A program made the translations under genes and the position numbers. From positions 2,855,001 to 2,919,000 of the forward strand of contig NZ_CP071604.1 in NCBI RefSeq assembly GCF_017357225.1: 64,000 nt of DNA. The letters run 5' to 3'. Positions 1-64,000 of this stretch are shown one piece after another. Every line of letters begins with the position of its first letter. The first letter of the stretch is position 1. Source of the stretch: Rhizobium binae (GTDB lineage Bacteria; Pseudomonadota; Alphaproteobacteria; Rhizobiales; Rhizobiaceae). The notes under the pieces are model-generated. The model worked only from the letters and a program-made list of their open reading frames with translations. It made no database searches and was not told the origin of the DNA.

Positions 1-13
1 TCGGAGGAGAGCG

Positions 14-664
14 ATGCGGATAGCAACCTTAGCGTCCCTGGCTGTGCTTTCGCTGGCAGTTGCAGCAAGCCCGGCAACAATTGTCGGGCTCGACATGGCT
101 GCACTTGCAAAGGACGGCGGCAATGGTGGCGGGGGCGGCAGCGGCGGCGGACATGGCGGCGGCAACGGCGGCGGTCATGGCGGCGGCAACGGAAACGGTG
201 GCGGGCGGAGCAGCGGTTCCGATCATGGCAACTCCAAATCGCAATCCGTGAGAGGCAAATCATCAGAGGCGCCGGGTAAATCCCAATCCGGCAAGACGGA
301 CATCGCAACCACCAGCAAGAAAGAGAAGAATCTTTCGGCGCAGATGGCCGGCCTGAATTCCTTGAAGCGGAATTACCGGGCTCTGATGAACACATCCGAC
401 CCGCGCATGGCCGCCATCTCGGCCTATGCCGTGGCTTATGCCCAATATGAAATCGATAACGGAATCGAGCCTTCTGCCGACGATCCCCTGCTGGGCGATC
501 AGGCGCTGGAGGATGCCTTGGCTTCAGCAACCAAGACCGGCGAGGTCAGCCCGGCGGTTCTGGACGAAGCCAAGACCATTCTCGGGGTTGGCGACGCCGA
601 CGGCAAGATTGATCAGATCCGTACCTCGCTCGAGAACGCCGCGTCGGCGACGTCAGATGAATAG
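14..664 (+). CDS. Secreted glycine-rich protein of unknown function
   Basis: A 216-residue protein with a predicted Sec signal peptide (residues 1 to about 32), then a low-complexity Gly/Asn/His stretch (about residues 35-70), a polar Ser/Lys linker, and a helical, acidic C-terminal half (about 110-216). A GGAGGAG ribosome-binding site lies directly ahead of the ATG. No enzyme motif is visible. The Gly-rich head followed by a compact helical tail resembles hypothetical exported proteins common in Rhizobium. Function unknown; cell-envelope location is inferred from the signal peptide only. The gene begins 14 bases into the window, so its promoter and any upstream partner are not visible. Confidence 0.8.
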   Translation: MRIATLASLAVLSLAVAASPATIVGLDMAALAKDGGNGGGGGSGGGHGGGNGGGHGGGNGNGGGRSSGSDHGNSKSQSVRGKSSEAPGKSQSGKTDIATTSKKEKNLSAQMAGLNSLKRNYRALMNTSDPRMAAISAYAVAYAQYEIDNGIEPSADDPLLGDQALEDALASATKTGEVSPAVLDEAKTILGVGDADGKIDQIRTSLENAASATSDE

Positions 665-722
665 CCACGAGTGAGTTGCGAGCGGTGCGAAGCCACCGGA
701 ATAGCTTCGCACCGAACTATAG

Positions 723-767
723 GAGCATTTCCGATTTTGTTTGAGTTCGGAAATGCTCTATTTTTTT
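723..767 (+). terminator. Rho-independent terminator after the Gly-rich gene
   Basis: A perfect 11-bp stem, GAGCATTTCCG (723-733) with CGGAAATGCTC (748-758), encloses a 14-nt loop and is followed by a T-rich tract to 767. It lies 59 bases after the stop codon of the Gly-rich gene and ahead of the convergent gene that ends at 908. Confidence 0.8.
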
Positions 768-907
768 GCCAACTCACCGGCAGGCCCAAAAAGGCCGCGA
801 TCTCCGCACCGACACTGAAGATATCCGTCCTTAAGGTGCCTCTCATTCGGCTGCCGCAATCAACCGGGTCGAGACCCGTGGCTCGATCCCGGTTGGGCTA
901 GGGGCAG

Positions 908-1312
908 TTATCGGTACGAATGCATGACGGAACTCCGATCCTTCGCTCCATATATCTCCGCAGAGCCGCAAGTTGGCTGGACGATCGCGTAGGTCGCTTC
1001 GGCAGATGCGTTCGATCGTCGCAAGGCCACAATCGCATCCTGGGGTCCTTTCCAGCGATCAGGAAGTTTCGAACGCTCCCAGATAGCGGACAGCTGCCCA
1101 GATCCGGCACTGCCTTTCAAAATCTCGGTCACCTCGAACGTCACCCGCACCTTGGAGCGCATTTCCAAGAGGTCATAGCTGATCAGCGTTCCGCGAATGA
1201 TCAGATCGGCCTCGAACAGACCGGAGAACATTGGACGAGGCACGGCGCACGCATGCGCGCTCACCGGGGCGGTGCTGATGACTAGCAACGTTGACAGCAG
1301 CAATCGCTTCAT
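908..1312 (-). CDS. Secreted small protein, possibly netrin/TIMP-like fold
   Basis: A 134-residue protein with a clear signal peptide ending near AHA-CAVP (residues 1 to about 21). Mature sequence starts with Cys, followed by a pattern of alternating hydrophobic strands with RVTFEVTEILKG near residues 55-66 and a second Cys near residue 113. A Cys right after the cleavage site and a V-x-F-x-V-x-x-x-x-K-G strand resemble bacterial netrin/TIMP-like (NTR) domain proteins, but this assignment is only from pattern. The start is ATG at 1312. Convergent with the preceding gene. Role unknown; envelope or periplasm is inferred. Confidence 0.65.
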   Translation of the reverse strand: MKRLLLSTLLVISTAPVSAHACAVPRPMFSGLFEADLIIRGTLISYDLLEMRSKVRVTFEVTEILKGSAGSGQLSAIWERSKLPDRWKGPQDAIVALRRSNASAEATYAIVQPTCGSAEIYGAKDRSSVMHSYR

Positions 1313-1417
1313 TCAGCCACCATATTTATGCGAAAGCTTTATCGAACCCCAGTCATGACAATGCGTCAAGCTCGTGAGGCGTTTCGGTGCTGGCCTGCTT
1401 TCCGAACCCTCTCACTC

Positions 1418-4201
1418 TCAAGCCGCCTTCCCAACCACCGCCTCGCCCATCGCCTGCGGCTTGCCGAGCAGATAGCCCTGCGCCTCGTCGCACTGTTCTT
1501 CGAGCAGCGTATCGAGCTGCGCCTGCGTCTCCACGCCTTCGGCCAGCACCGGCACTTCAAGGCTGCGGCCAAGCGCCAGGATGGCGCGGACGATGGCCTT
1601 GGATTGGGGGCTGGTCTCGACCTCGGCCATGAAGCTCTTGTCGAGCTTGATCTTGTCGAAGGGGAAGGAGCGCAGCGTTTCCAGCGAGGAGTAACCGGTG
1701 CCGAAATCGTCGATGGCGATCGAGACGCCGAGCGCCTTGATCTCCCGCATCGTGCGCAGCGCCTTCTCCTTGTCGACGATGATCGAGCTTTCGGTGATCT
1801 CGATTTCAAGACGGTGCGGGTTCAAGCCGGTCTCAGCGAGGATGGCTGAGATGACGGCAGCCATGTCGGCATGGCCGAGCTGGACCGGCGACAGGTTGAC
1901 GGCGATCTTGTAGCCGTTGTTCCAGCTCGCCGCCTCCCGGCAGGCTTCCCTGAGCACCCACTCGCCGATCGGCAGGATCGCGCCGCATTCCTCGGCAAGC
2001 CCGATGAAATCCATGGGCGGAATGTTACCGCGTTGGTGATGCCGCCAGCGCAACAGAACCTCGTAGCCGGTGATCTCGCCGGTGCGCACCGATTTCTGCA
2101 CCTGATAATGCAGATGCAGCTCGTTGCGGTCGATCGAGGCCCAGAGGTCGTTAGCAAGCGCGCGGCGGCGGCGCGCATTCTCGTCCATGGCCGCCTCGTA
2201 GAAGCAGACCCTCTGCAGCAGCGATTGTTTGGCGCGGTACATGGCAAGATCGGCGTTGGCCAGGAGGCCGTCGACGCTATCGGCATCGCTCGGATAGATC
2301 GCAACGCCGAGGCTGGCGCCGGTCTTGATCTCGAAGCCGTCGATGGCAACGGTGCCGGTGAGCGCGCCTTCCAGGCGCCCGATGAAATCGTGGAGCGCAC
2401 TCAGCTCATCGAAGCGCTTGGTGGCCGCGAACTCATCTCCCCCGAACCGCGCGATGAACTCGCCCTCCTGCCGCGCAGCATCGAGGCGCCGGGCAAGCTC
2501 GACCAGCACCTTGTCGCCGGTGGCGTGGCCGTGCTGGTCGTTGACCTCCTTGAACTTGTCGAGATCGATGCCGATGACGGCGACATTGCCCCTCACCCGG
2601 TCGGCGATCATCATCTCTTCCGCAACGCTCTCGCCGAATTGCAGCCGGTTCGGCAGGCCCGTCAGCCCGTCATGCTTGGCGAGGAAGGCGACCTGCTCCT
2701 CGGATTTCAGCCGATCGGTGATGTCTTCGAAGGTGACGACCCAGCCGCCATTGGCAAGCATTTTGACATGCTGCTGGATCGAATTGCCGCTGGCATATTT
2801 ATGGACGGCGCTGCCGACGCCGGAGCGGATCAGCGCCATGTTCCTGATATAATGCGCCTCGGCGAGTGCCGCCGCTTCCGCCGCACCGTCGATATTGGCG
2901 GCATAGCCGACGTCGACGATCTCACGATAGGTCATGCCGGGCCGCACCGAACCCTCGGGAAAGCGGAAGATTTCGAGATAGCGCTTGTTGCAGAGCACCA
3001 GCCGCTCGTTTTTGTCGAACATGCAGATGCCCTGCCCCATGTTTTCGAGCGCGACATCGAGATTGCGGGTAACCTCGGCGATCCGGTCGGCATCCGCCTT
3101 CTGCTTGCTGTTGTCCTTGGTGATCTTTGCAAAGCCGACCAGCTCGCCGGCCTCGTCATGGATCGCGTCGATGACGACATGGGCCCAGAAGGACGAACCG
3201 TCCTTGCGATAGCGCCACCCCTGGGCTTCGAACTTGCCCTCGCTGCGGGCGGTCTCGATCGCCCGCAACGGCAGGCCCTTCCGGCGGTCTTCTTCCGAAT
3301 AGAACAGCGAGAAATCCTTGCCGACGACCTCTTCGGCGCTGTAGCCCTTGGTGCGCTCGGCGCCGGCATTCCAGTTGCTCACCTTGCCGTCGGGATCGAG
3401 CATGTAGATGGCATAATCGGTGACGCCCTGCACGAGCAGCTTGAAATTGCGCTCCGCCCTCGCCGCCTTGGTCTCCGAGCGCACGGCGAAGATGGCCGCC
3501 GCAAAACCCGCCGCCAGCAGTGAAAAGGTGACGGCGGCGATCGTCACCACCATGATCGCGGGCGAAATCAGCGTCGCGGGATCGAGCGATACCACGCCCG
3601 GCGTGACCGTCACGCCCGCCATCGCGGTGAAATGCAGCGCGACGACCCCTGACGTCAACAGAAGTGTGGGCGCAAGCCCGCGCAAGATCGGCCGCTCGCC
3701 CCTGCCCGCAAACCGAAAGGCGGCGATCGAAAAGGCGATTCCGAGACCGATCGACGCCGTCACGAACTGCTTGTCCCAGGAAATCGTTCCGGGGAATTCG
3801 ATGGCCAGCATGCCGGTAAAATGCATCGACGCAATGCCGGCGCCGAAGAGCACGCCCGCCAGAATATTCGCCACCCACCTGTCATAGCCGATCTTCGCCG
3901 CAACCGCGCCGGCCGTCGCCACGATCGCGACCAGCAGCGAGACCAGCGTCAGCCCGGCATGATAGCCGACGACGACACCGGGATCATAGGCCAGCATGGC
4001 AACGAAATGCGTCGCCCAGATCCCGAAACCACCCGCCGCCCCCGCCGTCAGCAGCCACACCCACCGCGCAGCACCCGCGCACGATGTCGCCCGATCGAGC
4101 AGAACCATCGCGCAATGGCTGGCGAGAAAGCAGATCAAACCCGCAAGCCCGACAAGCGTGAGATCATGCTGCTCGGTGATGCATGTCAGAACGGTGAACA
4201 T
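1418..4201 (-). CDS. MHYT-PAS-PAS-GGDEF-EAL c-di-GMP turnover protein
   Basis: A 927-residue inner-membrane signalling protein. Residues 1 to about 245 form the MHYT sensor, several membrane helices with ATHFVAML, SMHFTGMLA and ALHFTAMAG motifs that in this family are thought to bind a metal and sense diatomic gas or redox. Two PAS domains follow (about 255-375 and 380-495), then GGDEF (RFGGDEF, about 590) and EAL. The I-site RxxD is not conserved (RQEG). The EAL signature reads EVL, but ITES, DDFGTGYSS, IKLDKSF and AEGVET are all present, so phosphodiesterase activity is likely; GGDEF also looks intact. Probable bifunctional enzyme controlling attachment or motility. It stands alone with no partner gene. 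Confidence 0.93.
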   Translation of the reverse strand: MFTVLTCITEQHDLTLVGLAGLICFLASHCAMVLLDRATSCAGAARWVWLLTAGAAGGFGIWATHFVAMLAYDPGVVVGYHAGLTLVSLLVAIVATAGAVAAKIGYDRWVANILAGVLFGAGIASMHFTGMLAIEFPGTISWDKQFVTASIGLGIAFSIAAFRFAGRGERPILRGLAPTLLLTSGVVALHFTAMAGVTVTPGVVSLDPATLISPAIMVVTIAAVTFSLLAAGFAAAIFAVRSETKAARAERNFKLLVQGVTDYAIYMLDPDGKVSNWNAGAERTKGYSAEEVVGKDFSLFYSEEDRRKGLPLRAIETARSEGKFEAQGWRYRKDGSSFWAHVVIDAIHDEAGELVGFAKITKDNSKQKADADRIAEVTRNLDVALENMGQGICMFDKNERLVLCNKRYLEIFRFPEGSVRPGMTYREIVDVGYAANIDGAAEAAALAEAHYIRNMALIRSGVGSAVHKYASGNSIQQHVKMLANGGWVVTFEDITDRLKSEEQVAFLAKHDGLTGLPNRLQFGESVAEEMMIADRVRGNVAVIGIDLDKFKEVNDQHGHATGDKVLVELARRLDAARQEGEFIARFGGDEFAATKRFDELSALHDFIGRLEGALTGTVAIDGFEIKTGASLGVAIYPSDADSVDGLLANADLAMYRAKQSLLQRVCFYEAAMDENARRRRALANDLWASIDRNELHLHYQVQKSVRTGEITGYEVLLRWRHHQRGNIPPMDFIGLAEECGAILPIGEWVLREACREAASWNNGYKIAVNLSPVQLGHADMAAVISAILAETGLNPHRLEIEITESSIIVDKEKALRTMREIKALGVSIAIDDFGTGYSSLETLRSFPFDKIKLDKSFMAEVETSPQSKAIVRAILALGRSLEVPVLAEGVETQAQLDTLLEEQCDEAQGYLLGKPQAMGEAVVGKAA

Positions 4202-4543
4202 GGAAGAGGACCCTCGATTTGCGGGTCACACGCTATGGGGCGGGCGCTTAAGGAAGGTTGAAATGAAGCGGGCGGCGAGTGCGGAAATGCCGGTGTTTGG
4301 GAGGGTTGGGCGTGGGGTTGTAAGATTAGGGTTTATCGCGGGTGTCTTGGTATGGTGAATGGATTTTCGACTGATGCGGAGGGCGAGGTTCGGCGAAATG
4401 GGACTTCGCCTGCCCCACCGCGACAGGGTGCAGGCAGATCCGATACGCGTCGATCAGGCCAAGTTCGGTCAGGCTGTGGGGAGCTCCGGGCCGGCGACTT
4501 CGATCTCCCCAATTTCACCCAAGCACTGTGGTAGCGGACGTGG
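4202..4543. other. Intergenic region between divergent genes
   Basis: About 340 bases between the divergent MHYT-GGDEF-EAL gene and the secreted protein gene at 4559. It must hold both promoters. Short open frames exist here but none has a convincing ribosome site or protein character. I see no strong palindrome or repeat. Confidence 0.4.
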
Positions 4544-4558
4544 ATGAGGGAATCCGGG

Positions 4559-5161
4559 ATGCCGATCTTGCTAAGAAATCTGTCGTTACTGGTTGGAATA
4601 ACGTTGGCGGTGCCAGCCTTTGGCAATTGCTTAACCGCCAATGAGACCAAACAGGGCGTGCTGCTGACCAGAGAAGCGCCTTTCTATTCCGTCTTCTACA
4701 AGCCGGACGGCCCGGTCCTCACCGAACAACGGCTGATGGAGCGCGACGGCTCGCTGCAGCCGGTGTCGGCTGTCTATGTGCACCCCTTGCTCGTCGAAAA
4801 GAGAGTGAGCGCCAGCGGGACGCATGAGCTGAAATACGCGAATGCGATTGCGTTGGACGATCTACCTGAGAAGAAGAACTGGCAATCCGACACCACGCTT
4901 TTCATCAATGGCAAAGAATCCGATTCGGGCACGACTTCTATGAGGTTCGACGGCTGGGGAGAGGAAACGATTGCATCTTGTTCCTACAAAGTCTGGGCCA
5001 TCAACAGCCGTCTGAAACTGACGGAATTGCCTCCGATCATTTTCGAACAATACTATTCCCCCGAGCTTCATCTCGTTCTTCGTTCGGTAAGGCTGAGCAC
5101 CGCCAACCAGCCACTGAGCGAGGTTCGATTTGATCGGTTCCAAATTGGCTGGGGCAACTAG
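4559..5161 (+). CDS. Secreted hypothetical protein
   Basis: A 200-residue protein beginning with a signal peptide (LSLLVGITLAVPAFG, cleavage near residue 22) and a mature part of mainly beta character with Cys near residues 24 and 144. An in-frame ATG exists at 4544, but ATG 4559 is preferred because GAGGG lies 7-9 bases before it and the signal peptide then has normal length. No recognised domain. It is followed by a long repeat-bearing intergenic region. Function unknown; periplasmic location inferred. Confidence 0.65.
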   Translation: MPILLRNLSLLVGITLAVPAFGNCLTANETKQGVLLTREAPFYSVFYKPDGPVLTEQRLMERDGSLQPVSAVYVHPLLVEKRVSASGTHELKYANAIALDDLPEKKNWQSDTTLFINGKESDSGTTSMRFDGWGEETIASCSYKVWAINSRLKLTELPPIIFEQYYSPELHLVLRSVRLSTANQPLSEVRFDRFQIGWGN

Positions 5162-5408
5162 GGGGACGTCCCCTCTATCATCTCAGAAAGCCCGCTGGGC
5201 GCTCCGTCCCTGCCTAAGGCTCTCTCGTCGCGAGTCGATCGTGATCCGAATTTTGTCGGTAGCTATACGGTCGAGCCGGACGAACTAAGCGCATCAACCA
5301 GCGTTCGACGTCGGGTTCGATCGGGGCGGAAGCCGGCGGACGGCTCGGCCGGACTACACCGTAAATGCACAGCAGCAACGTCTGCATGATGCAAGAAGCG
5401 ACGCAGCG

Positions 5409-5452
5409 TGCTTCGAGGCTCCGTCCTCTCGGGCTGCGCACCTCAGCATGAG
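5409..5452. repeat. Dispersed intergenic repeat, copy 1
   Basis: The core CTTCGAGGC followed by GCACCTCAG matches the reverse complement of the copy at 5521-5560, where CTGAGGTGC is followed by GCCTCGAAGGAC. Related fragments occur at 24834-24875 and 38088-38122. Such short palindromic repeats are widely dispersed between genes in Rhizobiales. Confidence 0.6.
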
Positions 5453-5520
5453 CGGCGTTGAAGTATACCGCGCTGGTAATCGCAGGCGCAGATGGATAGC
5501 ACGCTCTCAAAGAGAGCCTG

Positions 5521-5560
5521 ATCCTGAGGTGCCCCACAGGGGCCTCGAAGGACGAGGCGG
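5521..5560. repeat. Dispersed intergenic repeat, copy 2 (inverted to copy 1)
   Basis: ATCCTGAGGTGC, a short variable centre (CCCACAGGGG) and CCTCGAAGGACGAGG. It is inverted relative to the copy at 5409-5452, about 70 bases away, so the pair could form a long imperfect hairpin in RNA. Confidence 0.6.
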
Positions 5561-5652
5561 GTGTGCGGACATCAGGTGCAATAAGCCAAGCCCGCGCTCC
5601 GGACCAGCGCACGCAGCACCATTTCTTCATCGCCCTTCAGCGCGCCTCACAC

Positions 5653-5742
5653 TCACTCCTCCAACTCAACAATCGCACACCCATACCCCTCAAGCTCCAG
5701 CCTCCCCGCCACCAAGTGACGCAGAAGATATTTGATTTCGAG
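5653..5742 (-). pseudogene. Possible 3' remnant of a degraded gene
   Basis: On the minus strand a 29-codon frame reads KYLLRHLVAGRLELEGYG then CAIVELEE before a TGA. The alternating hydrophobic end resembles the C-terminal strand of large carbohydrate-active enzymes such as glycoside hydrolases. An in-frame stop lies just upstream, and the upstream bases look coding in another frame, so this would be a frameshifted, truncated remnant. The family assignment is weak and made by eye only. Confidence 0.25.
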
Positions 5743-6035
5743 TCATCGGGCGGGGTGACGGATATTGCGACGCTTAATGTGAGAGGTTCTTCTACGTCTG
5801 TGGCTTGAGGTGAGAGGGCGCGTAGGGATCTCGAGGAAGTCGCGGCGAAGGCGCGTGCAAAATCCGCGACGCGGTCCGCGTAAGAAGAGTCCCGTTCTTA
5901 CCGGAAACCCCAGCCGGGTTGCGGATACATTTGCTTACAGAAATACCGCTTTCCCGACACATGCCTGGTTCAATCATCGACTGAAATGGCGATGCGGCCG
6001 ATGCGCCGCAATGTCAATTCAGGAAGGATGACACG

Positions 6036-6422
6036 ATGAAAATGACCCAGGCGATAGCGCTCGCCCTTCTCCTCGGCGGCGCGGCGACGGCGCATGCGGA
6101 ACAGCCGCTGCAGCGCACCGACCTCGTCAGAAGCGATATCGATGCACCCGGCCACGAGGCCGTTCAGGTGCGGGTCGATTTCGCCCCGGGCGTTCTTGCG
6201 CCCAAGCACGCGCATCCGGGCGAAGAAATCGCCTTCGTTCTCGAGGGCACGCTGGAGTACCGGCTCGACGGTCGGGAGTCGGTGACGCTGAAGGCTGGCC
6301 AGTCGCTGTTCATTCCCTCCGGCCTGGTGCATTCGGCCAGGAATGTCGGCAGCGGCAAGGCTTCGGAGCTGGCGACCTACGTCGTCCGCAAGGGCGAAGC
6401 GCTGGTCGTGCCCGCCAAGTGA
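6036..6422 (+). CDS. Secreted cupin-domain protein
   Basis: A 128-residue protein with a signal peptide cut near AHA-EQPL (residue 21) and a single cupin_2 barrel. Motif 1 is visible as KHAHPGEEIAFVLEG with the two His and Glu metal ligands; motif 2 contains IPSGLVHSARN with the third His. It probably binds a divalent metal in the periplasm. The reaction cannot be told; small secreted cupins of this type are mostly uncharacterised. AGGAAGG lies 11 bases ahead of the ATG. Convergent with the DUF4168 gene across a shared hairpin. Confidence 0.85.
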   Translation: MKMTQAIALALLLGGAATAHAEQPLQRTDLVRSDIDAPGHEAVQVRVDFAPGVLAPKHAHPGEEIAFVLEGTLEYRLDGRESVTLKAGQSLFIPSGLVHSARNVGSGKASELATYVVRKGEALVVPAK

Positions 6423-6437
6423 AGCCATGCCGGCATT

Positions 6438-6478
6438 GGGGCGGGCGCGGGCAGCACTCTCCGCGTGGCCCCCGCCCC
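6438..6478. terminator. Likely bidirectional terminator hairpin
   Basis: GGGGCGGG (6438-6445) pairs with CCCGCCCC (6471-6478) between two convergent genes. The loop is long (25 nt) and internally structured; the T-tract is weak, so efficiency is uncertain. Confidence 0.45.
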
Positions 6479-6494
6479 TTGGCTCAGTTTAAGC

Positions 6495-6950
6495 CTATTG
6501 CTGCGGCTGCGCCGGCGGCGGGGTGCCGATCTTTTCCAGAACCTTCTTGGCGAGCGCCGGGTCGCTCTGCGCGGCCGTCAGGATCGACGAATATTCCTCG
6601 ACCGAGATGTCGTTGGAGGCTTGCACGGTGTCGACCATCTGCTGCTTGGCTTCTTCCTGCAGCTTCTGCTTGGCAGCCTGGTCCTTGGTCGCGTCGATCT
6701 TGGCCGAATATTGCTGCCGGACCTTGTCGACCTGCAGATAGGCAACGGCAAAGGCTTCCAGCTTCTGATCGCTGACGGGCGTCGCCGTACCAGTGCCCCC
6801 GCCCTGCCCCTGCATCGGCGCCTGGCCCTGTGCCGGCGGTTGCTGTTGCGCCTGGGCAAGCTCGGTCGCAGATGCCGGGCTGAATGCAAGCAGGCTGAAC
6901 ACCGCGGCGGTCATCGTTGCGAGGGATGTGTAACGAGTGATCATTTTCAT
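6495..6950 (-). CDS. DUF4168 domain exported protein
   Basis: A 151-residue protein with a signal peptide ending near ASA-TELA, a Gln/Pro/Gly-rich linker (about 32-60) and a DUF4168-like helical domain (about 62-140: AFAVAYLQVDKVRQQY, then EEYSSILTAAQSDPAL near the end). The C-terminus is Pro/Gln rich. The family is periplasmic or envelope-associated and of unknown function. Two possible start Met codons lie two residues apart (MKM); ATG 6950 is used. It is separate from the upstream EamA gene (166-base gap). Confidence 0.8.
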   Translation of the reverse strand: MKMITRYTSLATMTAAVFSLLAFSPASATELAQAQQQPPAQGQAPMQGQGGGTGTATPVSDQKLEAFAVAYLQVDKVRQQYSAKIDATKDQAAKQKLQEEAKQQMVDTVQASNDISVEEYSSILTAAQSDPALAKKVLEKIGTPPPAQPQQ

Positions 6951-7116
6951 TCCTTTTCCGGTGATTTGGACGGCAGCAAAGCCGCTTCGGTCGATCGCTC
7001 AGCGCTCAAAAAGGCTGGCGAGGTCGCGACGATGAAGCCGGAAAAGGGCTCGGTGCGGCGGTAACGGGGCCATTTTCTGACCATTGAGCGGCGGCTTTGT
7101 GGCCCGGACTCAACCG

Positions 7117-7980
7117 CTACCGCGCAAACCGGCGCGCCCCGGCGACGCAGAGAATGACGGCGACCGTCACGGCGAGCATGATCCACGTGACCGGTTCGTG
7201 CAGCAGGGTTGCGGCGAGCGCCAGGCCGAAAAACGGCTGCAGCAGCTGCAGCTGGCCCACGGCGGCAATACCGCCTAGCGACAGGCCGCGATACCAGAAG
7301 ATGAAGCCGATCAGCATCGAAAACAGCGAGACATAGGCAAGACCGATGAGTGCGGGCGTTTCGATGCCGGCAAAACTCGCCGGCCGATGCAAGAAAGCGA
7401 CCGCCACCATCACCGGCAGCGACAGCACCAGCGCCCAGGAAATCACCTGCCAGCCGCCGAGCGTGCGTGAAAGCCTGCCGCCTTCGGCATAGCCGAGGCC
7501 ACAGGCGACGATCGCCGCCAGCATCAAGAGATCGCCGACCGGCGAGGCCGTCAGGCCCTGCGTCAAGGCAAAACCCGCCACCAACGCGCTGCCGAGGCCG
7601 GAGAAGAGCCAGAATGCCGGCTTCGGCCGTTCTCCGCCGCGGATCACCCCGAAGATCGCTGTCGACAGCGGCAGCAGACCGATGAAGACGATGGAATGGG
7701 CCGACGTGACATGCTGCAGCGCCAGCGCCGTCAGCAGCGGGAAGCCGACCACGACGCCGAGTGCGACGACGACGAGGGAGATGAGATCGCGCCGGCTCGG
7801 CCGCTTTTCGCGGAAGGCGATCAGCAGGCCAAGCGCCAAAATTCCGGCGATCGCCGCCCGCGCGACGGTGAGGAAGACCGGATCGAACTGCATCACCGCC
7901 ACGCGCGTCGCCGGCAGCGATCCGCTGAAGATCAGCACGCCGATAAAACCATTGATCCATCCCGATGCCATGCGGTCCAT
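7117..7980 (-). CDS. EamA/DMT-family exporter
   Basis: A 287-residue membrane protein with ten predicted helices in two EamA repeats (about 5-135 and 145-283), the normal length for drug/metabolite transporters. Typical motifs include the PVFLTVARAAIAG region near residue 31 and EPVTWIMLAVTVAVIL in the last helix. The family exports amino acids, purines or other small metabolites; the substrate cannot be read from sequence. It is divergent from a MocR-type regulator (8088), a layout in which the regulator usually controls the exporter. A longer overlapping open frame in another phase is a shadow. Confidence 0.88.
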   Translation of the reverse strand: MDRMASGWINGFIGVLIFSGSLPATRVAVMQFDPVFLTVARAAIAGILALGLLIAFREKRPSRRDLISLVVVALGVVVGFPLLTALALQHVTSAHSIVFIGLLPLSTAIFGVIRGGERPKPAFWLFSGLGSALVAGFALTQGLTASPVGDLLMLAAIVACGLGYAEGGRLSRTLGGWQVISWALVLSLPVMVAVAFLHRPASFAGIETPALIGLAYVSLFSMLIGFIFWYRGLSLGGIAAVGQLQLLQPFFGLALAATLLHEPVTWIMLAVTVAVILCVAGARRFAR

Positions 7981-8087
7981 GATGCACTCCTTGTCTTGTC
8001 GCCCCCTTATCGGCCGGTATGGCTGGTTATGACAGGGACAGTCTGATACGGTTCGGCAAAACTGTTATGGTGCAGGAAGCAGTACGG

Positions 8088-9491
8088 ATGGATGAGGGCA
8101 CAGCGGCGCGCACCCGCATCGACATGGTCGTCGCGACGATCCGCCAGCGCATCGCCGGGCGCAGCCTGACGCCGGGCGCCAAGCTGCCCTCGGTGCGGGG
8201 GCTGGCGGCGACGTTGAAGCTGTCGACGTCGACCGTCGTCGATGCCTATGAGCGCCTGGTCGCCGAAGGCGCGATCCTGGCAAGGCCGGGTTCCGGCTTC
8301 TATGTCGCCAACCAGGCGGCGCCCTTTGCGCTTGCCGAGGCCGGACCGAAACTCGACCGTGCCATCGATCCGCTCTGGATATCGCGGCAATCGCTGGAGG
8401 CAGGCGAGAGTGATCTGAAGCCCGGCTGCGGCTGGCTGCCGCCTGCCTGGCTGCCCGAGGAAGCCGTGCGCCGTGGGCTCCGGACGCTTTCGCGTGCCGA
8501 TGGGCGGGCGCTTGCCGACTACGGCCAGCCGCTTGGCCTGCCGCCGCTGCGCCAGCTGATTTCGCGGCGCATGGGCGAACGCGGCATCGAAGCCTCGCCC
8601 GATCAGATCATGCTGGCCGAATCCGGCACCCAGGCGATCGATCTGCTCTGCCGTTTCCTGCTGGAAGCGGGCGATACGGTGCTGGTCGACGACCCTTGCT
8701 ACTTCAACTTCCATGCGCTGCTGCGCGCCCATCGGGCCAAGATCGTCGGCGTCCCCTACACCCCGTCCGGCCCCGATATCGAGCTGTTTGCCCAGGTGGT
8801 CGCCGAACACCGGCCGCGGCTCTACATCACCAACTCCGCCATTCACAACCCTACCGGCGCGGTTCTGTCCCCCGTAACCGCCCACCGGCTCCTGAAACTC
8901 GCCGAACAGTTCGATCTCACTATCATCGAGGACGATATCTTCGCCGATTTCGAATATTCGCCGGCGCCTCGCCTGGCCGCCTTCGACGGGCTCGAGCGGG
9001 TCATCCATATCGGCAGCTTTTCGAAGACCTTGTCTGCTTCCGCCCGCTGCGGCTTCGTCGCCGCCAAGGCGGAATGGGTCGACGGCCTGACCGACCTCAA
9101 GATCGCCACCTCCTTCGGCGGCGGCCGGATGGCAGCGGAACTGGTGCTGAACGTCTTGAGCGACGGCAGCTATCGCAAATATATGGAGACGCTGAGAAAC
9201 AGGCTTTCCCGGGCGATGGGCGAGGTCTCGGCCCGGCTGAAAGACCTGGGCATAACGCCTTGGCTGGAGCCGTCTGCCGGGATGTTCCTCTGGTGCCGGC
9301 TGCCCGATGGCGTCGATGCGGCCGACGTGGCGCGGGCCGCGCTGGAGAGAAAGATCGTGCTTGCCCCCGGCAATGCTTTCAGCCTGTCGCAGTCGGCGAC
9401 GAATTTCATGCGGTTTAATGTGTCGCAGACACTGGATACGGGGGTATTCGAGGTGCTGGGGGATGTGCTGGGGAGGCAGATGAAGGGGTGA
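8088..9491 (+). CDS. MocR-type GntR regulator with aminotransferase domain
   Basis: A fusion of an N-terminal GntR winged helix (about residues 5-70: KLPSVRGLAATLKLS and ARPGSGFYV) to a fold-type I PLP-dependent aminotransferase-like domain (about 100-467). The PLP lysine is in IGSFSKTLSAS. Such MocR proteins sense PLP or an amino-acid derivative and regulate a neighbouring gene. Several in-frame starts are possible (8019, 8067, 8088); ATG 8088 has GCAGGAAG 8 bases ahead. The divergent EamA exporter starts about 105 bases away, so both promoters share that gap, which contains similar GGTTATGA and TGTTATGG motifs that may be operator halves. Confidence 0.9.
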   Translation: MDEGTAARTRIDMVVATIRQRIAGRSLTPGAKLPSVRGLAATLKLSTSTVVDAYERLVAEGAILARPGSGFYVANQAAPFALAEAGPKLDRAIDPLWISRQSLEAGESDLKPGCGWLPPAWLPEEAVRRGLRTLSRADGRALADYGQPLGLPPLRQLISRRMGERGIEASPDQIMLAESGTQAIDLLCRFLLEAGDTVLVDDPCYFNFHALLRAHRAKIVGVPYTPSGPDIELFAQVVAEHRPRLYITNSAIHNPTGAVLSPVTAHRLLKLAEQFDLTIIEDDIFADFEYSPAPRLAAFDGLERVIHIGSFSKTLSASARCGFVAAKAEWVDGLTDLKIATSFGGGRMAAELVLNVLSDGSYRKYMETLRNRLSRAMGEVSARLKDLGITPWLEPSAGMFLWCRLPDGVDAADVARAALERKIVLAPGNAFSLSQSATNFMRFNVSQTLDTGVFEVLGDVLGRQMKG

Positions 9492-9552
9492 GCGAACGCA
9501 CTCGCCGATGCCCGTCGCTCGCGCTCCGGGCATTCGCTCCTATCGTCGCTCA

Positions 9553-9717
9553 CCCCCTCATCTGCCTGCCGGCATCTTCTCCCCGCTGGGGAGAAGGGGT
9601 GTGCGGCAGCGTCTCGCCCTTCCTAAAGAAGCGTGGTTGGTAAACAAGGAAGTGGCCGCACGCTCCCCTCTTCGCCCCACCGGGGGAGAAGGTGGCCCGC
9701 AGGGTCGGATGAGGGGG
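9553..9717. repeat. RIME-like intergenic mosaic element
   Basis: A 165-base element with inverted ends: CCCCCTCATC (9553-9562) and GATGAGGGGG (9708-9717). Inside are a perfect palindrome CTTCTCCCC-gct-GGGGAGAAG (9576-9596) and a second imperfect one near 9664-9691. This matches my recollection of the Rhizobium-specific intergenic mosaic elements. It lies between convergent genes, where it may help terminate transcription or process mRNA. Confidence 0.8.
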
Positions 9718-9767
9718 CGGCACGGCACGCCCTTCATCATCATCACCCCGCTTAACACCCCCACACC

Positions 9768-10169
9768 TCAAAACGACCGATTGAGCGCCTTGTCGTTCTC
9801 CAGGCGCGTCACGCAGCCCTCCAGCTTGGCGAGCAGCAGGTCAAAGTCGAGCGGTTTGGTCAGATAGTCGGCAGCTCCGGCGCGCAGGCCGGCGAGCGTG
9901 TTTTCCCGGTCGGTCAGCGCCGTCAGCATGATAAAGGGAATGTTGGAGAGTTCCGGGTGATTGATCTGGATTTCCGCCAGCAGCTGGTGCCCGTCCATGA
10001 CAGGCATGGAAATATCGCTGATGATGATGTCGGGCCATTTTGACAGGATCATTTCCAGGCCTTCGGCGCCGTTCGAGGCCTCAAGCGTCTTGTAGCCGGC
10101 TTCGCTCAACTCTTCGACGAGGAGATTCCGGATCTCGATTTCGTCTTCTATGCACAGGACGGTGACCAT
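9768..10169 (-). CDS. Single-domain response regulator (CheY-like)
   Basis: A 133-residue receiver domain and nothing else. Acidic pocket residues are seen in CIEDE (near residue 8), the phospho-acceptor Asp in IIISD (near 52), the Thr in MLTALTD and the Lys in LTKPLD. With no output domain it would pass phosphate on or act by protein contact. It lies 10 bases downstream of the histidine kinase gene and is surely co-transcribed with it, so it is the kinase's probable partner. Confidence 0.92.
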   Translation of the reverse strand: MVTVLCIEDEIEIRNLLVEELSEAGYKTLEASNGAEGLEMILSKWPDIIISDISMPVMDGHQLLAEIQINHPELSNIPFIMLTALTDRENTLAGLRAGAADYLTKPLDFDLLLAKLEGCVTRLENDKALNRSF

Positions 10170-10179
10170 GAGCTCTTCC

Positions 10180-11871
10180 TTAAGCTGCGACTTGTTGATC
10201 CGACAATAGAATCTCTATTGGCAGAGAAATGGTGAATGTTGTGCCCTTGCCAAGCTCGCTCGTCACTTCGACGCTGCCGCCATGCAACTCGACGACCTGC
10301 TTGACGAGGTTGAGGCCGATGCCGGTTCCGGCAATGCCCGTGGCGCTGCGAGCCCGGTAGTAGGGTTGGAACAGCTTGGGCAGATCATCCGCATCCATGC
10401 CGATGCCACTGTCGGCAATGGCGATTTCCACCATCTTTTCGTCAACCCGAGCGCGAACATAAATGTCAGGCGCATTGGGCGAATATTTGACCGCATTAGA
10501 AATCAGGTTGCTGAAGACCTGTTCCATCGCGCTGCGATCGAAAGTCATTACGTCAGGCATCAGCTCGAGATCGAGATGGAAGACGTGCGAGCGGCTGAGC
10601 TCGCGCTGTCTGTCACAGCAGCCGGCGAGCAGGGCCTTCAGATCGCCTTCGCTCCGCTTCAGGATGATCTGTCCGGTTTCCAGCCGACCGCTGGCGAGAA
10701 TGCTCTCCATCAGATCGACCATGCGCACCACCGCGCTTCGGATCACCCCGGCTTTTTCGCGAACGTAGTCGCCGCTGACATTGGTTGTCGAGCGGCAGAG
10801 CCGCTGGGCAGCGGCATCGATGATGGCAAGCGGGGTTCGAAATTCGTGCGACGCCATGGCGACGAACTGGCGCTGGAGCGCGTTCACCTGTCGTTCGTGT
10901 GCCAGCAGGCGGTCCAGCTCCGCCCTTTGCCTTTCGATTTCGGCCGTCCGATCGGCCACTATCTCTTCCAGGTGATTACGGTGGTGGGTGAGCTCAGCCT
11001 GGCTGTCGATCAGAGTCAGCGACGTGCGATGCAGTCCCCGCCCAAGCCAGAACACCGCGGCGATCAGCAGCGCAAGGCAGCCGAGCCCGGCCGGCGCGAT
11101 CTGCTGAAGCAACATGAGGCCCGGCCGGATCGGCTTCCAGACAAGATGGCCGACCGTACCGCCGCCATGAGAGGATACAGGCACCTGCGCTCGCGCGCCG
11201 CTCTTCGACGCGGCAAGATGCATCCCTTCGAGCCGCGCATAGTGGGCGATCCTTTCGACGGCCGTTGCGTCGATGAACTTGACCGAGATGGCGATGAACT
11301 CCTGGCCCGCCTCGATTTGCATCCTTGTCGAGCTCGGCAGAATGGGACGCGCGCTCGTAATCGCCGGCCTGCTGCCGATCATCAGCGTGCGAACCCTGGC
11401 CATCTGGCCAAGCGGTTCGCCGCCGGGCTTTTTGGGCTCGAGGAGAGCAGCCCGCATCTCGCCGGCCAATGCCGTCATTTCCTCGCCGTCATCGCTACCG
11501 AGGCGCGGCGGCATGGCGTCGGCTCCGTCGCGAAACGCAAACATCAGGCGGTTGCTATCGTCGAAGATGTAGGTTCTGTCGTGCCCGAAATACCGGCTGG
11601 TCCAGCGGCCGACATTGTCGAGCAGCCATTCGTGGTTCCGCTGCTTGGCATAAAGGAAGGCGTCGTCCCATTTGGTGACGCTTTCCTGCTCCCGGGGAAG
11701 CGCGTTGATCTGCTCTTCTAATCCCTGGGCCACGAAGTCCGCCTGTCGGCGCAGGTAGAAATCATCGACCTTCACCGCGGCAAGCCACGCAAATCCGCAC
11801 AGCAACATGGCCGCCGCGCAGGTGAGTGTCACCAGGACCAGGGTAATGTGCGATGTGAGCCTGACCTTCAA
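10180..11871 (-). CDS. Sensor histidine kinase with CHASE4-type sensor
   Basis: A 563-residue membrane kinase. One helix near residues 9-33, a periplasmic domain of about 220 residues with CHASE4 character (QESVTKWDDAFLYAKQ, WTSRYFGHDRTYIFD), a second helix near 255-275, a coiled coil (about 285-335), HisKA with the phospho-His in MASHEFRTPL, and HATPase_c with N box NLISNAVKYS, G1 DSGIGM and G2 GTGIGLNLV. The start in this frame is TTG at 11871; no in-frame ATG lies close upstream. Partner is the receiver gene 10 bases downstream. The signal is unknown. Confidence 0.9.
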   Translation of the reverse strand: MKVRLTSHITLVLVTLTCAAAMLLCGFAWLAAVKVDDFYLRRQADFVAQGLEEQINALPREQESVTKWDDAFLYAKQRNHEWLLDNVGRWTSRYFGHDRTYIFDDSNRLMFAFRDGADAMPPRLGSDDGEEMTALAGEMRAALLEPKKPGGEPLGQMARVRTLMIGSRPAITSARPILPSSTRMQIEAGQEFIAISVKFIDATAVERIAHYARLEGMHLAASKSGARAQVPVSSHGGGTVGHLVWKPIRPGLMLLQQIAPAGLGCLALLIAAVFWLGRGLHRTSLTLIDSQAELTHHRNHLEEIVADRTAEIERQRAELDRLLAHERQVNALQRQFVAMASHEFRTPLAIIDAAAQRLCRSTTNVSGDYVREKAGVIRSAVVRMVDLMESILASGRLETGQIILKRSEGDLKALLAGCCDRQRELSRSHVFHLDLELMPDVMTFDRSAMEQVFSNLISNAVKYSPNAPDIYVRARVDEKMVEIAIADSGIGMDADDLPKLFQPYYRARSATGIAGTGIGLNLVKQVVELHGGSVEVTSELGKGTTFTISLPIEILLSDQQVAA

Positions 11872-12044
11872 TCCCCGCAGCCCTTTGATGGCGCCCCTTT
11901 ACCTGAAAATTGACACGCAAAGGTTGACGGACCATGAATTGCGCTCGGCGCACGGTTAGGCATGGCCCATGACTAATGCCCTTGCCTGCCTTGCCGCTCA
12001 GCCGCAGATTGGCACCATCATCTGCCCTTGAAGGAGAAGAGAGC

Positions 12045-12576
12045 ATGGGCGCAGGAGCGTTGGATATGTCGAGCGTCAGGATCGAACCGATCGCTCCCGC
12101 CCATATCGATAGCTTTCATCGCGCGCTCGACACCGTCGCACGGGAGAAGAAATACCTTTCGATGTTGGAAGCAACTCCCTTGCCGCAGACCCGCGAGTTC
12201 GTGATCGGCATGACTGCCAAAGGCAACCCGCAGTTCGTTGCCTTGATTGCAGACGAGGTCGTTGGCTGGTGCGACATCAGCCGGCATTACTTCCCATCGC
12301 ACGCCCATCGCGGAAATCTCGGAATGGGCATCCTTCCCGCCTATCGGCAGAGGTCTGGGACGAATGCTCATCGAAACGACATTGAGAGCCGCGCAAGAGA
12401 TCGGTTTTATCAGGGTTGAACTCGATGTTTACGAAGACAACAGCCGCGCGATCGCTCTCTACGAAAGAATGGGGTTCGTGCGCAAGGGCATAATCCGGCG
12501 CGCGGCGCGCATCGACGGCCGGTTCATCGATGCGATCGGCATGTCGCTTTTGTTCGATAAGGATCGGTCGGCATAA
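12045..12576 (+). pseudogene. GNAT N-acetyltransferase interrupted by a frameshift
   Basis: The first part (ATG 12045, AAGGAGAA ahead) reads SSVRIEPIAPAHIDSFHRAL up to GMGILPAYRQ in one frame. The continuation RGLGRMLIETTLRAAQEIG through YERMGFVRKG to the stop at 12576 is in the next frame. The joint lies around 12345-12365, exactly in acetyl-CoA motif A (Q/R-x-x-G-x-G/A). Loss of two bases in a short AG run, or gain of one, would explain it. Both halves are well conserved in character, so the break is recent or a sequence error. If intact it would be a protein or small-molecule acetyltransferase of about 177 residues. Confidence 0.8.
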
Positions 12577-12590
12577 ATCGGCAGGCGCCG

Positions 12591-13223
12591 TTACCCCGGC
12601 CGGCGCACCGCCCGTATTCTACCGCTGCCCCCTCCGCCGCAGAAGAAGCGGTCGGCGCCGTCGGATTCGAGGCCGGAGACGCCGGCGCCTTCCGGCATAT
12701 CCAGCCGTTCCAGCACGTCTCCGCTATCGGGATCGATGCGCCTGACGTCGCTGTCGTCGCCTTCCCAAGTGCCGTGCCAGAGCTGGCCGTCGACCCAGGT
12801 GACGCCGGTCACGACGCGGTTGGATTCGATGGTGCGCAGGATCTTGCCGGTCTCTGGATCGATCTGGTGGATCCTGCGGCCGCGATGCTGGCCGACCCAG
12901 AGCGTGCCCTCGGCCCAGGCAAGGCCGGAATCGCCGCCATTGCCGGGCGCGGGGATGGTGGAAAGGATGCGGCCGGTCTTCGGGTCGATCTTGTGGATGA
13001 CATCCTCGGCGATCTGATAGAGGAATTCACCGTCGAAGGCCGTTCCGGCATGGGAGGCGACCTCGATCGAACGCACCACCTCGCCGCTTTCCGGATCGAG
13101 CGCGTTCAGCCTGTCACCCGAGGCGAACCAGACGTGCCGGCCGTCGAAGGTGACGCCGTTGACGCGGTCAGCGCCGGGAAAAGGCCCGTATTCACGCAGG
13201 ATCGTTGCAGCCGATTTCTTCAT
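12591..13223 (-). CDS. Beta-propeller protein of glutamine-cyclotransferase/SMP-30 type
   Basis: A protein of 210 residues made of repeated four-stranded blades with recurring DP-x-(S/T)G motifs: LDPESGEVVRSIE, IDPKTGRILSTI, IDPETGKILRTIE and IDPDSGDVLERLD. These are typical of glutaminyl-peptide cyclotransferase-like or Vgb-like propellers. No signal peptide is evident, so it is probably cytoplasmic. An upstream ATG at 13250 exists, but ATG 13223 has GAGGAGGAAGAG directly ahead and is chosen. It follows the regulator gene by 28 bases and is likely co-transcribed with it. Catalytic role unknown. Confidence 0.75.
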   Translation of the reverse strand: MKKSAATILREYGPFPGADRVNGVTFDGRHVWFASGDRLNALDPESGEVVRSIEVASHAGTAFDGEFLYQIAEDVIHKIDPKTGRILSTIPAPGNGGDSGLAWAEGTLWVGQHRGRRIHQIDPETGKILRTIESNRVVTGVTWVDGQLWHGTWEGDDSDVRRIDPDSGDVLERLDMPEGAGVSGLESDGADRFFCGGGGSGRIRAVRRPG

Positions 13224-13251
13224 CTCTTCCTCCTCATGGATTTGCCCCATC

Positions 13252-14472
13252 TTAGTCGCTCGGCAGCGGACCGGGGAGTAACAAGATCGTCGGGAAAGTT
13301 GCGAGTGGCGGGCTCAGCCAGCGGCGCGCCCGCCCGCGCCCGAGCGATTGCGCCTTGCCCTCCCCGGCCAGCACATCCAGCGCCCGCTGCACGGTGCGCG
13401 GGCTCGCGCCGAGCGCGATCGACAGCGCCGAAGTCGACCACGCCTCGCCATCGGCCAGAAAGGCGAGCACCGCCGCATGTGGTCCTTCGACGAGCGGTGC
13501 CAGCACCGCGATCTCGCCGGCGCCGCGCGGCGTGAGGTGAAAGCCGCGCTTCGTCGCCGAAACCTCCGCAAGGCCCTGCAGGGCGGCGCGCAGCCGGCCG
13601 ATCTCGACGCGCAGCCGGGCGCGATGCGATTCATCGGCATGCTTCCCGCGGAAGGCACGCGCGATCAGCGCACCGCGCACGACATCGCCAGGCCATGCCT
13701 CGGCAAGCGCGCGGGCAAGGGCGAAAAGCACCGGCCGCGTCGCCAGCGGCACGACGGTATCCCCCTTGCGCACGACATGGCGGCAAGCATCGACGACCAG
13801 CGTCTCCCCGGAAAACAGCGCCTCCACCTCGTGAAGCAGCAGCGGGCGCTCGCCGTCAGGTGAAATCAGCCGCGCCGCCGGCATGTCGAGCACACGAGCG
13901 GCGGCTTCGACCTCCGCCGTCAGCGCCGGGATATCTGCTTGCTGCGCCGAAAGCCTTGCGCGCTCGAGCGACGCGCGCGCCGCCTCGGTCCGGAGTCGAC
14001 GAACCGCGATGCCGGATGCCACGAGCTCATGGGCGGTCCGCAAGGCCGGCGGCAACGGCGTCGGGTCGAGCGCGCCGAGCGCTCGCTCGGCCTCATCGAG
14101 CCGACCGATCAGCACCAGCCGGCGGATGGCGATATTGCCGGCATGGGCGGCATTGACCCTGTCGCCGCGGGCCTGAAGCGTTGCCCGCGCCGCCTCCAGC
14201 GCCTTGACCGGCCAGATGAGGTCGCGAGAGGCGAGCGCGATCTCGGCCTCGGCGACGACGCAGCGGGCGCGGGCGACCGCCTCGCGCGGGCCGAAGGCGC
14301 GCGCCGCACCCTTCAACAGCGCCTTGGCGCGGACGAGATCGCCGAGTTGTGCCATGGCGATGCCGCGCAGCGCCAGCGCCGGCGCATCGTCGCGCAGCGC
14401 CACCCGCTTCAGCGCGCCGAGCGCGTCCCCAGATGCCAGTGCCCGCGCGGCGGCGGTGATCAGCGAGTCCAT
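13252..14472 (-). CDS. Helix-turn-helix regulator with TPR-like N-terminus
   Basis: A 406-residue Ala/Leu/Arg-rich protein. The first 200 residues are helical hairpins resembling TPR repeats (ALRGIAMAQLGDLVRAKALL and similar). The region about 225-320 contains RPVLFALARALAEAWPGDV and SHRARLRVEIGRLRAAL, like the winged helix of OmpR/transcriptional-activator type proteins. A second helix-turn-helix (STSALSIALGASPRTVQRAL) lies near 360. It is likely a transcription regulator. It is divergent from the DUF899 gene and upstream of the propeller gene, which it may control. The ligand is unknown. Confidence 0.75.
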   Translation of the reverse strand: MDSLITAAARALASGDALGALKRVALRDDAPALALRGIAMAQLGDLVRAKALLKGAARAFGPREAVARARCVVAEAEIALASRDLIWPVKALEAARATLQARGDRVNAAHAGNIAIRRLVLIGRLDEAERALGALDPTPLPPALRTAHELVASGIAVRRLRTEAARASLERARLSAQQADIPALTAEVEAAARVLDMPAARLISPDGERPLLLHEVEALFSGETLVVDACRHVVRKGDTVVPLATRPVLFALARALAEAWPGDVVRGALIARAFRGKHADESHRARLRVEIGRLRAALQGLAEVSATKRGFHLTPRGAGEIAVLAPLVEGPHAAVLAFLADGEAWSTSALSIALGASPRTVQRALDVLAGEGKAQSLGRGRARRWLSPPLATFPTILLLPGPLPSD

Positions 14473-14587
14473 TCAAATCCCGTCATACTTGTCACTCCCG
14501 CCATTTCCTGCCCGTCGGTAATCTTCTCGCAACCGGCCGGATAAGCCGCCGGATGCTACGACAATTGGCAAGCAAAGGAGAAGACCC

Positions 14588-15386
14588 ATGACCGGTGAAC
14601 TGAACGCAACGCGCGAGCGCTGGCTGGCGGCAAGACTCGACCTGCTCGAAGAGGAGAAGGAACTGACGCGGCGAAGCGATGCGCTGGTCCTCAAGCGCCA
14701 GCAATTGCCGCGGGTGAGGATAAATAAGCGATACCGCTTCGACACCGAGAACGGCAATGCCTCGCTGCAGGATCTCTTCGGCGGGCGCTCGCAGCTGCTC
14801 GTCTATCACTTCATGTTCGGCCCGGATTACAGCGCCGGATGCCCCTCCTGCTCCTCGATCGCCGACGGCTTCAACGGTTTCTTCGTCCACCTCGAAAACC
14901 ACGACGTCGCCTTCTGGGCGGTCTCGCGCGCACCGCTTGCAAAGCTTCAGGCCTTCAAAGCAGCGCATGGACTGGAGCTTTCCCTGGGCTTCCTCCGCCG
15001 GCAGCGATTTCAACAGCGATTTCAGCGTCTGGTTCAGCGCCGAGCAGCAGCTGCGCGGCGAGATCGAATACAACTACCGCCGCGAACCGCCCGCCCCTGA
15101 ACCGCGCGCAGCCAGGCCCGTTGCCGAGTGGGAGCAGCCGGATGGCGAAAGCCCGATCGGGCAGATTGCCGCCATGACCGGCACCGACGTGCCCACCTAT
15201 GTCCGCGACCGGCCGGGTGTCAGCGCCTTCGAGCTGATCGACGGCGCCGTCTACCACAGCTATTCCAGCTACGCACGCGGACTGGATGGGCTCTGGGGCA
15301 TGTACCAATGGCTCGACCGCGCGCCCAAGGGCCGCAACGAAACCGGCATCTGGTGGCGCCACCACGACCGCTACGGCAAGGGGTGA
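14588..15386 (+). pseudogene. DUF899 thioredoxin-like protein with a frameshift
   Basis: The first frame (ATG 14588) runs through WLAARLDLLEEEKELTR, LLVYHFMFGPDY, GCPSCSSIADGFNG and AVSRAPLAKLQAFKA. The family's next block, WSFPWASSAGSDFNSDF, is found in the +1 frame and continues to GIWWRHHDRYGKG and the stop at 15386. The break lies near 14960-14966 (aaagcagcgcatgg), consistent with one inserted base. DUF899 proteins have a thioredoxin-like fold with a C-P-x-C type motif, here CPSC, and are about 260 residues long, which the two parts add up to. Either a sequencing error or a recent pseudogene. Confidence 0.85.
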
Positions 15387-15391
15387 GACCG

Positions 15392-15745
15392 ATGCTGCTC
15401 TCTAGCCACGGCTCGAAAAGCGGCAGCGAAACCGGCCGCAGCGCGGCCTTCAATACGGCCGAATGGCTGTCGATGTCCGCGACCGCTGACGGGGCGGCCG
15501 CCAAGCCGGCCAAATCCGCCCGGAGCTGGCCGGCCGCCGAATGGCTGTCGCTCGCCGCCGCGCCGACCTTCGCGATCATGGCACTGCTGACGGCCGCCAC
15601 CGGCAGCACCGAAATGATATGCATGACGGCACCGGATGCCTTTCCGATCAGCGGAATGGTGCCGATGTATCTGCTGATGAGCGGCTTTCATCTCGCGCCA
15701 TGGCTGCGGCTTGTCGCAAGTTGGCAGGCCGTGAGCCGCAGATAA
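15392..15745 (+). CDS. Small two-helix membrane protein
   Basis: A 117-residue protein with a polar N-terminal part (about 1-50) and two hydrophobic segments (about 52-70, AAAPTFAIMALLTAATG, and 85-110, ISGMVPMYLLMSGFHLAP). It begins 5 bases after the DUF899 stop, so the two are probably one transcript. Similar small membrane proteins accompany DUF899 genes in rhizobia as far as I recall, but no function is known. If the DUF899 frameshift is real, translation of this gene may be affected by loss of coupling. Confidence 0.65.
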   Translation: MLLSSHGSKSGSETGRSAAFNTAEWLSMSATADGAAAKPAKSARSWPAAEWLSLAAAPTFAIMALLTAATGSTEMICMTAPDAFPISGMVPMYLLMSGFHLAPWLRLVASWQAVSRR

Positions 15746-15756
15746 CCGATCATCCG

Positions 15757-15808
15757 CCCTCCTGCCGGCATCTCCCCCTTGTGGGGCGATTCCGGCAGGG
15801 CAGAGGGG
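15757..15808. repeat. Short RIME-like palindromic element
   Basis: CCCTCCTGCCGGCATCTCCC at the left and CCGGCAGGGCAGAGGGG at the right form an interrupted palindrome (CTGCCGG with CCGGCAG). The words CTGCCGGCATC and CTCCCC match the larger element at 9553-9717. It abuts the truncated ATPase fragment that follows. Confidence 0.6.
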
Positions 15809-15819
15809 CCACTTGGCCC

Positions 15820-16020
15820 ATGCTCGACCAGAAGCGGGAAAATCCGGAACTCGCGGCCCAGGTCGGCACTCTGAAGGTTTTCGCGCGCCAACACGGCATG
15901 ATCACGGTCTTAATCGCTCAGATCGACCGATTCTTCGAGATGGCGCAAAAAACTTTGCCCGGCATCGGCGACATCAGGCTGTCAAACCCGCTTGACCTGC
16001 ATCTGCCCCGGTCGCAGGTC
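15820..16020 (+). pseudogene. Fragment of a RecA/DnaB-like ATPase gene
   Basis: An open frame begins right after the RIME-like repeat and reads LKVFARQHGMITVLIAQIDR, then GDIRLSNPLDLHL. An A-x-x-x-G-x-x-x-V-x-I-x-Q-I-D-R strand followed by DxRLxNPLDL is, from memory, typical of the core of DnaB/RecA-like ATPase proteins of rhizobia. The Walker A part is missing and the downstream sequence loses protein character, so this would be a dead internal fragment. Confidence 0.35.
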
Positions 16021-16338
16021 TCACGCCTGGCCCGCGACCGGGTGTTTGCGAGCGGACCGATTCGCGCCTCCGGCGTGAAAGCCAGGTGGCGGACCTCGCT
16101 CCGCTGCGCCCCTTTAACTTAGGGCGGGCATGAGCGGACGCGATAACCCTTTCGAGTATTCTGGTCGATGTCTGCTAGCTGTAGAGCGCCCACCGGGCAC
16201 GACGAGACCGAGGGGAGGCTCGGCACCAGGCACACGACAGCGCCGATGCGCCGCACCTCGGTTCCGATTGTCATGCAACCCGAAACTGTGCCATGACCTG
16301 TCGACCTCAGACACAACGGATCAAGGTGCGGTATCAGC
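16021..16338. other. Intergenic region upstream of the monooxygenase
   Basis: About 320 bases with no supportable gene. Short frames on both strands lack ribosome sites. It should contain the promoter of the gene at 16339. No clear repeat or hairpin was seen. Confidence 0.35.
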
Positions 16339-17361
16339 ATGAAAAAGATCGGATTCCTTTCGTTCGGGCATTGGACGCCCTCGCCGCAATCGCAGACGCG
16401 CTCGGCGGGCGACGCGCTGCTGCAGTCGATCGACCTTGCCGTCGCAGCCGAGGAACTCGGCGCCGATGGAGCCTATTTCCGTGTACATCATTTCGCCCGC
16501 CAGCTGGCCGCCCCCTTCCCGCTGCTGGCCGCTGTCGGCGCGAGAACCAGCCGGATCGAGATCGGCACCGCCGTCATCGACATGCGCTACGAGAACCCGC
16601 TCTATATGGCCGAGGATGCCGGTGCCGCCGACCTGATCGCCGGCGAGCGGTTGCAGCTCGGCATCAGCCGCGGCTCGCCCGAGCAGGTAATCGACGGCTG
16701 GCGTCATTTCGGCTATGGCCCGCCAGAAGGCCAGAGCGATGCCGACATGGCGCGGCGCCACGCGGAAGTCTTCCTTCAAGTGCTGGGCGGCGAAGGTTTT
16801 GCCAAGCCGAACCCGCGGCCGATGTTTCCCAATCCGCCTGGCCTCCTGCGTCTCGAACCGCATTCAGAGGGCCTGCGCGAGCGGATCTGGTGGGGCGCCA
16901 GCTCCAACGCCACCGCCGTCTGGGCGGCAAAACTCGGCATGAACCTGCAGAGTTCGACGCTGAAGGACGACGAGACGGGCGAACCCTTCCACGTCCAGCA
17001 GGCCGCCCAGATCCGCGCTTATCGCGAGGCCTGGAAGGAAGCCGGCCATACCCGCCAGCCGCGCGTCTCGGTCAGCCGCAGCATTTTTGCGCTGGTTGAT
17101 GAGCGCGACCGCGCCTATTTCGGCTATGGCGGCGATGAAGGCGACAAGATCGGCTTCATCGACGAGAAGACCCGGGCGATCTTCGGCCGCAGCTACGCCG
17201 CCGAGCCGGACGTGCTGATCCGGCAGCTCGCCGAAGACGAGGCGATCGCCGAGGCCGACACGCTGCTGCTCACCGTGCCCAACCAGCTGGGCGTTGCCTA
17301 CAACGCCCATGTGATCGAAGCGATCCTCACCCACGTCGCCCCGGCGCTCGGCTGGCGCTGA
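16339..17361 (+). CDS. Luciferase-like (LLM-class) flavin-dependent monooxygenase
   Basis: A 340-residue protein of the bacterial luciferase/alkanal monooxygenase superfamily, a TIM barrel that uses reduced FMN and oxygen. Visible features are AEELGADGAYFRVHHFARQ (about 36-54), RIEIGTAVIDMRYENPLY, and the flavin-binding region GERLQLGISRGSPEQV near residue 108. Length is normal. The substrate is unknown; these enzymes typically attack alkanes, sulfonates or cofactor analogues. It lies 106 bases ahead of a LysR gene on the same strand, which may regulate it. Confidence 0.88.
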   Translation: MKKIGFLSFGHWTPSPQSQTRSAGDALLQSIDLAVAAEELGADGAYFRVHHFARQLAAPFPLLAAVGARTSRIEIGTAVIDMRYENPLYMAEDAGAADLIAGERLQLGISRGSPEQVIDGWRHFGYGPPEGQSDADMARRHAEVFLQVLGGEGFAKPNPRPMFPNPPGLLRLEPHSEGLRERIWWGASSNATAVWAAKLGMNLQSSTLKDDETGEPFHVQQAAQIRAYREAWKEAGHTRQPRVSVSRSIFALVDERDRAYFGYGGDEGDKIGFIDEKTRAIFGRSYAAEPDVLIRQLAEDEAIAEADTLLLTVPNQLGVAYNAHVIEAILTHVAPALGWR

Positions 17362-17467
17362 GGCGGCGTCGGGACCTTACTGCCGCGTCGGGCGTTGATG
17401 CTCCGAGCCTTGAATCGATCGCGTGACGACCGACTTATGGCTGTAGTCAAACCGCTCGAGCTGCCTG

Positions 17468-18373
17468 ATGCCGCGTACGAACCTCAACGATATCCTGATC
17501 TTCATGGCCGTCGTCGATGCCGGAAGCTTCATCGCCGGCGGCCAGGCCATGGGCCTGTCCCGATCGGCAGCGGGAAAGGCCGTCATCCGCCTGGAAGATC
17601 GCCTCGGCGCGCGCCTGCTCAACCGCACCACGAGAAGGCTGAGCCTGACCGACGAAGGCCGGGTATTCTATGAACACGGGCTGGAAGTTCTCGCGTCGGT
17701 CGACGTGGCGGAAGCGAGCGTGGTGGGTCAGAGCGGCGCGCCACGGGGCGTTCTCAGGCTCACCGTTCCCGATGCCTTCGGGCGGCTCGTCGTGCTGCCC
17801 ATTGTCGAAAAATATCTTCTGGCCTGGCCCGACATCCAGGTCGAGGTGAGCTTCACCGATCGCAAGGCCGACATCGTCGAAGAAGGTTACGATCTGGCGA
17901 TCCGGATCGGCGCGATTCCGTCGACATCCGACACCCGGCTGGTCTCACGCGTCATCGCCGCCGACAAGGCGCGGCTCTGCGCCTCGCCGTCCTACCTCGC
18001 CGACCGTGGCGAACCGCACCACATTGACGATCTTGCCGCCCATGAGTGCCTGTTTTTTTCCAGCGGCGATCAACGGCAAGGCTGGCGCTTTCGCGGCGAA
18101 GGCGGAGCCTGGGTCAAGGCGCGGGGGCGCAGCCGCCTGAGGCTCGACAGCGGCGAGGCGATCCGCGACGCCGCCGTCGCGGGCCTCGGCATCGCTCTCC
18201 TGCCCGACTTTGTCGTCGCCGGCGATCTCGCCGCCGGCCATCTCCGCCATGTCCTGCCGAAGCTCGAAACCGACGAGGCCAAGATCGTGGCCCTCTATCC
18301 CGACAAGCGCCAGCAGGAATCGCGGGTGCGCCGCTTCATCGACCTGATGGTCGAGGAGCTGGGGCATCGGTGA
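17468..18373 (+). CDS. LysR-family transcriptional regulator
   Basis: A 301-residue regulator with the N-terminal LysR winged helix (about 5-62: FMAVVDAGSFIAGGQAMGLS, LLNRTTRRLSLTDEG) and a PBP2-type sensor domain (about 90-295) containing GVLRLTVPDAFGRLVVLP and VAGLGIALLPDFVV. Sequence style matches the CrgA/AaeR-like group that often controls flavoenzymes or efflux pumps. Its 3' end overlaps the convergent MFS gene by 38 bases, so transcripts of the two can form antisense pairs. Confidence 0.92.
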   Translation: MPRTNLNDILIFMAVVDAGSFIAGGQAMGLSRSAAGKAVIRLEDRLGARLLNRTTRRLSLTDEGRVFYEHGLEVLASVDVAEASVVGQSGAPRGVLRLTVPDAFGRLVVLPIVEKYLLAWPDIQVEVSFTDRKADIVEEGYDLAIRIGAIPSTSDTRLVSRVIAADKARLCASPSYLADRGEPHHIDDLAAHECLFFSSGDQRQGWRFRGEGGAWVKARGRSRLRLDSGEAIRDAAVAGLGIALLPDFVVAGDLAAGHLRHVLPKLETDEAKIVALYPDKRQQESRVRRFIDLMVEELGHR

Positions 18374-19613
18374 CCGCAGCGGTTTCCCCGTCGAAACCGC
18401 GGAAGCTCTTCAGCGCCAAGGGAGCGAGCGTGGCTGCAAAATAGAGAAGGCCGGTAAGCAACAGCGCTGCAGCAAGACCGATGGTGCTGATCAGGGCACC
18501 GCCGACGAGGCCGCCGAAGGGGATGAGGGCGAAACACAGGGCCGCATTCAGCGCACTGACGCGGCCGGTCAGCGGCTTGGGGATGCGCTCGAAGATGACT
18601 GCCGAAAGGATCGGATTGAGGAAGCCCGAGGCAAATCCCGCGATGGCCAAGGTCGCAAAGACCAAGGGGAGTGGGACATCCAACGCGGGCACCAGAAAGC
18701 GCGGAAATCCGGTCAGAAGAAAGGCGACGGTGTAGACCGTGAGACGCGGCAGCCGTTCGCCGATAACAGCCGCAATTGCCGCACCGGCGATGGAGGCGCC
18801 GGTGAAGGCTGCGAACATCGCACCCAGCATTTCCGGTCCATTGCCGGAATCCCGCGTCCAGACCGGCAGCAGGACGGCATGATAGGCCTGGTCGAGCAGA
18901 TTGGTGGTCGCCACCATGGCGATGATGCTAACGAGTACGGCGTCACCGCGCAGAAAACGCCAGCCTTCGCTGAGATCGTCGCGATAGGACGCTGCTGCGC
19001 CCCATCGGGCGCCGGGCGGACCCGGTATTCTGGGCATGCGTCGCGGGCTCGGTATGCTCGCTGCCACGATCAGGGCGGCGGCGGCGAAGGTGGCGGCGTT
19101 GGCGAGCAGCGCCTGGCCCGGACCGATCAGGCCGATCAGGGCGCCGGCCCCGGCAGCACCGGCCGTCGATGCCAGACGCTCGATCGCGCTGACAACACCG
19201 GTCACGCGCTCCAGCGGCACCTCCGCGAGCGCGGCGATATCGGGAACCATCGCCTGTTTGGCGGCATCGGACGGCCCGCGCAGCATGCCCATGGCAAAGA
19301 CGACAGGCAGCAGCGCCGGCATGCCGAGCAGGCCGAAGAAATCAAGGAGCGGCACCAGCGCCACGACAGCGACCGAGGCGAAGTCGCAGCAAACGGCGAT
19401 GCGCTTCGGCCCGACTCGATCGATCAGCGGTCCGCCGAGGGCCTTGGCAACGACATATGGCAGCATTTCCATCATCGCCGTCAGGCCCGTCAACACCGGA
19501 CTGCCGGTCGTGCTCAGCACCAGCCAGGGAATGGCGATGGTGGAAAGCCGCGTACCGGAAAGTGAAAGCGTCTCGGCCGCGGCGAGCGCCAGGAAGGGCC
19601 TCTCCCTTCTCAT
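18336..19613 (-). CDS. MFS-family transporter
   Basis: A 425-residue permease with about twelve membrane segments; LSTIAIPWLVLSTTGSPVLT and GGPLIDRVGPKRIAV (the MFS loop 2-3 signature) lie near residues 20-70. It resembles DHA3-type/enterobactin-exporter-like MFS proteins. ATG 19613 is chosen because the family begins with this RRERPFLALA segment and the codon overlaps the stop of the upstream regulator gene (ATGA), giving translational coupling. A longer frame upstream is a shadow of the regulator gene. Substrate unknown. Confidence 0.85.
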   Translation of the reverse strand: MRRERPFLALAAAETLSLSGTRLSTIAIPWLVLSTTGSPVLTGLTAMMEMLPYVVAKALGGPLIDRVGPKRIAVCCDFASVAVVALVPLLDFFGLLGMPALLPVVFAMGMLRGPSDAAKQAMVPDIAALAEVPLERVTGVVSAIERLASTAGAAGAGALIGLIGPGQALLANAATFAAAALIVAASIPSPRRMPRIPGPPGARWGAAASYRDDLSEGWRFLRGDAVLVSIIAMVATTNLLDQAYHAVLLPVWTRDSGNGPEMLGAMFAAFTGASIAGAAIAAVIGERLPRLTVYTVAFLLTGFPRFLVPALDVPLPLVFATLAIAGFASGFLNPILSAVIFERIPKPLTGRVSALNAALCFALIPFGGLVGGALISTIGLAAALLLTGLLYFAATLAPLALKSFRGFDGETAAVTDAPAPRPSGR

Positions 19614-20260
19614 GGCCCACCATCCCCATCGCGATGCGGAATCCGGCCCGGATAGGGGAAGGCGTGCAGCATGACATAGAAAGGAACCATGTCGGGTTGC
19701 TGAGACGCCGCCTCGCCCAGCGGCGGCGCCGCCCGCATCGCCTCCAGGATGATATCGGTCAGCCGTTTCGTCAGGGCTTCGGCCTGTGCCGCCGTCATCG
19801 GAATAATGATGTCGTCGGCAGCCGTAGCCTTGCGCCATTCGGCCGGCAGCTCGGCATATTCCTCCAGCGCCTGCTGCATCTGGCCGACCTGCACGGAGAG
19901 AGCGGCCTGGTTGAAGGCAAGATCGAGATCGAGCCCTTCACCCTCGGCTTCGCGCGGCGGCACCGAGGTCAGCTCGTGGCTCGCGCGCCACCAGCGGTCA
20001 CGCCGCGAGGCATGCGGCGCTTCCTCGATGAAGCCGTATTGGGCGAGCTGGCGCAGATGATAGCTCGTCGCACCGCTGTTCAAGCCGAGCCGTGCAGCGA
20101 GCTGCGTCGCCGTGGCAGGACCGTCGATCCGGAGCATGCCGAGCATGCGCAGCCGGACAGGATGCGCCAGCGCCTTCAGCGCAGCCGGTTCGGGCACGAC
20201 CCGGCTGACGGACCGGGAAGCAGCAGCATCTGTGGAAGGCTGAGGGCGCGGGCTTTTCAT
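19610..20260 (-). CDS. ArsR-type winged-helix regulator
   Basis: A 216-residue regulator. Residues about 25-95 are an ArsR-like winged helix: ALKALAHPVRLRMLGML, TATQLAARLGLNSGATSYH and LRQLAQYGFIEE. The rest is helical and of the type often joined to this domain in MFS-linked regulators. Translational coupling with the MFS gene downstream suggests that it represses its own operon. No Cys-rich metal site is seen, so an organic inducer is more likely than a metal. A repeated CTTTGCA motif lies upstream. Confidence 0.85.
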   Translation of the reverse strand: MKSPRPQPSTDAAASRSVSRVVPEPAALKALAHPVRLRMLGMLRIDGPATATQLAARLGLNSGATSYHLRQLAQYGFIEEAPHASRRDRWWRASHELTSVPPREAEGEGLDLDLAFNQAALSVQVGQMQQALEEYAELPAEWRKATAADDIIIPMTAAQAEALTKRLTDIILEAMRAAPPLGEAASQQPDMVPFYVMLHAFPYPGRIPHRDGDGGP

Positions 20261-20287
20261 ATCCTCAAACTAGCATCGCAAACATAT

Positions 20288-20308
20288 CTTTGCAAAATTT
20301 ACTTTGCA
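20288..20308. promoter_or_regulatory. Candidate operator: repeated CTTTGCA
   Basis: CTTTGCA occurs at 20288-20294 and 20302-20308, spaced by 14 bases in an AT-rich stretch 28-48 bases upstream of the ArsR-type gene. It is a plausible autoregulatory site or part of the promoter; not verified. Confidence 0.35.
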
Positions 20309-20333
20309 GAAAATAACGGAGTGCTCCTCGGAC

Positions 20334-21428
20334 TCAACCCTCGGGCAGGGTGAAGACCGCACAAGGATCGGCGATCCCGCGCAAGGCGTGTTCTCCGAGC
20401 GGCACGAGCGGCGCCGATGTGTTCGCCGCCACTGCCCCCGAGATCAGCACGCTGCGGCCGAGCGGCTTGCAGAGCCCTTCGAGGCGGCTGACGAGATTGA
20501 CGACAGGGCCGATGGCAGTGAAATCCAGCCGGTCGGCGGCGCCGATGTTGCCCCACAGGATCTCGCCGAAATGCAGCGCGGCGCCGAAGGGCAGCGGCGC
20601 CAGCCCTTGCGCCCGGCGCACCTGGTCGAGATGGGCCATGCCGGCGCGGCTGGCGGCGATGGCCCGCAGCGCCGCCTCGCAGGCGTCACGGTCCCCCTGA
20701 GCCTTGCCTGACTCAGCCGCGACCGGGAAGATCGCCAGCACCCCGTCGCCGATGAATTTCAGCACCTCGCCGCCGAAGGCGTGCACGGCGCCGGCGACGC
20801 GGTCGAACCAGGCATCGAGCGTCGCGATCATCGCGTGCGGCTCCGTCACCTCGGAGAGCGCGGTAAAGTCGCGCAGGTCGGCGCAGAGAACGGCTGCGCG
20901 GATGGTCTCCCCGGTGCCGCGGGCAAGAGCCCCGGCCTGCACCCGCGCGGCACTGCGCCGGCCGAGATAGGCTTCGAGCAGGGCGGCCCGCGCCTCCCGC
21001 GCAGCAAGGGCGGAAAGCGGGGCGGCGGCAAAGCGCGCCACCTCGCGCAGACGATCCGCCTCGGCCGGGCCGAAAGCGCCCGTCCTAGCCCCATTGCCGA
21101 TACCCGCCCAGCCAAGCAGCGGGCTCTCCGGCGAGGCTTCTATCCTTTCCTCCCAGACCGGACCGAGCACGGCCAGCCACTCGCGCCCGGCCTCGACCGG
21201 CGGGGCCGCAGCGAAGGCCAGCGCCTCGATAACGGCCCCAGTCTCCGCCCGCCACAGCCAGGTGCGCCGCGCGATGATCGGATGCGGCACCGAGAGCGTC
21301 AGCGCGCCGCCGGCAAGCGGCAGACCGTCTGAAAGCAGCCGGCGCCCAAGCTCGGCGAGGAACCGTTCGGGACCGGGCGAGTCAGCGGCCTCGTCAACCA
21401 GCCAGGCAAGGGAGGAAGGCAGATCCAT
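20334..21428 (-). CDS. Soluble class III adenylate/guanylate cyclase
   Basis: A 364-residue protein. The N-terminal 170 residues have no recognised domain but could be a sensory region. The class III catalytic domain spans about 180-350: metal-binding Asp in CADLRDFTALSE and in KFIGDGVLAIF, and the NxxxR transition-state pair in VVNLVSRLE. Lys ahead of IGDG and Thr in LDFTAIG fit ATP use, so cAMP is the likely product. No membrane segment. The upstream gene is on the other strand, so it is probably a single-gene unit. Confidence 0.9.
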   Translation of the reverse strand: MDLPSSLAWLVDEAADSPGPERFLAELGRRLLSDGLPLAGGALTLSVPHPIIARRTWLWRAETGAVIEALAFAAAPPVEAGREWLAVLGPVWEERIEASPESPLLGWAGIGNGARTGAFGPAEADRLREVARFAAAPLSALAAREARAALLEAYLGRRSAARVQAGALARGTGETIRAAVLCADLRDFTALSEVTEPHAMIATLDAWFDRVAGAVHAFGGEVLKFIGDGVLAIFPVAAESGKAQGDRDACEAALRAIAASRAGMAHLDQVRRAQGLAPLPFGAALHFGEILWGNIGAADRLDFTAIGPVVNLVSRLEGLCKPLGRSVLISGAVAANTSAPLVPLGEHALRGIADPCAVFTLPEG

Positions 21429-21615
21429 GACTTAGGATGACATCGCCGGCAAACCTCCGCAAGCCGACGCTTCCACGCCCGCCCTCCCTCGGCTTACAGG
21501 CAACAACACCGTCAAAAAATCCGCCAGTTTGGTGGAAATCAGAGAAATAACACTTTAAACTTGCACGGCCTCGATTCCATTGTAATGTCCTGTCATCCGC
21601 CATTGAGGGGTTGCG

Positions 21616-21840
21616 ATGGGCACGACATTCTGGCCGAAAGATCCGCTGGACGGAAACGACATGACGTTGCTGACGTCGATCCTGCGGCGCTGGTGCGCGC
21701 GCTATGGAATCGAGTTTACGGCGGACGAAAGCCGTCTGAAGGCGAAGGAACTCGTCGAATGGTTTGAGTTCGGCGTCAAGGACCCGGCAGAACTCGAAGA
21801 ACTGATCGACGGCAAGCATTGGCTCGTCAGCCGGATCTGA
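21616..21840 (+). CDS. Small conserved hypothetical protein
   Basis: A 74-residue acidic, helical protein (ILRRWCARYGIEFTADESRL, KAKELVEWFEFGVKDPAEL). GAGGGG lies ahead of the ATG. The regular amphipathic helices and codon use support a real gene. No domain recognised; similar short proteins occur in rhizobia in my recollection. A GC-rich hairpin follows the stop. Confidence 0.65.
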   Translation: MGTTFWPKDPLDGNDMTLLTSILRRWCARYGIEFTADESRLKAKELVEWFEFGVKDPAELEELIDGKHWLVSRI

Positions 21841-21868
21841 ACGGGAAACGCTCGAAATGTCGTGAAAA

Positions 21869-21895
21869 GAGGCCGGGCGAAATCGCGCCGGCCTC
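21869..21895. terminator. Hairpin between convergent genes
   Basis: GAGGCCGG (21869-21876) pairs with CCGGCCTC (21888-21895). No T-tract follows on the plus strand; on the minus strand the sequence after it contains TTTTC. It could end transcripts from the gene at 22227 poorly or serve as an mRNA 3' stabiliser. Confidence 0.4.
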
Positions 21896-21921
21896 CATCG
21901 ACATGCCCCTGATCGAGGCCC

Positions 21922-22227
21922 TTAATCGTCCCAGCGACGGTCACGGTCCCAACGCCGCTCCTCGCGCCAGCGCGGACCATCCCAATGGTGGTGATGCCGC
22001 CGTTCCCAGCCCCAGCGCGGCGGACCACCATAGAAGGCGACCGGTGGCGGGCCTCCCCAGTTGCGCCGGCATTCACCCCAGCGCGTCAGATGCCAACCGC
22101 GACCACAGGCATAGTCGACCTGTGTGACATTGCTCTGAACTTTGAATGTCCCGGTCGGCATCGCCTCAGCTGTGCCAATCGAGAGGCTGCCAGCGAGCAC
22201 GGCAGCCGCGATCAAAAGTACCTTCAT
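21922..22227 (-). CDS. Secreted GCG_CRPN-type small protein
   Basis: A 101-residue protein with a signal peptide cut near AEA-MPTG (residue 22) and a short mature part with the CGRGWHLTRWGECRRN motif, close to the GCG_CRPN prefix seen in many rhizobial exported proteins. The C-terminal half is rich in Trp, Arg, His and Asp (WERRHHHHWDGPRWREERRW), a possible metal-binding or envelope-interacting tail. An alternative ATG four codons upstream exists; GGAG ahead of ATG 22227 decides. Function unknown. Confidence 0.75.
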   Translation of the reverse strand: MKVLLIAAAVLAGSLSIGTAEAMPTGTFKVQSNVTQVDYACGRGWHLTRWGECRRNWGGPPPVAFYGGPPRWGWERRHHHHWDGPRWREERRWDRDRRWDD

Positions 22228-22389
22228 CGAGAACTCCAATTCAATCCAGCCGCACCGACTCTAGGGCCGCCAGATTGAACCTGCGATGAATTGGACGTTC
22301 ATCTTTGCGGGCGCGCCAACCGCGGTCGCGGAGGCCGTCCCTTCAGCGACGACAAGCAGTTGGACGTTCCGATGCCCGCAAAAACACGT

Positions 22390-22836
22390 TCATGTCCTGC
22401 CGTAAAACGGATCGGGGCCGGGATCGCGCCCGGCGGCGACTTCGGTCAGCCGCTCGAGATAATGCGCCCAACCTTCCGCATGGCTGGCGCACTGCTCGGC
22501 GCTCGGCAGACCGCTATGGGTCAGCCGCAGCAGCGTCCCATCGGGCTGCTCGATCAGGTCGATCTCGACCAGGCTCGAGCCCGGCGGCACCACCTCGCTG
22601 CCATCCCAGCCGAAACTATAGGCAAGGCGGTGAACCGGCACGACCTCGCGAAACGAGCCGCGCGCAAAGCGGGCGCCGGTGACGTTAACGAGATAGAGAC
22701 CGCCCGGCTGCGGCTCGACCTGAGCCTCCGTCCCCATCCAGCGCAGAATCTTTTCCGGATCGGTCATCAGCGCGAACACTGCGGCCGGCGGCGCTGCGAT
22801 ATGCGCTTCGCGGTGAACGACGAAGGCTTCTGGCAT
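22390..22836 (-). CDS. SRPBCC/AHSA1-type START-like protein
   Basis: A 148-residue helix-grip protein: HIAAPPAAVFALMTDPEKIL near the start, a WMG-TEAQVEPQPGG strand, then VVPVHRLAYSFGWDG and TLLRLTHSGLPSAEQ. This is the Activator-of-Hsp90-ATPase-like (AHSA1) branch of SRPBCC proteins, which bind hydrophobic ligands in a central cavity. Bacterial members are often paired with ArsR regulators; no such partner adjoins here. Function not known beyond fold. Confidence 0.85.
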   Translation of the reverse strand: MPEAFVVHREAHIAAPPAAVFALMTDPEKILRWMGTEAQVEPQPGGLYLVNVTGARFARGSFREVVPVHRLAYSFGWDGSEVVPPGSSLVEIDLIEQPDGTLLRLTHSGLPSAEQCASHAEGWAHYLERLTEVAAGRDPGPDPFYGRT

Positions 22837-23247
22837 GTCTCCCTCCCGTGATTGTTATGGCCTGCCCGTCTCTGTGGAGAGGGCGCTTCCTGCTGGTTTG
22901 GCGTCATTCCTCATGGAAGGTAGGCGCAAACAAATGCGCAGCAAGGCCTTCGCCTGCGGCCGGCGCGTCTGCACTCCGTTGCATTTAATCTAGTACTGGC
23001 GCCAGCCTCGCCCTTGGCGCCGCCCATCGAGATCAGGCGCCAAGCAGCATCCTCACTCGGGCAAAGCCCGGGCCACAGGGATGCGAGAGGTCGGAGAAGC
23101 GTTATCGCCCAAGCGCCACTCCCTCGGACTTCGGTGCGGCATCCTCGAACCGTCTCCTATGCCGAGAGGGCCAAGCCTCGAAACCGCACCGCCACCAAAA
23201 CCAATTCCCCTATTGCCAGCCTCTCGCCCTGCCCCTATTGTCCGCGC
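22837..23247. other. Intergenic region ahead of the FMN riboswitch
   Basis: About 410 bases with no supportable gene. It must carry the ribH promoter and that of the divergent SRPBCC gene. A loose inverted sequence (cactcgggcaaagcccgggc, near 23055-23075) is present. Confidence 0.4.
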
Positions 23248-23386
23248 CGTTCTCAGGGCGGGGTGGAAGTCCCTACCGGCGGTATGCAGTTTCGATTGCG
23301 AGCCCGCGAGCGCCTTCCGTAAGGAGGGGTCAGCAGATCAGGTGAGATGCCTGAGCCGACGGTCATAGTCCGGATGAAAGAGAACG
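23248..23386 (+). promoter_or_regulatory. FMN riboswitch (RFN element)
   Basis: The conserved blocks appear in order: TCTCAGGGCGGGGTGGAAGT, CCCTACCGGCGGTA, AGCCCGCGAGCG, GTCAGCAGATCAGGTGAGAT, GCCTGAGCCGACGGTCATAG and CCGGATGAAAGAGAA. The six-stem junction of the RFN aptamer is complete. It ends about 84 bases before ribH. FMN binding would lower expression of lumazine synthase, probably at translation initiation or by premature termination. Confidence 0.97.
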
Positions 23387-23469
23387 TGCGTTCCTGCTGC
23401 CCTCGCCGGCGGCCGGTAAACGTTCGTGATCGCCTTGGGTGAAGTGTCTGTACGCCAAAGGAGATTACC

Positions 23470-23904
23470 ATGACACCCACCCGTTATGCCTTCGTCAAAG
23501 CCGGCTGGCATGCCGATATCGTCGACCGTGCCCTCGAAGGTTTCCAGCAGCTTATTCCAGCTGAGCAGATCGACGTGTTCGATGTACCGGGCGCCTTCGA
23601 AATGCCGCTGCTGTCGCGTGATCTCGCGGCCAGCGGCCGCTATGGCGCCGTCATCGCCGCCGCCTTCGTCGTCGACGGCGGCATTTACCGCCACGAATTC
23701 GTCGCCCAGGCCGTCGTCGACGGGCTGATGCGCGCCGGCATGGACACCGGCGTGCCGGTGCTGTCCGTTTCGCTGACGCCCCATCAGTATCAGGAGACGG
23801 AACACCACACCCAGATCTACCGCGCGCACTTCGTCGAGAAGGGCCGCGAGGCGGCGCGGGCCGCCCTGATGATCGGCAAAACGCGCGCCGCTCTCGCTGC
23901 ATAA
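23470..23904 (+). CDS. ribH: 6,7-dimethyl-8-ribityllumazine synthase, RibH2 type
   Basis: A 144-residue enzyme that condenses 5-amino-6-ribitylaminouracil with 3,4-dihydroxybutanone phosphate, the penultimate step of riboflavin synthesis. Recognised by the N-terminal YAFVKAGWHADIVDRALEGF, the DVPGAFEMPLLSRDLA strand, HHTQIYRAHFVEKGREAARA and the length. The sequence resembles the second, decameric lumazine synthase (RibH2) described in Brucella and Mesorhizobium, which is riboswitch-controlled, rather than the operon-encoded RibH1. It stands alone, with the FMN riboswitch upstream and a strong hairpin downstream. Confidence 0.93.
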   Translation: MTPTRYAFVKAGWHADIVDRALEGFQQLIPAEQIDVFDVPGAFEMPLLSRDLAASGRYGAVIAAAFVVDGGIYRHEFVAQAVVDGLMRAGMDTGVPVLSVSLTPHQYQETEHHTQIYRAHFVEKGREAARAALMIGKTRAALAA

Positions 23905-23918
23905 ACCGCGGCGAACAG

Positions 23919-23947
23919 AAGGCGGCGGGAACAGCGCCCGCCGCCTT
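23919..23947 (+). terminator. Terminator hairpin after ribH
   Basis: AAGGCGGCGGG (23919-23929) pairs perfectly with CCCGCCGCCTT (23937-23947), an 11-bp stem with a 7-nt loop, 15 bases after the ribH stop. The T-run is short. Confidence 0.65.
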
Positions 23948-24074
23948 GCTGCGAAACCGCCGATGCCCGCCACCAAGACGGAAGAATTGATTCGACGCCC
24001 TTGCCGCGCTGTGATCCACTCGACCCCGACATGTATCGCCATTCTTAATGCGTCCAAACCTCAAGGAGCTGAAG

Positions 24075-24764
24075 ATGAGCAATGCAATGCGCAGTGAACC
24101 CCCCATCGAAAATCCGAAAACGCGGCCTGTCGACACCAAGCTCGAGGTGGTCGTCATCCCCGTTTCCGATGTCAACCGCGCCAAACGTTTCTATGACGGC
24201 TTGGGCTGGCGGCTCGACGCCGACTTCACCAACGATGCCGATTTCCGGGTGATCCAGTTTACGCCACCCGGCTCCGGCTGCGCGATCATCTTCGGCAGGA
24301 ATGTCACCGCTGCGGCGCCGGGCTCCGCCCAGGGCCTCTATCTTATCGTCTCCGACATCGACGCCGCCCGCCGCGATCTCATCGCCCGCGGCGTCGAAGT
24401 CAGCGACGTGTTTCATGACGCATCAGGCGTCTATGCCGGCAAGGACGAACCCTATCTCTTTGGACGGCTGAGGATCGCAGGCCGTGATCCCGAGCATCGC
24501 AGCTACCGCTCCTTCGCCTCCTTCAAGGATCCCGACGGCAACGGCTGGCTGTTCCAGGAAGTCACCACGCGATTGCCGGGACGCATCGACGCCGACGAGA
24601 CGGCCTTCTCAACGTCGAGCGACCTGGCGTCGGCCCTGCGCCGCGCCGCCGCCGCCCACGGCGAACACGAGAAACGCAACGGCGGCAAGCACGACGAGAA
24701 CTGGCCGGACTGGTACGCCGAATATATGGTCAACGAACAGGCCGGCAGGGAACTGCCGCTATAG
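24075..24764 (+). CDS. VOC-family (glyoxalase/dioxygenase fold) protein
   Basis: A 229-residue protein with one vicinal-oxygen-chelate domain in its first 155 residues: LEVVVIPVSDVNRAKRFYDG, GLGWRLDADF, and FKDPDGNGWLFQEVTTRLPG at the end of the fold. The C-terminal 70 residues are polar, with HDENWPDWYAEYMVNE. The start at 24075 has AAGGAG 8 bases ahead; an upstream ATG at 24048 is less likely. VOC enzymes use a metal in lyase, dioxygenase or resistance reactions; the substrate here is unknown. Confidence 0.85.
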   Translation: MSNAMRSEPPIENPKTRPVDTKLEVVVIPVSDVNRAKRFYDGLGWRLDADFTNDADFRVIQFTPPGSGCAIIFGRNVTAAAPGSAQGLYLIVSDIDAARRDLIARGVEVSDVFHDASGVYAGKDEPYLFGRLRIAGRDPEHRSYRSFASFKDPDGNGWLFQEVTTRLPGRIDADETAFSTSSDLASALRRAAAAHGEHEKRNGGKHDENWPDWYAEYMVNEQAGRELPL

Positions 24765-24833
24765 GCAGTTTCAACAAACGCTTGCGCATTCTCCAACGCC
24801 CCTGTCGAGGGAGCGGCATCCTCCAACGTCCCC

Positions 24834-24875
24834 CATCCTGAGGCGCGGAGGCCAAAGGCCGGAGCCCCAAAGGAC
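24834..24875. repeat. Dispersed intergenic repeat fragment
   Basis: CATCCTGAGGCGCGGAGGCC followed by GGAGCCCCAAAGGACG resembles the copies at 5409-5452 and 5521-5560. It lies in the 270-base gap between the VOC gene and the DUF1194 gene, a convergent interval where a terminator role is possible. Confidence 0.45.
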
Positions 24876-25036
24876 GCCGCTCCAACGCTGGTGCTTGCAT
24901 TCATTCCGCCGGTGCCCCCTCGTCCTTCGCGGCGATCCTATGGACCGCGTCCCGGGATGAGGCTCTGCTGGACGCCGCCGCTTGACGGCGGATGCCGGCT
25001 TGTCCGTCAGCGCCATCCCGCGCAGATCACCCTCCA

Positions 25037-25813
25037 TCATCGCTCAAACAGATCCCGCCACTGTTTTTCGCCGATCAGGCAGTCCGTTGCCGGCTCCGTG
25101 CCGGCGATCGGCTGCACTGTCGCCGGCGCAGCCAGGCCGCTGATCTCCATCACCAGCTTGCGGCGCACGGCGACGGCGAAGTCCTCGATCTTGCGGACCG
25201 GCAGCACGAAGGCGCCGGGGCCGCCGATGACGCAGTCGGCATAATATTTGTCGAGCCCGTCAGGCGCATCGGAAGGCCGCAGCATGAGGGCGAGGCCGTT
25301 GATGACCATGCCGGATGCCACCGCCTGGTCGCGGACGGGCGTGACGGGATTGCCGGAATTATTCGGGCCGTCGCCGGAAACATCGATCACCTCCCGCCTG
25401 CCCCGGAAGGGGCTGGCGATGATCATGCTGACGCCCTGGGCAATCGCGGTGGAGATCGAGGTGCGCCGTTGCGTGGCGATCGGCCGGGCGTCGAGCTTGT
25501 CGGCAAAGGCGATCGCATCCTGCTGCGTCGCGATCACCTGCCAGTCGATCACCGAATCTTGGACGACATAGCCCGCCCATTCAAAATAGCTGATGGCAAT
25601 GCGGCCGGTGAGCCCGCCCTTCACCGCGTCGATGAATTCCTTGTGCTTGAGCGCCTCGACATAACCCTGGCGCTGAATGCCGAGCTCCTCGAAATCCATC
25701 GACCGCGACGTGTCGACGGCAAGCACCAGCGTCACGTCGACCTCGTTTGCCGCAGCCTGCGCCGTCGGCACGACACCGGAAAGACCCATGAGCACGGCAA
25801 GTGACGTCAGCAT
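25037..25813 (-). CDS. DUF1194 exported von Willebrand-type protein
   Basis: A protein of 258 residues with a signal peptide (cut near AQA-AANE) and a DUF1194 domain that has von Willebrand A features: the MIDAS-like DTSRSMD near residue 35, TSISTAIAQGVSMI, and VIDVSGDGPNNSG. The family is exported, widely found in rhizobia, and of unknown function; divalent metal binding is likely. The longer frame starts with TTG at 25819; ATG 25813 is preferred. Single-gene unit. Confidence 0.85.
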   Translation of the reverse strand: MLTSLAVLMGLSGVVPTAQAAANEVDVTLVLAVDTSRSMDFEELGIQRQGYVEALKHKEFIDAVKGGLTGRIAISYFEWAGYVVQDSVIDWQVIATQQDAIAFADKLDARPIATQRRTSISTAIAQGVSMIIASPFRGRREVIDVSGDGPNNSGNPVTPVRDQAVASGMVINGLALMLRPSDAPDGLDKYYADCVIGGPGAFVLPVRKIEDFAVAVRRKLVMEISGLAAPATVQPIAGTEPATDCLIGEKQWRDLFER

Positions 25814-25918
25814 CGGCAATATCCCCGCGCCGTTCCAAGCCGGCAGACTTTACCACAGCTTGATCGGGGCAGGATGCGCCGCCACGCGCAGGGCTTCAAT
25901 TTTCGGTGATGAAGTCGC

Positions 25919-26821
25919 TCAATGCAGCGGCAGCCACAACGGATTTTTCCATGCCTTCAGCGCATCGAGAAAAACCCGCAGGCGCAGGGGCAGGAAGCGG
26001 CGCGTGGGGTAAACGGCATGCACGAAGATTTCCGGGGACGACCAGTCCGGCAGCACGCGGATGAGCGCGCCGCTTCGGATCTGCTCGTCGCAATAAGTCG
26101 AAGGCAGGAGACCAATGCCGTGGCCACGATAGGTGAAGGCGCTGACCGCGGCGAAATCACGGCTCGATGCCGGCCCCGACACGCGCACGTCAACCGATTT
26201 GCGGCCGCTGATGAGATGCCATTCCGCTTCTCCGTTGCGCCCGTTCAGGAGCACGCATCGATGGTCCTTGAGGTCTTCGGGCTTCGTGGGAAGCGCCCTG
26301 CCCCTGAGATAGTCGGGCGCGGCGACCAGATAGCGCACGCTCTTGCCGAGCCGCTGCGCGACGATGGTGGAATCCTTGAGTTCGCCGAAGCGGATGCCGA
26401 GATCGATATTCTCCGCGACCAGATCGAGGAAGAGGTTGGTGACGAAGAGATCGACCTGGATCTCCGGATAGGCCTTCAGGAAATCGGAGATGAGTTCGTA
26501 GAAGACCTCCTGGCCGAAAATGACCGGCACCGAGATCTTCAACAGACCTTCCGGCTTTCTCTGCGTTTCGGTGAGCGCCTGCTCGGCGTCGATGAGATGG
26601 GCGAGTGGCTCGCTGCACCTGTCGTAATAGGCCCGCCCCTGCGCGGTGAGGCTGAGCTTGCGGGTCGTGCGCTGGATCAGCGTCACGCCGAGCTGCTCTT
26701 CGAGCGATGTCACCTTGCGGCTGACGGTCGAGACAGGCATCCCGAGCGAATGGGCAGCGCGGCTGAAGCTGCCATACTGCGCCACCTTGACGAAAACGAC
26801 GATGTCGTTGAGATCGGCCAT
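25919..26821 (-). CDS. LysR-family regulator, divergent from SDR/RidA operon
   Basis: A 300-residue LysR protein: helix-turn-helix in FVKVAQYGSFSRAAHSLGMP and STVSRKVTSLEEQLG, then the sensor domain with GLLKISVPVIFGQEVFYELI. An upstream in-frame start exists at 26845; ATG 26821 gives the standard MADLNDI beginning. It is divergent from the SDR gene (186-base gap), the classical arrangement in which LysR controls the opposite operon. The inducer is unknown. Confidence 0.92.
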   Translation of the reverse strand: MADLNDIVVFVKVAQYGSFSRAAHSLGMPVSTVSRKVTSLEEQLGVTLIQRTTRKLSLTAQGRAYYDRCSEPLAHLIDAEQALTETQRKPEGLLKISVPVIFGQEVFYELISDFLKAYPEIQVDLFVTNLFLDLVAENIDLGIRFGELKDSTIVAQRLGKSVRYLVAAPDYLRGRALPTKPEDLKDHRCVLLNGRNGEAEWHLISGRKSVDVRVSGPASSRDFAAVSAFTYRGHGIGLLPSTYCDEQIRSGALIRVLPDWSSPEIFVHAVYPTRRFLPLRLRVFLDALKAWKNPLWLPLH

Positions 26822-27007
26822 GCCGCTATTTTTGCACTGATGCAAAAGAGAATCCAGATATTTCCATCTAATCGGGCAATCAGGTTTTCGCCATATTCAC
26901 CTTGCGAAAACAACCAGCAACCCGATGGCGGCGCGATCGCGGCGGCCCCATCGCGAGCAACCCGCCTTGCCAGGCCTGCGTTGCCCGACCAGATTATGGA
27001 GTTCAAC

Positions 27008-27733
27008 ATGACCAGGCAAAAGACTGTCATCGTCACGGGCGCCTCGCAGGGTATTGGTGCAGGCCTCGTCAATGCCTTCGTCGAGCGCGGCTATAATGTC
27101 GTCGCCACCTCGCGTCAGGTCAGCGCCTCGGATGCCTTTCAGGCTTCAGACAGGCTGGCGCTTGTCGACGGCGACATCGGTGATCCCTGTACCGCGGCGC
27201 GCGTTGCTAAAACCGCGATCGATCGTTTCGGCTCGATCGACGCGCTCGTCAACAACGCCGGCATCTTCCTCACTAAACCCTTCATCGATTACACGATGAC
27301 GGATTTCCGCAAGCTCTCCTCGACCAACCTCGAAGGCTTCATTCACCTGACCCAGCATGTCATCCGTCAGATGCTGGCCCAGAAGACGGGCGGCAGCGTC
27401 GTCAGCATCACCACACCGCTGATCGACCATCCGATCGCCGGCTTCTCCGCCTCCGTTTCGATGATGACGAAAGGCGGTATCGACGCGATCTCCAAGAACC
27501 TTGCGATGGAATATGCAAGTGAGGGAATCCGCGTCAACACTGTCGCCCCCGGCGTCGTCGACACGCCCCTGCACAAGGATAATCCAAAAGATTTCCTGAG
27601 GACGCTGTCGCCGATGGCAGGCATTTCGAATGTCGATGAAATCGTCGACGCAGTGGTCTTCCTCACTGAAGCTCCGCGCGTCACCGGGGAGGTGCTGCAC
27701 GTCGATGGCGGCGCACATCTGGGCAAATGGTAA
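27008..27733 (+). CDS. SDR-family oxidoreductase lacking the catalytic Tyr
   Basis: A 241-residue Rossmann-fold short-chain dehydrogenase. Cofactor motif TGASQGIG and NNAG are present, as is the C-terminal VTGEVLHVDGGAHLG. In the active-site segment the usual YxxxK reads SMMTK (FSASVSMMTKGG), so Ser replaces the catalytic Tyr while Lys is kept. The protein may be an inactive or altered SDR, or use another donor. It overlaps the RidA-like gene by 7 bases, so they form an operon probably controlled by the divergent LysR. Confidence 0.88.
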   Translation: MTRQKTVIVTGASQGIGAGLVNAFVERGYNVVATSRQVSASDAFQASDRLALVDGDIGDPCTAARVAKTAIDRFGSIDALVNNAGIFLTKPFIDYTMTDFRKLSSTNLEGFIHLTQHVIRQMLAQKTGGSVVSITTPLIDHPIAGFSASVSMMTKGGIDAISKNLAMEYASEGIRVNTVAPGVVDTPLHKDNPKDFLRTLSPMAGISNVDEIVDAVVFLTEAPRVTGEVLHVDGGAHLGKW

Positions 27734-28215
27734 ACCGTGAGAATGCGCAGGCAGCCGGCGCGGAACATCGGCTGCAGGAACTCGGCATCACCCTTCCCCC
27801 GCCGCCGACACCCTTCGGGACCTATGTCGAGGCGATGAGAACCGGCAATCTGGTCTTCTTCAGCGGCATGCTGCCGGTTGTCGGCCACGAGCCCCGCTAT
27901 ATCGGTCGTGTCGGCGGCGCGCTGACATCGGATGACGGCCGCAGCGCAGCCGAGACGGCGACGCTGAGCGCGCTTTCCGCTGCCCGGGATTGCCTCGGTT
28001 CGCTGGACAGGGTCGTGAGGGTCGTCAAGCTCGGCGTCTACATCGCCACCGAAGGCGATTTCCGCGATCATCCCAGGGTCGCCGACGGCGCGTCCGAACT
28101 GCTGCTTGCGGTTTTCGGCGACGAAAAGCTATCCGGCCGCGTCGTCCTCGGCGTCGCCAGCCTGCCCCTCGGCATGCCGGTCGAGATCGAACTCGTGATC
28201 GAAGTCGCGGATTGA
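27727..28215 (+). CDS. RidA/YjgF-family protein without the deaminase Arg
   Basis: A 162-residue member of the YjgF/YER057c/UK114 family (LVFFSGMLPVVG, AARDCLGSLDRVVRVVKLGV, and SLPLGMPVEIELVIEV). Classical RidA has Arg in the ARLP segment that holds the imine substrate's carboxylate; here the segment is ASLP, so 2-iminobutanoate deaminase activity is doubtful and it fits one of the other Rid groups. Start codon overlaps the SDR gene's end. Possible role in a catabolic pathway with the SDR. A stem follows 7 bases after the stop. Confidence 0.85.
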   Translation: MVNRENAQAAGAEHRLQELGITLPPPPTPFGTYVEAMRTGNLVFFSGMLPVVGHEPRYIGRVGGALTSDDGRSAAETATLSALSAARDCLGSLDRVVRVVKLGVYIATEGDFRDHPRVADGASELLLAVFGDEKLSGRVVLGVASLPLGMPVEIELVIEVAD

Positions 28216-28221
28216 ATGGTC

Positions 28222-28250
28222 AGGGCGCGCCTCTCGGCGCGCCCTGCATT
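28222..28250 (+). terminator. Hairpin after the SDR/RidA operon
   Basis: AGGGCGCGC (28222-28230) and GCGCGCCCT (28237-28245) make a perfect 9-bp stem with a 6-nt loop. The convergent gene ends at 28268, so the stem may end both transcripts; the T-tract is weak. Confidence 0.55.
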
Positions 28251-28267
28251 CTTGCCCTCGCCTGCGC

Positions 28268-28807
28268 TCAGCCTGCCGCCAACAAGAGCACATAGGCAAT
28301 GACACTCACCATCAGCCCGCGAAAGGCGAAGGTGACGCAGCGGTATTTGTTGCGGGCTATGGCGGAGAGGATGTTGGCGTTTTCGAGATACTGGTCGAAC
28401 AGATAGCGCTCGTCGCGGCGAAGAGCCGCGTCGAAAAACATGTCGCGATGCTTCGGCCAGGCGCCCCAGAACAGCGAGGTGGACGTGCCGAGATGCCGCG
28501 GCAGCACGACGAGAATCGCCGACAGGATCGAAAAGACCGAGGCTGCGGCAAGCAGGCCGGAGAAGAGCACGCTGCCCGAGGTGCCGCCGGTATAGCGCGC
28601 TAGGCTGAAGACCGCCCTCACCTCGCTGGAGCTGACCAAAAAGGCGAGCATAAAAGTAAAGATATAGGCGGCCTTCTGATCGGAAATCTTGATCTGATCA
28701 TAAAATATGTCGTTGATTTTCTTGATGTGGTCGAAATACTCGGCGCTGACGTCTCCGCTCGACGGCCTGCTCAGCATAACCTCCGTGGCACTTTCGAATT
28801 CGCTCAC
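28268..28807 (-). CDS. Pycsar-effector-like (PycTM/DUF5706-type) membrane protein
   Basis: A 179-residue protein with two or three membrane helices. Its N-terminal soluble segment ends in KKINDIFYDQIKISDQKAAY, a pattern matching the K-x-N-x-x-x-x-D-x-K-A signature of DUF5706, the family renamed as the Pycsar transmembrane effector. Helices follow at about 50-66, 83-101 and 160-178. The start is GTG 28807 with GGAG 9 bases ahead. In Pycsar defence such proteins disrupt the membrane when bound by cyclic pyrimidine nucleotides. A class III cyclase lies about 4 kb away on the other strand. The family assignment is by eye; antiphage function is not shown. Confidence 0.6.
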   Translation of the reverse strand: MSEFESATEVMLSRPSSGDVSAEYFDHIKKINDIFYDQIKISDQKAAYIFTFMLAFLVSSSEVRAVFSLARYTGGTSGSVLFSGLLAAASVFSILSAILVVLPRHLGTSTSLFWGAWPKHRDMFFDAALRRDERYLFDQYLENANILSAIARNKYRCVTFAFRGLMVSVIAYVLLLAAG

Positions 28808-28823
28808 CTGAATACTCCACCCT

Positions 28824-28851
28824 CAAAGTGTTTCCCTGATAGTACACTTTG
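28824..28851. promoter_or_regulatory. Inverted repeat CAAAGTGT-N12-ACACTTTG
   Basis: Perfect 8-bp arms at 28824-28831 and 28844-28851 lie in the 127-base gap between two divergent genes, 17 bases from the effector-like gene's start. A position between divergent promoters suggests an operator. Its cognate regulator is not known. Confidence 0.5.
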
Positions 28852-28934
28852 GAACGAAAGCAAGAACACGTGTGCAACATGCTTGACTTTTCCACTCTAC
28901 ACGGACAAAGGGGAAGCGGGTATGGGGCGGAGTC

Positions 28935-31900
28935 ATGCGCGGTTATTCCAATAACATCTGTCGCGTCGGGGTGGCGCTGGCGTTTGCAGTGCCCGGCTTC
29001 GGGCTGCCGGCGATGGCCGATCCCGTGCCGCGCGCAACGCCGGTCGCCGGCTCCGTCATCGCCCGCAAGACCGGCGAGGAGGTCCGCTTCATCGACGTGT
29101 CGGACTGGCGCGTCGTCGATATCAACCAGGATCTTCTGACCGGCGACGTGCTGCGCACCAATGCCAACGGCCAGCTAGCCATCGTCTTTTCCGATCACAC
29201 CCAGGTCCGCCTCGGCCGCAATTCCTCGCTGCAGGTCAAGAAGATGGCGGCGAGCGGCGATACCGTCCTTAGCCTGCAGTCCGGCACCATCTGGGCGCGC
29301 GCCGAGCGCGGCGGCCAGGGCCTGACGGTCGAGACGCCTGCGGCCGCAGCCGCCATCCGCGGCACGGACTGGACGATGACCGTCGAGGGCGCCAAGACCT
29401 CGATGATCGTGCTGGAAGGCCGCGTGGCGCTCTCCAATCCGCAGGGCAGCGTCGAGGTGAGCGAAGGCGAAGGGGCCGTCGCCACCATCGGCCAGGCGCC
29501 GACCAAGATCATCAGCGTCAATCCCGACGACCGCGAACAGATGCTGTTCTATCTGGACCTGCGCGACGGCTTCGACCTGATGCCGACATCGCCGCTGCGG
29601 GCCGACCGCATGGCCGCGGAGCGCCGCCGCCTTCTGGCGCTGCCGCCGGAGCGGCGCACGACCGAAGACTGGCTGGAGCTTGCCGAAGTGCAGAGCGCCT
29701 TCGACGGCCGCCAGGCCGCGGCCGCAGCCTTGCAGAATATTCGCGGCCGCAAGCTGACGGTGGCCCAGCAGGCGCGCGTCGATCTAATCGACGCCACGAT
29801 CGCCGGGTCGGAGAAGCGCTATTCCGATGCCGCCAGGCTCTTCCAGAAGGCCCTGCCGCATCTCGACCCGACACGCCGCAACATGGCGCAATTCGGCGGC
29901 TATTTCGCTCGTTCGCTCGCCGACCCCGCCCATGCCGAACAGCCGCCGGCCAACACCACCGGCCCCTATGGCGCGATCATGGAGGCCTATACGACGGGCT
30001 TCCTGAAGAACCCGCGCGCAGCGATCGAGATCATCAAAAAGGCGGAACAGCGCTATCCCGACGATCCGACCCTGCCGGCGATCCGCGCCCAGCTGGCCGA
30101 GCTCACCGATGACCGCGAGCAGATGAAGGAAGCGATAGAGCGCTCGCTGTCGCTCGACCCCGATCATCCGATGGCGCTGTCGGCCCGCGCTGGCTACCGG
30201 GCGACCTATGAAAGCGATATCAACGGCGCGCTCGCGGACCTGAACCGCGCCATCGCGCTTGCCCCCGGCGCATCGGGCACGCTGAATTCACTCGGCCTGC
30301 TGCAAAGTTCTCGCGATGCCAATGGCGAAGCGGAAAAAGCCTTCAAGAAGGCGATCGAGCTCGATCCGCAGGACCCGCTGCTGCGTGCAAACCTGGCCAT
30401 CCTCTATCTCGACCAAGGGCGGATGAAGGAAGCCAAGCGCGAGATCGAGACGGCGATCGCCCTCGATCCATCATTCGATATCGCCTTGCTCGCCCGCGGC
30501 CGCTACTACCTGCAAACCGGCGAGCGCGAAAAGGCGCTGCAGGACCTGCTGGCCGCCAGCACCGCCAATCCCGGGCATTCGCAGTCGCAGTTGATGCTCG
30601 CCGCCGCTCACTACGAAAAGGGCGACCGCATCCCGTCCCAGCAGGCGCTCGACAATGCCGACCGGCTCGATGACAACGATCCGGCAATCTCAGCCTTCCG
30701 CACAGCGGTCGATATCGACGATTACGACGCCGACGGCGCGATCCGCAACGCCCAGGAATATCTGCGCCGCTCGCGCGCGCGCGGCGGTGATTACAGTTCG
30801 CTCGGCGCCAATGCGAGCGCCGGCTCGACACTCAACAACGCCTTCCGCCTGCAAGGCCTGGATGCCTGGGGCCGCTATTACGGCGATGCCGTCTTCGATC
30901 CCTTCAAGGGCACCGGTTATATCGACCAGGCGATCAAGGGCAGCATCTTTCCTTTCGTCAACGCAACGAGCTTCAGCGACGACAATATCATCCAGTACCG
31001 CGGCAACGCGTCGAGCTACTCCTCCTTCATCCAGGGCCTGCTGCTCTCACCGCACATGCTCTCCGGCCGTTCGCGCTCGGCGTCGCTGTTCGACGTGCCC
31101 TTCATCGAAGGCTCGCTCGGCGGCGGCATCAACAGCGTCGACGGCCATACGCGCCGCATTGGCGAGGCCGAAATCCAGGGTTATTCGAATGCGACGATCC
31201 CGATCAGTTTCTACGGCAACCTGACCTGGGAAGAGCTGGCGCTGGACGGTGACTACCGGGACTTCGGCGGATACGCGCTGGACAAAAAACTGCTCGCGGG
31301 CAACGCTTATCTGACGGCCACGCTGACGCCGGATGACCGTATCGTCAGTTTCATCAATCATGGCAAAGCCTACGGGCCGCTGAATGCTCTGACGACAAGC
31401 ACCGCATTGACGGACCGGCTGAATGAAGAATTCTTTCTGCCGTTCTTCGGCGGTGTAATACCGACGTTGGATCTACCTCTCTATCAAAACAGATATGATG
31501 AGGGCGAGACGACGATTGGCGGCATCGGCTGGAGCCACACTTTCGGGTATCGGAATGTGCTCAATACCGCCCTCCTCTATTCCGAAGGAAAAGCGAAAAG
31601 CGTTTTCGACCAGACGTTTGATGCCTCCGAGCTGACCGGCGTTCCCCCTCCAGATCTTTTTCCCTTCATGGAAACGAGCCTGGAGAGTTCCTCCAAAACC
31701 TACATAGCCGCGATCAGCCACAGCATCGGCGATGACACGCTGACCTGGCGATACGGTATCGAAGGCGGATGGACCGATAGCAGCAACAAGACGACGATTC
31801 ATCTCGATGACATTTTGGGTTTGGTGGGGGAGCGGACATTTGGCCCGGACGACGAGAGCAGCCGCGTCAATATCGGCCGCGCCTATATCGACCTCCTTCA

Positions 31901-32702
31901 TGAGATCACGCCTGCTCTGAAGGGTGAATACGCACTGTTCGCCACGCGCCTGGAAGGCGACGGCACGGATGTCAGCCGGCTTGAACCCCGTTTCGGCATT
32001 GCCTGGCAGCCTGTGCAAAATCAGTGGCTGCGCGCCGCCTTCATGCGCCAGGGCCTCGACACGGGCGTACCATCACTGGCACCGATCGGCATCCTTGGCC
32101 TGCAGGCCAACCAGTTCTCGGTCGGAGCAGAGGGTTACGCGGATACTGTTGCCCTGCAATGGGATGCCGAGTGGACGGACCGCTTCTTCACGTCGGTCGA
32201 ATATCAGCATCAGGAACTGCACGATTTCTCGATTGGTCTGCCGGTCACCGGCCTCGCGCTCGTCGACAGCCAGACTTACGGGCGCGGCACCATCGACCGC
32301 GCCGCCGTTACGGCCAACTTTGCTCTGGGGTCCGGCTTCGGCCTCTCGGCGACCTATGCCTACATGGATTCCGAGAACAAGGATCCGACGACCTTCAACT
32401 ACCACGGCGATCTGCCTTTCATTCCGCAAAATTCCGGCCAGATCGCGCTGACCTGGGTCAATGAAGCCAAGGTCAAAGCCACTGTTGCTGCAAACTATAT
32501 CGGCGAGCGCTCCGGCGATCTGGTTGGCACGAAACTCGACGATTACTGGAGTCTGGACGCCCATCTCATCTGGGAGCCCTTCGACAAGCGAATCGCGCTC
32601 GAGGCTGCCGCCTACAATCTGCTCGACGAAGATTTTGAGGTTCTGCCCGACACCCCCGGCTGGGGCCGCGCCTTCAAGGGCACGCTCAAAGTCCGCTTCT
32701 GA
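28935..32702 (+). CDS. FecR-domain / TPR / outer-membrane beta-barrel protein
   Basis: A 1255-residue exported protein. Signal peptide to about residue 28 (ends AMA-DPVP); FecR-like beta domain about 35-190 (GDVLRTNANGQLAIVFSD, TPAAAAAIRGTDWTM); TPR superhelix about 240-620 (repeated A-x-x-x-A-x-x-L-D-P patterns such as AFKKAIELDPQDPLLRANLA); a predicted beta-barrel about 680-1255 ending in Phe (GTLKVRF), the usual outer-membrane C-terminal signature. The layout recalls TPR-barrel exporters (BcsC, PgaA) with a FecR domain added. It overlaps the CHASE2 cyclase gene (TGATG), so the two products are made together and may form a sensor across the envelope. Start ATG 28935 with GGGGCGGAG ahead. 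Confidence 0.85.
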   Translation: MRGYSNNICRVGVALAFAVPGFGLPAMADPVPRATPVAGSVIARKTGEEVRFIDVSDWRVVDINQDLLTGDVLRTNANGQLAIVFSDHTQVRLGRNSSLQVKKMAASGDTVLSLQSGTIWARAERGGQGLTVETPAAAAAIRGTDWTMTVEGAKTSMIVLEGRVALSNPQGSVEVSEGEGAVATIGQAPTKIISVNPDDREQMLFYLDLRDGFDLMPTSPLRADRMAAERRRLLALPPERRTTEDWLELAEVQSAFDGRQAAAAALQNIRGRKLTVAQQARVDLIDATIAGSEKRYSDAARLFQKALPHLDPTRRNMAQFGGYFARSLADPAHAEQPPANTTGPYGAIMEAYTTGFLKNPRAAIEIIKKAEQRYPDDPTLPAIRAQLAELTDDREQMKEAIERSLSLDPDHPMALSARAGYRATYESDINGALADLNRAIALAPGASGTLNSLGLLQSSRDANGEAEKAFKKAIELDPQDPLLRANLAILYLDQGRMKEAKREIETAIALDPSFDIALLARGRYYLQTGEREKALQDLLAASTANPGHSQSQLMLAAAHYEKGDRIPSQQALDNADRLDDNDPAISAFRTAVDIDDYDADGAIRNAQEYLRRSRARGGDYSSLGANASAGSTLNNAFRLQGLDAWGRYYGDAVFDPFKGTGYIDQAIKGSIFPFVNATSFSDDNIIQYRGNASSYSSFIQGLLLSPHMLSGRSRSASLFDVPFIEGSLGGGINSVDGHTRRIGEAEIQGYSNATIPISFYGNLTWEELALDGDYRDFGGYALDKKLLAGNAYLTATLTPDDRIVSFINHGKAYGPLNALTTSTALTDRLNEEFFLPFFGGVIPTLDLPLYQNRYDEGETTIGGIGWSHTFGYRNVLNTALLYSEGKAKSVFDQTFDASELTGVPPPDLFPFMETSLESSSKTYIAAISHSIGDDTLTWRYGIEGGWTDSSNKTTIHLDDILGLVGERTFGPDDESSRVNIGRAYIDLLHEITPALKGEYALFATRLEGDGTDVSRLEPRFGIAWQPVQNQWLRAAFMRQGLDTGVPSLAPIGILGLQANQFSVGAEGYADTVALQWDAEWTDRFFTSVEYQHQELHDFSIGLPVTGLALVDSQTYGRGTIDRAAVTANFALGSGFGLSATYAYMDSENKDPTTFNYHGDLPFIPQNSGQIALTWVNEAKVKATVAANYIGERSGDLVGTKLDDYWSLDAHLIWEPFDKRIALEAAAYNLLDEDFEVLPDTPGWGRAFKGTLKVRF

Positions 32703-34672
32703 TGCGGGCGCGGGACAAGGCTCGGCACGCCAGGCAGATCAGGAGCCGTCATCTGAGGCTGCTGGTGCTGTCGCTGACCACGCTGATCGCCATCTCGCTC
32801 CTGTCGCGCCTGCCCGCCTGGCTACTGCTGGAGTTCAGAAGCTTCGACTATCTTTCGACCGTCGACGATCCCCGTCCGCCACCCGGCGGACCCGTCATAG
32901 TGGCGATCGACGAACCCTCGCTCGCCGATATCAATGCGCAATGGCCCTGGCCACGCAGCCTTCATGCCGAGCTCATCAGCCAGTTGCGCGCCGCCGGCGC
33001 CCGCGTCATCGGCCTCGACATCATCATGGCCGAGCCCTCGAATCCGGATAATGACGCGGCGATCACCAGGGCCGTCGGCCCCGATGTCGTGTTGGCCGGC
33101 GACGAGACGCTGATCGAGACGCCGCAGGCCTCGCAATTGATCCGCGCGACACCGCTGCCGCAGCTGACGGAAGCAGGCGCCGTCACCGGCATCGCCTCGA
33201 TCGATCTCAGCGGCGACGGCATCTTCCGGCGCATTCCAGGCTATGAGGATGGCTTTGCCGCCATGGTGGCAAAGGCCTCTGGCGTGGCGCCCGAAGCGCT
33301 GCCGGCCGGCCGGCTGATCCAATCCTTCGGGCCGGCCCGCAGTTATCCCACGGTTTCCTATTACCAGGCGCTCGACCCGACGAACCTGCTGCCGCCGAAT
33401 TATTTCAAAGACCGTGTGGTGCTCGTCGGCTTGAGCTTGCAGAATGCACCCGCCATCGACAAGGGCGGCGTCGATGCTTTCGGCACACCTTATACCGTCC
33501 ACACCGGCAAGCTCGTCTCCGGCGTCGAAATCCAGGCAACGATCTACGACAATATCCGCGGCGGCCTGTCGATCGCCGAAGCCCGGCTGCCGACAGTTGC
33601 CGCCTGTATCCTGATATCGGTGCTGCTGGCCGCCGCCACCGTCTGGCGCTCGACGGGATGGCTGACAGTCGTGAACAGTGTGGCGGCCCTCCTCGCCTTC
33701 GCGGCCGTCAGCGCCGCCGGCATCCGGCTTGCCCATGTCTTCGTCTCGCCGCTCGGCCCGACGGTCGCCTATATCTCCGTCGTCTTCGGCCAGGCCGCCT
33801 TCGATTTTGCCGAGGAGCGACGCAACAAGCGCCAGATCACCCGGGCCTTCGCCCAATATATCTCGCCCGATCTCGTCAAGCGGCTGTCGAACGATCCCTC
33901 GCAGCTGAAGCTCGGCGGCGAGCGGCGCACGCTCTCGGTGCTGTTCTCCGACGTGCGGGGCTTCACCACCATCGCCGAGACGCTGAAGGACGATCCGGAG
34001 CAGTTGACCGGCCTGATCAACCGGCTGCTGACGCCACTCTCCGACGTGGTGATGGATCACGGCGGCACGATCGACAAATATATGGGCGACTGCATCATGG
34101 CCTTCTGGAATGCGCCGCTCGACGATCCTGACCATGCGCTTCACGCCGTCCGCGCTTCGCTCGCCATGCAGGCGGCCATATCGCGGCTGAATGCCCAGCT
34201 GGAACGGGAGGCGGCGGAACTCGGCCGCAAGCCGCACGTCCTGAAGATGGGCGTCGGCATCAACACCGGCGAATGCATCGTCGGCAACATGGGCTCGACC
34301 CGCCGCTTCGACTATTCCTGCCTCGGCGACAGCGTCAACCTCGCCTCCCGCCTCGAAGGCGCCTCGAAGAATTATGGCGTCGCCTTGCTGCTCGGCGAAG
34401 AAACCGCAAGGCTTGTTGCCGCCGACTACACCGTCGTCGAACTCGACCGCATCATCGTCAAGGGCCGCACCGTCCCCTCGCCCGTCTTTACCGTCGTGCA
34501 TAAGGCCGACGCCGCAGCGCTTGCCGCCCATCAAGCCTTCATCGAGACGAAATATGCCGGGACGCTGGCGCCATCCGATGCCGTTTTTGACAGACTGACG
34601 GCCTTTATTCCTGAGCTTGCGGCCTATTACATCATCGTGCGGGATGCCTTGACCGCCGACGGTAAGGAATGA
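32702..34672 (+). CDS. CHASE2-domain adenylate/guanylate cyclase
   Basis: A 656-residue membrane cyclase. One N-terminal helix (about 18-42), a periplasmic CHASE2 sensor of about 270 residues (IDEPSLADINAQWPWPR, DVVLAGDETL, GVEIQATIYDNI), three helices (about 300-380), and a class III domain (about 420-600) with metal Asp in FSDVRGFTTIAE and DKYMGDCIMAFW and the NxxxR pair in DSVNLASRLEG. At the position often Thr in adenylyl cyclases (DYTVxG) this has Ser (DYSCLG). cAMP is the likely product. It is translated from a TGATG overlap with the FecR-TPR-barrel gene. Confidence 0.92.
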   Translation: MRARDKARHARQIRSRHLRLLVLSLTTLIAISLLSRLPAWLLLEFRSFDYLSTVDDPRPPPGGPVIVAIDEPSLADINAQWPWPRSLHAELISQLRAAGARVIGLDIIMAEPSNPDNDAAITRAVGPDVVLAGDETLIETPQASQLIRATPLPQLTEAGAVTGIASIDLSGDGIFRRIPGYEDGFAAMVAKASGVAPEALPAGRLIQSFGPARSYPTVSYYQALDPTNLLPPNYFKDRVVLVGLSLQNAPAIDKGGVDAFGTPYTVHTGKLVSGVEIQATIYDNIRGGLSIAEARLPTVAACILISVLLAAATVWRSTGWLTVVNSVAALLAFAAVSAAGIRLAHVFVSPLGPTVAYISVVFGQAAFDFAEERRNKRQITRAFAQYISPDLVKRLSNDPSQLKLGGERRTLSVLFSDVRGFTTIAETLKDDPEQLTGLINRLLTPLSDVVMDHGGTIDKYMGDCIMAFWNAPLDDPDHALHAVRASLAMQAAISRLNAQLEREAAELGRKPHVLKMGVGINTGECIVGNMGSTRRFDYSCLGDSVNLASRLEGASKNYGVALLLGEETARLVAADYTVVELDRIIVKGRTVPSPVFTVVHKADAAALAAHQAFIETKYAGTLAPSDAVFDRLTAFIPELAAYYIIVRDALTADGKE

Positions 34673-34690
34673 TGTAGCGGTGGTCACCGC

Positions 34691-35278
34691 TCAGCAATTC
34701 GACGCCCGCAGCCTAGCAATCTCAGGTCCAACCACCGCGATGAACAATCCGGAATCGCCGAGAGCCCTCGCCGAGAGCATCGCCCCATGAACCGAGGCCA
34801 TCAGCATTTGCGCCTGCTCTTCCGGCCGCTTGTCCAGCCGAAACAGGCCCTGCTCCACGCCGGCCTGCAGCACCGAGGTCAGCCATGCCGCCAGAATTCG
34901 GAAATGGGCGCGCACGCGTGAGGCGACCTCGTCGGGCAGCATCTGCATTTCGCTGGCAAGCATGGCGCAGACGCAAAAGGGCTGCGAGCCGTTCTCGATG
35001 CAGGAACGCCAATAGTCGATGTAGAAGTGCAACTGATCGGCAGGGCTTGCGGCCTCCTCGCGCAGCGACTGCAATCCCGCCTGCGCCTGCTTGGTGTAGC
35101 GGTCCACCAGCACTGCGACCAGCTCGGCCTTCGCAGGGAAATGATGGTGGATGCTGGCCTTGCGGATGCCGATCGCGTCCGAGATGTCGGCATAGCTGAA
35201 GCCGTTATAGCCGCCCGCCACGATCAGCGACTGGGCGATATCGAGGATCTTATCCGATGTCGAAGCTATTGACTTCAT
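34691..35278 (-). CDS. TetR/AcrR-family transcriptional regulator
   Basis: A 195-residue repressor type protein: N-terminal helix-turn-helix with ILDIAQSLIVAGGYNGFSYA, DISDAIGIRKASIHHHFPAK; the C-terminal ligand domain is all-helical (TetR_C-like). It is divergent from the DUF308 membrane-protein gene (137-base gap) that carries two palindromes matching a TetR operator, so autoregulation and control of the DUF308 gene are likely. Its 3' end lies 18 bases past the convergent cyclase gene. Confidence 0.92.
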   Translation of the reverse strand: MKSIASTSDKILDIAQSLIVAGGYNGFSYADISDAIGIRKASIHHHFPAKAELVAVLVDRYTKQAQAGLQSLREEAASPADQLHFYIDYWRSCIENGSQPFCVCAMLASEMQMLPDEVASRVRAHFRILAAWLTSVLQAGVEQGLFRLDKRPEEQAQMLMASVHGAMLSARALGDSGLFIAVVGPEIARLRASNC

Positions 35279-35286
35279 AGCGCCGC

Positions 35287-35300
35287 CTACCTTCTGGTAG
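35287..35300. promoter_or_regulatory. Candidate TetR operator 1
   Basis: CTACCTTCTGGTAG, an inverted repeat of CTACC and GGTAG with 4 bases between, lies just upstream of the TetR gene. The arms resemble those of the operator near the divergent DUF308 gene. Confidence 0.6.
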
Positions 35301-35381
35301 GGAGCTTGTCAAGCCTTGGCGCTTGGATATCCCCTCACAAGAAGGTGTCCGCCGATCGTATTGACACCGGCTCGCCGTCTT

Positions 35382-35397
35382 CCTACTAGTAGGTAGG
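35382..35397. promoter_or_regulatory. Candidate TetR operator 2
   Basis: CCTACTAGTAGG (35382-35393) is a perfect 12-base palindrome followed by TAGG, and lies 22 bases before the start codon of the DUF308 gene. Binding here would block that gene's expression. Confidence 0.65.
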
Positions 35398-35415
35398 CAA
35401 ACAAGGAACCTGCCC

Positions 35416-35973
35416 ATGCAAACCGAATCTTCCAACCAGCCTAACTGGCTGCGATCCTATTATTTTACCCGCGCCGCATTCTCTCTGATCTGGATTGCCG
35501 CCGCCATTCTCTCGGGCGGGCAATCCGGCCTTGCCGCCTTTCTGCTGGTGACCTATCCCCTGTGGGACGCTGCCGCCAATCTGGTCGACGCCAGGGTCAA
35601 CGGCGGCCTCAAGGCCAACCCTTCGCAGGCATTGAATGTCGTTGTCAGCACCATCACCACGCTCGCCGTCGTCATCGCCCTCGGCAAAAGCAGCCATGCC
35701 GTTCTCGCCGTCTTCGGGGCATGGGCGATCCTTTCCGGACTCTTGCAGCTCCATACCGGCGTCAGGCGCTGGCGCATCTACGGCGCCCAATGGGTGATGA
35801 TCCTCAGCGGCGCGCAATCGGCGCTCGCCGGCGCCTTCATGATCAGCCGGTCTTTCGGCGCCGCGTCGCCGACCGTTCTTGACATCGTTCCCTATGCAGG
35901 CTTTGGCGCCTTTTATTTTCTGCTTTCCTCGCTCTGGCTTGTCGCCGCAGCCTACCGCAAGGCACAGGCATAA
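35416..35973 (+). CDS. DUF308-type integral membrane protein
   Basis: A 185-residue protein with about six hydrophobic helices (SLIWIAAAILSGGQSGLAAF, VIALGKSSHAVLAVFGAWAI, FGAFYFLLSSLWLVAAAYR among them), matching DUF308/HdeD-like acid-stress proteins. Divergent from the TetR gene and probably derepressed when its inducer is present. Function unknown. An 11-bp stem follows 15 bases after the stop. Confidence 0.8.
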   Translation: MQTESSNQPNWLRSYYFTRAAFSLIWIAAAILSGGQSGLAAFLLVTYPLWDAAANLVDARVNGGLKANPSQALNVVVSTITTLAVVIALGKSSHAVLAVFGAWAILSGLLQLHTGVRRWRIYGAQWVMILSGAQSALAGAFMISRSFGAASPTVLDIVPYAGFGAFYFLLSSLWLVAAAYRKAQA

Positions 35974-35987
35974 GCGCTGCATGATAT

Positions 35988-36021
35988 GACGGCGGCAAGT
36001 TCGACCCCATTTGCCGCCGTC
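35988..36021 (+). terminator. Terminator hairpin after DUF308 gene
   Basis: GACGGCGGCAA (35988-35998) pairs perfectly with TTGCCGCCGTC (36011-36021) around a 12-nt loop; little T-tract follows. Confidence 0.6.
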
Positions 36022-36134
36022 GAAACGACGAGCTCGGACGATCGCGGTGCACGAGATTTGCGGGAGACGATCAGCTTCTTTCGCGCTATGAAGAGCCATC
36101 CTTGATCCCGCCCACAGATCCCGAGGTCACGCCC

Positions 36135-37115
36135 ATGGCATTGAACGTTCTCTTCATCGGCGGCACCGGCCAGATATCCTATCCCTGCGTCGAACGCGCC
36201 GTCGCCGCGGGCCACCATGTCAGCGTCTACAATCGCGGCTTGAGAGACGCCGCCCTGCCCGCCGGCGTCACATCGATCGTCGGCGAACTGGGGTCGAGCG
36301 CTTACGCCGATCTCGCCAAGGCCGGACATGATGTCGTCTGCCAGTTCATCGCCTTCACCCCCGATCAGATCGGCCGCGACATCGAGGTCTTCTCGGGCAA
36401 GTGCGGCCAGTACATCTTCATTTCCTCGGCTTCCGTCTATGAAAAGCCGCCGCGTCATTACGCAATCACTGAGGAGACGCCGGCGGTTAATCCCTACTGG
36501 CCCTACAGCCAGGCCAAGATCGCCTGCGAGGAACTGCTCAAGAAGTCCAGCAATCTCGCCTGGACGATCATCCGCCCTAGCCACACGGTCCGAACCGGCC
36601 TGCCGATCATGATGGGCGACAGCGACGTCATGGCAAGGCGCATGCTGGACGGCGAGCCCATCATCGTGGCCGGCGACGGCCATACGCCCTGGACGCTCAC
36701 GCGCTCGGTCGATTTCGCCGTGCCCTTCGTCGGCCTGTTCGGCAAGCAGGCGGCGCTGAAGGAGATTTTCCACATCACTTCCGACCGCGCCCATATCTGG
36801 GACGATATCCAGAAGACGATCGCCAGACTGCTGGGCGTCGAGGCGAAGATCGTCCACGTGCCGACGGATACGCTGATCAAATACAATCCGGAATGGGTCG
36901 GCCCGCTGCTCGGCGATAAAGCCTGGACCGCAATCTTCGACAATGCGAAGGTCAAGCACGTCGCCGGCGACTTCACCTGCGCCGAGAGCCTCGACGAAAT
37001 CCTGGCCGAGCCGATCATGCATCTCAAGCAGCGCCTGGCCAAAAGCCGTCCGCCGAGGAGCGAACTCGATGCGCTGATCGACAGGATTTGCGCCGAGCAA
37101 AGTGCTTTAGGCTAG
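36135..37115 (+). CDS. NAD-dependent epimerase/dehydratase-like (extended SDR) protein
   Basis: A 326-residue atypical SDR: N-terminal FIGGTGQISYPCVERAVAAG is a Rossmann dinucleotide motif, then VSVYNRG, FISSASVYEK and PYSQAKIACEELL, in which Y-x-x-x-K is kept (YSQAK). The arrangement resembles the NmrA/extended-SDR proteins with sugar or isoflavone-reductase-like roles. ATG 36135 is used; GAGG lies 8 bases ahead. Ends 4 bases past the end of the convergent methyltransferase. Substrate unknown. Confidence 0.87.
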   Translation: MALNVLFIGGTGQISYPCVERAVAAGHHVSVYNRGLRDAALPAGVTSIVGELGSSAYADLAKAGHDVVCQFIAFTPDQIGRDIEVFSGKCGQYIFISSASVYEKPPRHYAITEETPAVNPYWPYSQAKIACEELLKKSSNLAWTIIRPSHTVRTGLPIMMGDSDVMARRMLDGEPIIVAGDGHTPWTLTRSVDFAVPFVGLFGKQAALKEIFHITSDRAHIWDDIQKTIARLLGVEAKIVHVPTDTLIKYNPEWVGPLLGDKAWTAIFDNAKVKHVAGDFTCAESLDEILAEPIMHLKQRLAKSRPPRSELDALIDRICAEQSALG

Positions 37116-37924
37116 ACAACAGCCACGATCACATGCGCCTGAATCTTGGCGGCAACCGGGCCGCTGCCATGCCTAGCTGCGATCACGGATTCGGCATAGT
37201 CGGTCGCAGCCTCCAATTTCGTCGCGTCCCTCGCGGTAATCTCATTGCGAAGAAGCGTTCCTTGGCAATAGGCAACGGCCGGAATGCGCGGCGAGGATGC
37301 GCGGCTCTCTTCGGCTCTCGTTTCGATCACCACCTCGTAGAAGCCTGCGCGCTCCAGATCGGAACGGATCAACTGCTTGTCGTGGTAGCCGTGCGGCGTG
37401 CGCGCGAGGAAGCGCGGCGGGTCGTTCGGAAACATCCTGGCGAGCGCATTGGTCACATCGCCGGCAAACATATTCTCTTCGATGCGGTCCCATACGCTGA
37501 GCAGAAAACGACCGCCCGGCTTCAGCACCCGCCTTGCTTCGCGGTAGGCAGACAGCCGGTCGGGAAAGAACATTGCGCCGAACTGACAGCAGACGAGATC
37601 GAAATACGCATCGTCAAAAGGCAGCGCCAGGGCGTCTGCCTGACGCCACACCATGCGGCTATCCGGCGCCTGGCGGGACGCGGCGTAATCGAGCATCGGC
37701 TGATTGAGGTCGGTGACGACATAGCTTGCATCAGGCGACAGTCTCGGCGCCAGGGCACGGGTGACCACCCCGGTGCCCGCCGCGGTTTCCAGGACGGCCT
37801 GCGGAGAGAAGGACGCTGCCCGCTTTGCCAGATCGGCGGCATATGGATCGAAGATCAACGGCACCATATAGCGGTCGTAATTTTCGGGAACCGAGCCGGC
37901 GAACACCTTATCCGTTTCCAGCAT
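37112..37924 (-). CDS. Class I SAM-dependent methyltransferase
   Basis: A methyltransferase of about 270 residues with the SAM-binding motif VLETAAGTGVVTRALAP, motif II-like YVVTDLNQPMLDYA, ADALALPFDDAYFDLVCCQF and PGGRFLLSVWDR. Homologues tend to start at MLETDKVF, so ATG 37924 is chosen; the frame stays open to 37966. Related to the ubiquinone/menaquinone-type and small-molecule methyltransferases; the acceptor is unknown. It overlaps the convergent epimerase gene by 4 bases. Confidence 0.87.
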   Translation of the reverse strand: MLETDKVFAGSVPENYDRYMVPLIFDPYAADLAKRAASFSPQAVLETAAGTGVVTRALAPRLSPDASYVVTDLNQPMLDYAASRQAPDSRMVWRQADALALPFDDAYFDLVCCQFGAMFFPDRLSAYREARRVLKPGGRFLLSVWDRIEENMFAGDVTNALARMFPNDPPRFLARTPHGYHDKQLIRSDLERAGFYEVVIETRAEESRASSPRIPAVAYCQGTLLRNEITARDATKLEAATDYAESVIAARHGSGPVAAKIQAHVIVAVV

Positions 37925-38087
37925 TGCCATCACCATCCATCCGCTACTGGCTGTTGAGACTAGCATGGAATAGCGTGGCCGGGATCAATTTCTAGGAAAA
38001 ATATCAGTTCGCCAGAGTCAGGCCACCGTCGAGGCTACACGCCGCGAGCCTGCTCCTTGAATCCACCGACAGTCTGCGCGCGCCACT

Positions 38088-38122
38088 CGTCCTTCGAGCC
38101 CCCTCGGGGCGCCTCTGAATGA
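38088..38122. repeat. Dispersed intergenic repeat fragment
   Basis: CTCGTCCTTCGAGCCCCCTC then GGGGCGCCTC resembles the reverse complement of the copies at 5409-5452 and 5521-5560 (CCTCGTCCTTCGAGG). It lies in the intergenic space between two minus-strand genes. Confidence 0.45.
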
Positions 38123-38173
38123 TGCTCCTCGCAGGGCTTGCCTTTCATCGGGCACAGCACCCTCCATCAGCGA

Positions 38174-38926
38174 CTATTCCACACGCCGTGCCTCCAGCGG
38201 AGCCTCCAGTCTGAAGCCGTCGAAGTGACGGCCGCCATGGGAGGCAAGCACCCGGTCGGCCAGCGCCAGGAAGCGGCCGCCATCGCCCTGCGCCGCCAGG
38301 CTGAAAGCTACGTCGAATTCGGCTGCGAGCTCCGCATCGAGCTCGCGCATCAGACGCGGCGCCCATTTTCCCCGTCCGGCCCAGGCGCCGCGTCCGAGCA
38401 GAATGAGATCTGCGAGCTTCTGGTAGAGCTGCGCGGCGATGGCGGCAGTCTCCTCCGGCGGGCGCTTGCCCCTGAGATCGTCGGCAAGATCGGTCACCTG
38501 ATAGCGCAGCATGTCGTAGCTCGCCCCGGCAAGCGGTTTCGGCCCCGCCGCCAGCACCGCCGCCGCCTTTGCCTGGATGATGCCTGCGCGTCCGGTATCC
38601 GCTCCAACGATGCGACCGGTGGCGACCATGTTGACCATAATGGGGCAGCCGCCCTCGGCATCGACATGAAGATAGTGCGCCAGCGTCTCTTCGTCGTGGA
38701 TGAAGGCTTCGACCGGGAAGCCCTCATGCGTGAAGGATTCCCGCCAGGCCCTTTCCAGCGACGGAAACACGACGACGAGATCGATGTCCGAAAACGCCGT
38801 CCCTTCGCCGCGCATCAGAGAGCCGGTGGCGTAAGCGAAAGCCGCCCCGGCGTAACTGTTGGCGACGCAGCGGCGGGCGGCAGCGAGCACCTGCTCCGCA
38901 AGGTTGGTTTTTTGCAGTTCGTCCAT
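38174..38926 (-). CDS. Nucleotidyltransferase-fold protein preceded by an attenuator
   Basis: A 250-residue protein of the DNA-polymerase-beta nucleotidyltransferase fold. The motif GS-x(8)-SDIDLVVVF (TGSLMRGEGTAFSDIDLVVV, about residues 34-53) holds the two catalytic Asp. The rest is helical, as in aminoglycoside or lincosamide nucleotidyltransferases, but no specific substrate motif is seen. Start ATG 38926 has GAGGACGAG ahead; the frame continues to 39004 in sequence with no protein character. The upstream 160 bases carry a short leader peptide and mutually exclusive hairpins (see 38960-39087), suggesting control by ribosome stalling. Other roles, such as nucleotide-second-messenger or toxin-type activity, cannot be excluded. 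Confidence 0.82.
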   Translation of the reverse strand: MDELQKTNLAEQVLAAARRCVANSYAGAAFAYATGSLMRGEGTAFSDIDLVVVFPSLERAWRESFTHEGFPVEAFIHDEETLAHYLHVDAEGGCPIMVNMVATGRIVGADTGRAGIIQAKAAAVLAAGPKPLAGASYDMLRYQVTDLADDLRGKRPPEETAAIAAQLYQKLADLILLGRGAWAGRGKWAPRLMRELDAELAAEFDVAFSLAAQGDGGRFLALADRVLASHGGRHFDGFRLEAPLEARRVE

Positions 38927-38959
38927 GATCTCGTCCTCGAATGCCGGAGGCGAGCGGGC

Positions 38960-38989
38960 AAACAAAAACCCGCTCGTTTCCGGCGGGTT
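38960..38989 (-). terminator. Attenuator terminator (segments 3:4)
   Basis: AACCCGC (38989-38983), 9-nt loop, GCGGGTT (38973-38967) and TTTTTGTTT (38968-38960) on the minus strand. It lies 34 bases before the nucleotidyltransferase start codon, between leader peptide and gene. Confidence 0.8.
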
Positions 38990-39053
38990 GGGTCTCGGCA
39001 GCAATGAACGGAAATTCAGTTCACGCGTCTGCTACCCACCGCCGAGGCGGTGG
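38960..39053 (-). promoter_or_regulatory. Transcription attenuator upstream of the nucleotidyltransferase
   Basis: On the minus strand four segments are visible in order. Segment 1 CCACCGCC (39053-39046) pairs with segment 2 GGCGGTGG (39043-39036). Segment 2 extended, GGCGGTGGGT (39043-39034), can also pair with segment 3 ACCCAACCCGCC (38993-38982) with a two-base bulge. Segment 3 (AACCCGC, 38989-38983) pairs with segment 4 GCGGGTT (38973-38967), followed by TTTTTGTTT, a typical terminator. The 1:2 and 2:3 pairings exclude each other, and segment 1 lies inside the leader peptide gene. This is the classical layout for leader-peptide attenuation. Confidence 0.75.
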
Positions 39054-39087
39054 TCGTAGACGTCGAAATTGCAAATATCCTGTTCAT
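39016..39087 (-). CDS. Leader peptide of the attenuator (23 codons)
   Basis: ATG 39087 to TGA ending at 39016 encodes a 23-residue peptide starting MNRIFAISTSTTTASAV. It has no clear ribosome site. The segment IFAIST is very close to IFVIST of the ErmC leader, whose IFVI motif stalls ribosomes in the presence of macrolides. The Ser/Thr-rich stretch after it is an alternative stalling signal (Ser or Thr tRNA shortage). A ribosome stopped at the Ser codon of IFAIS would cover the start of segment 1 and favour the 2:3 antiterminator. The resemblance is by eye and from memory. Confidence 0.6.
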   Translation of the reverse strand: MNRIFAISTSTTTASAVGSRRVN

Positions 39088-39199
39088 GGCGGCGAGGATA
39101 TCGCTCGGCGGCGATAGCGTCAATCTGCCGAGAACGCTTCCCCGCCCCGCCCTTTTCCGTCTAAGATGCGCCAAAGACTCGTCAACAGGAAGGCCCGCC

Positions 39200-39895
39200 A
39201 TGCCCCATCCCGCCACCGTCATTCCGCGTCCCGCACCGGTTCTGCTGCCGGTTGAAGGCAGCGACGAACGCTTTCCGGTGCGCCGCGTCTATTGTGTCGG
39301 GCGCAATTATGCCGACCATGCGATCGAGATGGGCCATGATCCCAGCCGCGAGCCGCCCTTCTTCTTCCAGAAGAATGCCGACAACCTGCTGCCGGCAGGC
39401 AACGCGTTCCCTTATCCGCCGCTCTCGACCGACGTGCATTACGAGGTCGAATGCGTGCTGGCGCTGAAATCGGGCGGTGCCAACATCGAAGCCGCGCAAG
39501 CGCTGGACTGCATCTACGGCTATGCCGTCGGCATCGATTTCACCCGCCGTGACCTGCAGGGCGAGGCCAAGAAGCTCGGCCGCCCTTGGGAACTCGCCAA
39601 GGCCTTCGAACATTCCGCGCCCGTCTCGGCGATCGTGCCGGCGAGCCGCATCGGCCATCCCGGCGCAGGCCGGATCTGGCTGGAACAGAATGGCAAGCGT
39701 GTCCAGGACGGCGATCTCAATCAGATGATCTGGAAAGTACCGGAGATCATCGCCGAACTTTCTAAACTCTTCGTGCTGGCGCCGGGCGACGTCATCATGA
39801 CCGGCACGCCGGCCGGCGTCGGCGCAGTCGCACACGGCGACCGTATCACTTGCGGCATCGACGGCGTCGCGGCGCTGTCGGTCGAGGTCATCTGA
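39200..39895 (+). CDS. Fumarylacetoacetate hydrolase family protein
   Basis: A 231-residue FAH-superfamily enzyme. After a short N-terminal part comes YCVGRNYADHAIEMGHDPSR, FFFQKNADNLLP, the metal ligands in HYEVECVLAL (E-x-E) and GIDFTRRDLQ (Asp), and MTGTPAGVGAVAHGD. It cleaves or decarboxylates beta-diketo acids, most like the fumarylpyruvate or 2-oxo-hydrolase group. ATG 39200 has AGGAAGG ahead; frames upstream run through the opposite leader. Likely in an operon with the gamma carbonic anhydrase gene 12 bases further on. Confidence 0.9.
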   Translation: MPHPATVIPRPAPVLLPVEGSDERFPVRRVYCVGRNYADHAIEMGHDPSREPPFFFQKNADNLLPAGNAFPYPPLSTDVHYEVECVLALKSGGANIEAAQALDCIYGYAVGIDFTRRDLQGEAKKLGRPWELAKAFEHSAPVSAIVPASRIGHPGAGRIWLEQNGKRVQDGDLNQMIWKVPEIIAELSKLFVLAPGDVIMTGTPAGVGAVAHGDRITCGIDGVAALSVEVI

Positions 39896-39907
39896 CCGGA
39901 GGAAATC

Positions 39908-40438
39908 ATGCCGATTTACGCTCTTGGCGGATTGACGCCGAAACTGCCGCCAGCCGGTCTGCATTGGATCGCCCCCGACGCCCATGTCATCGGTCAGGTC
40001 GAACTTGGCGAGAATGTCGGCATCTGGTTCTGCGCCGTGCTGCGCGGCGACAATGAGTCGATTACGATCGGTGAAGGCAGCAATATTCAGGAAGGCGTAA
40101 TGGCGCATACCGATATGGGATTCCCGCTGACGACGGGAAAGGGCTGCACCATCGGCCACCACGCTATCCTCCACGGCTGCACGCTCGGCGACAATGTGCT
40201 GGTCGGCATGGGCGCGACCATCCTGAACGGCGCCAAGATCGGCAACAACTGCCTCGTCGGCGCCAATGCGCTCGTCACCGAAGGCAAGGCGTTTCCTGAC
40301 AACTCGCTGATCGTCGGCGCACCGGCGCGCATGGTGCGGGTGCTCGATGAGACGGCGGCAGAAGGCATCCGGCGTTCGGCGGAAAATTACGTGAAGAATT
40401 GGCAGCGATTTGCGCGGGATCTGAAGCAGATTGGGTGA
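39908..40438 (+). CDS. Gamma-class carbonic anhydrase family protein
   Basis: A 176-residue left-handed beta-helix protein of hexapeptide repeats (WFCAVLRGDNESITIGEGSN, CTLGDNVLVGMGATILNGAK). The zinc His set is in EGVMAHTDMG and CTIGHHAILHGC, as in gamma carbonic anhydrases and YrdA/PaaY-like proteins. Trimer expected. Activity may be carbonic anhydrase or acyltransferase-like; many members are inactive until reduced or metalated. GGAGGAAATC lies ahead of the ATG. Confidence 0.9.
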   Translation: MPIYALGGLTPKLPPAGLHWIAPDAHVIGQVELGENVGIWFCAVLRGDNESITIGEGSNIQEGVMAHTDMGFPLTTGKGCTIGHHAILHGCTLGDNVLVGMGATILNGAKIGNNCLVGANALVTEGKAFPDNSLIVGAPARMVRVLDETAAEGIRRSAENYVKNWQRFARDLKQIG

Positions 40439-40560
40439 TTTGCGGAAGCAGGGGCCGCCATCGTGCTTCGGACCCCCTTACGGGCACTTCAGGATGAGGG
40501 CGGAGAGAGGCCGCGCTTGCCTTGCCGAGGACAATCGCGGGTCGGCACGCTGGCGCCTCC

Positions 40561-41268
40561 TCACCAGATACCGGGAACCCACCGCCAGCGCACCCGATCC
40601 ATATATTCCTCGTAGCCCTTAAGCCCACGGCGCAACTCCATTTCCTCCCCCAGCGTCCGGCCGAACAGCATAACGACGAGCAGCCCCACCGGGATCAGCG
40701 CATAGAGCGAGCCGAGCGACAGCGCCATGCCGGCGCCGAGCACGATAGCAAAGGCATATCCGGGATGGCGGATGACGGCGTAGGGTCCGGTGTCGATCAC
40801 CTTGTGATCGCGGTCGGTCTGGATGCGCACCGTCGGCTCGAAATGCCGGTTGACCGATTGCGCCCAGGTCAGGCCGAAATAGCCGGTGATCAGCAGGACA
40901 TAGCCGGCGAGCACAACCCAGTCGGATTGCGGCGCCCAATGGAAACGCCCGTCGTCGAACGCGCCGACCGGAAGAATGGCGACAAAGAGAATGATCGTCA
41001 GCGTCGCCACTACCGCATCCCAGCGCTTGGTGCCCCTCTGATATCGGCTGCGCGCCGCAAACAGCTCGGGATTCGTCCGCCAGATCCAGACGATGGCAAT
41101 TGCTGTCAGCGCAAGAAAGGCGCCGAGGAAGATCCAGCCACGCGGCCAATCAAGCCTCCCGGCCGGCCAGAAGAGGGCGGCAAACAGCACCGCGACGGTT
41201 ACGGCCAGCGATCCAATCGATGGCGCAGCCGCCAATGAGCGGCCGGGTGGATTGTCCTTTTCCGTCAT
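40561..41268 (-). CDS. Isoprenylcysteine-carboxyl-methyltransferase-like membrane protein
   Basis: A 235-residue membrane protein with about five helices. The C-terminal block VIRHPGYAFAIVLGAGMALS and EEMELRRGLKGYEEYMDRVR contains the RHPxY and E-x-x-Y methyltransferase signature of ICMT/PEMT-type membrane methyltransferases. Substrate unknown. A longer frame begins at 41298, but ATG 41268 follows AGGAG by 5 bases and is chosen. Confidence 0.85.
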   Translation of the reverse strand: MTEKDNPPGRSLAAAPSIGSLAVTVAVLFAALFWPAGRLDWPRGWIFLGAFLALTAIAIVWIWRTNPELFAARSRYQRGTKRWDAVVATLTIILFVAILPVGAFDDGRFHWAPQSDWVVLAGYVLLITGYFGLTWAQSVNRHFEPTVRIQTDRDHKVIDTGPYAVIRHPGYAFAIVLGAGMALSLGSLYALIPVGLLVVMLFGRTLGEEMELRRGLKGYEEYMDRVRWRWVPGIW

Positions 41269-41470
41269 GACCACTCCTAGCATCATCGGGCCAGGCACCC
41301 GCGACTGCCGACAGCGGCCGCAACCCTACGCGGAATTTGGGAGGCTAAACGTGCGCAACAACCCGTGGGCGATGCAGCAGATGAAGGTCGAGACCAATTG
41401 CAGCGACGCCTCTGCAGTCAGCCGCGTTGTCGGAAGCCGTTGCGGCAACGAATATCGCTCAAAACCTGCC

Positions 41471-41872
41471 TTATTCCGCCGCTTCCATGAATTGGCTCGC
41501 TCCAGAGGAGGCGGCAAGCGCGCGAACCCTGGCTTCCGTCTTGGCGATCAACTGATAGAATTCGTCCTGTGCTTCGACGTCCAGCTGTATGACGGCATTG
41601 ACATCATCGGGTGTATCGCAAACACAGGCGACCGCCGATATCGGACAAATGCCGCCGGGATAACGCTTGCCTGTCCCCGTATAGGCGCGACGGCCCCAGC
41701 GCTCGGAATAGACCGTTTCCTCCCGATCGAGGTGGAGGATCGTTCCCTTGCACGCGGTCACAATGGCCGCCTTGCCGTAAGCGAACCAATGATAGTTCAG
41801 CTTTCGGAGAATATATTTGCCAGTGATGTCTTCGCCAGCCAGTTCGGCAGGGTCTTCTATCATTCTGATCAT
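41471..41872 (-). CDS. Hypothetical protein
   Basis: A 133-residue acidic protein: ITGKYILRKLNYHWFAYGKA, GTILHLDREETVYSERWGRR, KRYPGGICPISAVACVCDTP and a helical Ala-rich tail. Three Cys lie in ICPISAVACVC. ATG 41872 follows GAGGA; the longer frame to 41959 lacks a good site. No family recognised. It is followed by the BTLCP gene on the same strand in order but with a 260-base gap, so no operon. Confidence 0.6.
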   Translation of the reverse strand: MIRMIEDPAELAGEDITGKYILRKLNYHWFAYGKAAIVTACKGTILHLDREETVYSERWGRRAYTGTGKRYPGGICPISAVACVCDTPDDVNAVIQLDVEAQDEFYQLIAKTEARVRALAASSGASQFMEAAE

Positions 41873-42257
41873 GACGACGTCCTCAACGTCTGTGCAATAT
41901 CCTTCAACTCCTCCCGCGCAGCAAGTCAAAAAACGCTGCTTTTGGAGGCACTTAGTCACAAAGTGTTTCCGATTCTTACATCATCCACGTTTTAGGTCGC
42001 CTTTCGGATGCACAATTCTTCGTCGAATTTACTGCAACCTGCACCCGTTTCGGCTTTGCCCGCGCTCGCAGTGATGTTCATTGTGCTTCTCCACCCAGGT
42101 TCGATATGTCTCGATAACGGCCCGAAAACCGCACCGGTCTCCGCCGATCGGGAGCATCGAAGAGACAGGGGACGGTGCAGGACACTCTCTGCCGGATGGG
42201 GTCGCAGGCGAGCGAACCGGTTCGCCGGGCATCTTGGCGTTTGCACGACGCGACTGG

Positions 42258-42830
42258 TTAGGAGAATTCGCCGGCGCGGGGACCGGCAAGCGTCACCCGC
42301 CAGCCGGTTCGCGACTGAAAATCCTGGGTGGCCAAAAATGTATAGCCCGTCGTGCGCCAGAGCCTGACGGCGCTGGAGAGATTGTCGAGCACGTAATCGC
42401 CACCGTCTGTGCGGGCAATAAGAACGACATGATTTTGATCATGCGGGCCGATGACCACGGAAAGCGCCAGCCTGTTTGACGGAAAACCAGCGTCGATCAG
42501 GTCCTTCATCTTCTGGAGGGCATAGTCCTCACAGTCGCCTCGGCCGGCAACCGGCAGAGTCCAGACATCCCCGAGGGGAGACGGACGGTCTTCCGCGGGA
42601 ATAATGCGTCCATTGACGGCTCGATTGACCTTTTGAAGCAGCGCTATGCCTGCTGCATCGTGCAACTGTTGGGCCGCCACCCTGCCGCACAGCCACTTGT
42701 ACTTGGAGCAAGCCGCCGCGAATCCCACGGGCGCGCCGATACTTCTCGTCACAGGTAAGGAGGATCCGGCAACAGCCTGAAAAGGCACAAGAACGGACAA
42801 AATTGCAGCGAGAGAAAAGAGACGATTCAT
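42258..42830 (-). CDS. Secreted BTLCP transglutaminase-like cysteine protease
   Basis: A 190-residue protein with a signal peptide (cut near AVA-GSSL) and the bacterial transglutaminase-like cysteine proteinase (DUF920) fold. The catalytic Cys is in GRGDCEDYAL, His in DQNHVVLIAR and Asp in YVLDNLSS. Relatives such as LapG act on periplasmic adhesins under c-di-GMP control; in alphaproteobacteria the same fold is also used in other contexts, so the target is unknown. Upstream DNA is unusually AT-rich and shared with the divergent repeat-protein gene. Confidence 0.85.
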   Translation of the reverse strand: MNRLFSLAAILSVLVPFQAVAGSSLPVTRSIGAPVGFAAACSKYKWLCGRVAAQQLHDAAGIALLQKVNRAVNGRIIPAEDRPSPLGDVWTLPVAGRGDCEDYALQKMKDLIDAGFPSNRLALSVVIGPHDQNHVVLIARTDGGDYVLDNLSSAVRLWRTTGYTFLATQDFQSRTGWRVTLAGPRAGEFS

Positions 42831-42988
42831 AGCCGATTCCCCTTATTTCCGCCTTCAGAATAACATGATCGAGATAATAATTTATTAAAATTTTATACTT
42901 GCGAATTTAACCGTAATATCGAATAGAGACAGACTAGATAGCCTTTATTATTTGCGTTAATAGATCGTTAGTATAAAAGTTCTCCCCA

Positions 42989-43004
42989 TTAACCTCCAGT
43001 TAAC
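42989..43004. promoter_or_regulatory. CtrA-type binding site TTAA-N7-TTAAC
   Basis: TTAA at 42989-42992, seven bases, then TTAAC at 43000-43004 match the full CtrA box exactly. It is 18 bases before the ATG of the repeat-protein gene. A half site TTAACC lies at 42907-42912. The surrounding 120 bases are far more AT-rich than the window. CtrA may activate or, given the closeness to the start codon, repress the gene. Confidence 0.6.
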
Positions 43005-43021
43005 CTTGGGAGACGATTGAA

Positions 43022-44065
43022 ATGCGCAGCAGAGCATCGAAATTCAGCGTCGCCGTTGCTTTCCTTCTGGCAAGCAGCAGCTTGACCATGGCCGCCCCGG
43101 CAGTCGTTAATTGCAATACCGCCGTGCGTGGCACGCTCGAATACCGGCTGTGCATGCCGACTAGATCAATTCCCACCGGCAGCAAATTCAATCCGAACGA
43201 CAGCGATCGCAGCAGCCGAAGCATTGGCGGCAGCCAGAAGACGACGAGCACCAGTTCCAGTGCCGAGTCCGGCGACCATAGTGGGAGTGGCAATCAGGTT
43301 GCGGATGAAGGCGGAAACGACACCGGCGACAACACTGGTGACGACAATGACCATGGCCACGACCATCACGGCGGCAAGGATCACGATCATGGCAAAGATG
43401 GCCATGGCAAGGACAACCATGGTGGCAAGGACCGCGATCATCATAGCGACGACAAGGGCGGCAAGGATCACGGGCACGGCAAGGACGGGCACGGGAAGGA
43501 TAACCACGGCGGCAAGGAAGGTCACGGCAAGGGCGACAACGGCGGCTCCGGCAAGAGCGACAACGGCGGCTCCGACAAGGGCGACAATGGCGGTTCCGGC
43601 AAGAGCGACAATGGTGGCTCCGACAAGGGCGACAACGGCGGTTCCGGCAAGAGCGACAATGGCGGCTCCGGCAAGAGCGACAATGGCGGCTCCGGCAAGA
43701 GCGACAATGGCGGCTCCGGCAAGAGCGACGATGGCGGCTCCGGCAAGACCGACAATGGCGGCTCCGACAAGGGCGACAATGGCGGTTCCGGCAAGAGCGA
43801 CAATGGCGGTTCCGGCAAGAGCGACAATGGCAGTTCCGACAAGAGCGACAATGGCGGCTCCGGCAAGAGCGACAATGGCGGCTCCGACAAGGGCGACAAT
43901 GGCGGTTCCGGCAAGAGCGACAATGGCGGTTCCGACAAGAGCGACAATGGCGGTTCCGGCAAGAGCGACAATGGCGGCTCCGACAAGGGCGACAATGGCG
44001 GCTCCGGCAAGAGCGACAATGACGGCTCGGGCAAAGGCGGTTCCGGCAAGGGCGGACCGAACTGA
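43022..44065 (+). CDS. Secreted repeat protein (Gly-Ser-Lys-Asp octapeptides)
   Basis: A 347-residue exported protein. Signal peptide 1-24 (cut near MAA-PAVV), a short Cys-containing segment (VVNCNTAV, RLCMPTRS, about 28-42), a Ser-rich linker, a His/Asp/Gly-rich part (DHGHDHHGGKDHDHGKDGHG), then about 20 octapeptides of the GGSGKSDN / GGSDKGDN type, ending GGSGKGGPN. The composition suggests an extended, charged surface or extracellular polypeptide, possibly metal or calcium binding through Asp/His. ATG 43022 follows TTGGGAGACG. A CtrA-type box precedes it and a strong terminator follows. Confidence 0.75.
   Translation: MRSRASKFSVAVAFLLASSSLTMAAPAVVNCNTAVRGTLEYRLCMPTRSIPTGSKFNPNDSDRSSRSIGGSQKTTSTSSSAESGDHSGSGNQVADEGGNDTGDNTGDDNDHGHDHHGGKDHDHGKDGHGKDNHGGKDRDHHSDDKGGKDHGHGKDGHGKDNHGGKEGHGKGDNGGSGKSDNGGSDKGDNGGSGKSDNGGSDKGDNGGSGKSDNGGSGKSDNGGSGKSDNGGSGKSDDGGSGKTDNGGSDKGDNGGSGKSDNGGSGKSDNGSSDKSDNGGSGKSDNGGSDKGDNGGSGKSDNGGSDKSDNGGSGKSDNGGSDKGDNGGSGKSDNDGSGKGGSGKGGPN
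43541..44020 (+). repeat. Tandem array of about 20 24-bp repeats
   Basis: Units of the form ggcggctccggcaagagcga + caat (24 bases, 8 codons) repeat about 20 times without a frameshift. Because 24 is a multiple of three, the other frames on both strands are also open (overlapping frames at 43128-44213, 43166-44113 and 43522-44049), but these are shadows. Copy number is likely to vary between strains by slippage. Confidence 0.85.
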
Positions 44066-44085
44066 GCTTGTCATCGCAGAAACGC

Positions 44086-44123
44086 GAAAGGTGAGGCTGG
44101 TCTCCGGCCTCACCTTTCTTGGA
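44086..44123 (+). terminator. Strong terminator after the repeat-protein gene
   Basis: GAAAGGTGAGGC (44086-44097) pairs with GCCTCACCTTTC (44107-44118), a 12-bp stem with a 9-nt loop, followed by TT. It lies 20 bases after the stop codon. Confidence 0.8.
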
Positions 44124-44334
44124 TTATCGGCCCGAGCACCAATCGGCGGCTATTACCGTTCTGAAAGAGACATGGCGACAAACCGGGCGGGCTGGCTTCC
44201 TCCCGCAGATTGATAGTTTGACGATCGACCTTGTGTTTTGCCGCTCGCGCTCGATATGAGTCTCATTAGCCAGACGCCCGCCCCTATTTAATCCTGGGAA
44301 AAACGGGTCTGCGCCCTGCCAGCAGGAGACTCTC

Positions 44335-44700
44335 ATGGTCGAGGCGATCACCCCGATCTCCGCCACCGCCGCATCCGAGCCCACCAAGGTTGGAACCAGC
44401 ACCTCTATCGGTTCGGAGCCCGACAACGCCTGGGTTGCCGCTCGCCAGTCGCAGATCACCGCCGATCGGCGGGCATCCCGAGAGATGGCGCAGAAGCAAA
44501 GTGCAAACGAGCTCATTCCCCACGCGGATCTGGCTGGTGAAGACGAAAAGCATCAACGCAACCGGAGTGCGGGATCGCAGGAAGAGGAAGAAGCCAGCGA
44601 AACTGTGGAACAACCGACCTTGTCGGGTGAAAGCGAGCGGATCGGCACCCGCAACTTCGATGATGACACGCCCTTCGGCGAGCGCGAGGCGATCGTCTAG
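44335..44700 (+). CDS. Small acidic disordered hypothetical protein
   Basis: A 121-residue protein with no hydrophobic core segments, rich in Glu, Ser and Thr (GSQEEEEASETVEQ, near the middle). GGAG lies 6 bases ahead of the ATG and codon use is plausible. Another open frame overlaps it, and no family is known, so it may be a regulatory or structural small protein, or a false call. Confidence 0.4.
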   Translation: MVEAITPISATAASEPTKVGTSTSIGSEPDNAWVAARQSQITADRRASREMAQKQSANELIPHADLAGEDEKHQRNRSAGSQEEEEASETVEQPTLSGESERIGTRNFDDDTPFGEREAIV

Positions 44701-44895
44701 TGTGGAAGACGGCAAGAGCTGTCTCCGTTCGCCGAGCGGAAAATCTGTCGGGGACGCCTCCCCACCTGTGCTCCTCAGGGCTTCGCCCAAGGGATGTCAC
44801 AGCAATGGGGGTGAGGAGGCGCGCACTTCCCGCTAAATTTCTCTCGGTGCAATCCGATAAGACGCCGACGATGGCTTTTGTAGCGAGACACGCCC

Positions 44896-45294
44896 TTACG
44901 CCGCACAAGCCTCGCACAGACCGCGGATCTCGATCGTCGTTTTCTCGGGCTTGAACTTCTGCCCGCGCACCCAGGCCATCAGCCGGTGATCGACTTCGTG
45001 GTCGTGGAATTCCATAACCTGGCCGCAGCTTTCGCAGATAGCAAAGGCGACAATTCCGTGGCTATGGCAGTTATCGCCGGGATGGGCGCAGGCGACAAAG
45101 GAATTGATGCTTTCGAGCCGATGCACGACGCCGTATTCGAGCAGCTTTTCCAGCGCTCGGTAGACCTGCAGCGGGGCGCGAAAGCCGTGGTCGCGCAGCT
45201 TGTCGAGGATCGTATAGGCGCTGAGCGGCCCGTCGGCCTTCTCGAGCACGTCGAAGACCAGCGACTGGTTCTTGGTCAGTTGCGGTGTTGTCAT
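44896..45294 (-). CDS. zur: Zinc uptake regulator Zur (Fur family)
   Basis: A 132-residue Fur-type repressor: winged helix VFDVLEKADGPLSAYTILDK and RDHGFRAPLQVYRALEKLLE, then the metal domain with HSHGIVAFAICESCGQVMEF and GLCEACAA. The C-x-x-C pairs (CESC, CEAC) form the structural zinc site. With zinc it represses uptake genes. It overlaps znuB (ATGA), so it is the last gene of the znuCB-zur operon, and Zur boxes lie in the divergent znuC/znuA promoter region. Confidence 0.9.
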   Translation of the reverse strand: MTTPQLTKNQSLVFDVLEKADGPLSAYTILDKLRDHGFRAPLQVYRALEKLLEYGVVHRLESINSFVACAHPGDNCHSHGIVAFAICESCGQVMEFHDHEVDHRLMAWVRGQKFKPEKTTIEIRGLCEACAA

Positions 45295-46106
45295 GAGCCT
45301 TGTCCTTGCATTGCTGCGCGGTGGCGCCTGACGGGAAGCAGGCTGAAAATGAAAAGGACGAGCGCCGCGACCACGATCGAAGGGCCGGAGGGCGTGTCGT
45401 AGGTGAGCGACCCGAACAACCCGCCGACGACGGCGGCCGCCCCGATCAGCGAGGCAAACACTGCCATGATCTCCGGCGTCACCGAGAAGCGCCGCGCCGC
45501 AGCCGCCGGAATGATCAGCAGCGAGGTGATCAGCATGATACCGACAATCTTCATGGCAATCGCAATGACGACGGCCATCAAGAGCATGAAGAGCAGCCGC
45601 GCCCGCTCGGGTCGCAGTCCCTCGGCCTCGGCAAGCTCCGCATTGACCGTTGCCGCCAGAAGCGGCCGCCAGAGCCAGGCGAGCGCCGCCAGCACGAACA
45701 AGCCGCCGCCCCAGATCAGCGCGATGTCGGTGGAGGAAACGGCAAGGATGTCCCCGAACAGGAAGGCGATGAGATCGATCCTGACCCAGCTCATGAAGGC
45801 GACCATGACGAGGCCGATCGCCAGCGTGGCATGGGAGAGGATGCCGAGCAGCGCATCGGCCGACAGCGCCTGGCGCTTCTGCAGGAAGAGCAGCAGCACC
45901 GAGACGAGAGCGGCGACGGCGAAGACGGCGAGCGTCAGATTGAGTTCGAAGAGCAGCGACAGCGCCACGCCGAGCAGCGCCGAATGGGCGATCGTATCGC
46001 CGAAATAGGCCATGCGCCGCCAGATGATGAAGCAGCCGAGCGGCCCGGTCGTCAGCGCCAACCCGACGCCGGCCAGGATAGCGCGCACGAAGAAATCATC
46101 AAGCAT
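45291..46106 (-). CDS. znuB: Zinc ABC transporter permease ZnuB
   Basis: A 271-residue permease with about eight helices (ABC-3 family), starting MLDDFFVRAILAGVGLALTT, with GCFIIWRRMAYFGDTIAHSA, IGIML-type helices and IPAAAARRFSVTPEIM. Start ATG 46106 overlaps the end of znuC by 8 bases; the longer frame upstream is a shadow of the znuC His-rich tail. It moves Zn2+ delivered by ZnuA, powered by ZnuC. Confidence 0.92.
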   Translation of the reverse strand: MLDDFFVRAILAGVGLALTTGPLGCFIIWRRMAYFGDTIAHSALLGVALSLLFELNLTLAVFAVAALVSVLLLFLQKRQALSADALLGILSHATLAIGLVMVAFMSWVRIDLIAFLFGDILAVSSTDIALIWGGGLFVLAALAWLWRPLLAATVNAELAEAEGLRPERARLLFMLLMAVVIAIAMKIVGIMLITSLLIIPAAAARRFSVTPEIMAVFASLIGAAAVVGGLFGSLTYDTPSGPSIVVAALVLFIFSLLPVRRHRAAMQGQGS

Positions 46107-47049
46107 GGCGGCTCTCCCCGCTGCGGGAATGGGCATGCCCATGCGCATGATCGTGTGCGTGATGATCATCGTGAGCATGGGCGTGGCCATGCCCGGCATG
46201 CGCGTGCTCATGGGTACCCTGTGTGTGTTCATGGGTGCCATGAACGTGATGGCCATCCTCGGGGTGGCAATAATCCGTGACCGACCCATCAGCATGGCGC
46301 ACTCGCCCGTCAGGTAGATGCGTGTGATCGTGGTGATGGCTGTAAACGGCAAGCGTCTGCGCCGCCCGGCTGCCGAACAGGCGCACATATTCCGGGCTGC
46401 GGCTCACGGTCTCAGGCGTGCCGCGGCAGCAGACATGGCCGTTTAGGCAGATGACCGTATCGGTCTCGGCCATCACAACATGCAGATCGTGCGAGATCAG
46501 CAGGATGCCGCAGCCGCTCGCATTGCGGATCGATTTGATGAGGTCGTAAAGCGCGATCTCGCCGGAAAAATCCACCCCCTGTACCGGCTCGTCGAGCACC
46601 AGGAGATCGGGCTTTCGGGCGATCGCCCGGGCCATCAGCGCCCGCTGGAATTCGCCGCCGGAGAGGTGCTGCACCTCGGCATCGCGCATATGGGCGATAC
46701 CGGCGGCTTCGAGGGCTGCGTGCATCTCGCGCTCCGGCAGCGGCCCGGTCAGCGTCATCAGCCGGCGCACCGTCAGCGGTAGCGTCCAGTCGATAGATAG
46801 CTTCTGCGGGACATAGCCAACCTTGAGACCAACCAGCCGCTCCACCCTGCCCTCGTCAGGCTTCAACACGCCGATCGCCGCCTTGGCGCTCGTCGATTTG
46901 CCGGAGCCGTTCGGCCCGATCAGCGTGACGATTTCACCGCGCGAGACCGAAAAATCGACGCCGCGCACCAGCCAGCGGCCGCCACGCAGGACGCCGACGT
47001 CTTCGAGCGAAACCAGCTGTTCGCCCCTCTTGTTTGCGGGAGAGAGCAT
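46099..47049 (-). CDS. znuC: Zinc ABC transporter ATPase ZnuC with a His-rich tail
   Basis: An ATPase of 316 residues. Walker A GPNGSGKST, signature LSGGEFQRALMARAIA, Walker B LLVLDEPVQGVD and the H-loop SHDLH are complete within the first 240 residues. The last 75-80 residues form an unusual His-rich tail (about 27 His, for example HAHAHDDHHAHDHAHGHAHS), possibly a zinc buffer or sensor. The frame can start at TTG 47052; ATG 47049 is chosen. The znuA gene is divergent. Confidence 0.93.
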   Translation of the reverse strand: MLSPANKRGEQLVSLEDVGVLRGGRWLVRGVDFSVSRGEIVTLIGPNGSGKSTSAKAAIGVLKPDEGRVERLVGLKVGYVPQKLSIDWTLPLTVRRLMTLTGPLPEREMHAALEAAGIAHMRDAEVQHLSGGEFQRALMARAIARKPDLLVLDEPVQGVDFSGEIALYDLIKSIRNASGCGILLISHDLHVVMAETDTVICLNGHVCCRGTPETVSRSPEYVRLFGSRAAQTLAVYSHHHDHTHLPDGRVRHADGSVTDYCHPEDGHHVHGTHEHTQGTHEHAHAGHGHAHAHDDHHAHDHAHGHAHSRSGESRHA

Positions 47050-47090
47050 CAAATTTTCCGACAGCGCTGTTGCATCCTGCTATTGCACAC

Positions 47091-47103
47091 GTTATAGCAT
47101 AAC
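47091..47103. promoter_or_regulatory. Zur box 1 (znuC side)
   Basis: GTTATAGCATAAC, an inverted repeat (GTTAT with ATAAC) 42 bases upstream of the znuC start. It fits the AT-rich GTnATnnnATAAC consensus shared with the two other sites in this window. Confidence 0.75.
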
Positions 47104-47112
47104 GCAATTGAT

Positions 47113-47125
47113 GTAATAACATAAC
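47113..47125. promoter_or_regulatory. Zur box 2 (znuA side)
   Basis: GTAATAACATAAC, 25 bases before the znuA ATG. With box 1 it could let one repressor pair control both divergent promoters. Confidence 0.75.
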
Positions 47126-47150
47126 ATGCGCAATTCAAGCGGAGCACCTG

Positions 47151-48179
47151 ATGAAACGCGCCCTACGGACTGCCCTGAAAACGTCAGCCCTTAAATTCCC
47201 CGCCGTCCTCTTCATCCCGGCTTTAGCGATCCCGGCCTTGCTCTTTGCCAGCACGATGCGGGCGGCTGACGCGCCGGTCGTCGTCACCTCGATCAAGCCG
47301 ATCCATTCGCTGGTTGCGGCAATCATGCAGGGCGTCGGCGAACCGGAGCTCATCGTCGATGGCGCCGCCTCCCCCCACACCTATAATTTGAGGCCTTCGA
47401 ACGCGCGCGCCCTGCAGGAGGCCAAGGTAATCTTCTGGACCGGCCCCGGGCTCGAAGCCTTCCTGGAAAAGCCGCTGCAAGCGCTGGGCCCGAAGGCGAC
47501 CATAGCCGAGCTCGACAAAGCGCCCGGTCTCGTCAAGCTGCCCTTCCGCGAAGGCGGCGCTTTCGAACCGCATGACGATGGTGATGGCGACGATCACGAC
47601 CATGCCGGCGAAACGGGGCATGACGATGATCACGATCATGATCATGGCCACGAGCACGGCGTCTTCGACACGCATCTCTGGCTCGACCCGATGAATGCCA
47701 AGGCGATGGCCGCCGAGATCACCACGACGCTGGTCGCCGCCGATCCCGCCAATGCCCTGACCTACCAAGCCAATGCCAAGACTCTGGACGAGAAGCTGAC
47801 GGCGCTGGACAAGGAGATCGCGACCACGGTCGCCCCCGTCAAGAAAAAGCCATTTGTTGTCTTCCACGACGCCTACCAATATTTCGAGCACCGCTACGGC
47901 ATCCGCGTCGCCGGCTCGATCACCGTCAGCCCGGAGACCATTCCGGGTGCCGAGCGCGTTTCGGAAATCCACCGCAAGGTCGGCGAACTCGGCGCAACCT
48001 GCGTCTTTGCCGAGCCGCAATTCGAGCCGCGCCTCGTCAAAGTCGTCATTGAGGGAACCAGCGCCAGATCCGGCGTGCTCGACCCCGAGGCGGCAACGCT
48101 GACACCCGGCCCCGATCTCTACTTCACCCTCATGCGCGGCATCGCCGAGAGCATGAAGGCTTGCCTCTCCAGCGCATGA
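47151..48179 (+). CDS. znuA: Zinc ABC transporter substrate-binding protein ZnuA
   Basis: A 342-residue periplasmic protein, signal peptide to about residue 36 (RAADAP). Features: the N-terminal TSIKPIHSLVAAIMQGVGEP, VDGAASPHTYNLRPSNARAL with the first zinc His, a His/Asp-rich loop (DHDHAGETGHDDDHDHDHGH) that delivers or buffers zinc, DTHLWLDPMNAKAMA with the second His, and VVFHDAYQYFEHRYGIRVAG with the third. A cluster 9 metal-binding protein. GGAGCACCTG lies ahead of the ATG. Confidence 0.93.
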   Translation: MKRALRTALKTSALKFPAVLFIPALAIPALLFASTMRAADAPVVVTSIKPIHSLVAAIMQGVGEPELIVDGAASPHTYNLRPSNARALQEAKVIFWTGPGLEAFLEKPLQALGPKATIAELDKAPGLVKLPFREGGAFEPHDDGDGDDHDHAGETGHDDDHDHDHGHEHGVFDTHLWLDPMNAKAMAAEITTTLVAADPANALTYQANAKTLDEKLTALDKEIATTVAPVKKKPFVVFHDAYQYFEHRYGIRVAGSITVSPETIPGAERVSEIHRKVGELGATCVFAEPQFEPRLVKVVIEGTSARSGVLDPEAATLTPGPDLYFTLMRGIAESMKACLSSA

Positions 48180-48257
48180 TCGCCGTGCGATCTCGCTCAG
48201 AGGGCTGATGCGGAAAGAGGCGGATGACCCCGTTCCGTCTTTTTCGGCCTGTCGGAT

Positions 48258-48270
48258 GTAATGATATAAC
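48258..48270. promoter_or_regulatory. Zur box 3 (COG0523 gene)
   Basis: GTAATGATATAAC, 21 bases before the COG0523 GTPase ATG. It matches the two znu boxes at 9-10 of 13 positions, so Zur probably represses this gene too. Confidence 0.7.
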
Positions 48271-48291
48271 ATTGACATAGATGAGATTCCC

Positions 48292-49497
48292 ATGGACAAC
48301 AGACTTCCGGTGACGGTCCTTTCCGGCTTTCTCGGCGCCGGTAAGACGACGCTGCTGAACCACGTGCTCGCCAATCGCAAAGGCCTGCGCGTCGCCGTCA
48401 TCGTCAACGACATGAGCGAGGTGAATATCGACGCCGCCTTGGTGCGCGATGGCGGGGCCAATCTCTCGCGCACGGAGGAACAGCTGGTCGAGATGACCAA
48501 TGGCTGCATCTGCTGCACGCTGCGCGACGACCTTTTGAAGGAGGTCCGCGATCTCGCGACCCAGGGCCGCTTCGATTATCTGCTGATCGAATCCACTGGC
48601 ATCGCCGAGCCCCTGCCCATTGCCACCACCTTCGAGTTCCGCGATGAAAACGGTGTTAGCCTCTCGGAGATGGCGCGACTGGATACGATGGTGACCGTCG
48701 TCGACGCCGCCAATTTGCTCGCCGATTACGCCTCAGCTGAATTCCTCGCCGACCGCGGCGAGACGGCTGGTGATGGCGACAACCGGACCATCGTCGACCT
48801 CTTGGTCGAACAGATCGAATTCGCCGATGTCGTGGTACTGAACAAGATCGGCACGGCAAGCGAAGAAGCGCTCGGCGCCGCGCGCAAGATCGTCACCGGC
48901 CTCAATCCGGATGCGAAACTGATCGAAGCGGATTTCGGAAGAGTGGCCCTGACGGAGGTGCTCGGGACAGGCCGCTTCGATCTCGACAGAGCCGAGACCC
49001 ACCCGCTCTGGTACAAGGAATTGCACGGTTTCAAGGACCATGTGCCGGAGACCGAAGAATATGGCATCCGCTCCTTCGTCTATCGCGAGAGACGGCCCTT
49101 CCATCCGGCAAAATTGCAAGCCTTTCTCGATAAGACATGGCCGGGTGTGGTGCGCGCCAAAGGCTTCTTCTGGCTGGCCACCCGCCCGCACCATGTCGGC
49201 GAGATCAGCCAGGCGGGCCCGATCGTGCGCACCGGCAAGATGGGCCTCTGGTGGGCGGCTGTCCCGCGCGAACAATGGCCGCAGGAGCCTGGATTCCTCA
49301 ACGCCCTCGGCCCCAATCTCGATCCCGTCTGGGGCGACCGCCGCCAGGAAATCGTCTTCATCGGCGCCGATCCGATGGACGAGGTCTGGATCAGGAGAGA
49401 ACTCGACGCCTGCCTGGTCGAAGGCGATACCTTCATGCCGGAGCGCTGGCGCGACCTGCCCGACCCCTTCGCCAGTTGGAACAGGCAGGCGGCATGA
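48292..49497 (+). CDS. COG0523-family GTPase, probable zinc metallochaperone
   Basis: A 401-residue G3E-family GTPase. P-loop [15 protein letters not shown], the C-x-C-C metal motif in [13 protein letters not shown], the [10 protein letters not shown] region equivalent to NKxD (NKIG here) and a C-terminal CobW_C domain ([18 protein letters not shown]). Zur-controlled members such as ZigA, YeiR and Zng1 deliver zinc to essential enzymes when zinc is short. The Zur box at 48258 and the adjacent znu genes support that role. A tiny Cys-rich frame starts inside its stop codon. Confidence 0.9.
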
Positions 49498-49565
49498 AGG
49501 CGATGGCGATCAAACGCTATCGCTGCATCTGCGATTGCCGCCGATCGAGGGGCTGCATCCGTTGA
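49494..49565 (+). CDS. Possible Cys-rich microprotein (23 codons)
   Basis: ATG 49494 overlaps the TGA of the COG0523 gene (ATGA), a pattern of translational coupling. The 23-codon product is basic, with Cys at residues 11, 13, 15 and 21 ([12 protein letters not shown]). Four Cys in 23 residues would suit zinc binding. Could be a real small zinc-linked protein or chance; it was not tested for conservation. Confidence 0.35.
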
Positions 49566-50123
49566 CGCGTGAGCGGGAGGCTGGGGCCGAAAGACCGAAG
49601 GGGTTGCCCGGCGTAATCGCTACGCAAGTAATGCCGTTCCGTCGGAAGGCGTCTACTAGAAACACTCCCGCGGGAACGGAATGATCGGAGAATTCACGAT
49701 TGGCATAGGCGAAAGGTACCGGCAAACGCACTAATTTGAGCTTTCCCGGCCGGGCCTCTCCTTCACCGCCAAGGCCGCAGACAGGGCACGCCCAATATTT
49801 TAGGTGAGATTTAAACTTCAGCGAAGGACGTCAGAAAACTGCCCTCGCGGCCATCCGTCTTCAGATGAGCGCTGTGCTTCCGCCGCCGGCTTTCGTGCTG
49901 GCGCTTCCCGGCTCCTGCTGCGCACCGTCTGGAAGCCGTCCCCTGGATGATCGTCATGCTGGCGACCGGTTCGGCCTCACTTGCCGCGGCCGGCGCATGG
50001 TGCGAAGATCGAATTCGATTTTCGGGAGGATTAGGCGCAGATTTGAAACAAGAGCGTCCGCCGCGCGGCCCGTCGGGCTGCGCCGGATTGCTCCGCAATA
50101 GCGAAAACACCTTGGAGGAAATC
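49566..50123. other. Intergenic region
   Basis: About 560 bases with no supportable gene. A frame in phase with the VOC gene extends upstream to 49947 but has no ribosome site until 50124. The interval has mixed composition; TTTTAGGTGAGATTTAAACTT near 49800 is locally AT-rich. Confidence 0.4.
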
Positions 50124-50507
50124 ATGCCCGGCATCAGCATGCGTTATATCGTCGACGACGTCGACGCCGCGGTGGAATTCTACACCAGGCATCTCGGCTT
50201 CTCCGTCGCCCTTCACCCGGCACCAAGCTTCGCCATTCTGACCAGGGACGGCTTCCGGCTGTTCGTCAGCGGCACGACGGGTCCGGGCGGAGCTTCCCAG
50301 GCCATGCCGGACGGACGAACACCGGAACCCGGCGGATGGAACCGCATCCAGATCGAGGTCGCCGACCTCGAGGCGGAAGTCGCCAGGCTGCGCGAGGCCG
50401 GCGCGCGTTTTCGCAATGAGATCGTGCAGGGCGTCGGCGGCAAGCAGATCCTGCTCGAAGACCCCGCGGGAAACCCGATCGAGCTCTTCGAAGCGCCGAA
50501 GAGATGA
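50124..50507 (+). CDS. Small VOC-family protein
   Basis: A 127-residue protein with a single glyoxalase/bleomycin-resistance half: MRYIVDDVDAAVEFYTRHLG, DGFRLFVSGTTGPGGA and LEDPAGNPIELFEAP. The start ATG 50124 has TTGGAGGAAATC ahead and gives the usual N-terminus. Members bind metals or antibiotics as dimers; the ligand here is unknown. Confidence 0.87.
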   Translation: MPGISMRYIVDDVDAAVEFYTRHLGFSVALHPAPSFAILTRDGFRLFVSGTTGPGGASQAMPDGRTPEPGGWNRIQIEVADLEAEVARLREAGARFRNEIVQGVGGKQILLEDPAGNPIELFEAPKR

Positions 50508-50600
50508 CCGCCGCGGCGGCGCAAGAACGACGGCTGCGCCTTGTCAGCCGTGCTCCAGCGTGTAGTTTCGGATTCGCGTCAATTCAGAGGTAAGGGAAAT

Positions 50601-51932
50601 ATGGCCGAATCCGCGGGCGGGCTCTTCGACTATGTCGGGATACTAGCCGTGTTCTTTCTCGTCGCCGCCAATGGCTTCTTCGTCGCCGCCGAATTCGCCC
50701 TTGTGTCGGTCAGGCGCAGCCGGGTCGCCGAGCTTGCCGCCGCAGGCCGCATGAACGCCTCCGCCCTCCAGCGCGCCGTCGACAACCTCGACGCCAATCT
50801 CGCCGCCACCCAGCTCGGCATCACCATATCGTCGCTGGCGCTCGGCTGGGTGGGCGAGCCGGCGCTTGCCCATCTGATCGAGCCCCTGCTCTCCTGGCTG
50901 CCCGAGCCATGGGCCACGACCGGCGCCCACACCGTCGCCGTCGTCGTCGCTTTCGTCATCATCACCGCGCTGCATATCGTGCTCGGCGAGCTCGCACCCA
51001 AAAGCCTGGCGCTGCAGCGCAGTGAGGCCACCTCGCTGGCGGTGGTGCGTCCGCTCGGGCTTTTCCTTGTATTGTTCAAGCCGGCGATCTTCACCCTCAA
51101 CGGCATGGGCAACCTCGTGCTGCGGGCAGTCGGCCTCCGTGCCGGAACCGGAGAATCCTCGTTCCACTCGCCGCAAGAGTTGAAATTGCTGGTCGCCGAA
51201 AGCCAGGAAGCGGGGCTTCTGAACCCGGTGCAGCAGCAATTGGTCGAGCGGGTATTCAACATCGGCGACAGACCGGTCTCCGACATCATGACCCCACGTC
51301 TTGACGTCGAATGGTTCGATGCCGACGACAGCGACGCGGAGATCCTGAAAACGATCCGCGAATGCAGCCACGAGCAGCTGCTGGTCGCCCGCGGCTCGAT
51401 CGACGAGCCGATCGGAATGGTGTTGAAAAAGGATCTTCTCGATCAGGTGCTCGACGGCGGCAAGGTCCGGCCGCTGGAGGTGGTCAAACAACCCCTGGTG
51501 CTGCACGAGGGCACCAAGGTCGTGCGCGTCATCGACAGCTTCAAGGCCTCGCCCGTGCGCCTCGCCATCGTCATCGACGAATATGGCAGCCTCGAGGGCA
51601 TCGTCACCCAGACAGATCTACTGGAAGCCATCGCCGGCGATCTTCCGGGCGCCGACGAGGAACCCGACATCGTCGTTCGGGAAGACGGCTCGCTGCTGAT
51701 CGACGCGATGATGCCGGCCTTCGACGCCTTCGAGCGGTTGGGCCTCAAGGATCGGCCCGAGGCGGACTTCCATACGCTCGCTGGCTTCGCGCTGCATCAG
51801 CTCCAGCATATCCCCGAAGCCGGCGAAACCTTCCTCTTCGACGGCTGGCGCTTCGAGGTGATCGACATGGACGGCATGCGCATCGACAAGATGCTCGCGA
51901 GCCGCATTGCCGCGGATGGAGCGGAGGCTTAA
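50601..51932 (+). CDS. CNNM/CorC-type (hemolysin family) membrane protein
   Basis: A 443-residue protein with a DUF21/CNNM membrane domain of about four helices (ILAVFFLVAANGFFVAAEFA, ITISSLALGWVGEPALAHLI), then two CBS domains (VSDIMTPRLDVEWFDAD, RLAIVIDEYGSLEGIVTQTD) and a C-terminal CorC_HlyC domain (ADFHTLAGFALHQLQHIPEA). Related proteins take part in Mg2+/Co2+ efflux. ATG 50601 has AAGGG ahead. Confidence 0.92.
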   Translation: MAESAGGLFDYVGILAVFFLVAANGFFVAAEFALVSVRRSRVAELAAAGRMNASALQRAVDNLDANLAATQLGITISSLALGWVGEPALAHLIEPLLSWLPEPWATTGAHTVAVVVAFVIITALHIVLGELAPKSLALQRSEATSLAVVRPLGLFLVLFKPAIFTLNGMGNLVLRAVGLRAGTGESSFHSPQELKLLVAESQEAGLLNPVQQQLVERVFNIGDRPVSDIMTPRLDVEWFDADDSDAEILKTIRECSHEQLLVARGSIDEPIGMVLKKDLLDQVLDGGKVRPLEVVKQPLVLHEGTKVVRVIDSFKASPVRLAIVIDEYGSLEGIVTQTDLLEAIAGDLPGADEEPDIVVREDGSLLIDAMMPAFDAFERLGLKDRPEADFHTLAGFALHQLQHIPEAGETFLFDGWRFEVIDMDGMRIDKMLASRIAADGAEA

Positions 51933-53354
51933 TCAGGTCATCGCCAGCGTCCAGAGCATGCCGGCGGCGGCGCAGCTGAGCAGTGTCGCGATGACGGAGG
52001 TCTTGAATCGGAAGATCGCGATCGCGGCGGCGGCCGACAGCGCCATCGCTGCCGGCACAGCCGATTGCAGCACGGGAATGTCGAGCCGCAGGCCACCAAG
52101 GCTGACGACGGCGACCTGGGCAAACAGCGTGTGCAGCCCAAACCAGATGGCAAGGTTGAGAATGACCCCGACCACCGCCGCCGTTATCGCCGACATTGCC
52201 CCTGCCAGCGCGATATTGCCGCGCAGTCTTTCGATGAACGGCGCTCCCAGGAAGATCCAGAGAAAACACGGCACGAAGGTCACCCATGTCGTCAGCATCG
52301 CCGCAAGCGTGGCAGCCAGCATGGGATTCAGTGATCCGGGATTTCGATAGGCGCCCATGAAACCAACGAACTGGACGACCATGATCAGCGGTCCGGGCGT
52401 CGTTTCGGCCATGCCGAGGCCATCGAGCATCTCGCCCGGCTTCAACCAGCCGAAGTGCTGCACGGCTTCCTGGGCGACATAGGCAAGGACGGCATAGGCG
52501 CCGCCGAAGGTGACGACAGCCATCTTGCTGAAGAACAGGCCGATCTCGGCAAAGACGCTGCCCACCCCGAAGATCGCGTAGAAGGCAGCGACCGGAATGA
52601 ACCACAGGGCAAGCAGAACCGTCGACATGCGTAAGGACCAGGCGAGATTCGGGCGCGCATGGGCCGGTATGTCCTCGCCCAGCACTGAATCGGCATCCGA
52701 TAGCACCGGCCCGCTGCCGGCCTTGTGCCCGCCGCCGGTCTTGAAGGCGGCAAGCCCGGCCTGGCCGCCGAAAAAGCCGGTGATTCCCGCTGCGAGCACG
52801 ATCAGAGGGAACGGCACATGAAGAAAGAAGATGGCGACAAATGCCGCTGCCGCGATCGCGACCATGATCTTATTCCTCAAGGCCCGGCCGCCGATGCGAA
52901 TGACGGCCTGCACGACGACGGCAAGCACGGCCGCCTTCAGGCCGAAGAACAGGCCGGCGACGATGCCGACGTTGCCATAGGCGGCATAGATGTAGCTGAG
53001 ACAGAGGATCGACAGAAACCCCGGCAGCACGAACAATATTCCGGCAATGAGGCCGCCCGCGGTCCGGTGCATCAGCCAGCCGATATAGATGGCGAGCTGC
53101 TGCGCCTCGGGGCCGGGAAGCAGCATGCAATAGTTCAGCGCATGCAGGAAACGATGCTCGCCGATCCATCGCTTCTCGTCGACGATGATCCGGTGCATGA
53201 CGGCGATCTGACCGGCCGGGCCGCCGAAACTCAGGGCCGCGACCCGCAGCCAGACCCGCAAGGCTTCACTGAACGAAACGCTGTGATAATGCCCCTCGTC
53301 CGCATGTTTCTCCGCCATTTCGCCAGCGGGCGCATTTCCTGTCATCTCGGCCAT
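51933..53354 (-). CDS. chrA: Chromate transporter ChrA
   Basis: A 473-residue CHR-family permease with two homologous halves of about 200 residues. Signatures are visible as SFGGPAGQIAVMHRIIVDEK and MLLPGPEAQQLAIYIGWL in the first half and TFGGAYAVLAYVAQEAV and ETTPGPLIMVVQFVGF in the second. It exports chromate from the cytoplasm. ATG 53354 is 1 base after the chrB stop codon, so they form a chrBA operon. A longer frame to 53504 is a shadow of chrB. Confidence 0.92.
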   Translation of the reverse strand: MAEMTGNAPAGEMAEKHADEGHYHSVSFSEALRVWLRVAALSFGGPAGQIAVMHRIIVDEKRWIGEHRFLHALNYCMLLPGPEAQQLAIYIGWLMHRTAGGLIAGILFVLPGFLSILCLSYIYAAYGNVGIVAGLFFGLKAAVLAVVVQAVIRIGGRALRNKIMVAIAAAAFVAIFFLHVPFPLIVLAAGITGFFGGQAGLAAFKTGGGHKAGSGPVLSDADSVLGEDIPAHARPNLAWSLRMSTVLLALWFIPVAAFYAIFGVGSVFAEIGLFFSKMAVVTFGGAYAVLAYVAQEAVQHFGWLKPGEMLDGLGMAETTPGPLIMVVQFVGFMGAYRNPGSLNPMLAATLAAMLTTWVTFVPCFLWIFLGAPFIERLRGNIALAGAMSAITAAVVGVILNLAIWFGLHTLFAQVAVVSLGGLRLDIPVLQSAVPAAMALSAAAAIAIFRFKTSVIATLLSCAAAGMLWTLAMT

Positions 53355-53355
53355 C

Positions 53356-54171
53356 TCATGCCCTCTTTTTCGGAGCGGGCCAGTTGTGGGTCTCCTCCGT
53401 CGCGTCGCGGCACCAGCGGAAGAAGGCGTCATAAAGAAGCATGCCGGCCTCGAGCTGTTCCAGATCGTCGGAATACATCCTCGACAGGCCGAGCGACGCG
53501 GCAAGCAGACCGGGCGCCTCGGGTGCGAGATCGAGTCTTGCGGTATCGGCGGCGCGGACGATCTTCGCCAGGCGCAGCAGTGGTTCCGACGCCAGCCCGA
53601 ACTCTTCGACCATCACGTCGAAGGTGCAGAGTTCGCCGCGATGGCTCCAGAACACCTCCTCAATATCGAAGGGTGTTGCCCCGAAGCGCGTTCCGACGTC
53701 CAGAACATCGGGCGTCGGCACGAACAGAAACAGCGCGTTCGGATCGACGAAACGCCGGATCAGCCACGGGCAGGCGATGCGGTCGATCTTCGGCCGAGCC
53801 CGCGTCACCCAGACGGTGCGTCCCTCCAGGTCGCGGCGCGGCAGCTTTTCCGCCGGCACCGCCGGTCCTTCGGCGATCCATGCGTCGAAGCCGCCCTCGA
53901 GGCTCTCGGCCTCCATTCCGGCGTGGCGGAGATAGGCGGCGACCCCGTGGCTGAGCTTGCCGCCTCTCTGACAGACCACGACGACGGCATCGGCCTCGAC
54001 GCTGCCTGCCCAGACGACGACATCGGCATGGCTGCGCCGGATCGAGCCCGGCACCAGCCGCGGATCAAGCGCAAAATCCTCTTCGGTGCGAACATCGATG
54101 ATGCAAGGCGCACCCGGCGTGCCGATGAGGCGGCTGAGTTTATCGGGAGAAATTTCGAGAAATGACGGCAT
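53356..54171 (-). CDS. chrB: Rhodanese-ChrB chromate-resistance protein
   Basis: A 271-residue fusion. Residues about 5-105 form a rhodanese-like domain with an active-loop Cys (VVVCQRGGKLSHG); residues about 115-265 are the ChrB C-terminal domain (RPKIDRIACPWLIRRFVDPN, YDAFFRWCRDATEETH). The usual ChrB N-terminal regulatory domain is replaced by rhodanese. It probably senses or handles sulfate/chromate and acts with ChrA. Lies 1 base upstream of chrA. Confidence 0.9.
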   Translation of the reverse strand: MPSFLEISPDKLSRLIGTPGAPCIIDVRTEEDFALDPRLVPGSIRRSHADVVVWAGSVEADAVVVVCQRGGKLSHGVAAYLRHAGMEAESLEGGFDAWIAEGPAVPAEKLPRRDLEGRTVWVTRARPKIDRIACPWLIRRFVDPNALFLFVPTPDVLDVGTRFGATPFDIEEVFWSHRGELCTFDVMVEEFGLASEPLLRLAKIVRAADTARLDLAPEAPGLLAASLGLSRMYSDDLEQLEAGMLLYDAFFRWCRDATEETHNWPAPKKRA

Positions 54172-54484
54172 GACGCGTCCCTCCGTTGATCGGTTCTACT
54201 GGACGCGATTCTTCAGCATGGCGCCTCGTGGGGTGATCGCGACCCCATGCAAAATCATTCGCAAAGAGACCCGGCCATGTCAAGCGCTCGGTCGGCCCCT
54301 GGCGGCGGAGCTTCTCTGCCGGCGCCAGACCGACCGGCCAATTCAGCAGATCCGGCGAATATCAGCTGCCAATCCTTGGGGCGTTCCATGCCGGAAATCC
54401 CTGATATTATTCGCCTCGCGGCCCCAGAATGGAACAAAAAGCGCGTTGCGCCATTTCCTTGTCACCGCAAGAGGAGAAAGTACC

Positions 54485-54802
54485 ATGACGTACGACCCCA
54501 ATAATGCCAACGACCCGAACCGCCCGCTGAACCCGAATCTGGACCTGCGCACGACGCCGACCGCGCGCAGCAGCAATACGTGGGTTGTCTGGGTTGCTGC
54601 ATTGGCCGTGATCGCTGTCGCTGCATTCGCCTATTCGCAGTGGAGCAGCAGCCCCGGCACCTCACCGGACACGACCGCCTCCACAACCCAATCCGAGCCG
54701 GCGCCGGCCAAGCCGATCGCTCCGACCGACAACAGCGCAACGCCCGCACCCGCACCGGCACCAGCCCCGGCCACGCCGCCGGCTGCCCCTGCCCAGCAGT
54801 AA
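54485..54802 (+). CDS. Small membrane protein with Pro/Ala-rich tail
   Basis: A 105-residue protein: a polar Asn/Pro-rich head (NNANDPNRPLNPNLDLR), one helix (WVVWVAALAVIAVAAFAYSQ, about 33-52) and a Pro/Ala/Thr-rich tail. This type occurs in rhizobia as a small conserved envelope protein of unknown function. GAGGAGAAAGTACC lies ahead of the ATG. A terminator follows 18 bases after the stop. Confidence 0.7.
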   Translation: MTYDPNNANDPNRPLNPNLDLRTTPTARSSNTWVVWVAALAVIAVAAFAYSQWSSSPGTSPDTTASTTQSEPAPAKPIAPTDNSATPAPAPAPAPATPPAAPAQQ

Positions 54803-54819
54803 GCGCAGCGTCGCAGAAA

Positions 54820-54847
54820 GAAGCCGGCCCGCTGTCGGCTTCTTTTC
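54820..54847 (+). terminator. Rho-independent terminator
   Basis: GAAGCCG (54820-54826) pairs with CGGCTTC (54836-54842) around a 9-nt loop, followed by TTTT (54843-54846). Confidence 0.75.
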
Positions 54848-55061
54848 CGCGGCAGGCCTTGAACGTCGCCAAGCAAGTCCCATCTAAGGGCTATAGAGTT
54901 TGTTTCTGACGGTTGACCACGGAGGTACTGGCAGCCGTTGTCGAGACAAATCGAGGAAGGTCGGTGCGAGTTTCGCCCGGCCTTTTTTCTTGCCCATGGA
55001 GGCGAAGGCACGCCGAAACCGACACGATTGGGCAAATTCGAGTTGGCGCCTCATCCCAATC

Positions 55062-55364
55062 TTATTTGGGGATCCTGTTATAGAATGATTGGGGATCGTA
55101 GACGCACTCGTAATCGAGACGGCACATTTTGCCGTTGGCGTCCCTAACCGTTGCCGTGTCGTACTTGTCACCCAGATTGCACCTGGCCGGCGGATAACGG
55201 AAGCTGCGACCGCCGATGCCCATGCGCACGAAAACCGCCTTGTCCTTGCGGATGATCTGCGCGAGCTCCGCGCAGCTGTGATCCCTGGCATTGACCTCCA
55301 CCGCCTCGACGGCAAGCGCTGCAGACGGAAATAGCAGGGCGACGACCATGGCAACGTTTTTCAT
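55062..55364 (-). CDS. Secreted four-Cys protein, tandem paralogue A
   Basis: A 100-residue protein with a signal peptide (cut near AVA) and a mature part DHSCAELAQIIRKDKAVFVR, GGRSFRYPPARCNLGDKYDT, NGKMCRLDYECVYDP. Four Cys suggest two disulfides. It is a tandem paralogue of the gene at 55465-55761 (HSC, RYPPA-x-C, C-x-LDY-x-C conserved). Start ATG 55364; longer frames upstream run into the neighbouring gene. Function unknown; periplasmic or extracellular. Confidence 0.75.
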   Translation of the reverse strand: MKNVAMVVALLFPSAALAVEAVEVNARDHSCAELAQIIRKDKAVFVRMGIGGRSFRYPPARCNLGDKYDTATVRDANGKMCRLDYECVYDPQSFYNRIPK

Positions 55365-55464
55365 GTAAACTCCTGAATGTGAAACCATGATGAATGACGA
55401 TAAAGGCGAGCGGCCTTCCGAACGCAACAATCTCCAGCGACTCAATCGACAGCAGAATCCGGCT

Positions 55465-55761
55465 CTAAGGAAAATTATAGGGCGATGCCGGATCGAAGAC
55501 GCAGGCGTAATCGAGAACGCACGACTTGCCCTCTCTGTCGCGGAAACTCGTCGTCGAGCGCTTGTCGCCCATGCTGCACTGCGCCGGCGGATAGCGGAAA
55601 CTGCGGCCGCCGAATCCGACACGGACAAACACTTTTTTGTTCTGCCGGATGATCTGCGCAATCTCGCTGCAGCTGTGATCGTTGGCTCGGACCTCCATTG
55701 CGCCTGCGGCCAAGGCCGGCAGCGGCAATGATAAGGCGACGACCAATATTATGGTTCTCAT
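55465..55761 (-). CDS. Secreted four-Cys protein, tandem paralogue B
   Basis: A 98-residue protein of the same type: signal peptide, then DHSCSEIAQIIRQNKKVFVR, GGRSFRYPPAQCSMGDK, GKSCVLDYACVFDP. It lies upstream of paralogue A by 100 bases on the same strand, a recent duplication. Conserved pattern HSC-x-E-x-AQIIR-x-x-K-x-VFVR-x-G-x-GGRSFRYPPA. Role unknown. Confidence 0.75.
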   Translation of the reverse strand: MRTIILVVALSLPLPALAAGAMEVRANDHSCSEIAQIIRQNKKVFVRVGFGGRSFRYPPAQCSMGDKRSTTSFRDREGKSCVLDYACVFDPASPYNFP

Positions 55762-55888
55762 TGGCCCCTCCACTACGCGCGGAAGATAGGGCGCGGCGAT
55801 CACCGCTGCCAGCCCTGGGCATGCCGTCGCATCGGAACAAGGCCGACGAATTCGGCCCTGACACAATAATCAATCTTATCAAGAAGTT

Positions 55889-55964
<76 letters not shown>

Positions 55965-56088
55965 GTTCGCGCTTGGTTGCGCGGTGTGACGGGGCGTATA
56001 AACACGATCGGCAGGCTTGTCCAGCGCATCGGCGAAAATTCTTTGGTTAATCTCAAAGATTTTTGCGCATGGCTGAAATGCAATAAAA

Positions 56089-57000
56089 TCAGAGGTCGAG
56101 CGTGCCGCTCGCCAACCGCACCGCCTGGCCGCCGATCCGCGCGTTGGAAATCGCCCCGCCGTCGACATCGATATGCAGGTGGATGAAAGAGGGGCGGCCC
56201 ATCTCGACGCCCTGTTCGATCATGATCGGGTGGTGCCCGTCCGTCAGCCGGTCGAAATGGCGGATAGCGCCGGAAAGTGCGGCTGCCGCCGCGCCGGTGG
56301 CCGGATCTTCGACGATGCCCATGCCGCTGGCGAACATGCGCGCATGGAACTTCGCCACATGGTTGACGCCGCCACGGCAATAGACATAGGCCGAGGCAAG
56401 CGCGCCATCGACGAAGGGCACGATCTTTTCCCACAGCTGCGGATCGAATTCCACCCGCTGCGCCGTGCCGACATCGTGCACCGGAATGAGCAGGAACGGC
56501 ACCCCGGCGCTCCAGACCGAGGGAACGTGATTTTCAAAGCCGATCTCAGTCACTTTCAACGACAAAGCGTCGGCGATGCCGAGCTTGTCTAGCGGCATGA
56601 CGGCCTGCTGCGATTTGCGCGGCAGGTCGAATTCGGCAAAGCTCGCCTCGCCCTCCCTCAGCCGCACCGCGCAGCGGACCGGCCCGACATTTTCCTCGAG
56701 CACCGTAACGAGATCGAGCGCCGCTGCGCCGTGTGCCCGCTCGGCGAGCGCAATCGCCGTGCCGACCGTCGGATGGCCGGCAAAGGGCAGCTCGCGGCCC
56801 GGCGTAAATATCCGGAGCTTCGCCGCATAGGCGGGATTGGTCGAAGGCTGCACGAAAACCGTCTCGGAAAGATTGATCTCCCGAGTGATCGCCTGCATCG
56901 CCTCGTCGCTGAGATCGTCTCCGTCGAAGACCACCGCCAGCGGATTGCCTGCAAGCTTTCGATCGGTGAACACGTCATAGACGCTGTAGCTTCGCGCCAC
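56089..57000 (-). CDS. PhzF-family isomerase/epimerase
   Basis: A 303-residue protein of the PhzF (diaminopimelate-epimerase-like) family: YSVYDVFTDRKLAGNPLAVV, the active Glu in INLSETVFVQPS, FAGHPTVGTAIALAE and GIVEDPATGAAAAALSGAIR. Start is GTG 57000 with AAGGAGG 6 bases ahead. Family members isomerise small acids; most are not part of phenazine biosynthesis, and no phz genes are here. Substrate unknown. Confidence 0.9.
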   Translation of the reverse strand: MARSYSVYDVFTDRKLAGNPLAVVFDGDDLSDEAMQAITREINLSETVFVQPSTNPAYAAKLRIFTPGRELPFAGHPTVGTAIALAERAHGAAALDLVTVLEENVGPVRCAVRLREGEASFAEFDLPRKSQQAVMPLDKLGIADALSLKVTEIGFENHVPSVWSAGVPFLLIPVHDVGTAQRVEFDPQLWEKIVPFVDGALASAYVYCRGGVNHVAKFHARMFASGMGIVEDPATGAAAAALSGAIRHFDRLTDGHHPIMIEQGVEMGRPSFIHLHIDVDGGAISNARIGGQAVRLASGTLDL

Positions 57001-57065
57001 ATCGGCCTCCTTGAATCGATCATCGCGCCGTCAACCTGCCCGACCACGCGGTCGAGTGCAAGGCG

Positions 57066-57839
57066 CTAACGCCGGTTACCCTTTCCGAAATACCAGTCGA
57101 TGACGGGCAGCATGGCGACGTTGTAGGGATGGGCCGCCGGATCGGCCGAACGGATCGCCACCGCACCTGCGATTTCTTTGTCCTCGGCAACCAGCATGTG
57201 GGCCTCGATCCGCTTCACCATCTCGTCGGCCGTCATATCGAAGCGGAAGAGCCTGAGCAGGGTCACCGTGCGCCTGGCATGGCTGGCAAAGAGCCCTTCC
57301 CCCGCGACCGCGTCGACCAGCTCCAGTCCGGTCTCCTCGTGAACTTCGCGGCGCATGTTGGCCTCGATGTCACAGCGCCCGTCGATGATATCCTCCGGTT
57401 CCAGCGAGCCGGCCGCGAAATAGACCTGGCCGGGATTGGCGGTATGCGCGCCCATGCGGATCGCCACGAGCGCGCCGTCTGCGCTTTCGAGCACGGGATA
57501 GGCGAAGATGTGCAGGCCGCCCTGGCGTTGCGGCTGCCGCCGCCACCACATGAAGGCGGAAAAAGGAGTGACGTAGCCTTCGCCCGCGATCCCCTCTTGG
57601 CTGAACGACAGCCGCTGTTGGAACACCAGGCGGCCGTCGAACAGCGCCGGGTTGGCGGCGGTTTCCTTCGCCCAGTTTTCACGGATCGCCGCCTCCTCGG
57701 CGACGACGAAGGGATGGGCGCCGGGCAGCACGCGCAGGTCGACGCCGGCGATCGGGAAAACCGCCGCTTCCGGCGGCCAGCCCGCGAAATCATCGGAAAT
57801 ATCGCTCGTCGGAAATTTCAAGTTCAAATTCGTTTTCAT
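57066..57839 (-). CDS. NUDIX-family hydrolase
   Basis: A 257-residue NUDIX protein: the box reads SLEPEDIIDGRCDIEANM then RREVHEETGLEL, retaining REVxEETGL. The position expected for the first Glu (G-x5-E) seems altered. It has N- and C-terminal extensions beyond the usual core. Start ATG 57839 overlaps the stop of the EEP gene (ATGA), so they are coupled. The substrate (nucleoside diphosphate linked to X) is unknown. Confidence 0.85.
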   Translation of the reverse strand: MKTNLNLKFPTSDISDDFAGWPPEAAVFPIAGVDLRVLPGAHPFVVAEEAAIRENWAKETAANPALFDGRLVFQQRLSFSQEGIAGEGYVTPFSAFMWWRRQPQRQGGLHIFAYPVLESADGALVAIRMGAHTANPGQVYFAAGSLEPEDIIDGRCDIEANMRREVHEETGLELVDAVAGEGLFASHARRTVTLLRLFRFDMTADEMVKRIEAHMLVAEDKEIAGAVAIRSADPAAHPYNVAMLPVIDWYFGKGNRR

Positions 57840-58945
57840 GGGAGATCCAGTGTCATGACGACGGGGCAATGATCGGATGCTTTCGGCCGGTCCCAGCCAG
57901 TGCGTGGATACAGCTCCACCTCCTGGCCTGGCGGAAAGGCGGTGCGGTAGGGTTGGCCGTTGCGGATGATCTCGGGCAGACGGCCGCTATTATGGGCGGC
58001 AAGCGCAGGCGAAAGCCAGATATAGTCGAGCTGGCAAAGGTGCTGCTCCTGCGGTCCGCGCGCGTGATAAAGCGTCCAGCGGTCGAGAGGTTGACGTCGT
58101 GTCATGACATTTTCGGCAAAGCCGTCTTGGCTGAACGCGTCGAGCGCGCTTTCGGCCTCCAGCCGATGCTCGAAACGATAACCGGCGCCGCGCCGGCCGA
58201 CAACGTCGACGCGCTCCTGATAATCGTTCATATCACCGCAGATGGCGAAACTCTTCTTGGCCGTGTGGCCGGCGCCGAACCTGTCCTCGATGATGCGGCG
58301 GACGGCACGCGCCTCGGCGCGCCGGAGCGGCAGCGTCGATTGCCGCCCGTCCAATCCGTCGCGCGGATTGCCCATCGATTTGAAATGCACGACGTAGAGC
58401 AAGAGCGGTCGGCCGCCGATCAGAAGATCGAGCTCCAGGCAATCGCGCTTGAAGATCTTGTCGTCGATGCGATTGGTGAGCGCCAGGTCCTCATCGAAGA
58501 GATCGAAGTCGCGATAGGTCGTCATCGCATGGCTTCTGATATCCCTGACTTCGATCTTCTGGCCGTCGCGCGTTTCCTCGCGCATCAGGACGGCGACGTC
58601 GATGCCGCGGCTGTCATTGCCCTCGACCAGGAATTTCTGACGATAGCCGTTTCCGACCATGCGGAAGAGATAGCCGTATTCGAAGGCCTGCAGGGCGGCC
58701 ATATTGTCGATTTCCTGCAGGCACAGAATATCGGCATCCGCATCGGCGATGGCGAGCGCCGTCATCTGCCGGGTGTCGTCGGTGGCGGCGATCACGCGGG
58801 CCTGCTCGAGCTGCTGATAGACGCCCTCGCTATTGACCTCGACAAGCTTGATGACGCGGTCCTGGCGCAGTTGGTTGCGGAAGCCGGTAAAATCGAAACG
58901 GGTCAGCAGGTTTTCGACGTTGAAGGTGGCGAGGCGAAGCGACAT
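57836..58945 (-). CDS. Endonuclease/exonuclease/phosphatase family protein
   Basis: A 369-residue EEP-fold protein: RLATFNVENLLTRFDF at the N-terminus, DADILCLQEIDN, FVVHFKS-type strand (LLYVVHFKSMGNPRDG), ICGDMND and ASDHCPVVMTLDLP at the C-terminus, the set of metal-ligand blocks of this metal-dependent hydrolase family. No signal peptide. Nucleic-acid or phospholipid/inositol phosphate substrates are possible. Co-transcribed with the NUDIX gene. Confidence 0.88.
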   Translation of the reverse strand: MSLRLATFNVENLLTRFDFTGFRNQLRQDRVIKLVEVNSEGVYQQLEQARVIAATDDTRQMTALAIADADADILCLQEIDNMAALQAFEYGYLFRMVGNGYRQKFLVEGNDSRGIDVAVLMREETRDGQKIEVRDIRSHAMTTYRDFDLFDEDLALTNRIDDKIFKRDCLELDLLIGGRPLLLYVVHFKSMGNPRDGLDGRQSTLPLRRAEARAVRRIIEDRFGAGHTAKKSFAICGDMNDYQERVDVVGRRGAGYRFEHRLEAESALDAFSQDGFAENVMTRRQPLDRWTLYHARGPQEQHLCQLDYIWLSPALAAHNSGRLPEIIRNGQPYRTAFPPGQEVELYPRTGWDRPKASDHCPVVMTLDLP

Positions 58946-59141
58946 GGTGGGAGTCCGGTTGCGGGCAGTACCTTAACCGGCAATCGCCGCAGGGAAAGGT
59001 GGCGGGCCAAGAAAAGTGCGGACAAGTGCCGTTCTGAACTATCGGGCGACGGCTCCAATAGGGGGCGTGGCGGAGATCGGTGAAGTCATATAATTTCTGA
59101 TAGTATTTAGAAGTTCTGCGTACCCCGGAGCCGTAAAAGTC

Positions 59142-59384
59142 ATGACACCCGAAGAGAAAGTGATCCTGGAAGCACTGGCGTCTATGTGTGAACAGTACAT
59201 AGGCGAAGACAATGGCTACCTGAATCACAAGGCGATGCACGCGGGCGAACTGGCGGTAGAAGTTCTAGCTGCATACGGACTGCTTGAGCCAGCTCCACAA
59301 GGCGGCCGTTGGACCGAAAAGGGAATGCTTCTTCTTGATGATTCGTCGGGATTCAATTCTTTGATCTCCTCGTTGAAGCCGTAA
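59142..59384 (+). CDS. Small conserved hypothetical protein
   Basis: An 80-residue acidic, helical protein (EEKVILEALASMCEQYIGED, KAMHAGELAVEVLAAYGLLE, RWTEKGMLLLDD). GGAG lies 10 bases ahead of the ATG. The last part resembles a winged-helix wing, but no assignment is safe. It ends 7 bases before the convergent ABC ATPase gene. Confidence 0.6.
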   Translation: MTPEEKVILEALASMCEQYIGEDNGYLNHKAMHAGELAVEVLAAYGLLEPAPQGGRWTEKGMLLLDDSSGFNSLISSLKP

Positions 59385-59391
59385 CCGAGCA

Positions 59392-60411
59392 TCAAAGCCG
59401 CCAAGCCGCGCGGATGACGGCGCGCACGGCTTCGCCTGGCACAACCGCCACGCGGCTGTAGGCGCGCAAGGTCTGGCCGTTGCCGAGCGTGAGCTTCACG
59501 GCGTAGCGCTCGCCCTCGAACAGCACGGATTCGACAGCCGCCGGAGCCCCCTCGCCGCCGATCATCACGTCTTCCGGGCGCACGAGAATATCGGCGCCGT
59601 CGGTGTTGACCGCCTGGAGCGCGTCCTTGAGCTCGTCCCATTCCAGATGGCGTTCGCTGCCCATGACAGGCAGCGTCAGGATCGCGCCGCGCCCGATCAG
59701 GCCGCCGACGATGCGGCCCTTTGGCCGGGCATAGATCTCGGCCGGCGGCGCCACCTGCAGCAGGCGGCCTTCGGACATGACGGCGACGTCGGTCGCCAGT
59801 GCCATCGCTTCGCTCTGGTCGTGGGTGACATAGATCATCGTCGCACCGGAGCGCTGGTGAAACTCGCGGAAGGTCTCTTCCATCTCCTGCTTCAGGTGCC
59901 GGTCGAGATTGGCGAGCGGCTCGTCGAGCAGCACGACGTCGGGCGAAGTTACCAGACAGCGGGCGAGCGCTACGCGCTGGCGCTGACCGCCGGAGAGATC
60001 GGCCGGCCGCCGCCCGGCATAATCGCCAAGCCGGACGGTGGAAAGCGCTTCGCCGACCTTCGCCCGGTATGCGTCGCCCGAGACGCCGCGCACCCTCAGG
60101 GGATAGCCGACATTGTCGGCGACGCTCATGTGCGGCCAGAGCGCATAGGACTGGAAGACCATCGCCATGTTGCGCTTTTCCGGCGGCAGCGACCCTGCGG
60201 CATCGGCAAGCAGCCGCTCGCCGAGATGGATCGAGCCGTCGGAGGGCGTCTCGAAGCCGGCGATCATGCGCAGCACCGTGGTCTTGCCGCAGCCGGAAGG
60301 CCCGAGCAGCGCCAGGAAGCCGCCCTCGCGCACATCGAGCGAGAAATCGCTGACGGCGGCGCGCCCGGTGCCGAAATCCTTGGCCACCCGGTTGAGGATC
60401 AGTTGCGCCAT
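59392..60411 (-). CDS. ABC transporter ATP-binding protein (Fe3+/polyamine type)
   Basis: A 339-residue ATPase with an N-terminal ABC domain (Walker A GPSGCGKT, signature LSGGQRQRVALARCL, Walker B VVLLDEPLANLD, H-loop VTHDQSEAM) and a C-terminal TOBE-like domain (ADILVRPEDVMIGGEG). This pattern is that of FbpC/PotA-type ATPases. Start ATG 60411 overlaps the permease gene's end by 13 bases, so it is the last gene of a substrate-binding/permease/ATPase operon. Confidence 0.93.
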   Translation of the reverse strand: MAQLILNRVAKDFGTGRAAVSDFSLDVREGGFLALLGPSGCGKTTVLRMIAGFETPSDGSIHLGERLLADAAGSLPPEKRNMAMVFQSYALWPHMSVADNVGYPLRVRGVSGDAYRAKVGEALSTVRLGDYAGRRPADLSGGQRQRVALARCLVTSPDVVLLDEPLANLDRHLKQEMEETFREFHQRSGATMIYVTHDQSEAMALATDVAVMSEGRLLQVAPPAEIYARPKGRIVGGLIGRGAILTLPVMGSERHLEWDELKDALQAVNTDGADILVRPEDVMIGGEGAPAAVESVLFEGERYAVKLTLGNGQTLRAYSRVAVVPGEAVRAVIRAAWRL

Positions 60412-62093
60412 GGGACCACCCCTTTCGGCAGGCGTTTCGTCAGGAGTTCCAGTAGCAGCATCAGGACGACGACCATGAGGACGACGAGGACCGACAGCGC
60501 CGCGGCAAGGTCGGAGCTGCCGCTGTCGTCGAGATTGTAGATGGCGACGCCGAGCGTCTGGGTGCCGGCCGACCAGAGCAGCGCGGAGATCGTCAGTTCG
60601 TTGCAGGCGATCAGGAAGACGAGGATGACGGAAGCGCCTGCGGCCGGAGCAATCAGCGGCACGATGATATCGGATAACCGTCGGCAGAAGCCGGCGCCGG
60701 AAAGCCGCGCTGCCTCCTCCAGCGCCGGATCCAGCTGGTGGAAGGCGCTGACGACGGGCTTCAGGCTGATGGCGAAGAAGGAGGAGAAATAGGCGATGAG
60801 GATGATCCAAATGGTGCCGTAGAGCGAGATGTGGAGGAAGGGGATGGGCGCTGCGAAAACTAGGATGAAGGCGACCGCCATGACGATGCCGGGCAGCGAG
60901 TGAGGTATCTCGATCAGGCTCGCGATGATGCGGGACGCCGCATCCTTGCGCCGCGTCAACATATAGGCGGCAAGCACGGTCACCAACAGCAGACACACGG
61001 CGGTAGCGCCGGCAAGCGAGATCGAGTTGACGAAAGCCGTGCGCGTCACCGCCTGCCGGAAGAGTATCTCCTCAAAGGCATGCAGCGACATGGTCTTGAA
61101 GGTGAGCGGCACGCCGTAGGCCGGCACCAGCGCGCCGGCGATGAGCGCGAAGAAGGGTGCGGCGAGCATGAAGAATAGGATTGCCCAGAGAAGCGGCGTG
61201 AACGCGAACCGCCAGGCGCCGAGCTCGAAGGCGGCGCTGGCACCTGACAGACCGATGACGCGGTAATCGCGGCCTCTGAGCGCCCGGTCCTGGATCATCA
61301 AGCCCGCCACTGAGATCATCGCGATAATCGCCGACAGCACGGCGACATCGCCGAAGGTGCGGCTGGTGAAGGCGGAAAACTTGGTGAAGATGAGCGTCGG
61401 CAGCGTGAAGATCGAGGCGGGGATGCCGAGGATGGCGGGGATGCCGAAATTGCCGGTGCAGGAGACGAAGGAAATCGCTGCGCCTGCGATGATGCCGGGC
61501 AGCGACAGAGGCAGGATAATGTCGCGGAAGACCCGAAAGCTGGATGCGCCGGAAAGCCGCGCGGCCTCCACGCCGTCGCGCGGCAGCGTCATCAGCCCGG
61601 CCCGGAGCGCGAGATAGACGAGCGGCGCATGCTGCACGCCATAGAGAAGCGCGATGCCGCCGACCGAATAGAGCGGCTGCGGTGAGCCGAGCGGCGGAGC
61701 GATGGCGAGCGCCTTCAGAAGCGGGCTCGATGGCCCCGACAACTGCACCCAGGCAAGTGCCGTCACCTGCGGCGGGATCATCATCGGCAGCACGAAGAAG
61801 AAGCTGAGCAGCCCCTTGCCGCGAATATCCGTCAGCGTTAGCAGGAAGGAGAAGAGGCAGCCGACGACGAGCGAGATGATCGTGCCCAGAATTGATGTGA
61901 CGAGAGTGTAATAGGTCGCTGACCAGAGCGACGGCGCGCTCAGCACATCGATCACGCCGCCATTGGCGAAGGCCGCGATCCCGACCATGGCGAGGCGGGC
62001 GAGCGGCAGCACGCTGAGGATCAGGACGGTGATGACGACAAAAGGAAACAGCCAGGCGGGCTGGCTGTTCCCTGCTCTGACATAGCCTGGCAT
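60399..62093 (-). CDS. ABC transporter permease, fused-dimer type (FbpB-like)
   Basis: A 564-residue permease with about twelve helices in two homologous halves, each with a binding-protein-dependent transport EAA-type loop: DGVEAARLSGASSFRVFRDI and DPALEEAARLSGAGFCRRLS. This two-domain arrangement is typical of Fe3+ importers FbpB/SfuB and of 2-aminoethylphosphonate importers. It begins 7 bases after the substrate-binding protein gene ends. Confidence 0.92.
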   Translation of the reverse strand: MPGYVRAGNSQPAWLFPFVVITVLILSVLPLARLAMVGIAAFANGGVIDVLSAPSLWSATYYTLVTSILGTIISLVVGCLFSFLLTLTDIRGKGLLSFFFVLPMMIPPQVTALAWVQLSGPSSPLLKALAIAPPLGSPQPLYSVGGIALLYGVQHAPLVYLALRAGLMTLPRDGVEAARLSGASSFRVFRDIILPLSLPGIIAGAAISFVSCTGNFGIPAILGIPASIFTLPTLIFTKFSAFTSRTFGDVAVLSAIIAMISVAGLMIQDRALRGRDYRVIGLSGASAAFELGAWRFAFTPLLWAILFFMLAAPFFALIAGALVPAYGVPLTFKTMSLHAFEEILFRQAVTRTAFVNSISLAGATAVCLLLVTVLAAYMLTRRKDAASRIIASLIEIPHSLPGIVMAVAFILVFAAPIPFLHISLYGTIWIILIAYFSSFFAISLKPVVSAFHQLDPALEEAARLSGAGFCRRLSDIIVPLIAPAAGASVILVFLIACNELTISALLWSAGTQTLGVAIYNLDDSGSSDLAAALSVLVVLMVVVLMLLLELLTKRLPKGVVPWRN

Positions 62094-62100
62094 GAAGAGG

Positions 62101-63078
62101 TCAGTTCGAGCCGTAGATGCCCGAGAAGGTCTTCAGATCCTGGTCGGTGTTCTTCAATGCTTCAGCCGCATTGACCGGCAGGACCTCGATCGTGTCGCGC
62201 GCCGGAAAACCTTCCGGCAGCTTCATGCCGTTGCGGGCCGGGATATAGCCGAGCTTGAGAAAACCTTCCTGGCCCTTTTCGGAGAGTACGTAATCGACGA
62301 ACTTCTTGGCGGCCTCAGCATTCTTGCTGCGGGCGAGGATGCCGACCGGCTCGGTAACGGCCGAAACGCCTTCGCTCGGGAAGACGAATTCGACGGGCGC
62401 GCCCTTGGCCTTCTCGCGGATCGGCAGGTAGTCCACGACCATGCCGTAAGCCTTCTCGCCCGAGGCGACCGACTTCAGGACGGCGCCGTTGCCGCCGGCG
62501 GCGATTGCGCCGTTTTCGGCGAGCGACTTGTAGAAGTCCCAGCCGAGGCCAGGAACCGCGGCAAGCGTCTGGGCATGAATCAGGGCCGCACCCGAAGCAA
62601 GCGGGCTCGGCATGGTGACGAGGCCCTTGGCTTCTGGCTTGGTCAGATCCTTCCAACTCGTCGGCTTCATGCCGGCCGAAGTGTTGTACATGATGCCGGT
62701 GGTGATCAGCTTGGTCGAGTAATAGTAGCCGTTGGCGTCATAAAGCGTGGCGTCGTATTGGGAGGCTTCCGGCGACTTGTAGGCGAGCAGCTCGCCCTCT
62801 TCCTTCAGGCGCTCCAGCGTCACCATGTCGGCGATCAGGAGAACGTCCGCGACCGGGTTGCCGGACTGGATTTCGGCCTGCAGCTTGGCCATGATCTTCG
62901 GCGTGCCGTCGCGCACCCAGTCGACCTTGATATCGGGATTGGCGGCCATGAAGCCGTCGACTGTCGCCTGCGCGTCTTCGTTCGGCTGGCTGGTGTAGAG
63001 CACGAGGTTTGCGGCATAAGCCGGAATAGCAAAAAGGCTGACGGCAAGAAGGGCCGCGGCGGAAACGATCGTCTTCAT
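62101..63078 (-). CDS. ABC transporter substrate-binding protein (FbpA-like)
   Basis: A 325-residue periplasmic protein, signal peptide cut near AYA-ANLVL (residue 22), then VLYTSQPNEDAQATVDGFMA, VADVLLIADMVTLERLKEEG, ANGYYYSTKLITTGIMYN and MPSPLASGAALIHAQTL. The Tyr cluster in GYYYST is in the place of iron-binding Tyr in FbpA-type proteins, but phosphonate or polyamine binding is not excluded. First gene of the importer operon; the long frame upstream to 63204 is not used. Confidence 0.9.
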   Translation of the reverse strand: MKTIVSAAALLAVSLFAIPAYAANLVLYTSQPNEDAQATVDGFMAANPDIKVDWVRDGTPKIMAKLQAEIQSGNPVADVLLIADMVTLERLKEEGELLAYKSPEASQYDATLYDANGYYYSTKLITTGIMYNTSAGMKPTSWKDLTKPEAKGLVTMPSPLASGAALIHAQTLAAVPGLGWDFYKSLAENGAIAAGGNGAVLKSVASGEKAYGMVVDYLPIREKAKGAPVEFVFPSEGVSAVTEPVGILARSKNAEAAKKFVDYVLSEKGQEGFLKLGYIPARNGMKLPEGFPARDTIEVLPVNAAEALKNTDQDLKTFSGIYGSN

Positions 63079-63231
63079 GGGAGGGGGTCCTCGTGATTGC
63101 GTCGCCCCTCCCATATTAGGGGTCGTTGACAGAGATGTGACAGGCGGCCGCAGCTCGAGAACTGCCGCCAGTTCCATGCCACTGGCGCGGCAGGACCACC
63201 GCAAGACGCGCCATGGCCCTCGGATCGAAAG

Positions 63232-63999
63232 TTATTTCGCTGCTTCTTCGATGAGTTCCGCCACCTTCTGCGGATGCGACACCATCACGACGTGGGAGGC
63301 GCCATCGACGACGACGGTCCGCTTGGACCCTGCCCGCTCGGCCATGAAGCCAAGGGCTGCGGCAGGGATGTTCTTGTCGCCGGTGCCGTAGACAAACCAG
63401 GACGGCAGCTTCTTCCAGGCGGGTTCGCCAGATTTTTCGGTCAGGGCCGCTTCGGTGATCGGCCGCTGGGCCGCCGCCATCAGGGCCGCCTGCTCGGCCG
63501 GCACGTCGCTGGCGAACTGGTCATGGAACTTGGCATGGTCGATATAGAGATCGACGCCGCCTGGGCTGAGCTTCACCGGTGCTGCGAGCGCTCCGGCCAG
63601 CGTGCCGCCCGGAAACTTGCCGGCGAGATCGGCAACCGATTCCCCGGGCTCCGGCGCGAAGGCCGCGACATATACGAGCGACTTGACGTTGTCATGGCCA
63701 TTCGCTGCGGTCGAGATCACTTGCCCTCCATAGGAATGGCCAACGAGAACAACAGGGCCGGCAATGCTGCCGACGACGTCGGAGACATAGGCGGCGTCGC
63801 TCGAAACGCTGCGCAGCGGATTGGCGGCAGCCACGACCTGGAAGCCGTCCTTGCGCAGGATTTCGACGACGCCGTTCCAGCTGGATGAATCGGCAAAGGC
63901 GCCATGGACGAGGACGACGGTCGGCTTGGCCGGCTGCGCAACGGCAACACCGGAAAACAAAGCACCCGCCAGGGCAACGGCGGCAGCAAATTTGAACAT
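63232..63999 (-). CDS. Secreted alpha/beta hydrolase
   Basis: A 255-residue hydrolase with a signal peptide (cut near AVA-QPAK), the oxyanion HG in VVLVHGAFADSSSW, the nucleophile elbow GHSYGG, the Asp near VYGTGDKNIP and the His in DGASHVVMVS. Belongs to the AB-hydrolase 1/6 group; relatives act on esters or lactones. Start ATG 63999 is one base from the window end, so its promoter lies beyond it. Confidence 0.88.
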   Translation of the reverse strand: MFKFAAAVALAGALFSGVAVAQPAKPTVVLVHGAFADSSSWNGVVEILRKDGFQVVAAANPLRSVSSDAAYVSDVVGSIAGPVVLVGHSYGGQVISTAANGHDNVKSLVYVAAFAPEPGESVADLAGKFPGGTLAGALAAPVKLSPGGVDLYIDHAKFHDQFASDVPAEQAALMAAAQRPITEAALTEKSGEPAWKKLPSWFVYGTGDKNIPAAALGFMAERAGSKRTVVVDGASHVVMVSHPQKVAELIEEAAK

Positions 64000-64000
64000 T

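Follow-up and report, generated by a model that had tools for sequence, protein, structure and literature searches.

A putative leaderless attenuator with a Ser/Thr codon run upstream of a nucleotidyltransferase gene in Rhizobium and other Alphaproteobacteria

Upstream of a nucleotidyltransferase (NT) gene in the window, by which we mean the whole stretch of 64,000 nucleotides of Rhizobium binae DNA analysed here, lies a short leader frame with three alternative RNA pairings. That this arrangement is a true attenuator and did not arise by chance is well supported by sequence comparison, since all 50 NT genes of the genus with about 72% identity or more, the close homologues, have the element upstream, and it also precedes NT homologues of other families. 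We favour, with moderate confidence, the explanation that it is a ribosome-mediated transcription attenuator, which would sense slow decoding of Thr/Ser codons and control accessory genes that are possibly protective against tRNA-synthetase inhibitors. The architecture, the frame and the alternative pairings all have comparative support, and so, with exceptions, does the codon run. Thr/Ser decoding appears to be the likeliest signal, and drug-dependent stalling by the nascent chain the second. The literature that we searched, with most subscription journals outside the search, contains no report of this attenuator. Its features, in the order of transcription, are the following.

39095..39123, minus strand: sigma-70-like promoter from a promoter scan, TTGACG (39123-39118), 17 nt, TATCCT (39100-39095)
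39016..39087, minus strand: leader frame MNRIFAISTSTTTASAVGSRRVN of 23 codons (39087-39016), with ATG and open frame in 49/49 aligned elements
39049..39066, minus strand: Ser/Thr codon run S8 T9 S10 T11 T12 T13, from the stall model and the diverged NT leaders
39046..39061, minus strand: segment 1 of P1 (CCACCGCC, 39053-39046; lower stem GUCU from 39061), from sequence, fold and the pairing of diverged rows
39034..39043, minus strand: segment 2 (GGCGGTGGGT), from sequence, fold, antiterminator pairing and swap test
39001..39026, minus strand: P2 hairpin GCGTGAAC...GTTCATTGC, spanning the leader stop codon, from the consensus fold of 49 sequences
38982..38993, minus strand: segment 3 (ACCCAACCCGCC), whose partner is segment 2 (antiterminator) or segment 4, from sequence, pairing counts and swap test
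38960..38989, minus strand: 3:4 intrinsic terminator and U-run, from sequence and pairing (99.2% of cells paired)
38174..38926, minus strand: nucleotidyltransferase gene, 250 aa, ATG at 38926, with the NTP_transf_2 motif GS-x9-SDxD

An earlier note on this DNA had described the 23-codon frame, the pairings 1:2, 2:3 and 3:4 and the U-run, and all of them are where it placed them; the 1:2 stem extends beyond the segment 1 given there by a lower part, GUCU..AGAC. The 3:4 stem, AACCCGC/GCGGGTT (38989-38967), is followed by TTTTTGTTT; it has a bulged base and was not listed by a simple terminator scan. A region of 164 nt folds 5.15 standard deviations better than its dinucleotide shuffles, none of 200 being as good. 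The minimum-energy fold of the window's own sequence lacks P2, the 3' arm of which pairs with the leader start instead. Neither a DNA search nor the covariance models returned a convincing further copy of the element in the same genome.

The promoter is the single promoter-like site found between positions 38000 and 40000, where shuffled sequences give 0.2 on average, and it predicts a transcription start at about 39088-39087, that is, at or beside the leader ATG. Since no Shine-Dalgarno sequence is apparent by eye at the leader, the frame is probably translated in leaderless form. The spacing is shared by the relatives: in 46 of the 49 Rhizobium elements, the distance from TTGAC to the leader ATG is 34-37 nt, and in the other three, for which the script may have picked an earlier TTGAC, it is 43-44 nt.

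The predicted pairings are mutually exclusive and end in a U-run terminator. Across 28 sequences, the structure composed of 1:2, P2 and 3:4 has 93.8% of its cells paired, compared with 33-49% in slid controls, and five of its pairs show changes on both sides, a number reached by 1 of 500 shuffles. P2 contributes 96.0% paired cells and both-sided changes in two of its eight pairs; the 3:4 stem has 99.2% paired cells, and one of its pairs, an A-U, is replaced by C-G in the two diverged rows. For the antiterminator together with P2 the value is 93.7%, and for the antiterminator helix alone 91.7%; this helix contains no pair with both-sided change, as the two that were counted fall in P2. RNAalifold reports covariation in just 1 of 37 pairs among 49 close relatives, because these sequences are too similar, and we therefore took covariation support from the diverged rows and from a swap test. 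In the latter, the native 2:3 duplexes of 16 diverged elements average -18.57 kcal/mol, against -16.56 (standard deviation 0.58) for permuted partners, and 3 of 5000 permutations were as low; segment 2 was set here as a stretch of 18 nt beginning at the first G[CG]GG past position 42, a choice that may be suboptimal for some rows, and one element, L162, ranks its native partner 12th of 16. Conservation and pairing support the stalling-type attenuator proposed earlier, in which the 1:2, 2:3 and 3:4 alternatives exclude one another upstream of a nucleotidyltransferase gene.

In the genus, the element accompanies the close homologues of the gene. An NT homologue is present in 70 of the 148 Rhizobium genomes searched, and we ran a covariance model (R2) on these 70 loci and on six from outside the genus, 76 in total. 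It matched 52 of them, several of which are part of its own training set. Within the genus, 51 loci carry the element: besides the close homologues there is one further locus, L075, where NT is about 54% identical over residues 7-80 only. The remaining 19 lack it, and their NT homologues are remoter (39-54%) and in part incomplete. The comparative check of the leader frame called for in the earlier note comes out in its favour, in that all 49 aligned close relatives keep the ATG, followed by a frame that stays open over 21-24 codons; the form met most often resembles MSRIFAVSTTSTTTAPRWVVDA.

Outside the genus, the only match among the six loci came from Devosia nitrariae, whose NT is 74% identical (best segment) and which has the leader MNCILLISTTSTTTATRWMVVA and the same RNA layout; the other five are without the element and, like the 19 such loci of the genus, count against our preferred reading. 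An order-wide search of 397 genomes with another model (R1, E 0.01 or better) matched 17 genomes. Four of them are the window's own genome and other members of its genus. In nine from two other families NT follows directly (L114-L122), and in one (L123) the gene downstream encodes a short threonyl-tRNA synthetase; the matches in the last three are weak and resemble generic terminators. Leaders of the NT group from outside Rhizobium include MTKRTAVSTSTTTALRWLVTS, MTTMLSLSTSSTTAARWLVAS and MNGMLSVSTSTTTATRCLVTS, and the more divergent MIKLMTMNTMSITTAEAGAWCRVT of L115.

What is conserved in these leaders bears on the signal. Nine of 11 diverged NT leaders retain a run in which every residue is Ser or Thr; it is lost in L075 (MSKMHLTSLTAMTAR) and L115 (MIKLMTMNTMSITTA), which counts against a Thr/Ser sensor, and the remaining leaders of the L116 group swap one Thr for Ser. 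When these 11 leaders are compared with the matching Rhizobium form, the S/T block shows 23 synonymous and 14 non-synonymous codon changes, and codons 2-7 show 3 and 59, counts in which the rows share ancestry. Six of the 14 represent one Thr-to-Ser change common to the L116 group, and eight fall in L075 and L115. In the three cleanest comparisons (L016-L105, window-L114 and window-L121), the ratio of synonymous to non-synonymous changes is 12:0 in the block and 2:14 in codons 2-7. The IFAIST stretch near the leader start, on which the earlier note had built, held up in part: FAV(S) is kept within Rhizobium, but elsewhere the IFAIS part becomes ILLIS (Devosia), TAVS or LSLS, and also LSV, so that we found no conserved Erm-type arrest motif (IFVI or similar) outside the genus.

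Within Rhizobium, we counted codon changes on the NT tree of 47 sequences. Codons 5 (Phe) and 8 (Ser) each changed six times, five times synonymously and once not, and at codon 9 six of nine changes and at codon 10 all 15 altered the residue. Codons 11-14 hardly vary; as they fall in the 1:2 stem, which also holds them, the constancy of S11 and T12-T14 is no independent proof of codon sensing. At long range, the comparison favours Ser/Thr sensing, and within Rhizobium the constraint on Phe5 and Ser8, the clearest at the peptide level and one that a simple Thr sensor does not explain, makes a nascent-chain component possible. The sensed amino acid is uncertain, because both Ser and Thr occur in the NT leaders, and in some of them Met as well.

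Attenuators of like architecture also appear to precede a short accessory thrS and an S51-type peptidase gene in other Alphaproteobacteria. Model R1, trained without any synthetase element, matched the one before the short thrS of L123 at 55 bits. A class-wide search with R2, the training set of which included one thrS element, covered 385 genomes and gave 12 places in 11 genomes (E 0.001 or better). Of the 11 places outside the window's own genome, seven lie directly before a short threonyl-tRNA synthetase gene, and four (L165, L171, L126 and L170) look unrelated, one of them at 36 bits. Generic terminators of the CCCGCCGGAAACGGCGGG kind score about 21-36 bits on the models, and with R2 the highest of them has 36 bits, more than two of the seven thrS matches; weak matches before unrelated genes at the loci inspected were rejected as such terminators. 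With L123 and L173, thrS elements occur in nine genomes. Six of the seven leaders from the class-wide search contain 4-7 consecutive Thr codons and one contains TTTWT (for example MKRLNASCTTTTTTTAMGGSLAVGMRA, MHRVAHLCTTTTTTTRFGGPDGVVMR and MNAMRQNPSTTTTTTASGGRSCGRAR), while L123 and L173 have MRQMFAS[VA]TTTTTIALRWPVV.

All nine genomes contain one or more additional thrS matches. The thrS copy behind the element begins at positions 163-171 of the 565-position thrS model and thus lacks the N-terminal part; in the genus of L123, this type is found in only 2 of 61 genomes (96-100% identity, next matches 55% or less), which marks it as accessory. The elements before S51 peptidase genes share the architecture and score 42 (L136), 32 (L137) and 29 bits (L139), two of the three being within the range of generic terminators. 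A search run without a positive control found no NT homologue in the 12 genomes with thrS or S51 elements. For the nine thrS look-alikes, the downstream gene serves the charging of the presumably sensed amino acid; this is not so for NT, for which we know of no link to threonine.

To model the stalls, transcripts were folded to the end of segment 3, with the ribosome masking a fixed distance past the P site. In the window, at an offset of 16, the predicted capture of segment 3 peaks at P-sites 8-11 (A-site T, S, T, T) and is about 0.5 at P-sites 5-7, and modelled stalls with T9-T12 in the A site favour antitermination; in L016 and Devosia, the peak is at P-sites 9-12 (A-site T, S, T, T). With offsets from 13 to 19 in seven NT elements, the permissive A-site residues are Ser or Thr, except in L010, where they include Met, Val or Ala, and in L116, where they include Leu, Val or Ala; the stall window of L010 is broader, and L116 is also permissive near the start and the end. 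Antitermination confined to the regulatory codons is clear across offsets in five of the seven within this purely thermodynamic model, in which L075, L115 and the elements before thrS and S51 genes behave less like switches. When minimum-energy folding with masked ribosomes was done globally, the terminator had formed wherever the ribosome stalled in 7 of 11 elements and, L075 excepted, for most stall positions in the other four. We replaced it by folding only as far as the end of segment 3, the stage that matters here, and this swap favours seeing a switch.

The NT protein scores 26.5 bits with Pfam NTP_transf_2 (cut-off 21) and has an intact motif but no closer family; its catalytic residues G35, S36, S46, D47 and D49 are invariant in 29 homologues. 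No NCBIfam model exceeds its cut-off, and PADLOC gives no informative match. Among solved structures, sequence searches revealed no significant aminoglycoside nucleotidyltransferase (best E 0.16), and the top profile matches are engineered repeat proteins, which are uninformative. Sequence searches likewise brought up no characterised ANT or Lnu with significant similarity, and downstream of the leader we recognised no MLS resistance gene, only the generic NTP_transf_2 domain. Remote homologues, 27-40% identical, were found on plasmids from Streptomyces, Nonomuraea, Cytobacillus, Geobacillus and Legionella; in total, 13 plasmid records matched, six of them from Rhizobium. A fused GNAT acetyltransferase domain is present in two remote homologues, of which one resembles AAC(6')-Ie, though far under the curated cut-off (61 versus 340 bits), and the Legionella homologue has genes for a phosphotransferase, an acetyltransferase and a methyltransferase as neighbours. 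Given these plasmid homologues, fusions and gene neighbours, a role in the modification of small molecules is plausible.

In the mechanism that we infer, with its start site, stall, inducer and an NT that inactivates an inhibitor, the transcript would start at the leader AUG or 1-2 bases from it and be translated as a leaderless leader. As long as the Thr/Ser codons are read normally, the ribosome would run on, 1:2 or a free segment 3 would permit 3:4, and NT would be off. If Thr-tRNA and/or Ser-tRNA became scarce, for example upon inhibition of threonyl-tRNA synthetase, the ribosome would halt in the S-T run and cover segment 1, so that 2:3 could form and NT would be transcribed. The look-alike switches before spare threonyl-tRNA synthetase genes suggest a defence against drugs that block threonine charging. 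Such compounds exist: borrelidin, a threonyl-tRNA synthetase inhibitor, is reported to raise ribosome stops at threonine codons (PMC13410324), and obafluorin, a product of Pseudomonas, to inhibit the same enzyme (PMC10619133).

More tentatively, and with considerable doubt, we propose that these leaderless attenuators form a family of their own in the Alphaproteobacteria, dedicated to reading the drug-caused loss of charged tRNA-Thr, perhaps also tRNA-Ser, through stalling on the leader. The accessory protection gene that they induce would be a spare short ThrRS in certain lineages; in others, Rhizobium and Devosia among them, it would be an NT that inactivates a synthetase-directed antibiotic, such as a borrelidin- or obafluorin-like soil compound. 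To our knowledge, attenuators that are induced by drugs detect these on the ribosome, and those of the classical amino-acid type govern biosynthesis or charging. The present set of elements appears to merge both kinds, combining Thr/Ser-codon sensing with accessory, patchily distributed genes (spare ThrRS, NT and peptidase). If true, this would provide a sequence signature for resistance to aminoacyl-tRNA-synthetase inhibitors in soil bacteria, and it would predict the substrate class of an uncharacterised nucleotidyltransferase family.

The ErmC/macrolide reading preferred in the earlier note differs in the nature of the stall: a macrolide-like drug in the exit tunnel would halt translation at F-A-[VI] while Ser8 occupies the A site, thereby freeing segment 2 and turning NT on. 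The apparent likeness to the ErmC motif IFVIST and the mostly synonymous change of F5 and S8 within Rhizobium, where codons 9-10 drift, speak for it, as do the retention of S8 in the NT leaders inspected, except L037 and L115, and a partial capture at P-site 7 (0.1-0.8 by lineage at offset 16, above 0.6 at larger offsets in some). However, F-A-V is lost outside Rhizobium (LLI, TAV, LSL, LSV) while the S/T run persists, a like architecture with Thr-rich leaders precedes thrS, and NT has no NCBIfam match above cut-off. With its motif unconserved outside the genus and with the thrS look-alikes at hand, we have demoted such an arrest from main mechanism to a rather improbable rival, which we retain because F5 and S8 are constrained within Rhizobium. 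A shortage of Ser/Thr tRNA, which the same note had named as its alternative, is the better reading, since the S/T run is kept in nine of 11 leaders, IFAI is lost and Thr-rich leaders precede thrS in nine genomes; it fits less well where the F5/S8 constraint suits nascent-chain arrest.

Other explanations carry less weight. Chloramphenicol- and oxazolidinone-like compounds stall ribosomes after Ala, Ser or Thr, and the permissive window of the stall model is Ser/Thr-rich; a context-specific peptidyl-transferase drug could therefore stall translation in AVSTxSTTTA and induce a modifying enzyme, and some members of the NT superfamily do modify hydroxyl-bearing drugs. We consider this unlikely, as it leaves the Thr-codon runs before accessory thrS unexplained and we know of no nucleotidylation of chloramphenicol- or oxazolidinone-like drugs. 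Chloramphenicol and linezolid are listed as context-specific in one study (PMC13410324). The short RNA or the leader peptide might also be the main product and act in trans, with read-through into NT being secondary: the predicted terminated RNA of about 127 nt would be leaderless and carries the conserved P2, and two reports describe the rnTrpL/peTrpL precedent from the same family (PMC10117765, PMC7298713). Yet the inspected matches of 40 bits or more sit directly before NT, thrS or S51 genes and are able to fold into the antiterminator, a structure that would be superfluous in an RNA acting purely in trans, and we give this idea little credence. We give even less to a constitutive terminator or chance arrangement without regulation; generic terminators of the kind described above do reach about 21-36 bits, but the frame, the promoter distance, the alternative pairing and the gene association are all conserved.

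With known systems, the element and its gene compare as follows. Like rnTrpL of Sinorhizobium, the element is an alphaproteobacterial attenuator with a leaderless frame, predicted here and reported for trpL of Sinorhizobium meliloti (PMC10117765), but the window's leader has no Trp codons, and no Rfam family reaches its cut-off at the element, Trp_leader (RF00513) scoring 16.7 bits against a gathering score of 41. Like the AAC/ANT aminoglycoside-modifying enzymes, NT has the NTP_transf_2 catalytic motif and remote homologues fused to GNAT domains; unlike them, it matches neither a solved ANT significantly nor a curated family above cut-off. The ErmC and ermK leaders resemble the Rhizobium leaders in the IF-x-[IV]-S-T stretch, in the control of a terminator, as in ermK, and possibly in a resistance-related target gene, whereas here the motif is unconserved outside the genus, and the codon run and the look-alikes point to tRNA sensing. 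A further parallel in layout is offered by the threonine attenuators of the thr-operon type in Proteobacteria, which likewise have a short leader with a Thr run (here Ser/Thr), alternative 1:2, 2:3 and 3:4 pairings and a U-run terminator; by comparison, the element described here is predicted to be leaderless, possesses an additional hairpin, P2, at the leader stop codon, and precedes NT, an accessory thrS or an S51 peptidase gene instead of genes for threonine biosynthesis.

In the minimum-energy fold obtained for the window, the leader start region (39087-39070, minus strand) pairs with the 3' arm (39015-39003, minus strand) of P2, the hairpin over the leader stop codon, a modelled arrangement that, in the finished RNA, could mask the start codon.

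The nucleotidyltransferase gene and its leader are also present in a different genus, in Devosia nitrariae (locus L105), and because they occur there together at 74% identity to Rhizobium, this comparison of sequences suggests that the two were transferred as one unit. In three Rhizobium genomes, two frames stand in place of one nucleotidyltransferase gene, which is apparently split (G031, locus L049; G035, L048; G112, L076); the leader element nevertheless scores normally in all three loci.

Elements with the same layout were found in three other Rhizobium genomes:

L136, 1501-1632, minus strand
L137, 1501-1632, plus strand
L139, 1501-1630, minus strand

Their leaders, MN[KN]FAFQAMTMG[MV]TTTLCGGGVGL, are Met/Thr-rich. 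An S51-type peptidase gene lies 3' of the element in L136 and L139, the protein being PepE-like in the latter, and no S51-type peptidase frame is among those listed downstream of the L137 element.

Elsewhere in the window, four Rfam matches and one repeat-rich frame were recorded:

23245-23389, plus strand, FMN riboswitch
54169-54251, minus strand, chrB-a RNA
54882-54991, plus strand, ar35 sRNA
55892-55964, minus strand, tRNA
43022-44065, plus strand, 347-aa frame, mostly SDNGGSGK-type repeats

Remote homologues of the nucleotidyltransferase are fused to a GNAT domain in two loci, with opposite domain orders:

L085, 955-2235, GNAT-nucleotidyltransferase, in a 1.2-Mb genome
L180, 2411-3586, nucleotidyltransferase-GNAT, on a Legionella hackeliae plasmid
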